From assembly GCA_951799425.1 (NCBI GenBank), contig OX637395.1, positions 578,501-642,500 on the forward strand: a stretch of 64,000 nucleotides of DNA. The letters are read 5' to 3'. This document shows positions 1 through 64,000 of the stretch, one piece after another. Numbering within the stretch: the stretch's first letter is position 1; every line of letters begins with the position of its first letter. The notes below the pieces were generated by a model. It was given only the letters and a program-made list of their open reading frames with translations, was not told where the DNA came from and did not search any database. Made by a program: the position numbers and the translations under genes. The DNA comes from Ilex aquifolium. Taxonomy: Eukaryota; Streptophyta; Magnoliopsida; Aquifoliales; Aquifoliaceae.

Positions 1-1265
1 ATTTTTTCCCCCATCTCTCCCTCTCTCCTTTATTCTTTGGAGCAGGAGTAGGAGTAGGACCCAACTCATGTCACATACGCAGGAGGAAAAGAAGTGAATC
101 GTGTCTCATGTGTAAGACGTCCTCTATGCGGGGCTTTTCTTGCAAACATATTCAAATGACTTGTGCTTTCTCTTTGAGGTCCAGGCGGTAAACACATTCA
201 GCAAACTTTCCTCACCTACTTTCTTCTGAGGCCTGTCTCACTTCTCTCCTGATACATCCCAGTAGGAGTCCCTGTGATAATCAATGGCGGCATTATCACA
301 ATGGTGTTATTATGCAATATCCGTGAAAGAAGAAATTTTTGAAAATGATGAGAGCTTCTAGTGCAGCGTTATAGAACAACATCGATCCAGTCAATAACGG
401 TAATTTGGACAACTTGGAATTGTCTCGGACAATCCAGTCGAATTGTGTGAGACTCATGATTTTATAATCAAATTTCTTACAATACTAAATAAGAAATTAC
501 TCAATCTATATAGATATCGATTGATACTTTGAACCATCCCCTCTCTCTCTCCCACACCCACATCTACACAGACCCACTACCTGATAGTTGATAGTTATTT
601 TGGATTCAAGTTGGAGGAATTCATGGGAATTCCATTTCCATCCCAAACAAAGAAATATGCAAATTTAGCTAAAACAAAACATTATTGCAACCAGAGAAAC
701 TGCATAGTGTATGATTGGTGGACCGGGATGATTGGTCAATTTAAGTAAACGTGCCACTAACTCAGTCAACAAGCACACTGTCGGCACTTGATTGGTCAAT
801 TAAAAGGCCTAAACAAACAAAGCAAATCAGCGCTCAAAGTAGGCAAGCAAATTTTGTAGGACCAGATTATGGGGCCTGCCATAATAAAACGACGTCGTGT
901 AGGCGAATTAGAGGCTGTTAACCATCGTGATTATCTCAGTACTATTGTTAGGATCGAAGAAGACAATCAATCATACATTAAACTAGGAAATCATGAATGT
1001 ACTAACAAACGTTTAAAAATGTTTTTAGTGGAGTTCAGTTTGGCAGTATAGTTCATCAAGATTTGTGCTTTTGTAGAACAATGCTGTCTATAATATTATT
1101 AGTGTTAAGTGTTGTAAAGATGAGTGAAGTGGTGTACCCCAATAAATTAAGAATTCTAAAAAGGTTCTAATGATTTTAGGTTAGATTATATGGACATCTC
1201 TTGAGTACTGCAAAATAAGATGACAACTGTAAAATAATCCATCAGTTTGAAGTTCTACACTTTAA
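1..1265. other. Intergenic, no gene seen
   Basis: AT-rich DNA with short open frames only, none with a recognisable domain or plausible splice partners. A short pyrimidine-rich tract lies near 541-550. I see no transposon ends. Confidence 0.5.
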
Positions 1266-1980
1266 TGCTCCGTTTGGTACGATGGAAAGTTGGAAGGATG
1301 GAAAGTGGAATGGATAAATAAAACATCATGTTTGGTAAGGAAGGAAAGTAGGAAGGATGAAAAAGTGGATGGATTAACTTTCCTTCCAACTCACCAAAAT
1401 CAATCCCTCCAAAATCGGAAGGAAAGTGGATGAAAAGTTAATTATTTGTGTTGAGATGTATCTTATTTGTCTATATAACTTTTAATATATACATATATTA
1501 TATATACATTAATTTCATATAAAAATACAATGATAAAATATGTATTTATATATATTTTTTAAAAAAAATTTAAAAAAAAAAATTAAAAAAATTAAAAAAA
1601 TTAAAAAAATTAAAAAAATTAAAAAAATTAAAAAAATTAAAAAAATTAAAAAAATTAAAAAAATTAAAAAAATTAAAAATAAAAATAAAAATAATAAACA
1701 TGTCAACTCGTAACTCGACACGATACAATTAATTAAATGAGTTGAGTTAGATTTTACTAATGTTCGACATAAATCCGTAATGACTCAATACGAATCTGTC
1801 ACGATACGACTCGATTATCACCCCTAATCTTATCGAACACAAAAAAAAAAATTAATCATTTTTATTTTCCATCCATCCAACCAAACAGGAAGGAAGGAAA
1901 GTGTATCCATCCTACTTTCCTTCCTTGAAGGATAGAAAGTGTATCTCTCCTACTTTCCATCCTTCCTACCAAACGGAGCA
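1266..1980. mobile_element. Harbinger/Tourist-like non-autonomous element
   Basis: The ends are inverted copies of TGCTCCGTTTGGTA followed by GGAAGGATGGAAAGT-type sequence. A 3-bp target duplication TAA flanks it (1263-1265 and 1981-1983). The size is 715 bp and no transposase is present. TAA/TTA targets with short inverted ends are the mark of PIF/Harbinger. The interior holds an A-rich 8-bp tandem repeat (about 1570-1680). Confidence 0.75.
1570..1680. repeat. (TTAAAAAA)n tandem repeat
   Basis: About a dozen near-perfect copies of an 8-bp unit TTAAAAAA inside the Harbinger-like element. The open frame of repeated Phe-Leu-Ile on the minus strand is an artefact of this repeat. Confidence 0.9.
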
Positions 1981-2042
1981 TAAAGGCCAGAAATATTCTT
2001 AGTGAATACAGGATGTGAAACCCTAGAATTGTTATGGAAAAT

Positions 2043-2323
2043 TAGGGTTGAAAATTGAGCTAAAATTTGTGAGTTTGAGCCGAATCTGTCGAGCTCATTT
2101 TTCTGAACGAGTCTAAAAATTGTTCAAGTTTAGCTCGTTTAGAAATGAGTTGAACCGGGTCCGAGTATCTCCACTATTTTATATATGAACGGGCCGAGTT
2201 TTACAAGTTAGAACTGAGTCTTTTTAAATTCAATTTTAAACAAGTCTAAAAAATTATTTAAACTTAACTCGTCGAATCATATTCAAGTCGAGTCAGAATA
2301 TCTCGACACAATTATCAGTCCTG
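2043..2323. mobile_element. hAT-type MITE
   Basis: A 281-bp element starting TAGGGTTGAAAATTG and ending in the inverse of CAGGACTGATAATTG. The flanking 8-mers TGGAAAAT (2035-2042) and TGCAAAAT (2324-2331) agree at 7 of 8 bases, as expected for a hAT target duplication. The interior is rich in GAGCTCGTTTA/GAGTC-like words that recur near 26.0-26.35 kb. Confidence 0.65.
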
Positions 2324-2331
2324 TGCAAAAT

Positions 2332-4549
2332 GAGTCTGTCGGAGTGCCAATCAATTGAACCACTAGGTTTGATAATGCAGGTCCCCTAGTGATGGTCCGA
2401 AGACACCTTGAGGTCCACGAGCCATCCCGATTCCTAGTAAAAATTACATTTTTCCCAACCACGGGCTATGGATGGATCATGGGTTGAGTGTCATGCCCGT
2501 AATCTGACCTGTCCTGTCCCAACCAAGAATAGGCTTTTTGACGAGTGAAAGGAAAGTTAATTCTAAAATAAAACACCAGTGAAAAGTTTATAGAATGGCA
2601 ATGGGATCTCCACATTATTCCGACTGCTACACAATGGGAATGTGGGCCGAGTGGGGTATCCTCTTGATTGGACTAATAGAATGGGGCATCTTATTTTTGG
2701 ATTTACTCGAAAGAGATTGTCCATTACACAATAATTTTCTGAGCTATTTATTTAATCTACTACTTTATTTTCTTGTTGGGTTAGGGGTGATTGACACTTG
2801 GCTCAAATCTTCCATGTATTTTGTTCTACAAAATATATATATATTCCCTTCCATAAAGTCTTTGTTTTTAGCACAATAAATAATTGTTGTTATATAATCT
2901 TAGTCGCATGACCTTAAGATTTGCTGACCCATTCTGTTATCCTACACCTAGTATCAAAACCTAAACTCATATATATTCAATGCCATTTCTCTTTCTCTTT
3001 TCATAGTTTTGTTCATAAACCCACCCTTCAACAGTGTTGGTTTACCCGACACATGATTTATAAATAATTACGCACATACAGCATTTGAGTTAAAGAAAAC
3101 TGCCTGTCCCCCAAGACCCCAACTTGTAAGATTTCAGAAACAAAATTCTCATAAGCCTAAAGAACAAGTTGTGAGAAAGGCCTGAAGGCCCACTACTTCA
3201 AGACCCAAAAAGAAAGGCCCTTCCAGTCCATAACCGTCCCAAATTAGGCAGTTTTTTTTGTTACCAGGCATGGTTTTGCTTCGCTTTCAGCTGTCACTGT
3301 ACGGTGACATTGTGTATTTGAAAGGATTGGTAGCCATCTAATATATGATGATGTGCTCCACAGAGGTAACCATGATGCGTACAGAACAATCCCAAGAGTT
3401 CATATAAAACTTAGATGAAATACATACGACTCAATTTTTATAATTAACTCGCAACAACTCAATCCAATTTCCTCAAAAAATATTACAGTATTTCTTTCCG
3501 ACATCACTGCCTAAACAACACAAAATGAAGGAAGAAGTATACACAATGAAGAAGAAGAAATGAAAAGGCTTGAGATACAACGCGATTAGCCGCAGTGTAC
3601 ATGCAACATCTGCCATGAAAGCACGTTGATAAAGACTCCAGATGAACTCTGACCCTAGGGACCCATTTATTCTAATGTGGGACTTCCATCCAACTATGTA
3701 GGCAATAAAAGGGGCACCCATGACCACAATGGAAGCAACTCGACTGCATAAGATCCTGAAAATGACACATATGGATGATTACCCAACTGAACCAGTCGAC
3801 TGCAATGCAGGAGCGCCATTTGCTCACAGATGCATGCTGAACAAGACCAGACTCGGCAAAGCTGTGGCCACAAATCCAAATCAACTTTGGCATTCTCATA
3901 CGACAACCTGAAGTATTGCACAAATGGATTATTTAAGTTTTTTGTTTCCTACACTGGCTGGATGAGAATAAAGTTTATCAGGGTCAAAATACAAGAAAAT
4001 GCATGAGATATAATTCTTGCTATAGTTGAAAAAGGGACTTGCCCTCCTCACTCGCACTATGTGCAAAATGGTGAATTCCATTGCTACAGAATGACTAAGT
4101 TATTGAGAAAAAAACTGGTAAACTGGACTTCATGAACATTACAAAGGGGGAGCCAATTAGTTGGAATTCTAAAGCTCTGATCACTCACAACCTATTGGAT
4201 GTAAAAAGGTCCATAATGGCGATGCATGACCCATCGTTCTACAAATAGTCATTTTCTGATAGGATGAGAAATGACACTAGGCATAATCTCAAGTGCTAAG
4301 GTCAGAAGCAAAAAAAATTATGTATCTAGCAAATTATTATAATGACAAAATTAATGCGATGAAAACAATAATACTGCTTTGAAGGAACCATAGAAAAAAG
4401 AAGATAATCTCAAGAAACGCTCACATGTATCCCATTAAATGGAGCTAAAGTGAGACACAAAAGATGCGATGTGCATCATAATAAAACACAGTACTTCCTA
4501 TCAAAACAAAATAAATAAATAAAACATGGTACTACATTAATAAGAAAGA
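2332..4549. other. Intergenic, no recognised gene
   Basis: No complete gene recognised. The minus strand between about 3480 and 3920 has overlapping open frames with some hydrophobic content, but stops interrupt each frame and I recognise no family. The rest is AT-rich with no clear transposon ends. Confidence 0.4.
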
Positions 4550-4928
4550 TAGGGGGTGCAACTTGAGCAGGTTGGGCTGGTGGGTAGGCACACTTGGGCT
4601 CAATCAAGTAATAAAATGATGGATCAGAGTTAAATCAAACCTTTCAACTCGAGTACTACTCATGTTCAACTTTGTAAACATGGGTTACACAACCCTGGTT
4701 TAATGCAAGTGCAATTTGGATTAGATTCTCAACTCGGGCTAAAATTCAGCTTCATTTCTATTGCATTCCGATATCCCAAGACACCACCCAAGTATTGCCC
4801 GAATCTGACTCGGGTTGGAATTTTGTATTCAAAGCCAATGCGAATATTGGATATCTATGCCCAAGTACCAAATATTTAGGATTGTCCTCAGGTTGCCTTC
4901 AAGTTGACCCCTCCAAGTTGCACCCCTA
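4550..4928. mobile_element. hAT-like MITE beside exportin-2 3' end
   Basis: A 379-bp element with inverted ends TAGGGG(G)TGCAACTTG and CAAGTTGCACCCCTA. I do not see a clean 8-bp target duplication, so the hAT assignment rests on the TAGGGGTG-type ends. It begins only 50 bases past the exportin-2 stop codon, so it probably lies in that gene's 3' UTR or polyadenylation region. Confidence 0.65.
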
Positions 4929-4978
4929 AATAAGATGTGTTGCAAAAAGGAGGAACATACCTTGGGGTAGCTTGTTTG

Positions 4979-7897
4979 TCAAACTATAGAGAGACCATAA
5001 GAGCTGCAAAGCTGGAGTAGTGCTGCTTGATTTGTGGGATCAAGATTTTCAGCAATGACTTGTGGGTACCTCCCAGGGGAACGAGCAGAGAGATTTGCCA
5101 ATGAAGAAACCAAAAATTGCTTTGGATCATCAATTTCTTTCAGAGGATCCTCCTCTTTCTTCCCAGCATTGTACAAATGTACAAACGTGGCATTATAGCC
5201 AACAGCCTCCCCATAATCTGGTACTTCGGGTTCTTCCTGAACTCTATCCTGCTCTGACCGTGACAGAAGAGTAACAATGCTGTCCAGCATTTTCCCCCAG
5301 AGTCTACTAGCTGCAGGATTCAATAGGGCTGGAGATTCACAGATGAGTCTAGTCGAAGCAACTGAAGTTAACTTAAGTTCAGTGGAACCTGTGATCAGCT
5401 TAAGGTTAGGTATCCAAAACTGCTCCAAGATGACAAGAAAAATATTAGGCTGAACAGTGTTCGTTGAATCCACAAGGTTCTGAGAGCCATGCTTGATCAG
5501 AACTAAAGACATGAATATTACAAGAGATTTAATGAACTTCCCTGTTCTGTTATTTTGGAGCCGTGTAAACAGGGAAGCCCAAATGTGGGCCATGTAGGGT
5601 GCAATCACATCATATCCAAGGTACTCAACAACTGTGTTGAGAACATAAAATCCTTGTTCATCTGTGCTAGGAGAAGAAACAAGCTTGTTGAATATTCCAA
5701 GCACATGGGTCAACCTCTCTTCTTGGTTAAGCTCATGAGGTGCCTTCTGAAGGAAGGACTGAAGCAATCGCACAAGAGCCGGAACATTTGCAGATTTCTT
5801 CCAGGAATCAGGCAACAATAGAATCTCAAATATCTGAATATAATGCTGCGGAATAGGGGGTCTATTCAACTCAACTAGCTGAGCCAGCAGCTGGAATGCA
5901 TAAGGGAAGAACTCTGATACATCCTTGGCCAAAATCAACTGGAGACTAGGGAAAAGGCTTGCTTCAAATGCTGATATAAGAGAAGGGTTCTTCTCACAGG
6001 CCCTCCTGACAAGAACAGCCACGGCCTCAAAGAGGTAATGATTGAAGATGGGATTTTTTGGGTTTTCACAGACTTTGTTGAGAACAGAGGTTAGCCCGGT
6101 GATGCAAGGAGAAGCAACCTCAGGAGTAATATCTGCAACTCCCAGAACCCGCATGATACATTTCATAACATACTGATTCTCCTCAGATTCTGGCTTCTGC
6201 AAGGCACCAAAAAGGTTGGTCATCAAAGCCAGCAAAAATGGACTGATATCAGATGATGTATATCTCGCTCTCGCCCCGTCATCCTTGACCAACAAGAGCT
6301 TCTCAGTGCAACTGGCAGCATAAGAATGAACCACATTTGATTCCGAACCAAGGAAGCGAACCACATCAGGAAATAAAGCCATTGCGATGGGTTTTGGAAT
6401 CTGATTCCTAAACATAGTGAAAAACTTTAATGCTCCAGCTTTCAACATTGGGAACCCATTCACATCCTGGCTTCTTAATTCCGGTACAATAACTGACCCA
6501 AAAAAATTCTCAACATCAACAAGATCAGTTGAGACCGAACTACCACCAGCCTTCTTCGTTGCAAGTGAAACAACCAAATAGATAGCACAGTCCTTGTGTT
6601 TCCAGTTCACAGCTGGATTTTTGGCGAACAAGGCCAAACAATTTTGTATCTGAGCAGAAACCTTTTCAGTAACTTTATCTTTATAATTTGTAGCAATTCC
6701 CTTAAGAAGTTCACAAGCAATCCTCCTCCTCGTTTCAAGATCACTTCCTTCCATATCCCTTCTTATAAACTCAATATAATTCATCTCAAACAACTCCTCA
6801 TCCTCATCCCTTAACATGACATTTGGAATGACAATGCTCTGGCAAATTTGTTGTAAAATGTCATCCCTTGCAAATAAAGTGTGATGAACACTGGTACTCA
6901 CTGTGGTCAAGAATTTGAGGGCTGTCACAGTTAGTCGTTCACGACTAGAAGATGCAGAAGCAACCACAAGGAGACTCCAAACAGCGTCCACAAAACCACC
7001 CAAGTAACCCTGAAACAACTCCTCTTCCTTCTCCATGTAGTGATTTATATTTTCACACACCGCAGCTCGCAATTCATCAACCAATGCAAGCCCATCACTA
7101 CCACCATCTTCGAGAGCCTGGTATCTCGCAGCTAAATATTTCTTGAACTCAATCATCCACTCACTCATATGGTCCTCAAAAAATTCAGGCAAGTCTTGAA
7201 AATTCAGAGAATAAAATATCCTACAGCTCAACCTCTGAGACTCAATATACTGCCTAAGCTTCTCAACTGGCTGGCCCAAACTAGCCCATGAATCAATCAG
7301 CCCCGAAGTTCGCTTAAACATATCCAACAATGGCTTTGCAAAATTATCCAGACAGTATTTCAAATCAAGAAGCAAGTCATTGCTCTTAAATTGATACCGA
7401 AATTTCTTAAATAATGAGTTTACAGTAGCAAGAATCCCATTAACAGAAGCATAGTCATTTGCCTCGCTTACAGTACTGAGACTAGAAACAAGCTCAGGAA
7501 GCAATGTGGGCCAAGATTTAGGAAAATCATGTTTACCAATCACTGCTAGGGCTTCAGATAATTGGGATTGAATTCGGGGACTGGATTGAAGCATTAAAGA
7601 AACGATAAGGGACCTGATTTGCGATTTTTCGTGGTCGGAAATTAGGGTTGCGAGATTAGGGTCATTGGAAACCCAGCGCGACTTGAGGTGGTTTTTAAAG
7701 TTAACGGCGGCAGACTGACGGATCTGCTCGTCGACGGAGGGCTCAGCTACAAGGCGGAGGACGGCAAGACCGTAGTTAGGTTTATCGGAGGCTTCAGCCA
7801 GCGCCGCCTCGGCACGGCGGCGGGGTTCGGGTTGAGGAGAGAGTGTGTTGAGGAAACATTGAGAAAGAAATTGCAAGGTTTCTGGGTTCCACTCCAT
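4979..7897 (-). CDS. CAS: Exportin-2 (CAS/CSE1L), importin-alpha re-exporter
   Basis: This encodes a 972-residue karyopherin. In yeast and animals the family (CSE1/CAS) binds RanGTP and importin-alpha in the nucleus and returns importin-alpha to the cytoplasm through the nuclear pore. The start [19 protein letters not shown] leads into the importin-beta N-terminal domain (about residues 25-100, with an [13 protein letters not shown] stretch). The Cse1 HEAT-repeat core follows (about 155-525), then the CAS/CSE1 C-terminal region to the end. The length equals that usual for plant orthologues, and the coding sequence is a single exon. The start is the first ATG of the frame. A GAG|GTATTT donor near 8077 and a CCCTAG acceptor just upstream of the ATG suggest one 5' UTR intron. 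No defect is visible. Confidence 0.97.
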
Positions 7898-7927
7898 TTG
7901 TCAGTGTACAAGAAAATGTGCCTCTAG

Positions 7928-8077
7928 GGTTTTGAATATTGATGTATCTAGGTAGGGTTTTAGAGAGATTTTGTATGTGTCAACGATATGTATAGGGTTT
8001 TGTGTATATTTGTATAGAATCATATAAAGAGCCTATGAATTGAAATACAGAGAGATGATTGAGAGAGAGAAAATACC
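7928..8077 (-). other. Probable 5' UTR intron of exportin-2
   Basis: On the minus strand a CTGAG|GTATTT donor (about 8077) and an AAAACCCTAG acceptor (about 7928) bracket an AT-rich stretch between the likely transcript start and the ATG at 7897. This is inferred from splice-site shape only. Confidence 0.4.
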
Positions 8078-8150
8078 TCAGTGATCGATCGTTTCCTAGC
8101 TAGTAGCAGAGAAGAGAGTGTTTGAACGAGAGAGTACAGGAGGGATGTAA

Positions 8151-9903
8151 AAGGGCTACAGTGAAGACATAATAGAGAAGACTAAGGAGGATGTATGGCG
8201 GGTCGGTTCGTATTGGGCTTTTCTTTTGAAAAGGTGGTCTGGTCACACCTCATGACTACTGACTAACCCCAGTGAAAGGTTCCCTAGCCTTATTGGATCC
8301 AATAGGTGCTTGGTCTTCTGTCTGGGATATGGGCCAGAATGGCTTGAGGCCTGCCTGTCCTACTCACTAATGTACGTGGCTGAATTGGACCAAAACCCTA
8401 AGTATGAGTTCCGGCATGTCCTCACTGCTCACTACCATTCTTCCTTGGGATTAGTTTTATGAGACCTAAATAATCTCTCATTCATGTGTGAATCATATCG
8501 GGCTCAACTAATGTCTTACTATTCTTCATCGACTGTGTAATAGTCTATCATTTTACCCTTTCATCATTAAAAAGTCCATGGCCCGTGACGTACGAAACAC
8601 CAATGGAATTGCTCACCATTACTGTACAATCAAGGATCGTCACTTGATGAGAAAATCTAAGAAGAAAAAAACCCCACTATACACGTTTAAAATCTAGACC
8701 CATTGAAAATTAAGTTCAATCAATCGAGTCTATCTTATTTGATCAAAAAAAAAAAAAAATCGAGTCTATCTTAAGGATATTTATGCTTCGAAAGATAAGT
8801 CTTTCACGAATATCTTTTAGCAGTAATTAGATTAATGTGAAGTTATCTAAGTAGCAATAGAGAGTATTTGATTAGTGATATATCTCTGTGCTTAGCAAAT
8901 CAGCATTGTTAGTATCAAAATACTTTTAAGTATAGTATTACTTCCAACATGTGGAGTGAAACCTTGTTGAGGCGCCGTGCATTCACGAGTTGTGACTTGT
9001 GAGTGTTGTACACATAGAAAAAATCGTAGGCTAGCTACAAAGTGTTTGTTTCCACACAAAACAGTCAATCAAATACATACAAAAGAGGTGCAAAATTGTC
9101 AACAAGAGGGTGTATAATATAAATTCCAAGGACTGGTGGGGGGTTGTTGAGACGAGAGACATGCATCAAATTGCATTAAATCTAACACTTGCCGTGGGAA
9201 ATTATTTGCCAAAGTTTTTTGACTTTTGGGAAGAGGCTCTCAACAAACCAACATTTGGTTTTAGTTGTGGGGGGGGTGGGATGATGAGCTATAGTAACGA
9301 GTGTTTCAATAACCACATGCTTGACAAAAACAAGAAAAGGGAAGAACCACAGGCACAGCCGATATCAATTCATTTTATATAAGCAGCCATGAAGTTTTTT
9401 TTTTTTTTTTTTGGGAACAAGCTTACCCACGAAGAATCAAGGTCTGATAATTATAGGGAAGTTTGCGAGGGGCACAAAAGATCATACATGTCCAAGACTA
9501 GTTATTATATTTTTTTTTTCTTTTTGATTTCGGTTAGGAATGTTCGGGCTAACTTACATACACTTCGATTAATCCCTTATTTAGTCCAGTCAAAAGTAGG
9601 TCATCCACGCCGAAATTAAAATATTTAAGAGGAATAAATCTTTCATGGTTTAACTCCAAGAGATTGTAAAGATTCAAACTCAAGACGTCTGAATTAACAA
9701 TTCGTCCTTATTACCACTTGAATTATCATACACGTCCAATGTTAAAAATAAAATTGAGTATAACTAGAATTTTAATAATTTGAATTGGATCTCAAACACC
9801 TAACACACCAATTTAATTATTGTCTGAATTTAAATTGAATTAAATTTTTTTATTCAAATCAAAACTAGAATTCAAAAATATCCGTTTAAAAATCGAATAT
9901 ATT
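8151..9903. other. Intergenic, no gene seen
   Basis: Promoter side of exportin-2, then unassigned AT-rich DNA. The only structured items are the poly(A) insertion at 8738-8757 and homopolymer T tracts near 9395 and 9510. Short open frames here show no domain. Confidence 0.5.
8722..8773 (+). mobile_element. Minimal poly(A) retroposon with 16-bp target duplication
   Basis: AATCGAGTCTATCTTA occurs at 8722-8737 and again at 8758-8773. The 20 bases between them are TTTGATC followed by A13. Exact flanking duplication around a poly(A) tail is the signature of target-primed reverse transcription. The TTTGATC-An end resembles plant LINE 3' ends, so this looks like an extremely 5'-truncated LINE insertion. 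Confidence 0.65.
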
Positions 9904-9914
9904 AAAGCAACAAC

Positions 9915-10033
9915 TTTTTTTTTTTTCTGGGGAGGGGCAGGGGAAGAGGGAAGGGGGCTTGAACCCTTGACCCTCAAAAAGGTAAAGTCTTCACAAGACA
10001 AAGAATACAATTAGACCAAAGACCCGTTGATTG
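9915..10033 (-). mobile_element. tRNA-type SINE with 11-bp target duplication
   Basis: The copy reads on the minus strand from 10033 to a poly(A) tail (T run at 9915-9926 on the plus strand). It has an A-box-like TGGTCTAATTG and a B-box-like GGTTCAAGCCC about 45 bases further on, as in pol III promoters of tRNA-derived SINEs. The flanks AAAGCAACAAC at 9904-9914 and 10034-10044 are identical. The 119-bp length and the tail fit a full SINE. Confidence 0.75.
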
Positions 10034-10044
10034 AAAGCAACAAC

Positions 10045-11030
10045 CTTAAACTGTTCACATAATTGACAAATTAGTATGCATTGGACTAATGATCTTTACC
10101 TTAAACTAATCAAATTATGTTGACGCCATCTATGTATGTATGTCCTTCATGCACTACCTTTCCGTAGATGTTTGGGGCCCGCCCGTACCACCTCAACGGC
10201 TCAAATGCATCCGTTCAAATAATGAGAGACAACGAAGTCGGTGTACCGACATTTCTTGATCCAACGGCTGTCAGTGCAAGTACATGGCACCAAACCATAG
10301 TCATAATGGCAAAATTATACTTATATCCCTTACAATTTGTTCAATTGCAGATGCTAACCTTGTGATTTTTTTCTGAAATTATTATATTGCATTTGTTCCG
10401 ATTTGGTATTTTGTTTTTGCATTGCCTCTTTGTTTGTTATTCTTCATTAGACACCAACAATATTCGTTGAACAAGCAAATAAAAGAAAACGATATTTGTT
10501 GATATCATCTTTTTTTTTTCTTTCACAAATGATCACTAAACACAAACAACTCAACCTAAACTTAGACTCAAAGTGAAACCGAACAAAACAAAAAATGGAT
10601 GATATCATAAAATAAGAAAATCAAATTTCTTCGGTCACTCACCAACAATATTATACACACCCATATACTATATCCACCAATTCTCATTCCCTCATGACAC
10701 CACCAAATCCAACACTGGCATCATTACAAAATCATCAATTAGTGTCATCGCTTCCAACTCTAATGTTATCATTTGAATGTTTTTCACCAAATAATCAGCA
10801 AAATTAAGAACCACAACAATCACAAAATAACATACAAAATGTAGAGACATAGCATCGCTTCAAGTACCAATTCTCACCTCCATCTACAATGTTACAAACA
10901 CCACTATCACTATTAAACTTACCAGAATTTAGGAGGTGTTTTTACATTTGGGGTGCAAATCAAGAAAATGGAGGGGGGGGTCGCTATTCCATAATATTAT
11001 GATTTTGTATGTGTATGTGAGGGTAGACAT
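10045..11030. other. Intergenic, no gene seen
   Basis: AT-rich sequence with a T run near 10510 and a (G)8 run near 10973. No coding signal or element ends recognised. Confidence 0.5.
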
Positions 11031-11178
11031 TGGTGTAACAGTAAGGTTGCTCAATTATGACTTGAAGGTCATGAGTTCGAGTCGTGAAAACAACCTCTCT
11101 GTTTGCAAGAATAAGATTGCGTACATCTAACCCTCTTCAGACTTTATAATAATTGGAGTCTTGTGCATTAGGTACACA
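11031..11178 (+). mobile_element. Au-type SINE, diverged
   Basis: The sequence GGTGTAACAGTAAGGTTGCT is followed by the B-box region GGTCATGAGTTCGAGTCGT, then a GATTGCGTACAT block and a terminal GTGCATTAGGTACAC block. This order matches the Au SINE family found widely in angiosperms, as I recall it. Many substitutions suggest an old copy. Flanking duplication is unclear. Confidence 0.7.
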
Positions 11179-11574
11179 TTTATGTGTTGGGGTGGAGGGA
11201 ATTCGGGTTTTGGTGTTTCTTGGGAGGGGTTGTGATTGAATATGTTTTGCAACAATGTTTTGTTTTTAAAAAAGAAGGGGTGGGATTTGAATATGACAAG
11301 CTTGAGGGTAAAATGATAAAAGAACACAACATCTGCCGTACCAAATGCAATTTTGCAATCTATGGGCGTATATTTCGTAATTTTAGTAAATCGTAATGGG
11401 GGTTTTGATTTATTAATACAAAATTTGCAATCATGTTACAAGCACCGTCTGGGCAAAAAAGCAGTTTGGACAAAACGAGCGACGTGGTACTACGAAATGT
11501 ACAACACACACCGAACGCGTTAACATACACATACATACCACAAACAAAACAGCTTTAAATAATTAAATGCAGAT

Positions 11575-12301
11575 CACGTGTTCTTCTTACCTTACAACTT
11601 CTTACACACCACCAACACATGACATTACATTAAACCCTCGATTCACGTTAAGCCCACGTGCTCTTCACGAGGCTTGTGGACCCTTTATCTTATCCTTGGT
11701 TTCGTAGACAGAATAGATTAATTAATTAATTGTATCGCCAAACTGATTAAAATCCTCCATTATATTCTCCTACAATTTTATTCAATAATAAATTATCCAT
11801 CTGTGTGTATGAATGAGAGGTCTATTAGCAAATGATGGATCATATATGCATTAATAATAAATAATCTTTATTTATCGTGTATGAATGAGAGTTCACTATT
11901 AAATAATAATTCACATGTATATTAATTATAAATAATCTATTATTTACCTCAAGTAATAACAAGGACGAACTGTAAATTTAAACATCCTAAGTTTGAATTT
12001 TTACAATTTTTAGGTCAGACCATGAAAATCTCAGTCCCTATATAAATAATCTATCTTTGATCAAATAGGAAAAAAAAAAATTAGTTAAGATGAAGGTAAA
12101 TTGACTTTAACATCTTTAATCATTCAATTAAAAAATAATAATTTTGAAAAGTAAACCACGTGGCAAAAGTTACTGTGCTAAAACGTGTTATCTTTTGGGG
12201 GGGAGTTATCACTGACCCCACTAAAAGCGTGACCCCACAAGCTGGCCAGCTTGATGAATAATATTTTTTTTTTATGCAGCCGAGACAGCAACCCTCACGT
12301 G
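11575..12301. promoter_or_regulatory. Four CACGTG G-boxes upstream of the bHLH gene
   Basis: Perfect CACGTG hexamers lie at 11575-11580, 11655-11660, 12157-12162 and 12296-12301, about 0.6-1.3 kb upstream of the likely leader of the bHLH gene. MYC-type bHLH and bZIP (ABF) factors bind G-boxes. Four in about 730 bp is well above the chance rate of one per 4096 bp. That they regulate the downstream gene is inference. Confidence 0.5.
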
Positions 12302-12909
12302 AGCATATACGCGTGGGAAAACTCGAACAATACACGTTATAGATATTTAATATGAAAAACATTTTCGAAATAATTATGAAATTTTATAATTTCTTTTACT
12401 TTGTTGTGAAAGGATATGTTCCCCATTCAATTGTTTTGATAAATAAAGAGATTTTATATATTTTTTTTTATTTAACGGTTATTCAAATAATATTTAAATA
12501 AAGGTGAAATAAAATTAATTAATCATCCCAAAAAAATATTGAGACAAGTCTTTATTGCATGTAGTTGAATATTATTTGGCATGAATATAAATGATATACA
12601 AATTATTGGTAAAAATAAAATTAGTGAAAACTTCTACTAATCCTGCTGCCAAACAAGCTTTTACTAATACAATCAGTCTAATCACACGCACAAAAAGCTT
12701 TGCTACTAAAATACCAACCACACAAGATTGTTGCCGACTACTACTCAACCCCACTAACCCATAAACCTCTCTTCTTTAACTTGACCATGGCTACGTTTTA
12801 ACCTGACCACGGTTACGTTTTTACCCCCCTCAAACTCAAGGCCATTAACTACAGTGTGTACACATGCGGTTGGGATTTAGAAAGCAGAACGAACGCCACA
12901 CCCCCTCTG

Positions 12910-12914
<5 letters not shown>

Positions 12915-12943
<29 letters not shown>
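12915..12943 (+). repeat. (CT)n repeat in bHLH leader region
   Basis: About 14 CT units just 5' of the probable leader of the bHLH gene. Comparable CT runs precede the SINA-type and EMB1703-like genes. Confidence 0.85.
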
Positions 12944-12945
<2 letters not shown>

Positions 12946-13075
12946 CTCGTTGTTGTCTCTCAGATATCCGATCTTTTGTTTTCCGGGAGAAGAAGTTTTC
13001 CAATTGAACTGTCACTGTAACGGAATATTTTCATTGCAAAGAGGTTGCTCTTTTGCTGGCCAACCTCCAATACTG

Positions 13076-13383
13076 GTTTGTATGTTTATTGTTTGTATTT
13101 TGCCGTTGTATACACACATTTAAGTTTGAATTGTTCTGGGTTTTCTTGGCTTATAGCTTAGATTTAGAGCTGTTGAGATCTGACACTTGAGGTATGACTA
13201 AATGGATATTGAAAATGATGACTTGTAGTGTAGAAGCTACGATGTGTTTGTTGTGGTTTAGCTTGCACATGTTTTGACTATTTTTCATTTTAGTTAGTGG
13301 GTAGAGACCGGGTTCTTTCATTGCTTTGGGGGTATATTCAGACTGCGTATTGAAATTTTGATTATTTTTCTTCGTGGTTTTAG
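13076..13383 (+). other. Probable 5' UTR intron of the bHLH gene
   Basis: A donor-like CTG|GTTTGTATG near 13076 and a T-rich acceptor ending TTTTAG at 13383 lie directly before the ATG at 13386. The interval is T-rich and has no coding content. The assignment rests on splice-site shape only. Confidence 0.45.
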
Positions 13384-13385
13384 AG

Positions 13386-15182
13386 ATGAAATTTGAGGTG
13401 GGTATTGGGGGTTTGGGGTGGAATGATGAAGACAAGGCCATGGTTGCGGCAGTTTTGGGCTCTAGGGCTTTAGATTACTTGATTTCGAGCTCGGTTTTAG
13501 CCGAATGCTTGCTAATGGCTATGGGGAATGATGAGAATTTGCAGAATAAGCTATCAGATCTTGTGGACAACCCAAACGCGGTCAATTTTAGTTGGAATTA
13601 TGCGATTTTTTGGCAAATTTCCCGCTCGAAATCCGGTGATTTGGTTCTAGGATGGGGAGATGGGTCTTGTAGAGAACCAAAGGAGGGAGAGGAGACGGAA
13701 GTGACTCGAATACTCAATCTCCGACTCGAAGATGAGACCCAACAGAGGATGAGGAAAAGGGTACTTCATAAACTGCAAACCAAATTTGGGGGATCAGATG
13801 AGGATAGTTTTGCTTTTGGACTAGATAGGGTCACAGATACTGAAATGTTCTTTCTTGCATCGATGTACTTTTCCTTCCCTCGGGGTGAAGGTGGCCCCGG
13901 AAAGTGTTTTGCATCTGGGAAGCATATGTGGCTGTCGGATGCTTTGAAGTCGTCAGCTGATTACTGCGTCAGATCATTTCTGGCAAAGTCTGCTGGTATC
14001 CAAACTATTGTTCTGATCCCAACTGATATTGGAGTTGTTGAATTGGGATCAGTGAGATCCATACCTGAGAGCTTAGATCTGATGCAGTCATTGAGATCAT
14101 CATTTTCAGCGTTTTCACCGCAGATCCGGGCCAAGCCAATGGTAACCTTGCCAGTGATAACCGACAAGAAAGATGGAAATGCAGATTTCTCAAGTCTGGG
14201 TATTTGCGAGCGACCAAACGGAAGTCCAAAGATTTTCGGGCAGAATTTGAACTCTAGTCGTCCCCAATTTAGGGAAAAACTTGCTGTTAGGAAGCCAGAT
14301 GAGAGGTCATCGGAAGTGCACTCAAATGGGAACAGGCTTCCGGTAACAAACACTCGAAATGGTCTTTATGGTTTAAATTGGGCACAGTTCAATAATGGAA
14401 AGAAGGGGGGCGCGGTAGAGATTTACAGTCCTCAGACCCCTTCAAACAATCTACACGAACCCATAAATGGGGTTAGGGATGAATTCCGGCTTAACAATTT
14501 TCTGTCTCAAAGACCAGCACAAATGCAGATTGATTTTACAGGGGCCACTTCAAGGCCTATCATTGCCCTTGGGGTTGAGTCTGAGCATTCAGATGTCGAG
14601 GCTTCATGCAAAGAAGACCGAACAGGCCTGCCCGATGAGAAGAGGCCTCGGAAGCGTGGGCGAAAGCCTGCTAATGGAAGAGAAGAGCCCCTCAATCATG
14701 TGGAGGCAGAGAGGCAGCGGCGAGAAAAGTTGAACCAGCGGTTCTATGCATTGAGAGCTGTTGTGCCAAATATTTCAAAGATGGACAAAGCCTCCCTGTT
14801 GGGAGATGCGATTGCTTACATCACTGATCTTCAGAAGAAGCTCAAGGACATGGAATCAGAGAGGGAAAGGCTCGGATGCACTTCAAAAGATGCATTGGAT
14901 TTGGAAGCTAAATCAAATCTAGAAAGTCAAAGCCATGTTCCAGATATCGAAATTCAAGCTGTTCATGATGAACTTGTAGTAAGAGTAAGCTGCCCTTTGG
15001 ATGCTCATCCCATATCAAGAGTCATCCAAGCTTTCAACGAGGCACAGATCAATATTGTTGAGTCCAAACTTGGTGCAGGGAATGACACAGTGTTTCACAC
15101 ATTTGTCATCAAGTCTCAAGGATCAGAGCAGGTGACGAAGGAAAAGTTGATCGCGGCATTTTCCCGTGAATCCAACTCCTAG
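13386..15182 (+). CDS. MYC-type bHLH transcription factor, AIB/JAM-like
   Basis: This encodes a 598-residue nuclear DNA-binding protein in one exon. The N-terminal bHLH-MYC_N region (about residues 40-230) includes [26 protein letters not shown]-type sequence and the [26 protein letters not shown]-type block. A basic stretch [13 protein letters not shown] precedes the bHLH domain (about 434-485). Its basic region has His438, Glu442 and Arg446, the residues that read the E-box/G-box core. A C-terminal ACT-like region follows (about 515-595). The best family match I recall is ABA-inducible bHLH/JA-associated MYC2-like (bHLH17, bHLH13, bHLH3), which compete with MYC2 and dampen jasmonate responses. 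The start is the ATG at 13386; the frame opens slightly earlier but without an ATG. Four G-boxes lie upstream. Confidence 0.93.
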
Positions 15183-18100
15183 TGGTTATTGTCATCAGTT
15201 GGGTAATCAGACAAATTATATTAACATTAGTTGGTAGGAATAATTTGTAGTGAAGATCCGATTCAAAAGGCTTATGCAAAGGTTTTGATATATATAATAC
15301 AGCAGTGCTGATAGAAGTAGAAAAATAATTTCCTATTGACCAAGTAAGACAGTAAATCTTTGGTTTTTGTTTATAGTACAGGTATTCTGCCACAAGAAAC
15401 TAGTCTAGCAAGATCAATTAAATTTGTAATTTAGCTGGCTGTAGTATTATTGCTTGTTTAGAAATATATATATTCTTCCCTACAATCTCTCTATCATTTC
15501 ATGGATCTTTATCATTCTATTGCTATGTGTATCATTTGATGGATTATTGGAAGGCTTGTGGCATGATTATTGGTGAGCAAATAGCTGTTGGACTCTTTTT
15601 AAGTTTGGTGGTTTCCTTCATCTCTTCTCCGCCAGTGCTATATTCAACGTTGTGCAGCCTACGGCCAGCATAAAATTTTAGGGATCTATTATAATGAGTC
15701 CAAATAATGATACATATGACGAAGACGAATTCATATAGTCGATCTGAAATAATTGGGACATATGATTTGATTTGGTTCATATTTTTGATTCGTTGAAATA
15801 ATGGGAAAATGTGAACACGTTAGTACTATATGCTGTAGCGTGGTAGACTTGCAAGTGAGCATTGAGAATCATGTGGGGTTGAACAAACGCGTTGGAGCCC
15901 ACAGATTCAATAGCTTTTCTTGTGGAATGAACATAATCTCTCTCTTATTCGGTAACAGAGAATCGTTCCGAATTTCTAATCACATTTTTTTTTGGATTCA
16001 TTGTTGTAACACGAATTTTGGATGTATGCGATTGCTATCAAATCGATTGTATCGATAAACTCAAATTTTATGCGGCCACGAAGAGATAAGAGAGAAAGAT
16101 GGTTTTTTTTACTGAACATTATCTTCATCTCCTAACAGGACAGCAAAAAATACAGCCAGTTGCAACTTGCAAGGTAGACGCCAATAGAATTCTATACCAT
16201 ATCTTTCTATTGATACACTTGAAGAAAAAGTGTGGGTAAATGCTGAAACATGTGACCAAACTAGATACCAGAGTGGGTAAATGCTGAAGCATGTGACCAA
16301 ACTAGAGACCACAAGTCTTTAAATGCTTTTGCTTTAGCTTTTGTGCCCATACCTCATTCTACCCTTTCTCAATCACTCATGTTTGGCTTTGTATGTTTTT
16401 TTTTTTCTGTATTTTGAATCTTATTTATTTGTAGTTGAGTAGAAATGAGATAACCACCAGAGTTGGTGCTTTACTGGCAAGTTGTACCCGTTTAGAATCA
16501 TCCTTAATTTCTATGTGATTATAAAGTAGGGTTCAATTCACTAACTTAATTTTGGTGGTACTGTGGTGATAAATTACTCTTCCGAGTTAGTAATTATGGC
16601 TCAAATTGAACATTTTATACTGAGAGACTCATGATTACGCTCGAGGAATGAGTACTTTTTTTATAAAAAAAAAAAGGAATGAGAGGACAACTTGGTGAGG
16701 CATGTGGTGGTGGTGGTAGGTTTGGTACACAAGAGCCAAACCAGAGCATGTGGTGGTCAAAGTCAGAAACTCCATAAAAAAAAAAAAAAAAAAAACAGAG
16801 GGACCCACTTAATAAATGGAGTGAAGAAAATTGAGAACCTACTATTTGCATGATCCTTACAGGAAATTGGTTGGCAACTTAAACGAGGAACATATTCATT
16901 AATTATAATGTCATGCATGTTCCACATGATGGCATTCAATATCTCTTACCATTCTGAGTGCCTTATTTAAAGGAGGAGTGTTCAATAGATTTAAGACTTT
17001 TTCCAAAACTCATCTGAACAGGACCACCAAACCTAACCTGAAAATGGGGTTTGGTAAACACGTCTTCAAGGATCATGAATTAAAAAAGAATATCTTACAA
17101 CAAATGACAAGCACTAAGCAATGAAGCACAATTTTTACTAAAAAAAACCTCTAAAGTTTCAATACTTTTTATAAGTATATTCTGTTTTTAACCTCTAAAG
17201 TTTCAATACACTTATACTTTTTATAAGTGTATTCAATGTTTATGTCAATACACATGCAAATGATGTTCTACTAATTAATATATAATTATTAGTATATATA
17301 TATATATATCTATATATATAACAAGTGGAGCACAACAGATTTAATTCAAATAAGCGGAGTAAGATCCGCTTCTAAACAAATGGCCTATAAGAGGGGAACC
17401 CATGATGGAGATTGAGGTGAGTGAATCAAACGCTAACACAAGAATTTTCTAATTCATAAAATATTCATTTTTGACTTTATCATTGGAGGGTCGTTTTCCG
17501 GAGTCCTTCCGATCTCCAACTTGCCTTTGCAGGTACCCGGGAAGACGGATCTAGCTCTCAAGAACATTTAGAACTTGGTCAACATTTTGAACCATCATCA
17601 CTTACCATATTAGCCCATTTTTATTTTCTCTCGGCTGTTAGTCTCATTTTTTGGACACCCCAGTAGTAGTACCTGTATGAAATACTCGTTGAATACATGC
17701 AAAGATGGAGACCACGTGCTAAAGAACGTAACAAAAGTTGATTGGTCAAAAGTAATAAAAGCAATATAGGAGTCAACACGCATTTGTTTAGAAAATCATC
17801 ACGTAATTGATACTCTACATCAATTTTGTGGGCATCGTAGTAAATTATTACATTGGGGACTCGACTGAAGCCAGAAGGGTCGGTTTGTTGCCACTTCATT
17901 GTCTTAGTTTCCCTGCATCAGACACAATTTTGAGTGCGATTTTGGTCAATCCTACCACTAAGATTATGTACATTTGACTTTTAGTGGATTTCAAAGTGGC
18001 GGTGATTGACTTTTCTTTGTGTGAAAGTATCTCATGATAATTTCTAATGTCTGGTTAACTATGTATGTAATTCATCAAGTCCTTGAAACTATGTTACAAA

Positions 18101-18406
18101 TCAAAAGATCAAGCAACAACACTAGACCTTCAATTCAATTAACAAAGAGAATTGGTGTTCATTCATGACAAAACTTCACAAAAACAGACCACCAGATTCA
18201 AACCCCTTTTTTCTTAACCAGCTTCAAAACACCCTGATACAAGAAATGACAACAGTTAGAATCAGGTTAATCCTCTCATCATTTACAAGTGATTCACAGG
18301 AAATTCCTGTTTGGCGGAATGTCCCTTCCGGGAAACTATTGAATATTGGTCATTATATTCACTAAGGGTAACTTTTCTTACAACAGCAGCAACAAGGATC
18401 AATCAA
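15183..18406. other. Intergenic, small repeats only
   Basis: The first few hundred bases are likely the bHLH 3' UTR. A 41-bp tandem duplication lies at 16232-16313. A (TA)n run lies near 17295-17325. An imperfect repeat of ACCTCTAAAGTTTCAATAC occurs near 17146 and 17190. No gene recognised. Confidence 0.5.
16232..16313 (+). repeat. 41-bp tandem duplication
   Basis: Two adjacent copies of GTGGGTAAATGCTGAARCAT followed by GTGACCAAACTAGAKACCA. They differ at only a few positions. Confidence 0.85.
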
Positions 18407-21400
18407 CTACTCTACATTTCCTTCGACCATGTTAACCTCTGTAGTGGCAGGTACATCACCATTGTCCTCATCCTTGCTCTTCTTAGTGGCATGAACCTTC
18501 CTATTATGGTGACAGTATCTGGAAATGTGCCCCTCCTTGCCACAAGTGTAGCAGAGCTTCTTCATTTCTCTCTTTCTCGGTCCAAGTTTATTTTCGAGCC
18601 TTGCCTCTACCATGTTTGCGTTCTTAGAGGGATTTTCTTTCTTGCAGCGATTGCGAGATTCTTCCTCGACCCTTAGGCGACATATCAACGTTTGAAGAGG
18701 TAGGACCTCCTCGAGCAGCAACTTCGTGCGATAATCCTTCCAAGATGGAGGAAGCTTGGAAATGATAACGCTAACATGAAAATTCTCATCAATGCACATT
18801 CCAGAAGCAATAATAGAATCTGCAATCTTGTGAAGTTCTTGAACCTGCTCAAGAATTGATATCCCATCAACCATCTGAAATTGAATATATTTATTGACTT
18901 GAGATCTTTTTGTTCCAAAATCCTCATCGTAAACTAATTTAAGTTCTTCCCAAAGCTCTCTAGAACTGCAAGTCTTCTTTGAGTATAGATCAAACAGATG
19001 GTCAGATAGAGAGTTCAGGATGTTGTGATGGCAAATGTAGTCATCATCTTTCCACTTTTGAGCAGAAGCTCGGGCTTCAACAATTTCTTCAATGCTCGCT
19101 TCCTGGCTGAGGGAAGTGCTTGGGCATGGCTCAGTGAGCACATATGCAATTTTCAACTGCTTTAGGAAAAATTCTATCTGATGCATCCAACAATGGTAAT
19201 TTCGCCCATTCAGGCGGATGGTCTCAATAGGAACGAGCCTTTGAGGAGAAGCAGCAGTCATTGATGAATTATGTTGATTGTGTCCTTTAAGAGAAAAATC
19301 AGTCGCTGAATCAGACATATCTACTTCAACTTGATTTCTATCAGTGGGTATATTTCCATGAGTAGCAGAATCAGGCATATCTGCATCAGTTTCTTTTCTT
19401 TCAACGGGGAGGAGTCCTTGAGGAGCCAAGCAGTTGACTGCATCAGATATATCTCCCTCAATTGGTTTTCCAACATCTTCGGATCTACAATTTGTTGATT
19501 GGCAGTCCAAGACCAAGTCAATCAATTAGTGGACTACATGCTTTTTAGTTAGTGGGAACAAAGAAATGAAAAGGTTAAACATGTGACTAGTAACCCTACA
19601 TGCATTCAAAGTGCAACACTCTCTACATCACAATTCTCATTTCCCAATATCAGGGAAATGAAATCAGTTCAGGAAGAAGAAAAATCTAACCAACTGCAAT
19701 GGGAACAAAGTAGTCTCACCTTTTTCGTGATTCCATCTTTGCAATGGCTTCATCTATAGCATGTAAACTATTCCTAAAAACTGACCATTGTTTAGCAGTC
19801 AAGCTAATTCCTGAATGTACAGCAGAAGCACAAAGTTATCAGTATCGATAAAACAAGTGCCTCGTAAAATAAAAGAGAAAATCACCCCCTACTTCTGTTT
19901 TAAGTTGTACATGAGGTTTCTCCTTGCTGGCAACAGTTACTGACCCACGAAAAAGCCAATCTCCTTGACTTTGTAGGTAAAGATCTCTATCCTATCATAT
20001 TTCTCTCTTTGCTTCCAGCTTTCTCTCTTCTTTTCTCTCTATGTCCAAAGTCTATCTCTGTAAATCTATGCCAAATGAAAAAGAATGTATCTGACTCCAA
20101 ACACCCCAAAAGGTACTAGAGACACATCTTTGGAAGAAGTCAGAGCAGTTCAATTGTTGGGACTTGGGAGAATGCATCCCTAACCTGAGATCGCCAAAAG
20201 TATCACCAAATCACATTATTGCTGGCTTAATTTTCTTGCAATTATTTTGAATTCAGTCAGTACGTACTTTTAGACTGTTCAGACCACTTCTAGCTCCTGA
20301 TAGGTTAATTCATTTAAAGTCCTTCATCAGACTCGGCAAAAAGTCGATAAATCCCAGGCACTACTTCAGGATCTCAAAAGGTTTACATGGGGGTCAGATG
20401 GGATATTTGGATAGTCACCATAGTGTTAAATCCCAAAAGACCCAAGTTGACATGCAGATTGTTTCTACAAGTACAAAGGTTAAGGAAAATCATTAAGAAA
20501 AGCTGGACTCAACGAAGTTTTAATTTTACATTGCGGATGATCCCTATAAAACTATAAAATCGAGAAAAAGTAGAAATATACACGATGGCAAAACATGATA
20601 GATAATAAAAACGTTAATTATCACCTCTGGCTGTAGGAAACCGTTTTCCATCTTTTTGGTAGTAGTCCCTAATTGACACCAATTTTTGCCCTCTATAGTC
20701 TTGAATTGCCAACATCCTTTTGTTTGATAGCTATGAACAAATAAGACAGCAATGCTTACAATAAGAACACTGAGAGTCATGACTCTAAACATAATTAAAA
20801 ACTCATCGAAAGAGTTGAGCATTCCACACTGCTACTATGACTCTCAAACCAAAAGAGGTATACGCCCAAGGGTTTTTACTTACAAAAATCTCCAGTCTTG
20901 CTCAAAAAAGTATCATGCATCTTGATTGAACATGTTTCTCCACTTCAATGCTCTTAGTGTGCTGTTGTTAGTTGGTTGACTTTAAAATGGAGTCAAATAA
21001 AGTGATAAAATTTCAACTGAATACAAATGCTAATTTTGCCTTCAACAATATAGAGATGCTTACATCAAGAATATTTAATTGCAATTTTTTTCCCAATAAC
21101 CAAACAAAGCACTTGGGTTTTTCTTCCTTTTCTCCCCATGTAACTGCAAATTGCATTTTTTATCTAGAAGTAAACAATAAAACTAATAAATCAGAATTCT
21201 CATGAATAACTTTGATGAGTCCCAACAAGATAACCAAGAAAACCAACTTTCTTGAGCTAAACATAGCTATAAACATAATCAACAGATTACTCAATTCTTT
21301 ATCTTTGCCTTTCTTTAAGTAGATTTGATTTTAGGGTTTAGTCACTTTTGAACTGACCTTGCAAATAACACGGGCATCGTTGTAATAGCCCTCTTTGGAA

Positions 21401-21699
21401 TCACCAACACTAGTTGGTCTGGTCTGCTCCTCCTGTGGCTGTTGTTGTTCTTGTACCACAACCTCGTTGGTCTCTTCTCGGACTTTGTCGCCGTCCTCCG
21501 ATGTTGAAGTTGTCGATAACAAAAAAGACTCGACGACGCGTCGGACAAGCAACTTGTGGTCGAGGTCGGAGAGGTCAACGCAGAGCCTCTGGGCGGCGGT
21601 GGTTCGGACATTGTACTCGGTGGTTGTCTCCAAATCTGCATTTTTCAGGATTTCGAGCACAGTTTCTTCGATTTTCCTCCGTTGGGCGTCTGGTTCCAT
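18407..21699 (-). CDS. DEK_C-PC4 coactivator fused to copia-gag-like/CCHC domain
   Basis: I assembled four exons on the minus strand: 21699-21358, 20730-20625, 19810-19720 and 19484-18407. All introns are GT-AG and the frame closes, giving 538 residues. Exon 1 encodes a DEK_C-like helical domain (about residues 8-65), as in the plant coactivator KELP. Exons 1-3 make a PC4/p15 single-stranded-DNA-binding fold (about 110-178, reading VICKLSNKRMLAIQDYRG, then RGISLTAKQW after the junction). Exon 4 holds a linker with a repeated DSAT motif, a UBN2/copia-gag-like domain starting RLNGRNYHCW (about 270-440), and a CCHC knuckle CX2CX4HX4C at 491-504. PC4-type proteins assist RNA polymerase II. The added part resembles a Ty1/copia capsid and nucleocapsid but no protease or polymerase follows. 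The intact frame and introns argue for a host gene. I recall a CCHC-knuckle KELP relative in Arabidopsis. Confidence 0.85.
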
Positions 21700-22970
21700 T
21701 ATTTCCCGACAGAGAGTGAAGAGGGAGATTTAAGGGTGATTTAGTACGGTTGGAAATTAGTTAAAACAAAACAATCAAACATACTCTCGCTGCTACCATG
21801 GTGGAGGTGTGAACATATGACACCGATGCATTAAGACAAAACTCAAATTTTTATTTAAATTTAAAAAAAAAAAATGTAAAAAATTTGATTCGGTGTAGAC
21901 ATCTTCATTTCAAATTTAAATAAAAAGAAACTTAAATTTAAAAGTGGATAAAATATGACAATTGAATCTTTAAAAGATGATTTAATCTCACCATTAAAAA
22001 TTTATATTTAAAAAAAGGTTTCTTTTCATTTGGTATGAGTATGAGTCTAGCATTTGAGAAATATTTTAAACTATTTTTACTCAAATTTAAATGTGAGTAC
22101 CAAAAAAAAGGGTTAGAGATGCTCTAACACGATACAAAATTAAAAGATTTGAGTCTTTTTTAAATCACATATTTTATAAATAAGTGGATTTAATACGAAA
22201 TAATTAATAAACTAATGAGTTAAGAGTAAAATCAATCAAAAGAAATACATAATAAGACTCGCTTATATATTGATTATACATGATTCATACATAATACAAA
22301 TTCAATATGACACGAATTAATAAACGAATCAAGTATGTGTGAAATATTTTTTAATATCAACCTGTTAAGACATAATAAAAATTCGTCTCACCCACTACGC
22401 TTGACAAACCTACTAATTAGTATATTCTCAGCCCAAAAGTACTAGTTATTGTTGCTTTGAGAAGGAGAGAGAGTCCCTTCCTTCTTCTTCTTTTTTTTTA
22501 ATAAAGCGATGGAGGTAAATGAGAGCACCTAGAAATTATCCCGATAAGCCTTCATTGATGCGATCATGAAGCCCCCAACCGTGCTCATTACTCTTGAGAA
22601 TAAACCTAACTAGGCTAGCATAACAGTCAACCACTGAGCCTTAATATGAACTCCAAGACTCAAGCTTCCAACTTGAAAGTGAGAAATTCGATCGGTACTC
22701 TACTGAACCACCTCACTCAATGGTGAGAGTCCCCACTCGAATATATATATAAAGTACAATACAATTCAAATCTCAAAATATAAACAAAATGATTTTTGCT
22801 TTTCGTGGTTGAAATTTATTTAAATTTTTTACTTCAAAGTTAATCCGACAGCTAATATTAACACTCCAAATTTAATAGAAAAAATAGGTCCCTAAATTTG
22901 TGTTTGGAGTGACTTTATAAAAGTGTCTCTAAAACTTATAATTTCTCATAATTACTTTAAAAAAAAGTAG
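21700..22970. other. Intergenic, no gene seen
   Basis: Promoter side of the DEK_C-PC4 gene, then AT-rich DNA. I see no certain element ends or coding exons. Confidence 0.5.
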
Positions 22971-22982
22971 TGTTTAGAACCA

Positions 22983-23930
22983 TACCCCCCCCCCCCCACC
23001 ACCACCACCATCACCCACTGCCCCACCACCATCACCACTACCGCCAACCCACCACCATTGCCACCGTCACCCCACCACCATTACCACAACAACCATCGTC
23101 CCACTACCACTACCACTATTGTCGCCACCTCACTACCTCCACCCCCACTGCCCCACAAACCACCACCGTTGCCACCATCCTACCCCCATCACCATCACCA
23201 CCTTACCCCCATCATCCTTACCACCTTCACCGTTGCCGCCACCCCTACTACCATCACCACTACCACCACCACCTCCACTTTCACCTTACCACAACAACAA
23301 CAACCACCATCGTTGTCGCTACCCTACCACCGTCGCCACTGTCCTACCATCACCTTCACCACCCCCCACTGCCCCACCCCCCACTACCACTACCACCACC
23401 ATCACTACCACCCCACCATCGTCGCCACCCCCCACCACCATCGTCACTGCCCCACTATCATCCCTACTGCCCCCCACCACCAATTGCTACCATCATCGTC
23501 CATCGCTACCACCTACCACCATCGTTATCTCATTCTTATATTTATTACAACTACTACCATCATTTCACTACCACGTCGCCCACTTTCAGCACCTACCACA
23601 ACTCACTACCATGACCCACCACCATCCTTTGTCATCTACCATCGTCACTAGCCATTGTCACCCACCACCACCACTGTCGTCACCCCCACCACTATTACCA
23701 TCGTCACCATCACCCATCACCACTTACACCCATCACCACCACCATCATCACTCATGGCTACCACTACCACCATCGTCACCCAAAATTCACAACCATCACC
23801 GCTGTCACCCACGACCGCCACTACCACCACGGTCGTCACCACTTATCATAACTATTATCGTCTCCTACCACCTCCACTGTCGCCCACCACCACTACCACT
23901 GCTCACTCCCACTACAACCGGTGTTTAAAT
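22983..23930. repeat. C/A-rich (CCACCAT)-type minisatellite tract
   Basis: About 950 bp made almost wholly of CCA, CAC, CAT and ACC words, with almost no G on the plus strand. All three plus frames stay open for hundreds of codons because the composition hardly ever makes TAA, TAG or TGA. The predicted His/Pro/Thr/Ser proteins are therefore not credible genes. No unit repeats exactly over long distances, so this is a decayed simple repeat. Confidence 0.85.
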
Positions 23931-24009
23931 TTTGTCCTATCTTCTCTATGTTTGTGATTTGATTTTGAGTGTAAATACAAATATGTTTATTACTGACCAT
24001 ATTTCTTAT

Positions 24010-24042
24010 TACTTCGTGCTTTTAGGCACGGAAAATAACTAG
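24010..24042 (+). mobile_element. Helitron-like 3' terminus (first)
   Basis: A hairpin CGTGC-loop-GCACG (24015-24030) is followed eight bases later by CTAG (24039-24042). A short hairpin then CTRR is the 3' mark of Helitrons. The next base is C, not the usual T, and I see no matching 5' end. Confidence 0.45.
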
Positions 24043-24414
24043 CATATAATAAGATAACTCACAAGTTAAATTTTATCCCCTACACATTTTTCTCCCAAAA
24101 AATATCATATCACCTATTTCTATCACATGTCTAATTATTTTAATATTTGATTAATTTGTAGTTTAATATGTTTTTTATTTCAAAATTATTCATACACAAT
24201 AGTATACATATATTGAGAAAATTTTATAGGATTACGTATTTTGAAAAAAAATTGTCGATTTTTTTAAGAAAATAATGGATAAACATAGATTTTAAATAAT
24301 GTAATCAAAGAAATGAAAGGAATAAAAATTATTATTTAATATGGTGGGATTGATTTTTTTGTGCGCTCGAATTTTATGTTTCATCGTGTCTTCAGATATG
24401 AGTTATGATTAGTA

Positions 24415-24596
24415 TCTATAATCTATAATATAAAAACAGGACATGTTTCAATAAGCCCATCTAACGGTCTTAAATATATTCATTCAACAACCACTATCAT
24501 CTCTCTCAAAATCATTCACATTGAATTTTTTCCTCCCCCAAATCTATTACTTCTCACTTACGTTGTATTGTGCCTTTAGGTACGAGTTATCCCTAA
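24415..24596 (+). mobile_element. Short non-autonomous Helitron
   Basis: It starts TCTATAATCTATAATATAAAA after an A and ends CTAA before a T, matching the Helitron rule A-[TC...CTRR]-T. A small hairpin GTGCCT-TT-AGGTAC lies about ten bases before the end. The element is 182 bp and carries no gene. The preceding bases (about 24388-24413) look like a second, decayed copy of the same 3' end, so two elements may be joined head to tail. Confidence 0.55.
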
Positions 24597-25034
24597 TATA
24601 TATATATTCGAGGGCAACTGAATTCGTGAATTAATATTATTAATGACCATGAAGTGGGCCTGTATTGAGGCGATTGGTCCTTGGAGGATTCTATCATAAT
24701 CTGAAGCCTAATAAGCAACTATTCTAACCTACTTGGGCTTATGGGCCGTACAGAGTACCACAAAGCATACAAAATGTTCACTTAATGGTCCAGACCATGG
24801 TATGGCCCCCTCATTTAATGCAACGATGAAGTTTTTCTATTATGAGCCAATCAAGTATCAACCAAACCCTTGCTATGTGCAAATAAAACCTAATGTGTTT
24901 GATCCTTTCCTAGCATTGAAGAGAGAATTGTGACCTGAACTACTTCTATTGTATTATTAATGATGTCAGAGAAGAAATCAGGTAACAAAAAAAAAAGTGT
25001 CACAAGGAAAGTTTAACGAGTTGCAAGAGGTTTA
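24597..25034. other. Intergenic, no gene seen
   Basis: A short open frame at 24733-24933 has no recognisable domain. Nothing else supported. Confidence 0.5.
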
Positions 25035-25485
25035 TTACTTCAAAGGATATTTTTACAGTTGTTACATCCAAAAAAAAATTTGGTATCATACCTCCAAAAT
25101 TTACTATTTCAAAAGATATTTTTATAATTTTTGTGGGTCATTTTACAATCAAAATATTTACCACTTTTGTGGTTGATTTACCACTTTTATGGGTGTTTTT
25201 ATCACTATTATGAGTATTTTTACTACATTTGTGGTAACTATTTTTACTATATTTCTTAGGTACAAAAAAATTATCACTTTTATGGGTGATTTACTACATT
25301 TGTAGGTGTTTTTATAACATTTCTGCATGTTTTTACCACTGTTATGATAAATATTTTTACTATTTTTTTGGGTACCACAATAATAGTAAAACTACCCACA
25401 AATGTGATAAAAATTATCAAAAATGTAATAAATGAAGGTATGGTACCGAATTTTGTTTTAGATGTACCGTAGTCTACTCCAATTA
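25035..25485. mobile_element. Mutator-like foldback MITE
   Basis: An 11-bp direct repeat CAAGAGGTTTA flanks the unit (25024-25034 and 25486-25496), a length typical of Mutator-like target duplications. Inside, imperfect inverted repeats (25062-25094 and 25434-25469, around GGTATCATACCTCC and its inverse) bracket degenerate TTTTTACCACTTTTATGGGTG-like tandem units. No transposase. Confidence 0.5.
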
Positions 25486-25496
25486 CAAGAGGTTTA

Positions 25497-26022
25497 CACG
25501 AGTACCACCCACACACCTACGTCTCTTCCCCTTTTTTTTTTTAACGACGGTTAAGATTGTTCAGATTAATTTATGCGTATTTTAATTAATTTTTTCTCCA
25601 ATTCAGTTAAAGAAAATTACAAAAATTTAAACTAATCATATCTAATCATCTCTATTATCACTTTAACTGGCCCTATTTCTCTTCCCTCGTGTACTGTTTG
25701 CTTTTGACTTAAGCAACCCATTTCCAATTCCAATCAATAAGATCATGGAAAATCAATGCTTTTCCAGGCAAACAGCTGTGACATTATTGGTAAAGAACTT
25801 TTCCTGGCAGTAAAAAAATTTACGAATTACGATAACATCAACCTCAATAATATTACTCCTAACAATTAAAGACATGGTGAGCCTTTTGATTCCTTTTGGA
25901 CACAGAGCTCAAGTTCCAAGTGAGATATCTGTCGCTGTGAAGGATTAAATGACACAATTAATACAAATCCATCCAACTTCTACCACTAACAATAAACAAA
26001 CTGCAGATTTGTCCCCAATTAT
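25497..26022. other. Intergenic, no gene seen
   Basis: AT-rich, with no coding or repeat structure I can name. Confidence 0.5.
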
Positions 26023-26351
26023 TACAACTGTTAGTTAAACTGAGTTATTCGAGCTTGATTTGGGTATGACTCGTTCGGACTCGTTTCGTTTTCTAAACGA
26101 ACCCAAACTTAAACAAGTTTTTAGGCTTGTTTATAAAAAAATCCCTACAAGTTCGACTCAAACTCGATAGACTCGACTCGTTTATGTGCAAATACTAGGG
26201 TTTGATTCGGACTTGACTTGTTTTGGGCTGGTTCAGGGTCGACTCGTTTCCTAAACGAGTCAAACTTAAACAATTTTTTAGCCTCGATTAAAAAATAAAT
26301 TTTTCAAACTTGACTCGAACTCGACTCAGACTCGTTTGACTAACACCCATA
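26023..26351. repeat. Dispersed hAT-like MITE relative
   Basis: The ends contain inverted GTTAGTYAAAC...GAGT words. The interior shares AACGAG...AACTTAAACAA..TTTTTAG.CT motifs with the element at 2043-2323. No clean target duplication was found. Confidence 0.4.
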
Positions 26352-27067
26352 GCAACACTACTGCCCCTTTCCCCACTCTACAGAGACAAAACCAAAAATA
26401 TGAGAAAGAGAAAGCAATTCAACTTCCTTTTTACTCCAGCTTTTTTCAACCGCTTTTAGTTTAATTCGTCATTTTTTAATTATCTATTTGATCCTTAAAT
26501 TATATTATTTATGTCAATCAAATTTTCGAACTACGTTTTATGTTAATTTAGTACCTAAATTATAATATTTATGCCAATGTGACCCTCTCGTCCAAATTCG
26601 TCGCTAAGTTTGACAAAAATTTTCATGTGCACAACACGTTACCTCTAAATTATACCCAAATCCCTCCCGACTCATATAATGCGCATGTGAAAAATTCTAT
26701 CAAAATTAACCTCGAATTTAGATGGAATGGTCATATCGGCACAAATGATATAATTTAAAAATTAAATTGACACAAAGCATAGTTCAAAACTTGATTGATC
26801 TAAATAGATAGTTCAATTCATTTATTACAATTTTAATGTGAAACTTATTAATTTTTTTATTTTTAAGTATAATATCAAATAAAAATAGGGAAACATAGTT
26901 TACAAGAAACAAAATGTAATAGTTAACTTTTGTAGATGGATAGTGTAATTAATAAATATCTCAGCCAAACCGCATTTCGAACACCCTCTCTTGTCCCTGT
27001 GACTTCTCCATTATTTATACTCCCATAGCTCTTCCCACTGACAGTCCCAAAGCTCTCTCTCAATCAA
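26352..27067. other. Upstream region of aspartic protease gene
   Basis: AT-rich with no gene. It ends in the promoter of the protease gene (TATA-like sequence at 27012-27019). Confidence 0.5.
27012..27019 (+). promoter_or_regulatory. Likely TATA box of aspartic protease gene
   Basis: TATTTATA lies 49 bases before the ATG at 27068. With a start site about 30 bases downstream, the leader would be only about 20-25 nt. Confidence 0.5.
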
Positions 27068-28534
27068 ATGGAAGGAAAAGCCATTCCCTTCCTCTTTTCC
27101 TTTATCTTCCTTTCTCTCTCTGTCACTTTCGCCGGAGAGTTACATTACCAAACCCTAGTCCTAAGCCCTCTCCCCAAACCACAGTCACTTCCAATATGGA
27201 CCCAAGACTCCCAAACCCTTTCCGTACTGGAACCAGAACAAACCACCACCGAATCTTACTCAGAAACCACCGTTTCCTTACAGTTACACCACATAGACTC
27301 TCTCTCCTCCTCCTCCTCCAAGTTCAACATCACCCCGGAGGCCCTCTTCAACCTCAGACTCCAACGCGACTCCGTCAGAGTCAAAACCTTGACGTCCCTC
27401 GTCGCCGTTAAAACCAAACCCACAGGCACTCACGTGCGCGCACGTGGCAGCAGAGACTTCAGCAGTTCCATAATCTCAGGGCTCGCGCAAGGCAGCGGTG
27501 AGTACTTCACGCGCTTGGGCATAGGCACTCCTGCTAGAAACGTTTACATGGTCTTGGACACCGGAAGCGACGTCGTTTGGATCCAGTGCAGGCCGTGCCG
27601 GAAATGCTACAAACAGTCCGACCCGGTCTTCGACCCAACCAAATCCTCATCCTTCGTCGGACTCTCATGTGGGTCCCCTCTATGTCGCCGTCTTGACTCC
27701 CCTGGCTGTAGCAACCGTCGGAGGTGTGTTTACCAAGTGTCCTACGGTGATGGGTCTTTCACTTCCGGTGAATTTTCCACTGAAACACTCACTTTTCAAA
27801 GAATCAGAGTAAAAAATGTTGCAATCGGATGTGGGCATGACAATGAAGGCCTTTTCATCGGAGCTGCTGGGTTATTGGGTCTCGGCCGTGGAGGATTATC
27901 TTTTCCGAGACAGAGCGGTCGCCGATTTGGCCGGAAATTTTCTTACTGTTTGGTTGACCGATCGGCTTCGTCCAAACCGTCTTGGATAATATTCGGCAAC
28001 TCTTCTGTTTCAAGAAACTCCATTTTCACTCCTTTACTTGCTAATCCGAAAGTCGACACGTTTTACTACGTGGGCCTCACCGGAATTTCTGTCGGAGGTG
28101 TTCGTGTTGCTGGCATTAAGGCTTCAATGTTCAAGCTTGACGCCACTGGAAACGGTGGTGTGATCATTGATTCAGGTACGTCGGTGACCCGGTTAACCCA
28201 ACCCGCTTATGTTGCACTGAGGGATGCTTTTCGGATGGGAGCATCCAATTTAAAGCGGGGACCCGAGTTTTCACTGTTCGACACTTGCTTTGATTTGTCC
28301 GGCAAAACGGTGGTGAAAGTTCCGACGGTGGTATTGCATTTTGTGGGTGCTGACGTGTCTTTGCCGGCGTCGAATTATCTTATTCCTGTGGATAGTTCGG
28401 GGAGATTTTGTTTTGCATTTGCGGGTACGATGAGCGGGTTGTCCATAATTGGGAATATCCAACAACAAGGGTTCCGGGTTGTGTATGATTTAGCGGGTTC
28501 AAGGGTCGGGTTTTCTTCACGTGGGTGTGCTTGA
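27068..28534 (+). CDS. Nepenthesin-type aspartic protease (A1 family)
   Basis: This is an intronless gene for a 488-residue secreted or cell-wall pepsin-like protease. The hydrophobic N-terminus (residues 5-22) looks like a signal peptide. A propeptide runs to about residue 140. The first catalytic motif is in VLDTGSDVVWIQC (DTG about residues 164-166). The Cys-rich insert CRPCRKCYKQ and the following Cys residues are typical of plant nepenthesin-like enzymes. The flap region reads YQVSYGDGSFTSGEF. The second catalytic motif is IIDSGTSVTRL (DSG about 368-370). The closest plant group I recall is APF2/ASPG-like proteases. Both catalytic Asp residues and the C-terminal IIGNIQQQGFRVVYD block are present, so it should be active. 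Confidence 0.95.
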   Translation: MEGKAIPFLFSFIFLSLSVTFAGELHYQTLVLSPLPKPQSLPIWTQDSQTLSVLEPEQTTTESYSETTVSLQLHHIDSLSSSSSKFNITPEALFNLRLQRDSVRVKTLTSLVAVKTKPTGTHVRARGSRDFSSSIISGLAQGSGEYFTRLGIGTPARNVYMVLDTGSDVVWIQCRPCRKCYKQSDPVFDPTKSSSFVGLSCGSPLCRRLDSPGCSNRRRCVYQVSYGDGSFTSGEFSTETLTFQRIRVKNVAIGCGHDNEGLFIGAAGLLGLGRGGLSFPRQSGRRFGRKFSYCLVDRSASSKPSWIIFGNSSVSRNSIFTPLLANPKVDTFYYVGLTGISVGGVRVAGIKASMFKLDATGNGGVIIDSGTSVTRLTQPAYVALRDAFRMGASNLKRGPEFSLFDTCFDLSGKTVVKVPTVVLHFVGADVSLPASNYLIPVDSSGRFCFAFAGTMSGLSIIGNIQQQGFRVVYDLAGSRVGFSSRGCA

Positions 28535-30257
28535 TTGGGAAAGGTAGCTTGTGTTGGCAGAAGGGAGCTGCTTTTTTGTTTGTCTTCCATATATTCGAAG
28601 CTAGGTCTAAATATCCGGGAAGTGTTGGTTTAAATTTTGATGTTGGCAATGCTAAAATATCCAATTTTAGGGGGGAGGGGAGGGTAAATAAATCGTGTTG
28701 ATCTTGAGCTAATTCGCATGCCAATTGAATTTGTTGACTTGCATTTGGTGGGTATGTACGTATGTCTAAATCGATTCTCTGTCATATTTGAATTTAATTT
28801 TATTCAATAGTAAATTAAAAATCATGTGTGTGTGAGATACCAATTTGTAACTATTTAGTCGAGGTGTATCATCAAATGAAAATTTAATGGAAAGAGTTAT
28901 AATTTAGTGCTAAAGTAATTAATAAAATTTGTTCTCTTTTCTAATTATAAGAAAAAAAATATTAAGGGGTTAATTCGGAATTCATGTGAAATTGGGGCAC
29001 ACAAACAATTAGGCCCGTAATTTCCGATCGATCAGATGATTATTAGCACATGGGGATGATGTACGGTGTGGGAACAATGATGTTTACTTTTTGTTTTTGG
29101 TGGACCCCAACCACCTTTTCTTTTCAGAAATTATAGCCAATAATGCTTTCAATTCATCACGCCATATTCCTCTACCCTTTCGGTGATTTATTAAAAGGAA
29201 TTGTAAAAGCATCAAATTTGGTCCATGAACATCTGACCATCTATGAACTCGAAACATGAGAATGCTTAAGTTGAAGAGCTTAAGACTTGAAGACAGTAGT
29301 GTTCAAGTGATTAGCGGAAAAGAAAATGATCCAAGGTGGAGCCTGGTAGTTCTACCCAATACTGTGTAAAACCAGTGACTACGGCACGAGCAAAGGAAAA
29401 AAAACACACACAAATTATGGTGGTTCACCAGCTACGAAGTTTAAATAATTCACTCTAATATAGTCTCTTGTTCTTTGAAAACTATCTATTACTTGGAGAA
29501 AAAGATAAGATTATCATTTGTTAGATGTCTTTTCAAGGACAATGCCTTTATATTTATACCCATAAGTAGGGTGATCTTTATGTTATTATCACATAGTCTC
29601 TAAGTTTGTTAGAATTTTGTTGAGAGAATATTAGGCCGTTAGAGACTACATTCCCTAAGTGTGACATGGTCTTCTAAAACATGTTGAGGCGGCATTGTGA
29701 CTTGTCTTTAAATTTGGATACGATGTGGTCCTCCATATCTCTAGAAGAGTCTCTTGTGAGGGTGTTCTGCTATGGGATGACCTCATATTTTTTTAAATAA
29801 TTCGTGAGTAAAAGAACTCGATCCAAACATCTGTCTTGAACAAGAATTGATGATACGCCTAGCGTGGACGGCCTGGACACTTGTACTTGAAATCGTCCTT
29901 GGGCGACTTGAATTCCTCGAACCGAGGATGTATGTGAACAACGTTGGATCTTCATCTGAGGATGGACACATAGTCATAAGGCCGGGGAATAAACCTCGTC
30001 TGTTTGCTCTTTTCAGAACCAATTACCTAAATACCCTTTTATTTATTCATGATGTCATTTTTGAAAATCATCAACATTTATTTGTGGGGATTCAAATTGT
30101 AATTAATTAAATCCATGATAAATGATATATCATCAACATTTATTGCTCTCTCTCTCCACCCATGTGCCATAGTGGGGCATTGTACAAAGACATGACCCAC
30201 TAGGACATGAATGTGGAATTATCAAATTATTTTATTTCACTAGGACACAACAAGGTT
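28535..30257. other. Intergenic, unassigned repeat-like DNA
   Basis: Protease 3' flank, then DNA without genes. The part from about 29230 to 30110 has the look of old transposon sequence, but I cannot find ends or a coding domain. Confidence 0.4.
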
Positions 30258-31548
30258 TGTGACGACCCGTATATAAAATAATCATTAACAAATTAATTAG
30301 GTCGTCAATTATGATTCTATATAACTAAGGGTTATTTTAAAAACAAAATTTAAATAAATAAATGGACTATTTATGTGAAAACGAGTCAAATAACTATAAC
30401 TTAGGTCAAATATCGTAATCATATAATAAATGAATATATTCATATCTATATATACTTATGTGAAAGATCCTAGCTAAATCTACAAGATTTGAGCTAGCAA
30501 GATTTGGAAACGTGCAAGAGAAAAAAAATAAATATAACATGGACAAGTGTCCATGAGTTGCTTGGGGACCAAGCATTTCTTGGCTATAAATAGCCAAGCT
30601 CAGTTGCTTGAACGGCATAGCAGGAGAAGAAAAAGAGAGAAGGAGAGAGAGGAAGGGAAAGAGAGAAAAAGAAAGAAATTTATGAGATCTTGGGGTCAAA
30701 AATTGAGCAGTGATTTTATTTTAGATCGTTATCAAAATTAACTATTTCATTCGCGTTATTTCGAATTTCGCATCTATTCAAGTCATTCATGGATTTGAGG
30801 TACGGGGTAGTATACAATATGCTCCTGTCTTTTAAATCTCTTTGCAAAGAGTGTCATTTCATTATCTGAAATTTGTATTCCTATTGATTATTCTGATTGA
30901 TTTGAAATTCTGTCAATATTATCGGTTGACCTGTACGTTGGGCTAAATACTTTGGGATTGATTGGTACATGTACGAAGTGAACTTGGGGGCATAATTGGT
31001 GAAATGTGATTATGGCCCTGCGGGGTGCGATTGTGATTACAGCCCTGAGGGGTGTAATGGTTCGATATGAGTACGGATTTTAAATGCCCAAGTGTCACTT
31101 GTCATGTTACCAAGAGAACCCTAGTATGAGGTCATGTTTGATAGAAATTGAGCTATGTGACTTATCGAATTGGATTCTTGATTCTTTTATCTATGATTGT
31201 CTATCAGTTGAATTATTTGGTATTTGATCATTTATATTCTTTACTCGTTGAGCATATTGTTTCCTGTCATATTGTATACTTCCCCGCCTTTAATATTTTT
31301 TTCAGGATTATCTCGGAGGGAAGGACCAGAGTTGATGTTTAAGGAATCGAAGACAGACGAATCTTGATATAATTTTTAACTTTGTATATTGAGGAGATTA
31401 TTTTTATTATTTGGAGATAAAAATGGAGATTATAAATTTATTGAGTCAGTTAGAGCTCTGGCCCTGTATTCGGAGTTTTATTTGTGGTTTATTATTGTGA
31501 TCGATCAATTGAATCAAGTAACGGATCCGGGGAAATCGGGGCGTTACA
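30258..31548. repeat. 5' LTR of the non-autonomous element
   Basis: A 1291-bp terminal repeat with TG...CA ends. It contains a TATAAATA box at 30584-30591 set inside an inverted repeat (30580-30597), then a purine-rich stretch. It is repeated almost exactly at 31837-33127. Confidence 0.92.
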
Positions 31549-31836
31549 AAGTGGTATCAGAGCCTAGGTATCAGATCTTATATGGGTCTTGTGGGAAGTG
31601 AGACTATCATCTTTCGCTGTAGGTGTAGAAGTTGAAGTGTGCGAAGTAAGTCAACCAATTTTCATTAGGCGGATGTATAAATTGGAATTCATATCAAAAA
31701 TTTTGGGTTATATGGTAAAAAGTTGAAAAAGGTATCAGAGTGCGCAGCGGATATTTGTGTAATATATTCATACTTATTTTCCTCTTGAGGTTAGTACCGA
31801 ATTTCGGGGACGAAATTATTTTTAAGGGGGGTAGAT

Positions 31837-33127
31837 TGTGACGACCCGTATATAAAATAATCATTAACAAATTAATTAGGTCGTCAATTATGATTCTATA
31901 TAACTAAGGGTTATTTTAAAAACAAAATTTAAATAAATAAATGGACTATTTATGTGAAAACGAGTCAAATAACTATAACTTAGGTCAAATATCGTAATCA
32001 TATAATAAATGAATATATTCATATCTATATATACTTATGTGAAAGATCCTAGCTAAATCTACAAGATTTGAGCTAGCAAGATTTGGAAACGTGCAAGAGA
32101 AAAAAAATAAATATAACATGGACAAGTGTCCATGAGTTGCTTGGGGACCAAGCATTTCTTGGCTATAAATAGCCAAGCTCAGTTGCTTGAACGGCATAGC
32201 AGGAGAAGAAAAAGAGAGAAGGAGAGAGAGGAAGGGAAAGAGAGAAAAAGAAAGAAATTTATGAGATCTTGGGGTCAAAAATTGAGCAGTGATTTTATTT
32301 TAGATCGTTATCAAAATTAACTATTTCATTCGCGTTATTTCGAATTTCGCATCTATTCAAGTCATTCATGGATTTGAGGTACGGGGTAGTATACAATATG
32401 CTCCTGTCTTTTAAATCTCTTTGCAAAGAGTGTCATTTCATTATCTGAAATTTGTATTCCTATTGATTATTCTGATTGATTTGAAATTCTGTCAATATTA
32501 TCGGTTGACCTGTACGTTGGGCTAAATACTTTGGGATTGATTGGTACATGTACGAAGTGAACTTGGGGGCATAATTGGTGAAATGTGATTATGGCCCTGC
32601 GGGGTGCGATTGTGATTACAGCCCTGAGGGGTGTAATGGTTCGATATGAGTACGGATTTTAAATGCCCAAATGTCACTTGTCATGTTACCAAGAGAACCC
32701 TAGTATGAGGTCATGTTTGATAGAAATTGAGCTATGTGACTTATCGAATTGGATTCTTGATTCTTTTATCTATGATTGTCTATCAGTTGAATTATTTGGT
32801 ATTTGATCATTTATATTCTTTACTCGTTGAGCATATTGTTTCCTGTCATATTGTATACTTCCCCGCCTTTAATATTTTTTTCAGGATTATCTCGGAGGGA
32901 AGGACCAGAGTTGATGTTTAAGGAATCGAAGACAGACGAATCTTGATATAATTTTTAACTTTGTATATTGAGGAGATTATTTTTATTATTTGGAGATAAA
33001 AATGGAGATTATAAATTTATTGAGTCAGTTAGAGCTCTGGCCCTGTATTCGGAGTTTTATTTGTGGTTTATTATTGTGATCGATCAATTGAATCAAGTAA
33101 CGGATCCGGGGAAATCGGGGCGTTACA
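31837..33127. repeat. 3' LTR of the non-autonomous element
   Basis: A 1291-bp copy of the upstream repeat, the same length and nearly identical. It is followed directly by the AGGTT target duplication. Confidence 0.92.
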
Positions 33128-33132
33128 AGGTT

Positions 33133-34064
33133 CAATTGACATAACTTATATCGTGGACGGCAAAGACATTCCTGGCCTAAAAATAAATGGCTTCTTCCTT
33201 GATTCCTTCTGATCAACCTGATTCATAATGTACAGTAGTAGAATAATGTAATTAACGTGGGGAAACCTGCAAATTAGGGCTCAACCATGTGCGACTTCTT
33301 TTTCCTCAATATTCTCAATTCCTTTTTTGAAATTAGATTTGAATTTATCAATATCCAATCGGATTATAATTAAATCTAAATTTTGTATAAACGCCTTAAC
33401 TATATGGCTATATTGTGTAATTTAGTGATTATTTGATAATAATAAGTTGATATTCGGGTGTAATTTGTTAAAATAAATTCTACTTAAGTTAACTAGATCG
33501 GATTGGATCGCATATTCAATTCCTAAAAGATTCAAGGATGGACCGTGAAGATAAAATCTGTCGAATAATCCAATCTATCTTGGATCGAATTTTTTTTGAA
33601 TTGGATAAATATATGTACAAATTCATTTCGTTGACATATGTAAAGAACTCTTATCTTTGAAGAGACTGCCTATCGTGACAAAGGAAAAAATATATAGTAT
33701 AACCGTTACACTACGTTAATAATACCACTTGGTATAGCCGTACACTAATAAATAAATAAGTCTAAAACTACATTTATGATAAAAAAAAATGGGCTCTATT
33801 TTATCTATTTTATAATTTTTTTATTAAATAATTACACTATATTAACATTAATGATATAATGTGACCGTTACCCCCCATATCTACTCGTGACAAGGGATGT
33901 GGGGATGACCACTGGGCTAAAGCCCAATTTTTTGGACCAAGGAATTGCTAAGAGGCCTCTTATGTAGCAATCATTCTGTAAGGCTTACTCGAGGACCTAG
34001 GCCAATTAAAGTCTTCACAGCAAGGACATCAAACTTTTGAGTTTATAGAGAAGATACTTGGGGG
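33133..34064. other. Intergenic, no gene seen
   Basis: AT-rich with no coding signal. It ends at the 8-bp target duplication of the hAT element (CTTGGGGG, 34057-34064). Confidence 0.5.
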
Positions 34065-37000
34065 CATAGTTATCAAATTGTGTATCGAAAGGCGTATCAT
34101 TTTTTAAAATAGTGTATCGTATTCATATCGTGTATCGTAAGATACGGTGCAATTTTAAATAAATAATAAAAAAATATATATACCTTTGAAAAAAAATCGT
34201 ACACTCATAAAAACATAACATTTCATTAATACTCCACCAACTATTCAAGTCATCAACATAGTTCACTAATATTATAATGCAAAGTTCACAACCATAGTTC
34301 ACTAATATAAACTTCAAACACCAAAGAGACATCTAATTCAAATTTCTAACATTCATTTTGAACTCAATCTTCAATTTCAATTGAAAATGCATCATCATCA
34401 TCATCATCATTGTGATCGGATGCCAACAAATCTTCACTTCCTTCATCATCTTCAACTTCTTGTATTTGTTCATCCTCATCTTCATCTTCAAGTTGAACTA
34501 TTTGCTTCCCTTTTTTTCTTGTTTAAAGAAAGATGTCTAGGCCCTACAAAACAACCAATACAAAATATAAAAAAATATATTCAAAGTAATGGAGAAGAAG
34601 AAAAAACAACCACTACATTTTAATTATATACTATTTACCTCTCTTTATTTTTTTGCTAGTCTTTTCTTGAACCTCAAAACATTCATCCAAGTAGTGTCGT
34701 TAGGAATGAGTGCATCTTTTTTTTCAGTGATCCACTCATCATCAGTTTCCATATCTGAGAGAGAAATAGGATCATAGGAATCACCCTCTAGTATTCTCTT
34801 TTGGTGTCTTGCCTTCAATCGAAGATTGTACTTCACAAACACAAGTGCACTTAATCTTTACTGCTCTAATCGATTCCTCCTCTTAGAGTGCACCTGGTCA
34901 AATGTACTCCAATTCCTCTCACATTCTGTGGCACTACAAGTCAAGCTAAGGATGCGGATAGCAAGTTGTTGCAACTCTGGACAACATCCTCCAAATGATT
35001 CCCACCATAAGGTTATAAAAAATTACAATAGAATACTGCATTAACTAACTTAAGCAATTGCATTAAATGACTAACTTAAGTTAGGTTATCATTAATCTGG
35101 TTGTTTCTTCTTCCTCATATGGATTGTCATGTCCATTTTAAACATCAAATCAGCATTGTGAAAGATATCTAATTGTTTATCAACTTTTTCTCTCACAATA
35201 GGACTTGGGCACATTCTCTGAATAGTCTGATAAAGTTCCATCTTTATCTCATAGTCCGCACTACCGTTAAAGTAATGAAACCTGAAATAGTTATTTTGAT
35301 TTACAATGATTATTGATCAGTATACAATATATAGATATAAAATGATATAAAAATTGAGAAACTTAAATCTTACGTTGGATTGAGATAATAGGCAGCTGCA
35401 TGAAGAGGTATGTGTAATTGCATGTTCCATTTAATGTCAACAATAGTCCATATAGACTTATAGTGCTTCTTCACATTATGAAAATTCTTTTGGATTTGTT
35501 CTTTTGGCTTGCCCATTGCCTCATAAATATACCCCATGGCAGGCTTTATATCCCCATCTACAAGCCTCAACACTTTCACCAATGGCAACACACACTTCAA
35601 GCAATACTTGATTGATCCCCAAAAATTTTGATCAGCTAGTATAATATCTATCATTTTTACACCATCTCCCTTCTTAGAGTATTGACTTCTTTGCCATTCT
35701 TCAAAAGCAAACATTGCTCTAAGCCCAATTTTATTCTCAAATAAACTCCTTAAAGTTAAATAAGAGGTGGCAAATCTAGTCACACAAGCTCTCACCAAAT
35801 CCCTTTTCTTTGTATACTTCCTCATAAGATTTAACACCCATGAATGTCTATAAATGTAAACTGTGATTTTCCTTGCCTTTGTCATTATATCCTTGTGTAG
35901 AGGAAGGTCTCCAATATCCGTCAAAATAAGATCTAGACAATGTGCAGCGCAAGGAGACCAAAACAAATTTTTCCTCTTTGCCATTAACAACTCCCCAGCT
36001 TTTGCATAAGCCGATGCACTATCAGTCACAACCTGAACAACATTGTCCTCACCAATCTCTTCTACCATTGAATCTAAAAGCTGAAAAAGATTATCCGCAT
36101 TCTTACAAATGCCTGAAATATCAATACTTTTAAGAAACACACTTCTTCTAGGACTATTCACTAAAAAATTAGTGATAGAGCGATATTTCACATCAGTCCA
36201 TCCATCAGACATAAGAGTATAACCCGTCTTTCTCCACTCTGCTTTATAATTTTCCATCAACCCACCATTAATCAAATATGTTTATTTTTTCAAAAAAGAA
36301 CATCTCACCTCATGATACGATGGAGGTTTCAATCCCTTGCCAAACGATGCAATAGATTCTAACATTCTTACAAAATATGGATCCTTTACCAAATTAAAAG
36401 GAATGACATTAGCATAAAAACCTCTACAAATATCCAAGCATACATCTTCCCTACCATTTTTCTTCAACATGGTATTCAAAGTAATAGTGGTGGTTGGTTG
36501 TATTTTATCAACAGTAGTACTACCCACACTGCCACTACTTTTCGAATCCACAAGACTCGTATCTTTGCTAGAAGCCCTATCATCCAACAATTGCTTAAAA
36601 AATTCAGTTACTTCCTCAGGGCAATGCTTACATGACGCTACATCTTTACGATTACCTGTCAAATGATTTTTCATTCTTGAAATGCCTCCCCAATAGACAT
36701 TTGCACAATGAATGCATTTCAATTTCAACCTTGATCCTTCTACTTTGTCACAATGTTCCCATGTGGGATCATTAGCAAGCTTTTTAGTCATTTCTATATG
36801 AAAATAGGATGCTGGTGATGCCACTGTTTCACAAAATTAAAATTAATCAAGATTCAGAAAAAAAAAAAAAAAACAGCTGCAGCTTTGTAAATAAATTAGG
36901 GACCAAATAAATTATCAAATAAATAGTTTTGTAAATAAATTAGGGACCAAAAAGGCAGCTGCAACTTTGTAATAATTCACAAAAAAAAAATTATTTGGCT

Positions 37001-37580
37001 TTGTAAATAAATTAACAGAATTTCTTACACTGCACAGGTTTAGCTGGAGTAGCTGGAGGAGGAAGAAGAAGGCAGTTGCAGCTGCAGACCCTACTTTGAT
37101 GGCTTGGTTGATGGCTTCTCAGATTTTGCTGCCTTCGTCGATGAAGTACAAAGAGAAGATGGAGAAGAGAGAGAAGACGGAGAACAGAGAGATTTTGCTG
37201 CCTTTGTCGTTTTGGGTCGAAGGCTGCTGTGTTTTGTTTCGTCGTCGTGAGGTCTGAACAACACCGATGGAAGACAGCGAAGAAGGAAGAGAGAGGAAAA
37301 TAGGGATTTTTTTTTTTTTTTTTGTAAACCCTAACCCTAAAACGACGTCATTTTCAGTGGCAAGGATAAAAAAATCAGTCTCTTATTTAGACAAAACGAT
37401 GTCGTTCCATCCAAAAAAATTAAACAGGTTTGCGCACATCGTGCCGATACGTATCGTATCGTAAAAATGTATCGTGTATCGGACGATACAACGCAAAAAC
37501 GATACAAACCTACTATCTGTATCGTTTTACCTCCGTATCGTACGATACGTATCGCGTATCGTACGATACTAACAACTATG
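34065..37580 (-). mobile_element. 3.5-kb hAT transposon with decayed transposase
   Basis: The termini are CATAGTTATC at the left and the inverse, AACAACTATG, at the right. The 8-bp flanks CTTGGGGG (34057-34064) and CTTAGGGG (37581-37588) match at 7 of 8, the hAT target size. Both subterminal regions are packed with GTATCG and CGATAC words (for example 34084-34145 and 37445-37565), as expected for transposase-binding subterminal repeats. The body carries a BED finger plus DUF659-type transposase on the minus strand. Near 36870-36990 an internal motif around TTTGTAAATAAATTAGGGACC repeats. Confidence 0.88.
34645..36824 (-). pseudogene. hAT transposase (BED finger, DUF659, dimerisation region), decayed
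   Basis: Reading right to left, the first block has a BED zinc finger (LKCIHCANVYWGGISRMKNHL). It continues in the same frame into the DUF659 domain (LMSDGWTDVKYRSITNFLVN, VVTDSASAYAKAGELL, SPCAAHCLDLIL). An in-frame TAA at 36282-36284 separates these parts. A donor follows AATCCAAC near 35374 and an acceptor lies near 35281, joining an exon that reads FHYFNGSADYEIKMELYQTI. The dimerisation part LSLTCSATECERNWSTFDQVHSKRRNRLEQ (about 34860-34960) is followed by a second in-frame TAA at 34858-34860 and then more transposase-like sequence to 34645. An acidic Glu/Asp-rich tail (about 34370-34500) probably belonged to the last exon. No ATG is seen at the start, so the first exon is uncertain. At least two nonsense codons make this copy inactive. 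Confidence 0.8.
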
Positions 37581-37588
37581 CTTAGGGG

Positions 37589-38591
37589 CTTTTTGGTGAG
37601 TGGGATTGGGGGCTTTGAAGATTGGTTGGGAAAAATAGTTTAAATGACACACAAAATCTATGTTTGACCAAAAATTTGAAGCATGAGTTATCAAACCTGG
37701 CCCGCTATTGGCCTGAACCTTAAACCCTAGATCATGGGTTTCACAAAACCTATGAGGGGTGGGTTTCGGATGAGGGTTAACGGATTCAAGATACAAAAAG
37801 ATAATTATACTCCATTCATATATAAATATGGGTTTGAATTAGATTGGTGATGGTGAAAGGGCACAATAGTCATTTATATATAAATATATTATCACAATAA
37901 TGATATATCCGCGCGCATACCAAACATGGTTATAAACTGAATTTAATATTGAATCCCATTTTTGTAAAAAATGGTTTGGATTTAGAAGAATTTAGATAAG
38001 TCAATTCAAACCCTTTTAAAAAATTCATCCAAACAAGCTCTCGAGAGTTTGCCCATTTATAACCTCAAGGAAAGCAAATGATCTAGGGTATGTTTGGTAC
38101 GTGGCTTTGGAAAGGATTAAAATGGTGAATTTTATGAAAATAGTTCAATGGACCTTTTAAACTCGTTTGGTTTAAAATTTGAGGCACAGTATTTATAGGG
38201 GAAAAAAATTTCGACCAGCAATGAATAGTGCATTTTGTTCATTTCGTGTCTGTATTACATAGGAGGAGTAGCTTATATTTTTCTCAAAAAAACTTATTAG
38301 GTTATAAATTATAAAGAAATTTGTCGTACAATTGTATGTTGATGAAAAAAAAACGCTTTCTTAGTTGTAAAATATTTTACCCTACTAAATAACAACACAC
38401 GAGTTGGTTCCCATCCAGATTGCAAGTTGATAAAGGAAAAGGCATCAATTCTTACTTTTGATATTCGTTTCTTTCTGATTTGAACTAAGAAGCACATTCT
38501 CTGTATCTTTATGGGTAAGAGCAAGGCTCATCCAGATCTTGATTAATTATAGACTTACAGCACCAAAAATGAATTAACAATACTACTCATG
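37589..38591. other. Intergenic with scattered element ends
   Basis: Several isolated TACCAAACATG- and CATCCAAACAAGC-like words near 37918, 38030 and 38090 look like worn ends of TIR elements. I cannot pair them. No gene. Confidence 0.35.
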
Positions 38592-38599
38592 ATAATAAC

Positions 38600-39320
38600 T
38601 AGGGGTGTTCATCCTACCCTACGGATAGGAAATATAGTCTTTCGTCTTCCTACCCGATACTTTACAGAATTTTTTTTTTTTGGCCTACCCTACCCGATCA
38701 GGTGTAGTATTCCTACCCGATTAATCAGGTAGGAAGTCGGGTAAACACTTTTGTAACTATTAATTTTGAATCATTTTAAAAATTCAATCAAATAACATGC
38801 ACCAATTTAACAACACAATAAATCAATAATATTAAAATCTAAAACAACTACAACAACAATTACAATAAAACACAAGAAAGTATGAACATCAATCTATCAT
38901 AATTGTTACACAAATACAATAACAATTATTTTAAGTTTAAACCATATGAAACACATTAAAATCATTACTGCTTCAATAGATCACCAATTCACCACAAATC
39001 ATGTAACCTATACAAAAAACAAGTCCATGTTTTAGCAACTCAAACATTCACAACAATAACAATGTTATAATATAAATTATACCACACAAATACTCTTATA
39101 ATTACTAAAAAAAATATAAAAAAATTTAATTTAATTTTTGCGGGTAGAGTAGAGTAGGAATGCGGAAATTCATGGGTATTCCGCATTCCTACCCGATTTA
39201 ATCGGAAGATAAAAAACTCTTCCGCATTCCTACCCAATTTTGCGGCTAGCCGTTCAGTAGGATAGGGTAAGGTCGAGTAAGATAGAAAATTACGGCCAAT
39301 CGAAAATTTGAACACCCCTA
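38600..39320. mobile_element. Non-autonomous hAT element
   Basis: The ends are TAGGGGTGTTCA and TGAACACCCCTA. A perfect 8-bp target duplication ATAATAAC flanks it (38592-38599 and 39321-39328). The 721-bp body contains repeated CTACCCGATTAATC/CGGGTAGG words and no transposase. Confidence 0.88.
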
Positions 39321-39328
39321 ATAATAAC

Positions 39329-40152
39329 AACAATAAAAAGGATGGATAACAATTCATTTTTAAATTAATTAAAGTAGTCCAAAATGCTTTTAGAATATTT
39401 GGTGTTAATGTTCCTTATAGCTTGAAGTAACTTTTAACCCAAGTCATCTTAATTCTATTATCATGGCAAATATTCTTTCTCATATGTAATGATAAAACAT
39501 GTATTAGATATGGTTGTTCCATTGGCATTTACTGACTTGCAAAGGTGACAAAACTCTTAAGAAATCTGAAAACAATGAGATTTTCCAACCTCATCATGAA
39601 AATTTTAACTTCAACCTTACAAAAAAATAGAATCAATGCACAAAACTCATGTTTTTTATTGTGATTTATAAAGACAAATAATAAAACAAACTCGTCCCCA
39701 TTGTATAAGGAATAGATTATAGAATTTAAACTCATAATGTAATTGTAGAAATTAAGAAATTAATGACTTATAAAAATAAATGAGCCACTTTTTGATTACA
39801 TAATGTTAATTGAAACTATTAAAGAACACGAAACGATGAATATAAGCGTTGACCCATTAGTTGTTTGTATTGTTATTCTTCGAAAAAAGGCTTATACTAT
39901 TTATTATCATTTTCTGGGTAATTAATAATAATTTTTTGTAAATTATTTTTCCGTAGAATTTTAATAATTAGTTAATAGTAATAATAGGCATCCAGATATA
40001 GGGTAGAGTTATTCATATCCCCACTGTACAAATTTCCACATCCAGATATAGAAATTAGAATTAGAAAATAGTAACAGGTAACAGCTACCAGGGAAAAACT
40101 TTCCCAAAATTAAAAAAAGTGAATCATGATCAGCCCTTTCTTGAAACTTACC

Positions 40153-40190
<38 letters not shown>

Positions 40191-40321
40191 AACCCTTAAA
40201 GAACCTGAATACTTGACTGATATTCACAAACAAAAGATTCAAACCCATCACAGAAAAACCCATCAAAATATATATATATTTCATATATATATTTTTTTGG
40301 GTGTCTATGCATTGTGCATAA
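39329..40321. other. Upstream region of the SINA-type gene
   Basis: AT-rich, no gene. The last 170 bp hold a CT run (40155-40188) and are likely the leader of the SINA-type gene. Confidence 0.5.
40155..40188 (+). repeat. (CT)n repeat in the SINA-type gene leader
   Basis: About 16 CT units, 134 bases before the ATG at 40322. It probably lies in the 5' UTR. Confidence 0.85.
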
Positions 40322-43193
40322 ATGGAAATGGATAGCATTGAATGCATATCATACTCGGATGGAAACGATGAGGATGAGATCCACCCCCATCGTCATCAGC
40401 ATCAAGCTCCTGGTCCGTTTTCATCTTCCAAGCCTCACAGCAATGTTGTCTCTTCGGTGGCGATTCGTCCCACGACAAGTGTCCATGAGCTTCTCGAATG
40501 CCCAGTCTGTACAAATTCAATGTACCCTCCTATACATCAGGTTCGTTCTTTTTCGAATTTATAGTAATGGGTTCACCAATTTTTGTAATAATGGTCGTTT
40601 AATATGATGAGTTGTTCTTGGTCTGCATTTTATTCTTGAATATTGGGTTTGGTGGCCTTTCCGATTGGTTGGTTGATGAAAGTATGTAATTTTCTTGGTT
40701 GGTTTGTAATTGTATTTCGATTTTGGGGGTTGATCGGACTTTTGGGATCTGTGTTAAAACTAAGTTGTTGCCTTTAGGATTCTAATTTCTGGGCAATGCT
40801 GCACTGCATTGAAGGGATTTTGGATTAGGTTTAGAATTGCTTCTTTAATATATTTCTGCGTGAATGCTTGAATTAATCGGGATGAATTCTGGCGGTTATG
40901 ATTATTATATGTGTGTGAATGTTTGGACGACGTTTAATTATTGCAAATTCTTAAATTTGGTTTCAGCTTTCTATATGAGAGATGATAGGGTTCATGAGAT
41001 TCTTGTGCTTTTTCTCATTTTCCCACCAATAGTGTACAGGATGGCCAGGGATCTATTTGGTTTGGTAAAGGATAGTTTTATTTGCCCTTGGGTTTGTTCT
41101 AGCCATTATTATCCTTCTTTTGCTTGTTTACTTGACCGATGTTGGGGGGAAATTATGATGTTAAATTTTAGAATGGAACGTACAGAAAACTAGGAAAGAA
41201 AAGTTGAGAAAGGAGCTAGTTGGAAAAGGAATAGGAATTATGTTATTGCTGGTTAAATTTGCCGGAGAGCAGGTGAGACTTCCCTATTAACCCCTCTGCC
41301 CATGGTAGAATAGCAACTGAGGTGCCAGTATTTCTTACCCAATTTTAGGTGGAGAATACTGACTCTAGATGTCCCTGGGTATAGAGCAACAAGAAGAAGC
41401 AGATATGTCTCATTTGTATTCACAAGGGGCTTGAAAATTACTGATGCGGCCGAGGCTGCACAAAATGAGAGAATTTTGGGGTGTATTTTGCGCATACAAG
41501 ATAATAGGGTGGGGTTATATATATATATATATATTTCTCAGTCAGATATTGCACTATCGATTGAGTACAGTCATACTATCCTTTAAAGGGTTCCCCTAGG
41601 TAACCCCTATTTTTGGTGGAAGAGGTGGATTTCTAACCTTTGAGTTTGGAAATTTGGGATGCAAAGCTTTGAAACAAAAATTATGCCAAAGTCATCATCC
41701 TTCCCTACATTGCTACGTATAGCACTGATCTACTTTCATCTAACTCGGTAATTAATTTGACTAATGCCCTTAATTAAAATTTGTCTTGTCTATATTTTAA
41801 TTTGTGCTAGTGTTTCTTTATTCTTATTTTCTTTGTGCAAGTTAAAAAGATTTAGCTGATTGGTCTGACAAGTTTTGATTTCTGCAGTGCCACAATGGGC
41901 ATACTTTGTGTTCCACCTGTAAAACAAGAGTGCAAAACCGGTGTCCCACTTGTAGACAGGAGCTTGGTGATATAAGGTGTCTAGCATTAGAAAAGGTGGC
42001 TGAATCACTCGAACTACCTTGCAAGTATTGCTCACTTGGATGCCCTGAGATCTTTCCCTACTACAGCAAGCTCAAACATGAGGCCATATGTAACTTTAGG
42101 CCATACAACTGCCCATATGCTGGATCAGAGTGCTCAGTTGTTGGGGATATTCCATACCTGGTTTCTCATCTGAGAGATGATCACAAGGTAGACATGCACT
42201 CTGGATGCACATTCAATCATCGCTATGTCAAGTCTAATCCACGTGAAGTAGAAAATGCCACATGGATGCTAACTGTAAGTATATTTTCCTATATTTTATA
42301 TTTGTATTTTTTCTGTTATACGAGTTATGCAAATTTACAAATATGGTGGTTATATGTGAACACATCACCGATCATTGGGCTACCTATAAGTTGTGGAACA
42401 GGAGCTTATTTCTTGTCAGGTCACAGCGATTCATGATGTTCTTGAAAGAAACTTAGAAAATTTGATTCACATATCAAATAGAGCGTTCTAAGTAATTTAC
42501 TGCTTCAGTTATGAGTTAGCAATAAGAATAGTAATTAATAACATGAAACTAGACAGACTTAAAGTGGTTATAAGGTAATGTAAACATTATGCAACCTATA
42601 TAGTGCATTGTACCTTCGTAACATTATGAGAGCCGTTCATTCTCATGGACCATTATGTATAGTTCAATTACTTCAACCATGGATAACATTTTCTTTGATT
42701 TCCTTTTTGTGCTTTACTGAAGGACCATTGAGATATTCTAGCGCTTAAAACTATTTCAAGGACTGCTATTGTGTATATCAAGTTATTGTGAATGCTTAAA
42801 TCTATTTTCCCAATTCCTTCCTTGTTTTAGGTCTTCCATTGTTTTGGTCAGTCCTTCTGTCTACATTTTGAAGCTTTTCAGCTTGGCATGGCTCCTGTTT
42901 ATATGGCATTTCTTCGATTTATGGGCGATGAGACAGAGGCCCGAAATTATAGCTACAGCTTGGAAGTTGGGGGAAATGGCCGGAAACTCATTTTTGAGGG
43001 TACCCCGCGAAGCATAAGAGATAGTCACAGGAAAGTTAGGGATAGCCATGATGGCCTCATTATACAACGTAACATGGCCCTTTTCTTCTCTGGTGGAGAC
43101 AAGAAGGAGCTGAAGTTGCGGGTTACAGGGCGGATATGGAAAGAACAACAAAACCCAGATGGCGGAGCATGCATACCGAACCTCTGTAATTAA
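40322..43193 (+). CDS. SINA-type RING E3 ubiquitin ligase (SINAT)
   Basis: Three exons (40322-40540, 41888-42274, 42831-43193), all in phase 0 with GT-AG introns, give 322 residues, the usual SINAT length. The RING finger spans the first junction (about residues 60-96: CPVC...CHNGHTLCSTCKTRVQNRCPTC). The seven-in-absentia zinc fingers follow (about 115-180, with CKYCSLGCPEIFPYYSKLKHE and CNFRPYNCPYAGSEC). The TRAF-like substrate-binding domain fills exon 3 (HCFGQSFCLHFEAFQLGMAP, ALFFSGGDKKELKLRVTGRIW). Plant members ubiquitinate transcription factors and autophagy proteins. The start is the first ATG after the leader, giving MEMDSIECISYSD, a usual SINAT N-terminus. All zinc ligands I checked are present. 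Confidence 0.96.
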
Positions 43194-43770
43194 GGCTATT
43201 TGGGTTTCTCTTGCTTTCTTTCTTTCTTTCTTTTTTTCCCCCTTTGTTGTGTGTGCTTAATTTTAAGCTAATTTTAGTAGTGGACTGAGATGTTGAGAGG
43301 TCTTGAAATATGTACAAATTCTTGATTGCCAATTTGAAGGTGAATATCATTGTGTCATTTATTTTTGAATAATAAGTATCTTCCTCTCCCATATACCCAT
43401 TGAAAGAATATAACAGCATAGTGTAAATTAAGCCGAGCCTTTCGAGTTTTTTATGCTTAGGCCAGCTCGAGTTAACTATTACTTATTCACGCTCGATTGT
43501 TTAGCTTGAATTTATTCTTTTTCATGTTTGACTCTATTATACACTTAGTTTCAACTTGGTATTATGGATTTGTATTTGAGCACGAAATGTAAAAAACTTC
43601 GAGTGTAGTTTTACGGTTGGGGCAAAAAATGGGTAAATTCAGAAAAATCACATGTTCATTTGAACTTAATCAACAATCTTATTGTTAAAAATCACTGGAA
43701 GTATACACAAATTGGCTTGAATGGTGCTATGTCCATGCGGCGTCGTATAAGCAGGACATTCAGTAGACAC
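43194..43770. other. 3' flank of SINA-type gene
   Basis: A (TTTC)n run near 43215-43230 and AT-rich DNA, probably 3' UTR followed by spacer. No gene. Confidence 0.5.
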
Positions 43771-44539
43771 ATAGGGTGTGTTTGGATAGCTGGACTGGAT
43801 TGGATAGGTTATCTTTTTTTATATTCTAACCCATCCAATCCAAACCCACTCATCCACTTTAAAACCCTAACCTTGAAATATATCCAATCCTAACATTTGT
43901 TTGGCAAACAAATGTGTAATTCAGTGGGCCCCATAGGTTACACAAATAATTTGTAGTAGTTTACCATTATACCCATGATTCTATCCATTTCAATCTTATC
44001 CCATGTTTGGATTGATGAATTATCATAATAAAATTATATATTTTTCACATATATATAAAAACATATAAAAATTATATATGACTTAGACCTATTGTTTAAT
44101 TTTTTTGTTTTATTTCAATAGATAGTATAATTATATACTAATTACAATTTTTTAAGAAAAAATTAAATTTTTATTTTTAATTTTATTTCAATAAATGATA
44201 CAATAGAATATGAATTTTAATTATAAAATTGAAAATATTTGATATTTATTTTTAATTGGAGTATTTTTGGTCAAAGTATAATATTTTAAATTTAAGGGGT
44301 CTGAATATTATATATCTACTACAAACTTCAGGAATCTAAATGTAATTTATTAACGAATATATTTATTTTGAGGGGTCTAAGTGTTACGCACGTATAAATT
44401 TGAGAGAGTTTGTGTATAATATTTTAAATATTAAGGGGTCTGAATAATTAAGTGATAAATTTAAAGGGATCTAAGTGTAATTTTAAATCCTTTTTTATAT
44501 CAAATATATCAAACCCAGCAGAACCATTCATCTGCCTTA

Positions 44540-44926
44540 GAGCATCTCCAACAGATGCTCTAAATGCCCAAAATAGCTAAAATTTAGCTAATCCAAGCCA
44601 AAATTCATCTCCAACAGATGTTGTTCAGATCATGTAAAATGCATTTTTGCTACAGTGACACTCTAAATATAGAGTGTCACTGTAGCAATATGTAAACATT
44701 TTATAAATTAATTTCTCTCTCTTCCTCTCTTTTTCTCTCATTCTCTCTCTTTCTCCCTTTCACTATTCCCAAAAAATATAATACAAAAAGGATGATAAAT
44801 AATATTTAAAAGGAGTAGTTAAAAATATAGAGAATCTGTTGGAGTATGTATTGAAAAAGTGAGTAGCTAAAATAGAAAAAGTTGATTTTTGGGTAGCTAA
44901 AATAGCTACTATTGTTGGAGATGCTC
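44540..44926. mobile_element. Tourist-type MITE (PIF/Harbinger)
   Basis: Perfect 14-bp inverted ends GAGCATCTCCAACA...TGTTGGAGATGCTC, apart from the next base, with TTA target duplications at 44537-44539 and 44927-44929. It is 387 bp with no gene. An internal inverted repeat lies around CTCTAAATATAGAGTGTCAC. Confidence 0.9.
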
Positions 44927-44949
44927 TTACCTGTGGTTTGCAACTCCGA

Positions 44950-45290
44950 TCCCCACACATATACATCCCACCGCCACCATTAAACCCACCACCACCGCTA
45001 TCTGAACTCACAACAGAGCCACCACCGTCACAACAAAACCACCACTGCCACAATAGAACACCCAACGCCACCACCAAAACAACAGAACCGCCACCATTAA
45101 ACCCACCACCACTGCCATCTGAACTCACAACAGAGCCACCACCGCCATCTGAACTCACACCAGAGCCACCACCGCCACAACAGAACCACCACTGCCACAA
45201 TAGAACACCCAACGCCACCACCACCAAAACAACAGAAAACGCCACCACCACCCAAACCCATTCGGTCCACTCCGGCACCCAAACCCATCC
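44950..45290. repeat. C/A-rich minisatellite, about 115-130 bp units
   Basis: CCACCA-rich words with a larger unit. The block with ACCACCATTAAACCC, CTGAACTCACAACAGAGCC, CCACAATAGAACACCCAACG is repeated from about 45085. Long open frames on both strands come from composition and are not called as genes. Confidence 0.8.
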
Positions 45291-45727
45291 CAGCAGATAA
45301 CGGAGGCTTTGGCTTCGTCGCCTTCTCAAACCGAGAGAGAGAGAGGAGACAGACAGAGCAAGAGAGAGAGAGCTGAAGAGAGGAAGATGGGGGTAAATAT
45401 GTCATTATTTTGGTAACCCTTCGGCTGGGATTGAAACCAGGGTGGAGGTGGGTTAACTTTAACCCATGTAGGAGTGTTAAAAATCACTGTAGCATCCGGG
45501 TCAAGGTTTGACCCGGGATTTATAACCTCCCTTATTTTTCACTTGCCAAACACTGCATAAATGGGCCCCACTCACTATTAAGCTATCCTTATTGGTGTTA
45601 TCCTAGTTTAACCCATTAGCCAAACGCACCCATAAGATGATTCTACAGTGAGCCCGAAGTTGGCTGTACAATTCTTTCAGTACCCAGAAGGCTTTTATCA
45701 GAGGTTTTAGAACACTCTGCACCGAAG

Positions 45728-45730
<3 letters not shown>

Positions 45731-45758
<28 letters not shown>
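45731..45758 (+). repeat. (CT)n repeat in EMB1703-like leader
   Basis: About 14 CT units ending 23 bases before the ATG at 45781, so almost certainly in the 5' UTR. Confidence 0.85.
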
Positions 45759-45762
<4 letters not shown>

Positions 45763-45780
45763 TGAATTCCGTCGGCAACT

Positions 45781-48700
45781 ATGGAGGTCCTCAACCCCAA
45801 AATCCCTACCAGCCCTCAAATTCTCTCTCGGATTCCAATATTCTCTCCTAAATTTCCCTCCACGGCATGGGATAAGAAAAACCCATCAAGAGTGGGCATA
45901 CCCAAATCCAAATTGCCTCTACAGTCACCATTTTCACTATATCTACGCCTCTCTAGTTCCAGAAAATTCCAAATTTCTGCTCATTTTGGCCGGCCCACAA
46001 CCCGCCGAAACTCTCTGAGAAAAAAGCTCACTGAACAACAACAAGGACAACAGCAGGTGCGTCACAATCCTCAAACTAACGACCCAAGTCCGGATTTTCG
46101 AAACCCAGTTCATCATTTTGATGACATCAATAGTTTTCAATCAAATTCAGCTAATCATAATGTACGGGAGAATAGCGCGAGTTCTGATAATGTGAAGGGA
46201 TCAAAATCAAAGGTTTTGGGAGAGTCTGCTTTGTGGAATAAATTAGAGAGTTGGGTTGACCAGTACAAGGAGGATTCAGAGTTTTGGGGTATTGGGTCAG
46301 GTCCTATATTCACTGTTTATCAAGATTCTGATGATAATGTCGAAAGGGTAATTGTAAATGAGGACGAAATATTGAGGAGAAGCCGAATTGACCCTTTGTT
46401 GTATAAGCAGGATGGACTTGAGGACTTAGGTGGAGTGAATTTGAAAATCTCTCATGCCAAATTTTTAGCTGAAGAGATGGAGAATGGGAATAATGTGATT
46501 CAAAAGAATAGTTCAGTGGCAAAGTTTATAGTTTCAGGTGAAAAATCGGGTGTTGTTAATGCGATTCGGGGTGTTACTCGTCAACCTGGTCTGTTATCAA
46601 AATTGTCATTAGTTGGGGTCTCGATGCTGTGTGGTTTCTTTGTGATCTGGGCGGTCAAGAGATTGTTTACTGGTGGTGAAGATAGCGTAGAGTATACGAG
46701 GTTGGAGAAGGAAATGATGAGGCGAAAGACAAAAGCTAGAATGGAGAAAGAGAAGCTAATGAAGGGTAGTGTGGAAATTATTCAGGATTCAAGGGAGCAG
46801 CAACCAATATCTACTGAAAGGCCTCGACTTGATAAGCAAGAACTTATGGATAGCATATTGAAAGCGCAGGCATCAACTGATAAATTGGAATTGCCAGAAT
46901 CTTCTGGTACTCAGGCTACTAAATCTTCGGATTTTGATTATAAAATTCAGGAAATTAGAGCAATGGCAAGACGTGCACGAGAACTTGAGAGAAAAGATAC
47001 TTTGCCAGATGAAAGCGAGGGCGAAAATGATCGAACTGTCAAGGAATTGTCTAATGAAGAGGAAGTTGTTCAACATCATGGAGATGGGGATGTGAGCTCT
47101 CCAGATGACCATCCTATTGGCTATGCAGTCCAAATTGGTGGTCTTAGCAGAACTATGAAGCCCAGATCTTTTGATAACCAAAAAGTTTACGATACTGGAT
47201 TTTCTAGAGATATAGCTTTGGTGGAGAACAGTGAGAGACAAACTTCCAATACTCCAAATGATTTGGAAGATACAGAGTGTAGTTCAAACTTACCGGACAT
47301 AATTGAAGTGCATCAACCATCTGATGCTCCGCGGGTCATACGGTCAGTTAAGGCAGCTAGGGAATACCTCTCTCAAAAACGTGACAAACAAGAGCCCAAC
47401 CAAGAAACCAAAATTAGAACTGTTGAACAAGTTGACACTGTTTTGAACATGCCAAATGGAAAGGCAATGGGTTGTGCCCCAAGCCAGGGGATAGATGAGA
47501 ATGATGAAGTGTTGGACGCGTCCACTTTAATTGGCACACCATATTTTTCATATACCACAAGTGCTTCTGATGATTCCACTGTTGATGGAAAGGAATCTGT
47601 TCCAACCAGAATCAGTGATCCTAAAGCTGCTGAAGAGGGTCATGGCTGCAGTGACGACAGTAAAGAGACAGGACTGTCTGCTTTAATCTTACCCAGAGGA
47701 GAAGAAAGGGATAGTTGCACAAATCATGGAACTTCAGATTCTGCGTCCACCTTCTGTGCTGGTGGACATTCTACGTTGGAGACAGAGGCATCTGTTTCAG
47801 CCAATAGTAATCGTTCCAAAGATATCGAGGAAAGAAATGGAGCGGTTGACTTTCAATCATCTGGAACTTCCTTTAGCGATGAAAGCAATGGCGGGAGTGC
47901 AGAGATGGTATCATCAGTGCAAAAGGTAAACTGGATGGAGAAAAATTTTCATGAATTTGAGCCCATGGTAAAGAAGATTCAAGTTGGATTTAAGGATAAT
48001 TACATGGCTGCAAGGGACAAAATAAATCAAGATTTGAATTCAAATACCGAGATGATTCAGCTCGAGGCTGATGAAAATCATGATGAACTTGAGTGGATGA
48101 AAGATGACAGACTTAGAGAAATTGTATTTCAAGTCCGAGAAAATGAACTGGCAGGGCAGGATCCTTTTTATATGATGGACGATGAGGATAAGCTTGCGTT
48201 CTTCAATGGCCTTGAGAAGAAAGTTGAAAAAGAAAACGAAAAGCTATCGAATCTGCACGAATGGATACATTCAAACATCGAAAACCTTGACTATGGAGCA
48301 GGTAACTGACTGTTTCCTTGAATTTTCTTTTAGTTCGCTTCTTTTGCCATGAATAAAGAATGGATGACATTAAAACCTTCTTTTATATAAAAGTATAAAC
48401 TTAAGGGATGCTGATCCGGCTGGTTATATTTTTCCATGATTCCACATATTGCTTTTCTCTTCAAAAAATGTCGAACTAATTATTTTACAAAGCTCTAGAT
48501 TCTTATTACATTAGTGGAGTTAGATTTGGAATTATGCACTTATCAAACCTTCTTAATTTCTGAGGTACCATGCTAACTGAGCTTCTTGCATTTCCTGTAG
48601 ATGGTATTAGCTTGTATGATCCGCCAGAGAAAATTGTACCACGCTGGAAAGGTCCGCCGTTAGAAAATAATCCTGAATTCCTCAATGACTTTTTAGAACA

Positions 48701-50953
48701 AAGAAAGGCATTTATGGCTGAAAGTGTCAGAGATTCGTACCTTGTGAAGAGGGATGGAGAAGACTTCCCTGAAAAATCAAAAGAGTCCCTATCCCATGAT
48801 AATATTCCTGCAACCTCCGCTGTTGGTAATCAAAATGCAAGAATTCTACATAAGGCTTCAAAAACTCCAAAGACAATAATAGAAAGCAGTGATGGGTCCG
48901 TCAAAGCTGGCAAAAAATCAGGGAAAGAGTACTGGCAACACACAAAAAAATGGTCCCAAGGGTTTCTAGAATCTTATAATGCAGAAACAGATCCAGAAAT
49001 CAAAGCTGTTATGAAGGATGTAGGGAAGGACTTGGATAGATGGATCACTGAGAAAGAAGTACAGGAAGCGGCTGAGCTGATGGATAAAATACCTGAGAGG
49101 GGACGGAAGTTCATTCAAGAGAAGCTCAACAAGGTCAAAAAAGAAATGGAAATGTTTGGTCCACAAGCTGTTGTGAGCAAGTATCGTGAATATTCAGAAG
49201 CGAAGGAAGAAGATTATTTGTGGTGGCTAGATCTTCCCTATGTACTGGTAAATATTTAGTGTCCCCTCGGCTATTTGTATCTTTATTTGTTTGTTTTGGG
49301 AGGGATTGTGTTATGTTATTCCCATTATTCTAGTTTGCCTAAGAGAGCATGCCCTTTCTACTCACATCAGTTAATTCCATCTGGATACGACAGCATTACT
49401 TGGCTTTACATTGTGAATGCGTAGTTTTGCAGACAATATGATATCAATACTTCTTTTCTTAAAATTACCTTTGTCATTGTTATATCTTGATCCTTGTGTA
49501 AGCAAATGATTAGTGTTTTTACACGTGTTATGCAATGCAGTGACATCCAATGTAGTACTTTTATAAATTACACTTCAATGATTTTACTGTGTTTTTTTTT
49601 AGATAGCATTTAATGATTTCCGAGTAAGTTGTTCGTCTACATCTGTTTTCCAGTGTATTGAATTGTACACGAAAGAAAATGGGGAGCAGAAAATAGGATT
49701 TTATGCATTGGAGATGGCGGCAGATCTTGAATTGGACCCAAAGCAGTATCACATCATTGCTTTTGAGGATGCTGGTGATTGTAAGAATCTTTGCTACATT
49801 ATACAGGCTCATATGGAAATGCTTGGAAGTGGCAATGCATTTGTTGTTGCACAAACACCTAAGGTAATTAATCAATTTGCTTTCTTGCTACTATCCCAGA
49901 TTATGTTTAGAGTTCTCGCGGTGAGGTGAGAAGCTCAGAGCGATCCAGTAATGAAATCCACACTTGCTTGGATCAATTACTTGGTCAAATAACTTAGATG
50001 GCCAAAATACTATGAACTGCGTGAGTGAACTGTTTAAAGAACTACTTTAAATTTAACCTTTGTACTTGTGGACTGCCTACTTTCTTGCAAACAAAATATT
50101 TCCTTCCAAATTTACAGCGGAGATCTACTTAGAACAAGCCAAGAAGACGATTAGGCTTGTCATCTATTCAAGGAGATTGGCGCCCTAAAATGAATGTCAG
50201 AAAACCTATCAAGATAATGTATATCCTTGAACTGTTTCAGTAAATTTTTAGCAGTCCAGAAGAACATGTGCCATGTCATGATCTGATTACCAAATATTCA
50301 GTTAAGGAGACTGCTTAAGTGGCCAAACACAAAAAAAAAAGTGGCCCAAACACATGTTGGGTTCTTGTCTGTCCACGTATAAGAGCCTTTTTTTTTGTTA
50401 CTGATTTCTGAGTCCTATGTTATTTATATAGAGATAGGAACCTAAAAGTCTTCGTTCTTAGATTAGAAGCCTTTTTTATTTCTTTTCTAACTGTTGCAAC
50501 CACTATATAGGATGCATTTCGTGAAGCCAAAGCAAATGGATTTAGTGTGACTGTCATCAGGAAAGGAGAGTTGCAGCTCAGTGTAGATCAAACACTGGAA
50601 GAGGTGGAGGAACTAATTGTTGAGATTGGGAGTAAGATATACCATGATAAAATCACAAGAGAACGCTCTGTGGATATAAGGTCATTAATGAAGGGTGTAT
50701 TTGGTGTTAGCAAACCCACCAAGAGGTAAATTTTAGTTCCTGAAGACCTTTTGCAAAATTAGCAAGGGAGGGTGATCTCATTCTGGTTCAAATTTTTTTT
50801 TTTTTTTTTTGTGTGAATTACTCTCATCAGTCCTTTGTGTCAGCAAAGTAACTATCCCTTATTCTTCACGGTCCTTGTTTTCCTTTTTTCTACTTCTTAT
50901 TTTTCAGGAAAAGGACAAAGCGGAAGCTGAAAAAGCCTGCTAAGCAGCAGTGA
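45781..50953 (+). CDS. EMB1703-like plastid protein
   Basis: Five exons (45781-48301, 48601-49247, 49654-49863, 50511-50725, 50908-50953) with GT-AG introns give 1212 residues. The N-terminus is rich in Ser, Pro and basic residues (MEVLNPKIPTSPQILSRIP...), as in a plastid transit peptide, and reaches RKFQISAHFGRPTTRRNSLR. A single hydrophobic segment (about residues 274-295, SLVGVSMLCGFFVIWAVKRL) is followed by a charged, coiled-coil-like stretch. The middle is acidic and low in order. Conserved blocks follow after exon 2 (DGISLYDPPEKIVPRWKGPP, YWQHTKKWSQGFLESYNAET) and exon 3 (CIELYTKENGEQKIGFYALEMA). It ends in a basic tail KRKRTKRKLKKPAKQQ. The match I recall is Arabidopsis EMBRYO DEFECTIVE 1703 (At3g61780), required for embryo development. 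The biochemical role is unknown to me. Confidence 0.9.
50318..50354 (+). mobile_element. Possible poly(A)-only insertion in EMB1703-like intron 3
   Basis: AGTGGCCAAACACA (50318-50331) and AGTGGCCCAAACACA (50340-50354) flank a run of A. This resembles a target duplication around a poly(A) tail, with one base difference. It could also be simple slippage. Confidence 0.3.
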
Positions 50954-51757
50954 ATGATCCTAATTTGTGATGCCAGACTAACTGGTTAACTTCCATTGAA
51001 GGTATTATTTTCCCCTTAACTTTAGCAAGGTCTGCATGGTTTTGGTGTACTGCCTGCACTCTCGACACAAAGGAGAGAGGGAGGGAGTGTTTCCTCCCCA
51101 TACTTGCTGTTCTGGCTCACAATTTTAAACGCTGCCACATTTTCATTATGCTTTTGAAACACTCCTGCTGTGTCTTGTATGACTTATATGCAACCAGAAA
51201 ACTGCTTTATTTTACCTAGTTTATTTTCGAGATCGTAACAATTTGAGAATTATTCTTGTATATCCGTCGATTGTGGTTTATTGTTTTCTAGCTATTTTTT
51301 TATGGATATGTAGTCAGTTTTTTTCTGCTGAACAACTACCGAAAATCATCAAATAAAGCTTTCATTATAGAAAAGGTGTCCCCTGGTGTTGTGATAAGGG
51401 CTTGGCCTTTTCCAACATTTTGACGCAAGTTCATAATTGAGTTTACATTTGCATACATATTGTGAATTTGAAATTTGGAACGCTTGTGATGCAATGAATA
51501 AGTATATCAGGATTTACATGTAATTGTACCTAGTATCTAGTGACTAGACTTGGGCAACCAAAAAAGGAATACATTGGATGAGCCTGTAACTCATATATTT
51601 TGTCTTTGCATTGGTTATTTAACAAAGAAAAGAGGAGCTTGGACTTTTTTTTTTGGCGGGGAAAGAGGGTGGGGATTGTGTTTGTGAAGTATCTTTTGAG
51701 AAAGAAATGTGAAGAAGTCCAGATTTGTTTCCTTGCAGGTGAAGCTTGCTTCCACAT
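50954..51757. other. 3' flank of EMB1703-like gene
   Basis: Probable 3' UTR for the first few hundred bases, then spacer. A short tRNA-like stretch near 51374-51440 is too weak to call. Confidence 0.4.
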
Positions 51758-52282
51758 TTATGGTAGAAAGAAGACATACTGGCCCTGGAACATCTTCAGA
51801 TTTATAGAGGCTATTCTGCATTTCCAATTTTGGTTCCAATCATGCTGTCCAGATGTCATGTAGCAATCAGAAGTAGAAAGTGGCATATCTGGAGCTAAAC
51901 TGGTCTCCATTCCAAGCTCCAGCATTTTGACATTATGTTCGAACACATCCAGAGAGTGTGCCATGATGATAACCTCTTTCAATAGGTATCTATCTTCTTC
52001 ATCCTATTCCTAAGACGGATAATACTGGGGGTGCTGCTCAACTCAATTACCAGGTTGACTCAATCAGGAAGCTTCAACCCAGAACTTTCAAGTACTTGAA
52101 CATCCACGCTGTCATCATGTTGATCACATGGTTTATTATTTATCTCAAAGCTAAATGCTCGTGGCACATTCATCTCGCCTTTTAAATCAGATGAAGATTG
52201 AGGATGTGAAGCGTAAACCCTATTTAGATGCCATTTAGGATATTTGTTTTTGTGATAAGTCTTAAAGTTTTGCTCAATAGTC
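51758..52282 (-). pseudogene. Unrecognised exon-like remnants, minus strand
   Basis: Two stretches look like coding exons. The first (52282-52060) follows a TTTTCCAG acceptor and reads TIEQNFKTYHKNKYPKWHLN and on to LESSGLKLPD, then stops; it has 73 codons with balanced amino-acid use. The second (52003-51758) follows an AATAG acceptor and reads DEEDRYLLKEVIIMAHSLDV and on for about 80 codons. The frames do not join, and no start or upstream exon is certain in the 530 bp up to the LEA_2 gene. I recognise no family. It may be the worn 3' end of a lost gene, or an unusual small gene. Confidence 0.3.
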
Positions 52283-52815
52283 CTGGAAAACTGTATTGTA
52301 CATCATGGAAGAGTTCACAGATTTTTTTTGGGTTCATCTGCTCCTGGTACTCTAAACTCAAGACTGCAAGAATGGTGCATCGGCCCAATCAAGATGTCTC
52401 TTGCGTTACTTACATTTGGTGCCGTGTTAACCCAGTTGTGCCTTATAAGCTAACATGTATGTTATTTATGATCGCATTTACAAAGTATCAAAAACACTAG
52501 ATTACAGTCCTATCCTACTCTGAAAATTCAATTTTTCTTTAGCATATAGAAACTTATTATTCAAATTTGAATATGCTGCTGGTTTGACAATTTTAGTGAT
52601 CATGGCTTTGGCTAGTTTAGTGATCATGGCTGACTCACCTAATCTATCAACAATGTATATTTTTATAGAATCTTTGCTCAGATGGTTGAAATGGCATAGA
52701 CAAAGAACAACAAAAAAACAGTCTTTGTGCACTTGGCCATTCATTGAAATTCAAATCCTACGGTACAATAACACTACAATTACGACAGAAACAAAATTTG
52801 ATCCAACAATAACCA

Positions 52816-53439
52816 TCAGCAATGGAAACCCAACACAGACCCACTGCTAACTTGAATAACCACCCCACATCTCATCCCACTCTCTACCCTGTGCGTGAAC
52901 ACCTTCAAAACCCTAACCCTCCCCACCAACTTCATCCTCGTCTCTATCTCCATAGTGGGTCCCAACCCCACCCCAACTCCACCGACTCCATCACCCACCC
53001 ACGGCGTCGACATCCCATTCGCTGCCGCCGCCGTCGTCGTTGCCTTCGCCGCCACAGGAAATTTCTGTACGTCGAACTTCGCCGACATGTGCTGGGTCCG
53101 ACCCGCCTCAATCTTTCCGGCGGGGATAAAAACAAAACCCACCGGCTGGCCGGAGTAGGCAAGCTGGAGTGAGCTGTCGTAATGGGTGAACTCGTCGCGG
53201 TTGGGGTTCGTGACGGAGACGAATTGGAAGAATGTGAAGTTGACGGTGCCGTTTTGGATTGAGAAAGTTGGGAATTGGACGGCTTCCACGGCAATTTTTG
53301 GGTCTTTGGGCTTGAAGACGAAGAAGTAGACGATAACGATGACGACGACGAGGAAGAGGAGGAACACTGTTGCCACTATACATGAAGCTAGGTTTGTACG
53401 GCCACTTCTTTGAGATCTGTGGCTATGGGGTTCATACAT
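52816..53439 (-). CDS. LEA_2 / NDR1-HIN1-like membrane protein
   Basis: An intronless gene for 207 residues. A short cytoplasmic start (MYEPHSHRSQRSGRTNL) is followed by one membrane segment (about residues 18-43, CIVATVFLLFLVVVIVIVYF). The LEA_2/water-stress fold region follows (IAVEAVQFPTFSIQNGTVNFTF, VSVTNPNRDEFTHYDSSLQL, GFVFIPAGKIEAGRTQ). Such NHL-type proteins are anchored in the plasma membrane, with the beta-sandwich outside or at membrane contact sites, and take part in stress or defence responses. An Ala-rich and Gly/Val-rich stretch (about 135-158) is unusual and may be a loop. The ATG at 53439 gives the family's usual start. Confidence 0.88.
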   Translation of the reverse strand: MYEPHSHRSQRSGRTNLASCIVATVFLLFLVVVIVIVYFFVFKPKDPKIAVEAVQFPTFSIQNGTVNFTFFQFVSVTNPNRDEFTHYDSSLQLAYSGQPVGFVFIPAGKIEAGRTQHMSAKFDVQKFPVAAKATTTAAAANGMSTPWVGDGVGGVGVGLGPTMEIETRMKLVGRVRVLKVFTHRVESGMRCGVVIQVSSGSVLGFHC

Positions 53440-54689
53440 GGCTAAGCTGAGGTGAGAGATAGCTTAACAGTGAACTTAACTGTACGAAATGTAGGAAAAG
53501 AGGAAAGCTTGGGAAAGTTGAAGACGGTAACGCGATGGTTGTAATAAAAGGGAGAGTGTTAGATCTACTACAGTACAGTTAGTTACTTCTATCCACCGAA
53601 AATTGGAAAAACTATTGGATTTTGCCACGTCATTATCTAGGTGGATTTTTTTACAGCGACAAATTTCTCCAACTTGAGACATCTCAAAACATACCTCTCT
53701 ATAGTCGAATCCAAAATATCCGAGTTTAAGTAGGAAGGAGGGAAGAAACTTGATTCAAGTTATTATTGGAGTTTGGCCTTGTACCAAGGAGTAGGGTGAA
53801 ATGAACTCTAAGGACAAATAGTTCCTTTACCCTTCGAAAAAAAATTAAATTTTCTATGTGGGTAGTTACATTTGAGGAGTTCAAAAGGTACTCAGATGGA
53901 TTCATTGTGTTTTCTCCGATGTTGAAGATTTGGAGGAGTGAGTGAATTGGTTGATACGCCTTTTTGTAAGGGGGTGGGGTTTTGGAGGTTTAGGATATGA
54001 AAAAGCTTTTTGAGTAGGAGATAAGTTTGGCATAATTGCATTGCAAGTGAATTGAGCACCAAGTCAGGGTTAGAGAAGCAGAAACAGATTAATGCTCACT
54101 TAATACCAACTGTTATTTATGTGGGGGCCATAGTGATCCAGGTCCCGTGTGGAAGGGCTCTCAGTCAACCAGGCTCTCACTCAACCTATGAAAGGTACCC
54201 GATATAGTAGACTGATGACTCTCCAGAGCTCTTACCGACAGCTGCAAGAACCAATCAATCTGCAATCTAAGGATTGAAGAAGTGACAGCTTGAAGAAGAT
54301 ACTATCAAAGCAATCAAAACAAGTGGAATAAGGGCAAGCTGTTACCAATTGCAGATAACAAATTGCAGTAAGGACATTTTTTCAGCAGCTGTTACGTGAG
54401 TAACTAGCAAACCCCACCAAAAACATAAACAAAACCATTTTTTCTAGACAAATATATTATTATTCTTAGAGGGTAATTATGTCCAACATGCGGATATAGA
54501 ATGCATTTCCAAAACAGAAAGTCATAATTTGACAAATGATAAGCTTGTTTGAGGTCAATTCCGGTGAACTGCAAAAAGAATTGAAAAAATAAAGGAGAAT
54601 CAAAAGCAAATTCTCCTTGAAATTGAACCATTTGGATAAAAGATATCCACATCCACCATCCATATAGATGAACAGAAAACACAAGACGC
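53440..54689. other. Between LEA_2 and PI 4-kinase genes
   Basis: Promoter of the LEA_2 gene on the left and the 3' flank of the PI 4-kinase gene on the right. Nothing else recognised; a region at 54120-54370 is GC-richer than its surroundings but has no coding domain. Confidence 0.45.
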
Positions 54690-57142
54690 CTATGTACCAA
54701 TTCTCTGTGTGGACCTCCATGAAGCAATTTCATCAAGGCGACGATCCATGATCTGGGAGACTGATTCAAGGAATGAAGCTTCACTCATTCCAGGGAGCAC
54801 AGAATCCAGTGCTTCACGGATAATCTCCTCAATCACTGATTCCTTCGTCAAGGTTTCTCTACACATGATGCTTCCTATGACAAAGGGGGTAAGCCCTCTA
54901 TCTACACCTTTCTTCAGAAGCATAGTGGAGATGCGAAGTGTGCGAGCACATTCAAGAGGAAGGTCCCAGCCATAGAACTTCAGTATGGCAATGTCTTCCT
55001 CAGCATCCAGCGATTTTATGTATTTGACTGTGCCTGGGCTATAAGGCTGACGTGCTTGTGGCCAGTAGAGCCAGTCAAAGGTGCAATCTTCAAACTGCAG
55101 TAATGACGGAACATGAGACAAATGGAATACACACACGACGACTGAATGAACTAGAAATTTAACATCAATCTCTAAAAAAGATTTGAGACCAGCAAAATAA
55201 CATTCATGTCAGCTAAGCAAATTAGAAATGTCATCGATGTCATAGTGAACTACTAAGTCTGGAAGGCCAAAACTAACAGCAGTGGCAAACAGCTTCTGAA
55301 GAAAACATCTTTCAAAGGACTACGATAGTTTGAGAAGGGATTATTTTTACAGGAACTGAGAACATGGAAGGAATTTCAGAGGGAAAAGTCTGCAGAACAT
55401 CAAAAACAATCCTTCTGCTTATCGTCCTTGCTTTTGAAAGCAAATGGGACAATGTAAGAATATATGATTCACACTCTCACTATCACCTTTGCACATAACA
55501 CACCATTGCAGTGAAAAAACAAGTCATGAGTCTCCTTCTTTGACCCACATCACAAGTGTTAATCTTACCATGACCAATTTTGGTTTGGACAACTTGTCCA
55601 CCTTTGACTGTCACTACACATCAAAAAGAAATTTCCGAAGGGAAAAATTCAGGAAAAGTTTCAACAACTGAACCCAGAGTTTACAAAGCAGCATACAAGG
55701 ACCAAATTTAGCAAGAGTTAAGGATAATGAGTTTGCACAAAAGCATGAATTAAGCAAAAATGAATAGGAAGAAGATGACTTACAGTCTCAGGCAAGCAAT
55801 AGCCATGATCAATCGGAATCAACACAGTCTGGCCATCTTCGCCTTTGCTCATCAATATATTCCCTGCATGCCTATCTGCATTCGCCATCCTTATATCCAA
55901 CACGGAGATTTTATGTACCTCCTCCACTGGTAAAGAACCAGGACCCATATCCTCACAACTTCCATAATTCTCCATGAACATCTGCAAGGACCCAATCTTG
56001 ACATTCATGCTCTCTGGATGATTAAATCCTCCATGCAAGCATTTGACAAGAACAGTGGGGGGAACCCCAGAAAATCCCTCTTCCTCGCCAATAAAGGAAC
56101 GTCGCCCAATCTTCGGATGATCCAAAATGTAGGCAGCAACTTCCCTGAAAGCCCCTTCTCCAACTCTTGTACCTTTCTTCAACCCTTCACCATCCACTGA
56201 TAAGGGCAGCCCATGAGGGTTGTTTAAAGCCTTAGGCTCTTCATCAATTGGCTTAAACACGGACACATACTTGCCCCCTAATGCATCGAGCATAAAGTAT
56301 GCACCACCTGTACCCTCCGACGATCTGATTGGATAGCTCCCTCTATCTAACCCTTCAAACGTGGAGTCAATCATATCACGAATCACCAAAGGCAATTCAA
56401 TCTTTGGGTTTATAATCACTGGTTCCAACCAGATCTCCCTATCTGGAGGCTTTCTTGGAACAACTACCTTGTTCTCTGTTTTAAACCCATACCCACTTTC
56501 TCTATTCACATCATTCTCTCTCACATCATTCAAAGGCGATGCAACAATTGACAATTCAAATTTTTTCTCCACAGGCCTAGGTCTAATTTTTGCAGACTTC
56601 CGCACAAACAAATGAATAACAGCATCATTACTCTTACAGATATCATTGATAAGTCTCTGATCCTCAAGCCGCTCACCATTACACAAGACCTCTTGATCAT
56701 CAATGTCAACCAAACTATTCTTTTTCTTAGCAATCTGACGTTTTACATACCCAACATCCCGATTCTTTTCAACATGAAAGGTAAAATCTTTCCCACAAGA
56801 AGTCCTCACGCTGATGACTTGAAGATCTGAAAAGCGGATAAGCAAATGCACAACATTCCCATCAATGACTCCATAGTCCCTAACGAGGGAATTACTCCTC
56901 GCCAATTCACGGCCACCACATACCAATTTTTGCTTTTTCTCATCACACCCTTTAAAGTTTTGAATCTGAAGCTTCACGGACTCAATCGAATCGGACTCCA
57001 AAACCCACATTGGTTCCATCGAACCCGACGTAGCCACGTAAATCAAAATAGACTCGCTTAATTCCTGGCTATGTAAAAGAGGTGAAAGTGCCATTGACTC
57101 ATCGCGAATCGGATTAATTGCAACAACACCGGCCGACGACAT
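54690..57142 (-). CDS. Phosphatidylinositol 4-kinase gamma with two ubiquitin-like domains
   Basis: Two exons (57142-55784 and 55094-54690), phase 0, give 587 residues. Two ubiquitin-like repeats occupy about residues 30-105 and 107-185 (SIESVKLQIQNFKG, GELVCGGREL-type and DVGYVKRQIAKKK stretches). The PI3/4-kinase catalytic domain follows, with GTGGAYFMLDALGGKYVSVF (ATP-binding part), the catalytic loop MANADRHAGNIL (Asp-Arg-His at 423-425) and IPIDHGYCLPE (DHG at 445-447). The exon 2 part (FDWLYWPQARQPYSPGTVKYI) completes the kinase. Members of the plant PI4K gamma group (UBDK gamma) have been reported to act as Ser/Thr protein kinases more than lipid kinases. The ATG at 57142 gives MSSAGVVAINPIRDESMALS; the frame extends a little upstream without an ATG. 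A likely 5' UTR intron is at 57186-57459. Confidence 0.95.
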
Positions 57143-57185
57143 CTTCTCTATCCAAATTTCAGCCCGAAAACTCAAATAAAAGAAC

Positions 57186-57459
57186 CTAAAAAATCCCCAA
57201 ACACAGAATCTACAAATTTACACACATGATCCTTACATAAAACTCTGCACCCTAAATGATCAAACTGTACAATAAAAATCCAAACAAATATATATTAGAG
57301 CTCATATATCTTCGGGAAAAGTTAAGCATTTTAGGGATATAACAAGAAACCCAACAAAGATATGAGACTTTATACAAATTATGGCTTTCAGAATGATTTC
57401 TTGAATGTAAATGTACAATATAATTCAATGAAAAGCAGAGAAAGAGAGTGGATTCTTAC
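57186..57459 (-). other. Probable 5' UTR intron of the PI 4-kinase gene
   Basis: On the minus strand a TCTG|GTAAGAATCC donor and a TTTTTTAG|GTTC acceptor bracket 274 bp upstream of the ATG. This is read from splice-site shape only. Confidence 0.5.
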
Positions 57460-57786
57460 CAGAGAGCAAGAAGGGAAGACGAGGGCTAAGATTGAAGAGA
57501 AGACATAGGTGGCGATGAATTGGCGAGGAACTGGAGTAGAGTAAAGGGGTATTACGGGTTGAACGATTGAAGAAAGAACAGAAGAGAGCAGTGATTTGTT
57601 ATCGACGATTTTTATGCTCCGTTCTAGAGAGAGAGAAAGGGGAGAAAATGAAAACGCGTTTGGCCATCAGCTATCAATTTTCCATTGAATTGCTACTTTT
57701 GACGTGGATTTTTCTGGTCTACTGCGTTAAAAACACGAGTTAACGGAATTTTATGATTTAATAATTCTTATCTTGTTAAAATATTT

Positions 57787-58080
57787 TAAGCATTTTTTTT
57801 TTTTTTTTGGTCAAAGTGGATTTGTATTAACCAGCCTGTTCAATGAGGGAACTGATCAAAGCATTATAGTCATGCTCTCTCACAAGTTTGAAAAAGAAAT
57901 TTCTACTTCCATATTCAACATTCAGTTTGTCGAATTCAAAAAAAAAAAAACATTCAATTCGTCTTTTGGCTATAGAAGTTCATTAAAGTACAACAACTCA
58001 TCAGGACATCCACCTCCTTAACAAGGAAATTAAGGAGGCCATCCACCAGACCAAAATCAGACAATACCAAGACCATGGCC
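57787..58080 (-). mobile_element. Possible LINE 3' fragment
   Basis: On the minus strand the sequence ends CCACTTTGACC followed by about 17 A (T run at 57787-57808 on the plus strand). This is like plant LINE tails and like the TTTGATC-An insertion at 8738. The 5' limit and the target duplication are unclear and no reverse transcriptase is visible. A second A run near 57939 interrupts it. Confidence 0.3.
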
Positions 58081-58143
58081 TCTCTAGAACACGACGTTCA
58101 TGTATCATCCACATAGGTCTGGAAAAATAACTGCAGAAGTGGA

Positions 58144-61100
58144 TTAGATTGCAACCAAACAGCCCTGGCAACAGATACAAGCAACTACAACGCCAAGCAG
58201 AGCTCCAGCAAGGACCTGGGATGGAGTGTGGCCAAGAAGTTCTTTGAGTTTTCTTTGACTGATAGGATGCCCTTGAAACAAGTCCTCAACTATCATATTC
58301 AGAACCTGAGTTGATCAACACAAAACAATCAGTAAAATTTCGAGAGACGGTAGTACCCACGAAAATCAACAAAGTAAACAAAACAGTTCACCATGCATAC
58401 TTTCACATAGTGGTTCAAATAGGAACTGGTAACTGGGAACCCAAGCAAGAGAACTTCAAAGTAACACATTAGCATGGGGTCACAGAAAAGACTGGTTTAA
58501 AAGACCCAACATATGAAGCAGAAGTGTTGTAAACTTCAGCTGCATGGGCCATACGCCTTGAAATATGTTGCATCAGGCAGGTAAGGCATCCATTGGTACG
58601 CTACCCCTATTCGTTTTTTCTCTCCAAAACTTACCTTCGCCTAACAAATTTCCATCAGCTTCAAATTTGCTCCCAATTTTAGTAGTTGAAAGTTGAAACT
58701 CTTTTTGTTCAGCTACAAAAATAATTCTAGAAATATCCAGCCAAATACTTGAGATCGCAAGCAAGAGAAGTTCCAGGTAACAGCATGAGATTGCAGGAAG
58801 GACTGGTTTACAAGACCAAGAGAGGAAACAAGGGTGTACACTTGAGCTGCATGGACCTTATGCCCTGAAATATGTTGCATCAGGCAAGTAAAGTATTCAA
58901 TGTCCTACTAAATGTCTAGGGTATGTCAAGAGTATCACAGTGCATGCCAAAGTACCTTAGGATACTGCCCTATTCATTTATTTTTCCCTTAAATCTTTGC
59001 CTTCACCTAATAAATTTCCATCAATTTCAAATTTTCCCCCTTTTGGCAGTTGAAAGTTGAAACTCTTTTTGCATGGCCTTGTGAAACACCACTCATGCAA
59101 ACACCTGAACTTTCAACAGAGCCTTAGGTTTCCAAATAAATTAGTGTTAGCATTCATCAAGTATGCTGACATAAATAGTCTGGAAATGAGTTAAAGCTCT
59201 TCCAGTTAAACCTCATATTGTCCCCGTGTTCAGAACTATTACCTTTCTCAAGCAAAGTTGTCCAATCAAAATCTTCTAAATTGCTCCTAAAACTTGAAAT
59301 CTAAGGAAGCACAATCACTATCAAACGCTAGTAAGATAGTGCTTTTTGTAACCTACGATGCACAATCTGTAAATGGTAATCTTTGCCATCAAAGTTCTAA
59401 ATGTTACATATCAACTTTTCCAAAAATCAATCACTAAGACATGTATCAAACACTATGAAACGTTAAGGCCAGTAAGTTTCATATTGCCTAGAACAAAAAT
59501 GAAACATGGAGACTTGGAAGTTTTCATATTGAATATCATGTTTTACAATAGAAAACTCGATTCTAAAGACATTGTTTTAACAATTATGTTCCACTAATTA
59601 ACTAAAACCCTGGAATCACATTCAAAATTAGTTTATTTCATCCTAATCAAATCCTTGAAATGATCGTGGCCACCAAACCATATTCCACATGTACATAAAA
59701 CATTAAGTGCTCATATAAATTACGCAGGCACTATCCTAACTTCAATTTCAACTGAAAAAACACGCACCACCTCCAAAACCCCCTACCCTCCATCTTCCAG
59801 TACAAACAGAGAAAAAATCTGATCTATTGTATGCTCTGATGGTCATCTAGTGTTCATATTATTACCTCCTAATGTTCCAATCCAAGACCCAACTCAAAAA
59901 AACAACTTCTCTAAACAAAAAAATGATAGGAACTGACCAAAGAAATCAAATGTCAAGCCATCTAATCACCAAAAATGGTTGGAATTTCGAAGATGTAAGT
60001 ACCCAACAGAGTGACAAGCAAAGAAGAGTATAAATTCATCGATCTCTTGCCCTGAATCTCAAATATATTGTCTGTCAATTGTCCATGGTCTAACATTCCC
60101 TATCAACCATAGGATTTCCACTAGACTTCAATAGGCAATCAAGCTCAAAAGTCTAACTGACCAACCAAAACAACAATCTTGGAGGTCTTCAAGTTGAAGC
60201 CAAGCTCATCATTCCACTAAAATAAGTTGTTAACCACAACATCAGTAATTTCTGCATGATAAAAAATGCATTCTTGTTAAGCATGAATCCTATAATAAAC
60301 TCTGCCCATCAACAGTAATTCTTCCACCCCTCCAGAGGTGTGTGTTCCAGTGTTTGTGCATTTGCGAATATACAAATTATATATAATTATTTGAAAGCAG
60401 TACTAATCCCTAAAACTAAACAGTTGCAGTAGTAAAAAATTATCCTCTAACAAACGCCATCAACCGTTGTAAAGTGATAAGTGTGTCTGTACAGGTGACA
60501 ATACAAACATATAGACTACAAGTATAGGTACAAACATATAGACTCCAGGTAGATATTTATCTAATATTACAACTAGCAATTTGTATCGTATTGTACATTT
60601 ATAAAAGCACAATAACGGTTTTTCTCAGCCTATTATAATTTTAAATTATGTAATTAAAGAAAAAAGGAAAATAAAGTGATATTTCAAACATAAATGTTGC
60701 ACGACTAATGTTTGATTTTTGATATTGTAGAGTGTTTTCAAGGACAGTGTTATTGCTAGTACAAACATATAGACTTTAGCTAATCGAAAAACACTGCCTC
60801 TTTAACAAATGTAACAACATGGTTACATAAAAACAAAAATTACCTCAGCTTGCATACCAGCATGCCTTCGAACCCCTATAGCATCGTACATTACAATCAA
60901 GCTAAACCCCAAACACACAGGAAATAACGAGTCCGCCACTCCATGACATATAGCCACTGAAGTAGTCAGAGCAGTACATAAGGCCGAATGCGATGAAGGC
61001 ATTCCTCCACAAGCAAACATAATCCTCAAGTCCCATTTTCGCTCCACAATAAAATTCAAGAATACCTTCATCGATTGCGCTACAATCCAAGCAAACAAAC

Positions 61101-61557
61101 CCGAAACAAACGTCGGGTTTGCGGCCAATGTAGCCACAAATGGGCTAATTCGGACCTTAGCCGTCGATGTTACACTCAAAAGTGCCATTCCAAAACCTCC
61201 ATTTTGTAGATAATTACCTTGAAATTCCTCCGGTATTGCCTGCGAATCAATATAACTTCGAAAAACAGAGAGCCATTTGTATTTTGAAGTCCTCAGAGCT
61301 AAATCTTTGAAGTTCTGTAAAATTGAAACTAAGACCGAAAAGGGTTTGATGGGTAAGCTGTATTTTTCCCATTCTGAATTGAGTTTTTGGGGATTTGAAT
61401 AAGGAGTATATGCAACAGAGATTGAAGAGATTTTGTGTTTCTTGGAATATCTGAATTTGAAAAAGGAGAAAGTATGGTTATTCAAGTATTTGATGCCAGG
61501 GTTAGAGAGGTTAAATTTGAAAGCTCTGTATGATGGATTTATAACAACAGAGTCCAT
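58144..61557 (-). CDS. DUF212 / acid phosphatase-vanadium haloperoxidase-related membrane protein
   Basis: Two exons (61557-60844 and 58305-58144), phase 0, give 291 residues. A basic, Ser/Asn-rich N-terminal region (about 1-115) could target the protein to an organelle. Hydrophobic segments follow, then the conserved core: ACGGMPSSHSALCTALTTSV (about residues 180-200), which resembles the phosphatase SGSH motif, and MYDAIGVRRHAGMQAE. Exon 2 continues VLNMIVEDLFQGHPISQRKL, LKELLGHTPSQVLAGALLG and a final membrane segment. I recall At3g61770 as the Arabidopsis match. The reaction is not established. The 2.5-kb intron carries an internal duplication. Confidence 0.93.
58441..59080. repeat. Imperfect tandem duplication inside the DUF212-gene intron
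   Basis: Copy 1 (about 58441-58712) and copy 2 (about 58757-59080) share the ordered blocks CAAGCAAGAGAA, GACTGGTTTA, TGAAATATGTTGCATCAGGCA, AATTTCCATCA and AGTTGAAAGTTGAAACTCTT. Copy 2 holds an extra piece of about 40-50 bp. Confidence 0.75.
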
Positions 61558-62166
61558 GAAAAAGCAGCTCTGAGTTTGAGCTCAGACTGCATCAAAACAG
61601 AGGAAGAAGACAGAGAGAGCGACAAGTTAGGGAGGCTTTGAAGGTTTTTTTTTTATTTGGAGCACTCTAGATTGGTGAGTTTGCCCAGTTTATATAGGAT
61701 ATGACATTTGGGGTGGTGACAGTGCGCTTTATATCAGCAAATTATATCGAAGATGCCATTTTGACACTTCATTGCAAAAGGAATATGCTTTATAAGCTCA
61801 GTACTCCTGCCACGTATTATTTTTTTGAGCAACTCCATTTTTATTCAGCAAAATAATTATTCAAAATATATTTAAATATTATATTATTTATTTTAGTTAG
61901 TTATTTTTTTAAATTCACTTCAATCACGCTCTCTATTTTAACTAACTTTCAATAATATAATTCAAAAATATCACGTGGCTTAACATGTAAGCTATATAAT
62001 GATGACGGAGCATGATAACGTGTCGTGTCATGTCATCAAATTTTCAAATTTTAAATTTTACAACGGTCATATTTTTGAAAATGTATAAATAGAACCTCCA
62101 TTTTCTCATTGTCATATATCTCAAATTTATTTTATTGGCATTGCACTCATACATTGTTTATTTGTT
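61558..62166. other. DUF212 gene leader and Harbinger 5' part
   Basis: 61558-61660 is probably the leader and promoter of the DUF212 gene. From about 61828 (GAGCAACTCCATTTTTATTC) the sequence resembles the 5' end and untranslated leader of a Harbinger element. A possible TATA, TATAAATA, is at about 62083. Confidence 0.45.
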
Positions 62167-63180
62167 ATGGCTCGTGATGGTAAATTGAAAATGATTATTA
62201 ATGATTCTGACTCTGATGATGAGTTGGAGATGTTAGCGGCTGCTACTAAGGCAATGGAAAAACTTAATACCGAGAATAACTCTGCAATACGCCATGGTTC
62301 TATTCAAGGTCATTCTGTTATTTTGCGCAATCGAGTTGAAGGGCATAAGAGATTTTATCGCGATTATTTTGCTAAATTTCCTACCTATCCCTCAAATTTA
62401 TTTCGGAGGAGGTTTTGAATGAATTGATCTTTTTTTGTTCGTATTCTGTCCATGGTGGAAGTTTATGATCTATATTATATCCCAAAAATGGATGTTCTTG
62501 GGAATATTTGTTTGTCTTCCCTTCAAAAGATGATTGCCGCTATAAGAATGCTTGCCTATGGAGTTGCAACAGATGTTGTTGATGATTATGTGAGAATCGG
62601 CGAAAGCACCACAATAGAAAGTCTGCAAAGATTTGTATTGGCCATAGTAGCAATTTATTCTGATGAGTATCTCAGGTCACCAAACAGCGCAAAAACATTG
62701 CTAGATTATTGGCAATCAGTGAGAGACATGAGTTTCCTGGAATGCTAGGTAACATTAACTGCATGCATTGTCCACCAGCATAGAAAGGTATGTACTCTGG
62801 TCACATCCATGAACCAACAATTATTTTAGAGGTGGTGGCTTCATACGATCTATGAATTTGACATGCCTTTTTTGGGTTACTTGGATCCCACAATAATATA
62901 AATGTGCTAAAACACTATTCTGTTTTTACTTTTCTTTTGGAATGTAGGGCTCCTCCGGTCAATTATTCTGTCAATGGAAACGATTATACTATATGATATT
63001 ATCTTACTGATGGTATATATACAAAGTGGGTCACGTTTGTCAAAACAATTTCATCTCCAAGAGATAATAAGTAAATACATTTTGCACAAGCTCAAGAGTC
63101 AGCCATAAAGGATGTTGAGAGAGCTTTTAGAGTGCTCTAAGCACAATTTGCTATAGTTCGTGGACTAATACGTTTCTGAA
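62167..63180 (+). pseudogene. PIF/Harbinger transposase (ALP1/HARBI1-like), decayed
   Basis: The first frame (62167-62418) reads MARDGKLKMIINDSDSDDEL and ends near KFPTYPSNLFRRRF. The second (62452-62748) holds the family's helix-rich block: SSLQKMIAAIRMLAYGVATD and DDYVRIGESTTIESLQRFV. Downstream pieces still match the nuclease region in order: NCMHCPPAWKGMYSGHIHEP-like (about 62755-62815), APPVNYSVNGNDYT (about 62950), KWVTFVKTI (about 63025) and AQAQESAIKDVERAFRVL (about 63090-63140). Stops and frame changes break it several times, and the stretch between the GHIHEP-like and APPVNYS blocks is degraded. The right end is cut off near a Helitron terminus at 63203. It is inactive. Confidence 0.85.
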
Positions 63181-63202
63181 AACTTGAAGTACTTTAAGGA
63201 TA

Positions 63203-63235
63203 CTAGTTGATGCACACGTGCGTTGCACGTGTACC
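63203..63235 (-). mobile_element. Helitron 3' terminus, minus strand
   Basis: Read on the minus strand, the hairpin ACACGTGCAACGCACGTGT is followed by GCATCAA and CTAG, then T. This is the standard hairpin + CTRR + host T of Helitron 3' ends. The element would extend rightward to at least part of 63.2-64 kb; the 5' TC end is not identified. Confidence 0.6.
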
Positions 63236-64000
63236 ATTTTAGGAATAAAATATATAAACTAATGTCATGGATCAGTTTAATGCACATCTGTAGTACACTT
63301 TGATGTGTGATTAGTCAAGAATCAATTTTTTAAAGAAAATCCCAAAAGCCATCAATTAAATTAAAATTAAATAGTCTTTTGTGAAATACATTATTCTCCA
63401 TTTTTTGTTTATTATTATATAGTGCAATGCAACTTCGCTAACAGTAATCATGATGATTGTCTCTAACACTTCAAAGTTTAAAAATGTGATAATGAAAAGA
63501 GAACCATCTCATGCTACTTTCACTCTACAAAACACATGAGAATAATTGTATCAAGGAAGCTAACACTTGATTGCACGAGGAAAAAGATCCTTAACAAAGC
63601 GTACACAATAGAGGTCCCATGTTGCTCTTTTAAAACTTCTTCCCAAATTCATATCCATTGCTCCTCCCCCTTAAAAAACTATTATTGTTCTCTTTCATAA
63701 TATAACAGATTCTACCATCTAATTGCACACTCAATTCCTCTTTGCACCACATTGTCTTCAACGCACAAAAAGATACAAGGAAAAGAATAGGAAACAGGTC
63801 ACACCACAAGGCAAGCACCTGAATGGTAAGAACATGAAATTAAAATCGAATAGAGGGGTGAAGTAACGGATATTATAAACGGCAAAGAAAAATAAGAAAC
63901 CAAAGGCTCTCCAAAACAGCCATTAGGTTAGGTTAGTCCTTTGCTCCATGAAAATACAGCAACTATAAACCACCATCATCTAAAAACCAAAACTCAAACA
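63236..64000. other. Right flank, no gene seen
   Basis: AT-rich with no convincing open frame or domain. Part of it may be the body of the Helitron ending at 63203. Confidence 0.4.

What the first reader, a model, noticed from the sequence alone, without database searches (positions are those of the whole stretch)
18407..21699. Transcription coactivator fused to a retrotransposon capsid-type domain and zinc knuckle
The exons at 21699-21358, 20730-20625, 19810-19720 and 19484-18407 join through GT-AG sites into one 538-residue frame: DEK_C, PC4/p15, copia-gag-like (UBN2) and CCHC knuckle. DEK_C + PC4 is the plan of plant KELP. The added half resembles the part of Ty1/copia Gag that assembles capsids and binds nucleic acid. 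No protease, integrase or LTRs flank it, and the split PC4 domain joins correctly across introns, so this looks like a captured and kept host gene. A coactivator that binds single-stranded DNA plus a capsid-like domain could multimerise, package RNA, or restrain copia elements.
Basis: partly seen in the sequence, partly recalled or inferred. Interest (0 to 1): 0.75.

Follow-up and report, generated by a model that had tools for sequence, protein, structure and literature searches.

The report
Plant coactivator fused to retrotransposon Gag
A plant gene joins a coactivator that is expected to bind single-stranded DNA to the capsid-forming part of a retrotransposon; the gene structure looks real, but this fusion has already been described in many plant families, and what it does is still unknown.

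Summary
The four exons (minus strand, 21699-18407) join through GT-AG sites into one 538-residue frame. Pfam finds DEK_C, PC4, copia-type gag (Retrotran_gag_2, 2.8e-19) and a CCHC knuckle just under its cut-off. The last half also matches the Drosophila Copia capsid protein in the PDB (8.3e-6). I found no LTR pair around the gene and no pol domain in the 10 of 49 flanking ORFs scanned.

It is not new. Kirov et al. 2022 (PMC9784723; passages and two sections read) describe the same four-domain protein as sunflower HadGAG2, from Nanopore cDNA, with homologues in 24 plant families. They equate it with Ctrg10, the GAG-KELP fusion of Wang and Han 2021, a paper not held here and not read. This locus is best read as another orthologue.

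The only detail I add is at the joint: intron 3 lies just behind the PC4 domain and its donor overlaps an in-frame stop, so unspliced RNA would encode a 180-residue KELP-like protein alone. Function is untested: a self-associating nucleic-acid-binding factor, possibly antiviral, is the likeliest reading. No orthologue, own-genome data or transcript could be examined.

The parts
21358..21699 (-). exon 1: start codon, DEK_C (residues 7-60; 21520-21681), acidic linker, first two residues of the PC4 match
20731..21357 (-). intron 1 (627 bases, GT-AG, phase 0)
20625..20730 (-). exon 2: larger part of the PC4 domain
19811..20624 (-). intron 2 (814 bases, GT-AG, phase 1)
19720..19810 (-). exon 3: end of the PC4 domain and the short tail behind it (to residue 180, codon split)
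19485..19719 (-). intron 3 (235 bases, GT-AG, phase 2), the joint between the KELP-like half and the gag half; an in-frame TGA starts at intron base 2, so retention ends the protein at residue 180
18407..19484 (-). exon 4: acidic linker, gag, knuckle and stop, one uninterrupted frame
18647..19108 (-). copia-type gag domain (Retrotran_gag_2, residues 306-459); matches the PDB Copia VLP protein
18512..18553 (-). CCHC zinc knuckle C-x2-C-x4-H-x4-C (residues 491-504)

Best explanation
A host gene of a plant: an orthologue of the already published GAG-KELP fusion (HadGAG2 in sunflower, equated there with Ctrg10). Shown here: a KELP-like DEK_C + PC4 half in three exons and, behind a phase-2 intron, a single exon with copia-type capsid and nucleocapsid parts, no protease domain, and no LTR pair found around the gene. 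Inferred: a copia gag came to lie downstream of a KELP gene copy and was taken in as a last exon through a splice donor right behind the PC4 domain. Inferred mechanism, most likely: the PC4 part binds single-stranded nucleic acid and dimerises, the gag part adds self-association and the knuckle adds RNA binding, so that the protein acts as a multimeric nucleic-acid-binding factor. Since over-expressed KELP itself is reported to relocate a tobamovirus movement protein and restrict the virus, an antiviral (or anti-retroelement) role is the best guess, as earlier authors proposed for the fusion. Unspliced RNA at intron 3 would give the KELP-like half alone.
For: Intact spliced frame and four domains; match to the Drosophila Copia capsid protein along chain residues 46-260; PC4 matches to human PC4/p15 and MoSub1; no LTR pair found around the gene and no pol domain in 10 of 49 flanking ORFs; same set of domains, multi-exon gene without LTRs, cDNA evidence and 24-family spread in print (PMC9784723); KELP restricts tobamovirus movement when over-expressed (review passage PMC11861069; the primary paper was not held); Copia Gag needs RNA and its knuckle to assemble (PMC11835246 section 9); intron-3 retention product.
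Against: The knuckle misses Pfam's curated cut-off in all three scans that held it. The exon-4 structure prediction failed (mean pLDDT 36.6), so assembly competence is not shown. The antiviral role is borrowed from KELP and from other authors' suggestion. The primary co-option paper was not read.
Confidence: 0.88

Rival explanations
1. Two neighbouring units: a KELP gene ending at residue 180 (stop TGA overlapping the intron-3 donor) and a separate copia gag relic or gene starting at an ATG inside exon 4.
For: Retaining intron 3 ends the frame at residue 180, directly behind the PC4 domain, and exon 4 has its first in-frame Met at residue 216, before the gag domain.
Against: The donor GTGAG and the acceptor TTGTAG join the frames exactly; a GTGA donor in phase 2 always makes such a stop; the joined set of domains is published from sunflower cDNA and many plant families.
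Confidence: 0.06
2. A recent insertion of a copia element or TR-GAG element into a KELP gene, with no retained function.
For: The gag half sits in one exon behind a single intron; a young LTR element lies elsewhere in the window.
Against: No LTR pair found around the gene; no same-strand 20-mer shared between 14000-18406 and 21700-27400; no pol domain in the 10 of 49 flanking ORFs scanned; frame intact; the same set of domains is widespread in print.
Confidence: 0.03
3. A functional fusion whose main role is to restrain copia elements by co-assembling with their Gag, as for the restriction factor that Ty1 makes from its own gag (PMC7055915, start of abstract in the listing).
For: Gag half intact and of copia type; a Copia Gag variant lacking the knuckle still co-assembles with intact Copia Gag (PMC11835246).
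Against: No direct evidence; the fused DEK_C and PC4 point to a nucleic-acid role of their own; the host's copia Gags could not be compared.
Confidence: 0.1

Closest known systems
HadGAG2 (Helianthus annuus), Kirov et al. 2022, PMC9784723
   Same: Same four Pfam domains (DEK_C, PC4, copia-type gag, CCHC), gag fused to KELP, several exons, no LTRs
   Different: Different genome record (the window's species is not known). Sequence identity and exon positions could not be compared because the plant sequences are not held here
Ctrg10, Wang and Han 2021 (Mol Biol Evol, msab101; not held, known only through PMC9784723)
   Same: Co-opted gag fused to the coactivator KELP
   Different: No comparison made; paper not read
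KELP / AT4G10920 (called AtNMDM2 in PMC9039731; that AT4G10920 is KELP is recalled)
   Same: Annotated transcriptional coactivator (passages); its DEK_C + PC4 plan is recalled, not tested here
   Different: Plain KELP has no gag or knuckle (recalled); here a further exon with 358 whole codons of gag half follows
Drosophila Copia Gag capsid (PDB 8vvw and others; PMC11835246)
   Same: Sequence match of residues 322-519 to chain 46-260, with capsid and CCHC parts in the same order
   Different: Here no protease domain is attached, the N-terminus carries DEK_C and PC4, and assembly is untested

Membership tests
Published GAG-KELP fusion (HadGAG2/Ctrg10) | PF08766, PF02229, PF14223 and PF00098 in one protein | tested here: met
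   three above Pfam cut-offs, zf-CCHC at 18.1 against 20.8 bits but with a complete CCHC pattern
Published GAG-KELP fusion (HadGAG2/Ctrg10) | Multi-exon gene without flanking LTRs | tested here: met
   exon structure inferred from sequence, and strongly diverged LTRs could be missed
Published GAG-KELP fusion (HadGAG2/Ctrg10) | Sequence orthology and purifying selection | not testable with these tools
   No plant relatives obtained; own-genome search unanswered
KELP (plant DEK_C + PC4 coactivator) | DEK_C followed by PC4 | tested here: met
KELP (plant DEK_C + PC4 coactivator) | Single-stranded DNA binding and coactivation | not testable with these tools
   Only sequence similarity to human PC4/p15 and MoSub1
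Ty1/copia Gag | Copia-type gag domain followed by a CCHC knuckle | tested here: met
   knuckle below the Pfam cut-off, pattern complete
Ty1/copia Gag | Assembly into RNA-containing capsids | not testable with these tools
   Structure prediction uninformative
LTR retrotransposon or TR-GAG element | Two LTRs bracketing the gag gene | tested here: not met
   None of the 7 repeat pairs listed has 18407-21699 between its arms; 0 same-strand 20-mers shared by 14000-18406 and 21700-27400
LTR retrotransposon or TR-GAG element | Protease, integrase or reverse transcriptase with the gag or nearby | tested here: inconclusive
   None in the protein itself (no D-T/S-G motif), none in 10 of 49 flanking ORFs of 50 codons or more, none of retroviral type in 10 of 38 longer ORFs of the window; the other ORFs and short or broken remnants were not scanned

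The most novel reading that the evidence does not exclude
One gene makes two proteins by choice at intron 3: a KELP-like coactivator alone when the intron is kept, and a KELP-capsid fusion when it is spliced; the fusion then forms RNA-containing, capsid-like assemblies that trap or carry RNA or viral movement proteins, a plant counterpart of animal Arc or PNMA.
Probability: 0.07. Interest if true: 0.75.

Novelty: already known. Interest (0 to 1): 0.2.

Why it matters
The locus adds one more genome to a known plant gag co-option. The open question, whether plants use a retrotransposon capsid domain fused to a coactivator and for what, is testable, since by PMC9784723 homologues occur in 24 plant families and the sunflower gene gives cDNA. 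If the fusion assembles and binds RNA it would be a plant parallel to animal Arc, but nothing here shows that.

Tried and rejected
The spliced protein was not handed to the predictor, because I read its rule as admitting only sequences that the window gives letter for letter.

Relatives in the viral and prokaryote collections: none (one scan each), as expected for a plant gene; this says nothing about plants. The genome search on the window's own assembly did not complete, so copy number, a separate KELP gene and the host's copia Gags are unknown.

Papers: Wang and Han 2021 and Sasaki et al. 2009 are not held. A search for HadGAG, Ctrg1*, KELP-GAG, GAG-KELP or msab101 found 14 papers, 13 listed; by the counts shown only PMC9784723 uses the HadGAG name; the other Ctrg1* hits look unrelated by title, and the other papers that cite msab101 were not opened. 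Searches listed no other title or abstract start that names this fusion;'s 6,438 papers only 10 were listed, and most listed papers were not opened.

I considered that the stop overlapping the intron-3 donor proves a two-product gene, and rejected that: a GTGA donor in phase 2 always creates such a stop. Base composition by domain led nowhere. No TATA-like site was found close to the start codon (the three found lie at 22006-22269), and polyadenylation-like hexamers lie at 18359 and 18163; I rest nothing on them.

Full report
Observation. Pfam finds, in order, DEK_C (7-60, 3.9e-9), PC4 (113-163, 2.7e-16), Retrotran_gag_2 (306-459, 2.8e-19) and zf-CCHC (490-504, 0.0028, below its curated cut-off). 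The PC4 match crosses two introns, which no unspliced frame would give. The knuckle has the full C-x2-C-x4-H-x4-C pattern at 491-504. Against solved structures the N-terminal half matches PC4/p15 (1.9e-8) and MoSub1 (1.1e-6), and the C-terminal half matches the Drosophila Copia VLP protein 8vvw (8.3e-6 with the whole protein, 1.7e-5 with exon 4 alone; residues 322-519 on chain 46-260); HIV nucleocapsid knuckles match more weakly (0.016 and 0.0042). The exon-4 frame of 372 codons is longer than any stop-free run in 300 Markov-simulated 64-kb sequences, whose maximum was 228; but a low-complexity tract in this window is open for 316 codons, so the domain matches, not the length, carry the case.

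Surroundings. The window reads as plant nuclear DNA by gene content (inference): Pfam names CAS/CSE1 (exportin-like), a bHLH-MYC factor, a TAXi-type aspartyl protease, a BED/DUF659 pair, a Sina-type protein, a LEA_2 protein and a PI3/PI4-kinase with ubiquitin domains among 10 of the 38 ORFs of 110 codons or more; 2 of those 10 had no match. No repeat pair brackets the gene: one search lists 7 pairs of 60 bases or more in the whole window, none with the gene between its arms; one search lists 8 direct families and 2 inverted pairs in 14000-26000, of which one 47-base pair, 72% alike, has an arm in intron 3 and the other at 24283 and looks like chance; one search finds no same-strand 20-mer shared by 14000-18406 and 21700-27400, and no run of nine or more A or T in 18000-19599. 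In 10 of the 49 flanking ORFs of 50 codons or more there was no gag-pol domain; the two rows returned, at E 0.058 and 0.085, fell far below their cut-offs and look like chance. Outside the gene itself no piece of the window resembles the protein better than E 0.64.

Joint. The coactivator half ends with exon 3, and the gag half is in exon 4. The intron-3 donor AAG|GTGAG contains an in-frame TGA starting at its second base, so retention gives a 180-residue DEK_C + PC4 protein with no gag. This fits an origin in which a donor arose at the end of a KELP copy and spliced into a downstream gag, but GTGA donors in phase 2 always behave so, and it is no proof. No AATAAA, AATGAA or ATTAAA lies in intron 3. 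By charge the protein alternates: acidic 1-105 (pI 4.5), basic 106-180 (10.3), acidic linker 181-265 (4.4), gag 266-460 (5.5), basic tail 461-538 (9.2), which suits two nucleic-acid-binding parts separated by a linker.

Comparison with what is known. Kirov et al. 2022 (PMC9784723; outline, passages, and sections 2.6 and 3 read) describe HadGAG2 of sunflower from Nanopore cDNA. Its homologues have PF14223, PF08766, PF02229 and PF00098, occur in 24 plant families, and differ in the number of knuckles (one, two, five or six). [quoted passage not shown] I could not read Wang and Han. The present protein meets every part of that description that could be tested, with one knuckle. So the finding is real but already known.

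Function. Nothing here tests it. KELP is reported to interact in vitro with the movement protein of tomato mosaic virus and, when over-expressed, to restrict the virus's intercellular movement and relocate that protein (passage in review PMC11861069). AT4G10920, which I recall to be Arabidopsis KELP, is called AtNMDM2 in PMC9039731 and interacts there with AtNMDM1, a protein with a PC4-like region, also in pollen nuclei (passages). Copia Gag assembles only with RNA, and deleting its knuckle region inhibits assembly (PMC11835246, section 9). The likeliest reading by inference is a self-associating nucleic-acid-binding factor, perhaps antiviral. Restraint of copia elements and RNA-carrying particles remain open.

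Limits. No transcript, orthologue, selection test or own-genome search was possible (eight genome-search runs unanswered: 3, 14, 22, 37, 46, 53, 55, 58); no relatives were found in the viral and prokaryote collections, and the structure model was unusable.

Noticed in passing
30258-33127: A young LTR element with only 288 bases between its LTRs: two 1291-base LTRs differing at 1 position, matching 5-base flanks AGGTT on both sides, a TGGTATCAGAGC primer-binding-like site at 31552-31563 and a purine-rich stretch before the second LTR. The near-identity suggests a recent insertion; it is unrelated to the finding.
   Followed up: partly
35370-36836: Two adjoining minus-strand frames with a BED zinc finger and DUF659, the make-up of hAT-type transposase genes (family recalled; domains).
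   Followed up: partly
22961-23928: A CCA/CAT-rich low-complexity tract that leaves three long overlapping plus-strand frames open; probably not coding.
   Followed up: no
25150-25375: A 113-base tandem pair, about 78% alike, upstream of the gene.
   Followed up: no
58434-59071: Two diverged direct-repeat pairs (77% and 81%) about 320-360 bases apart, suggesting an old local duplication.
   Followed up: no
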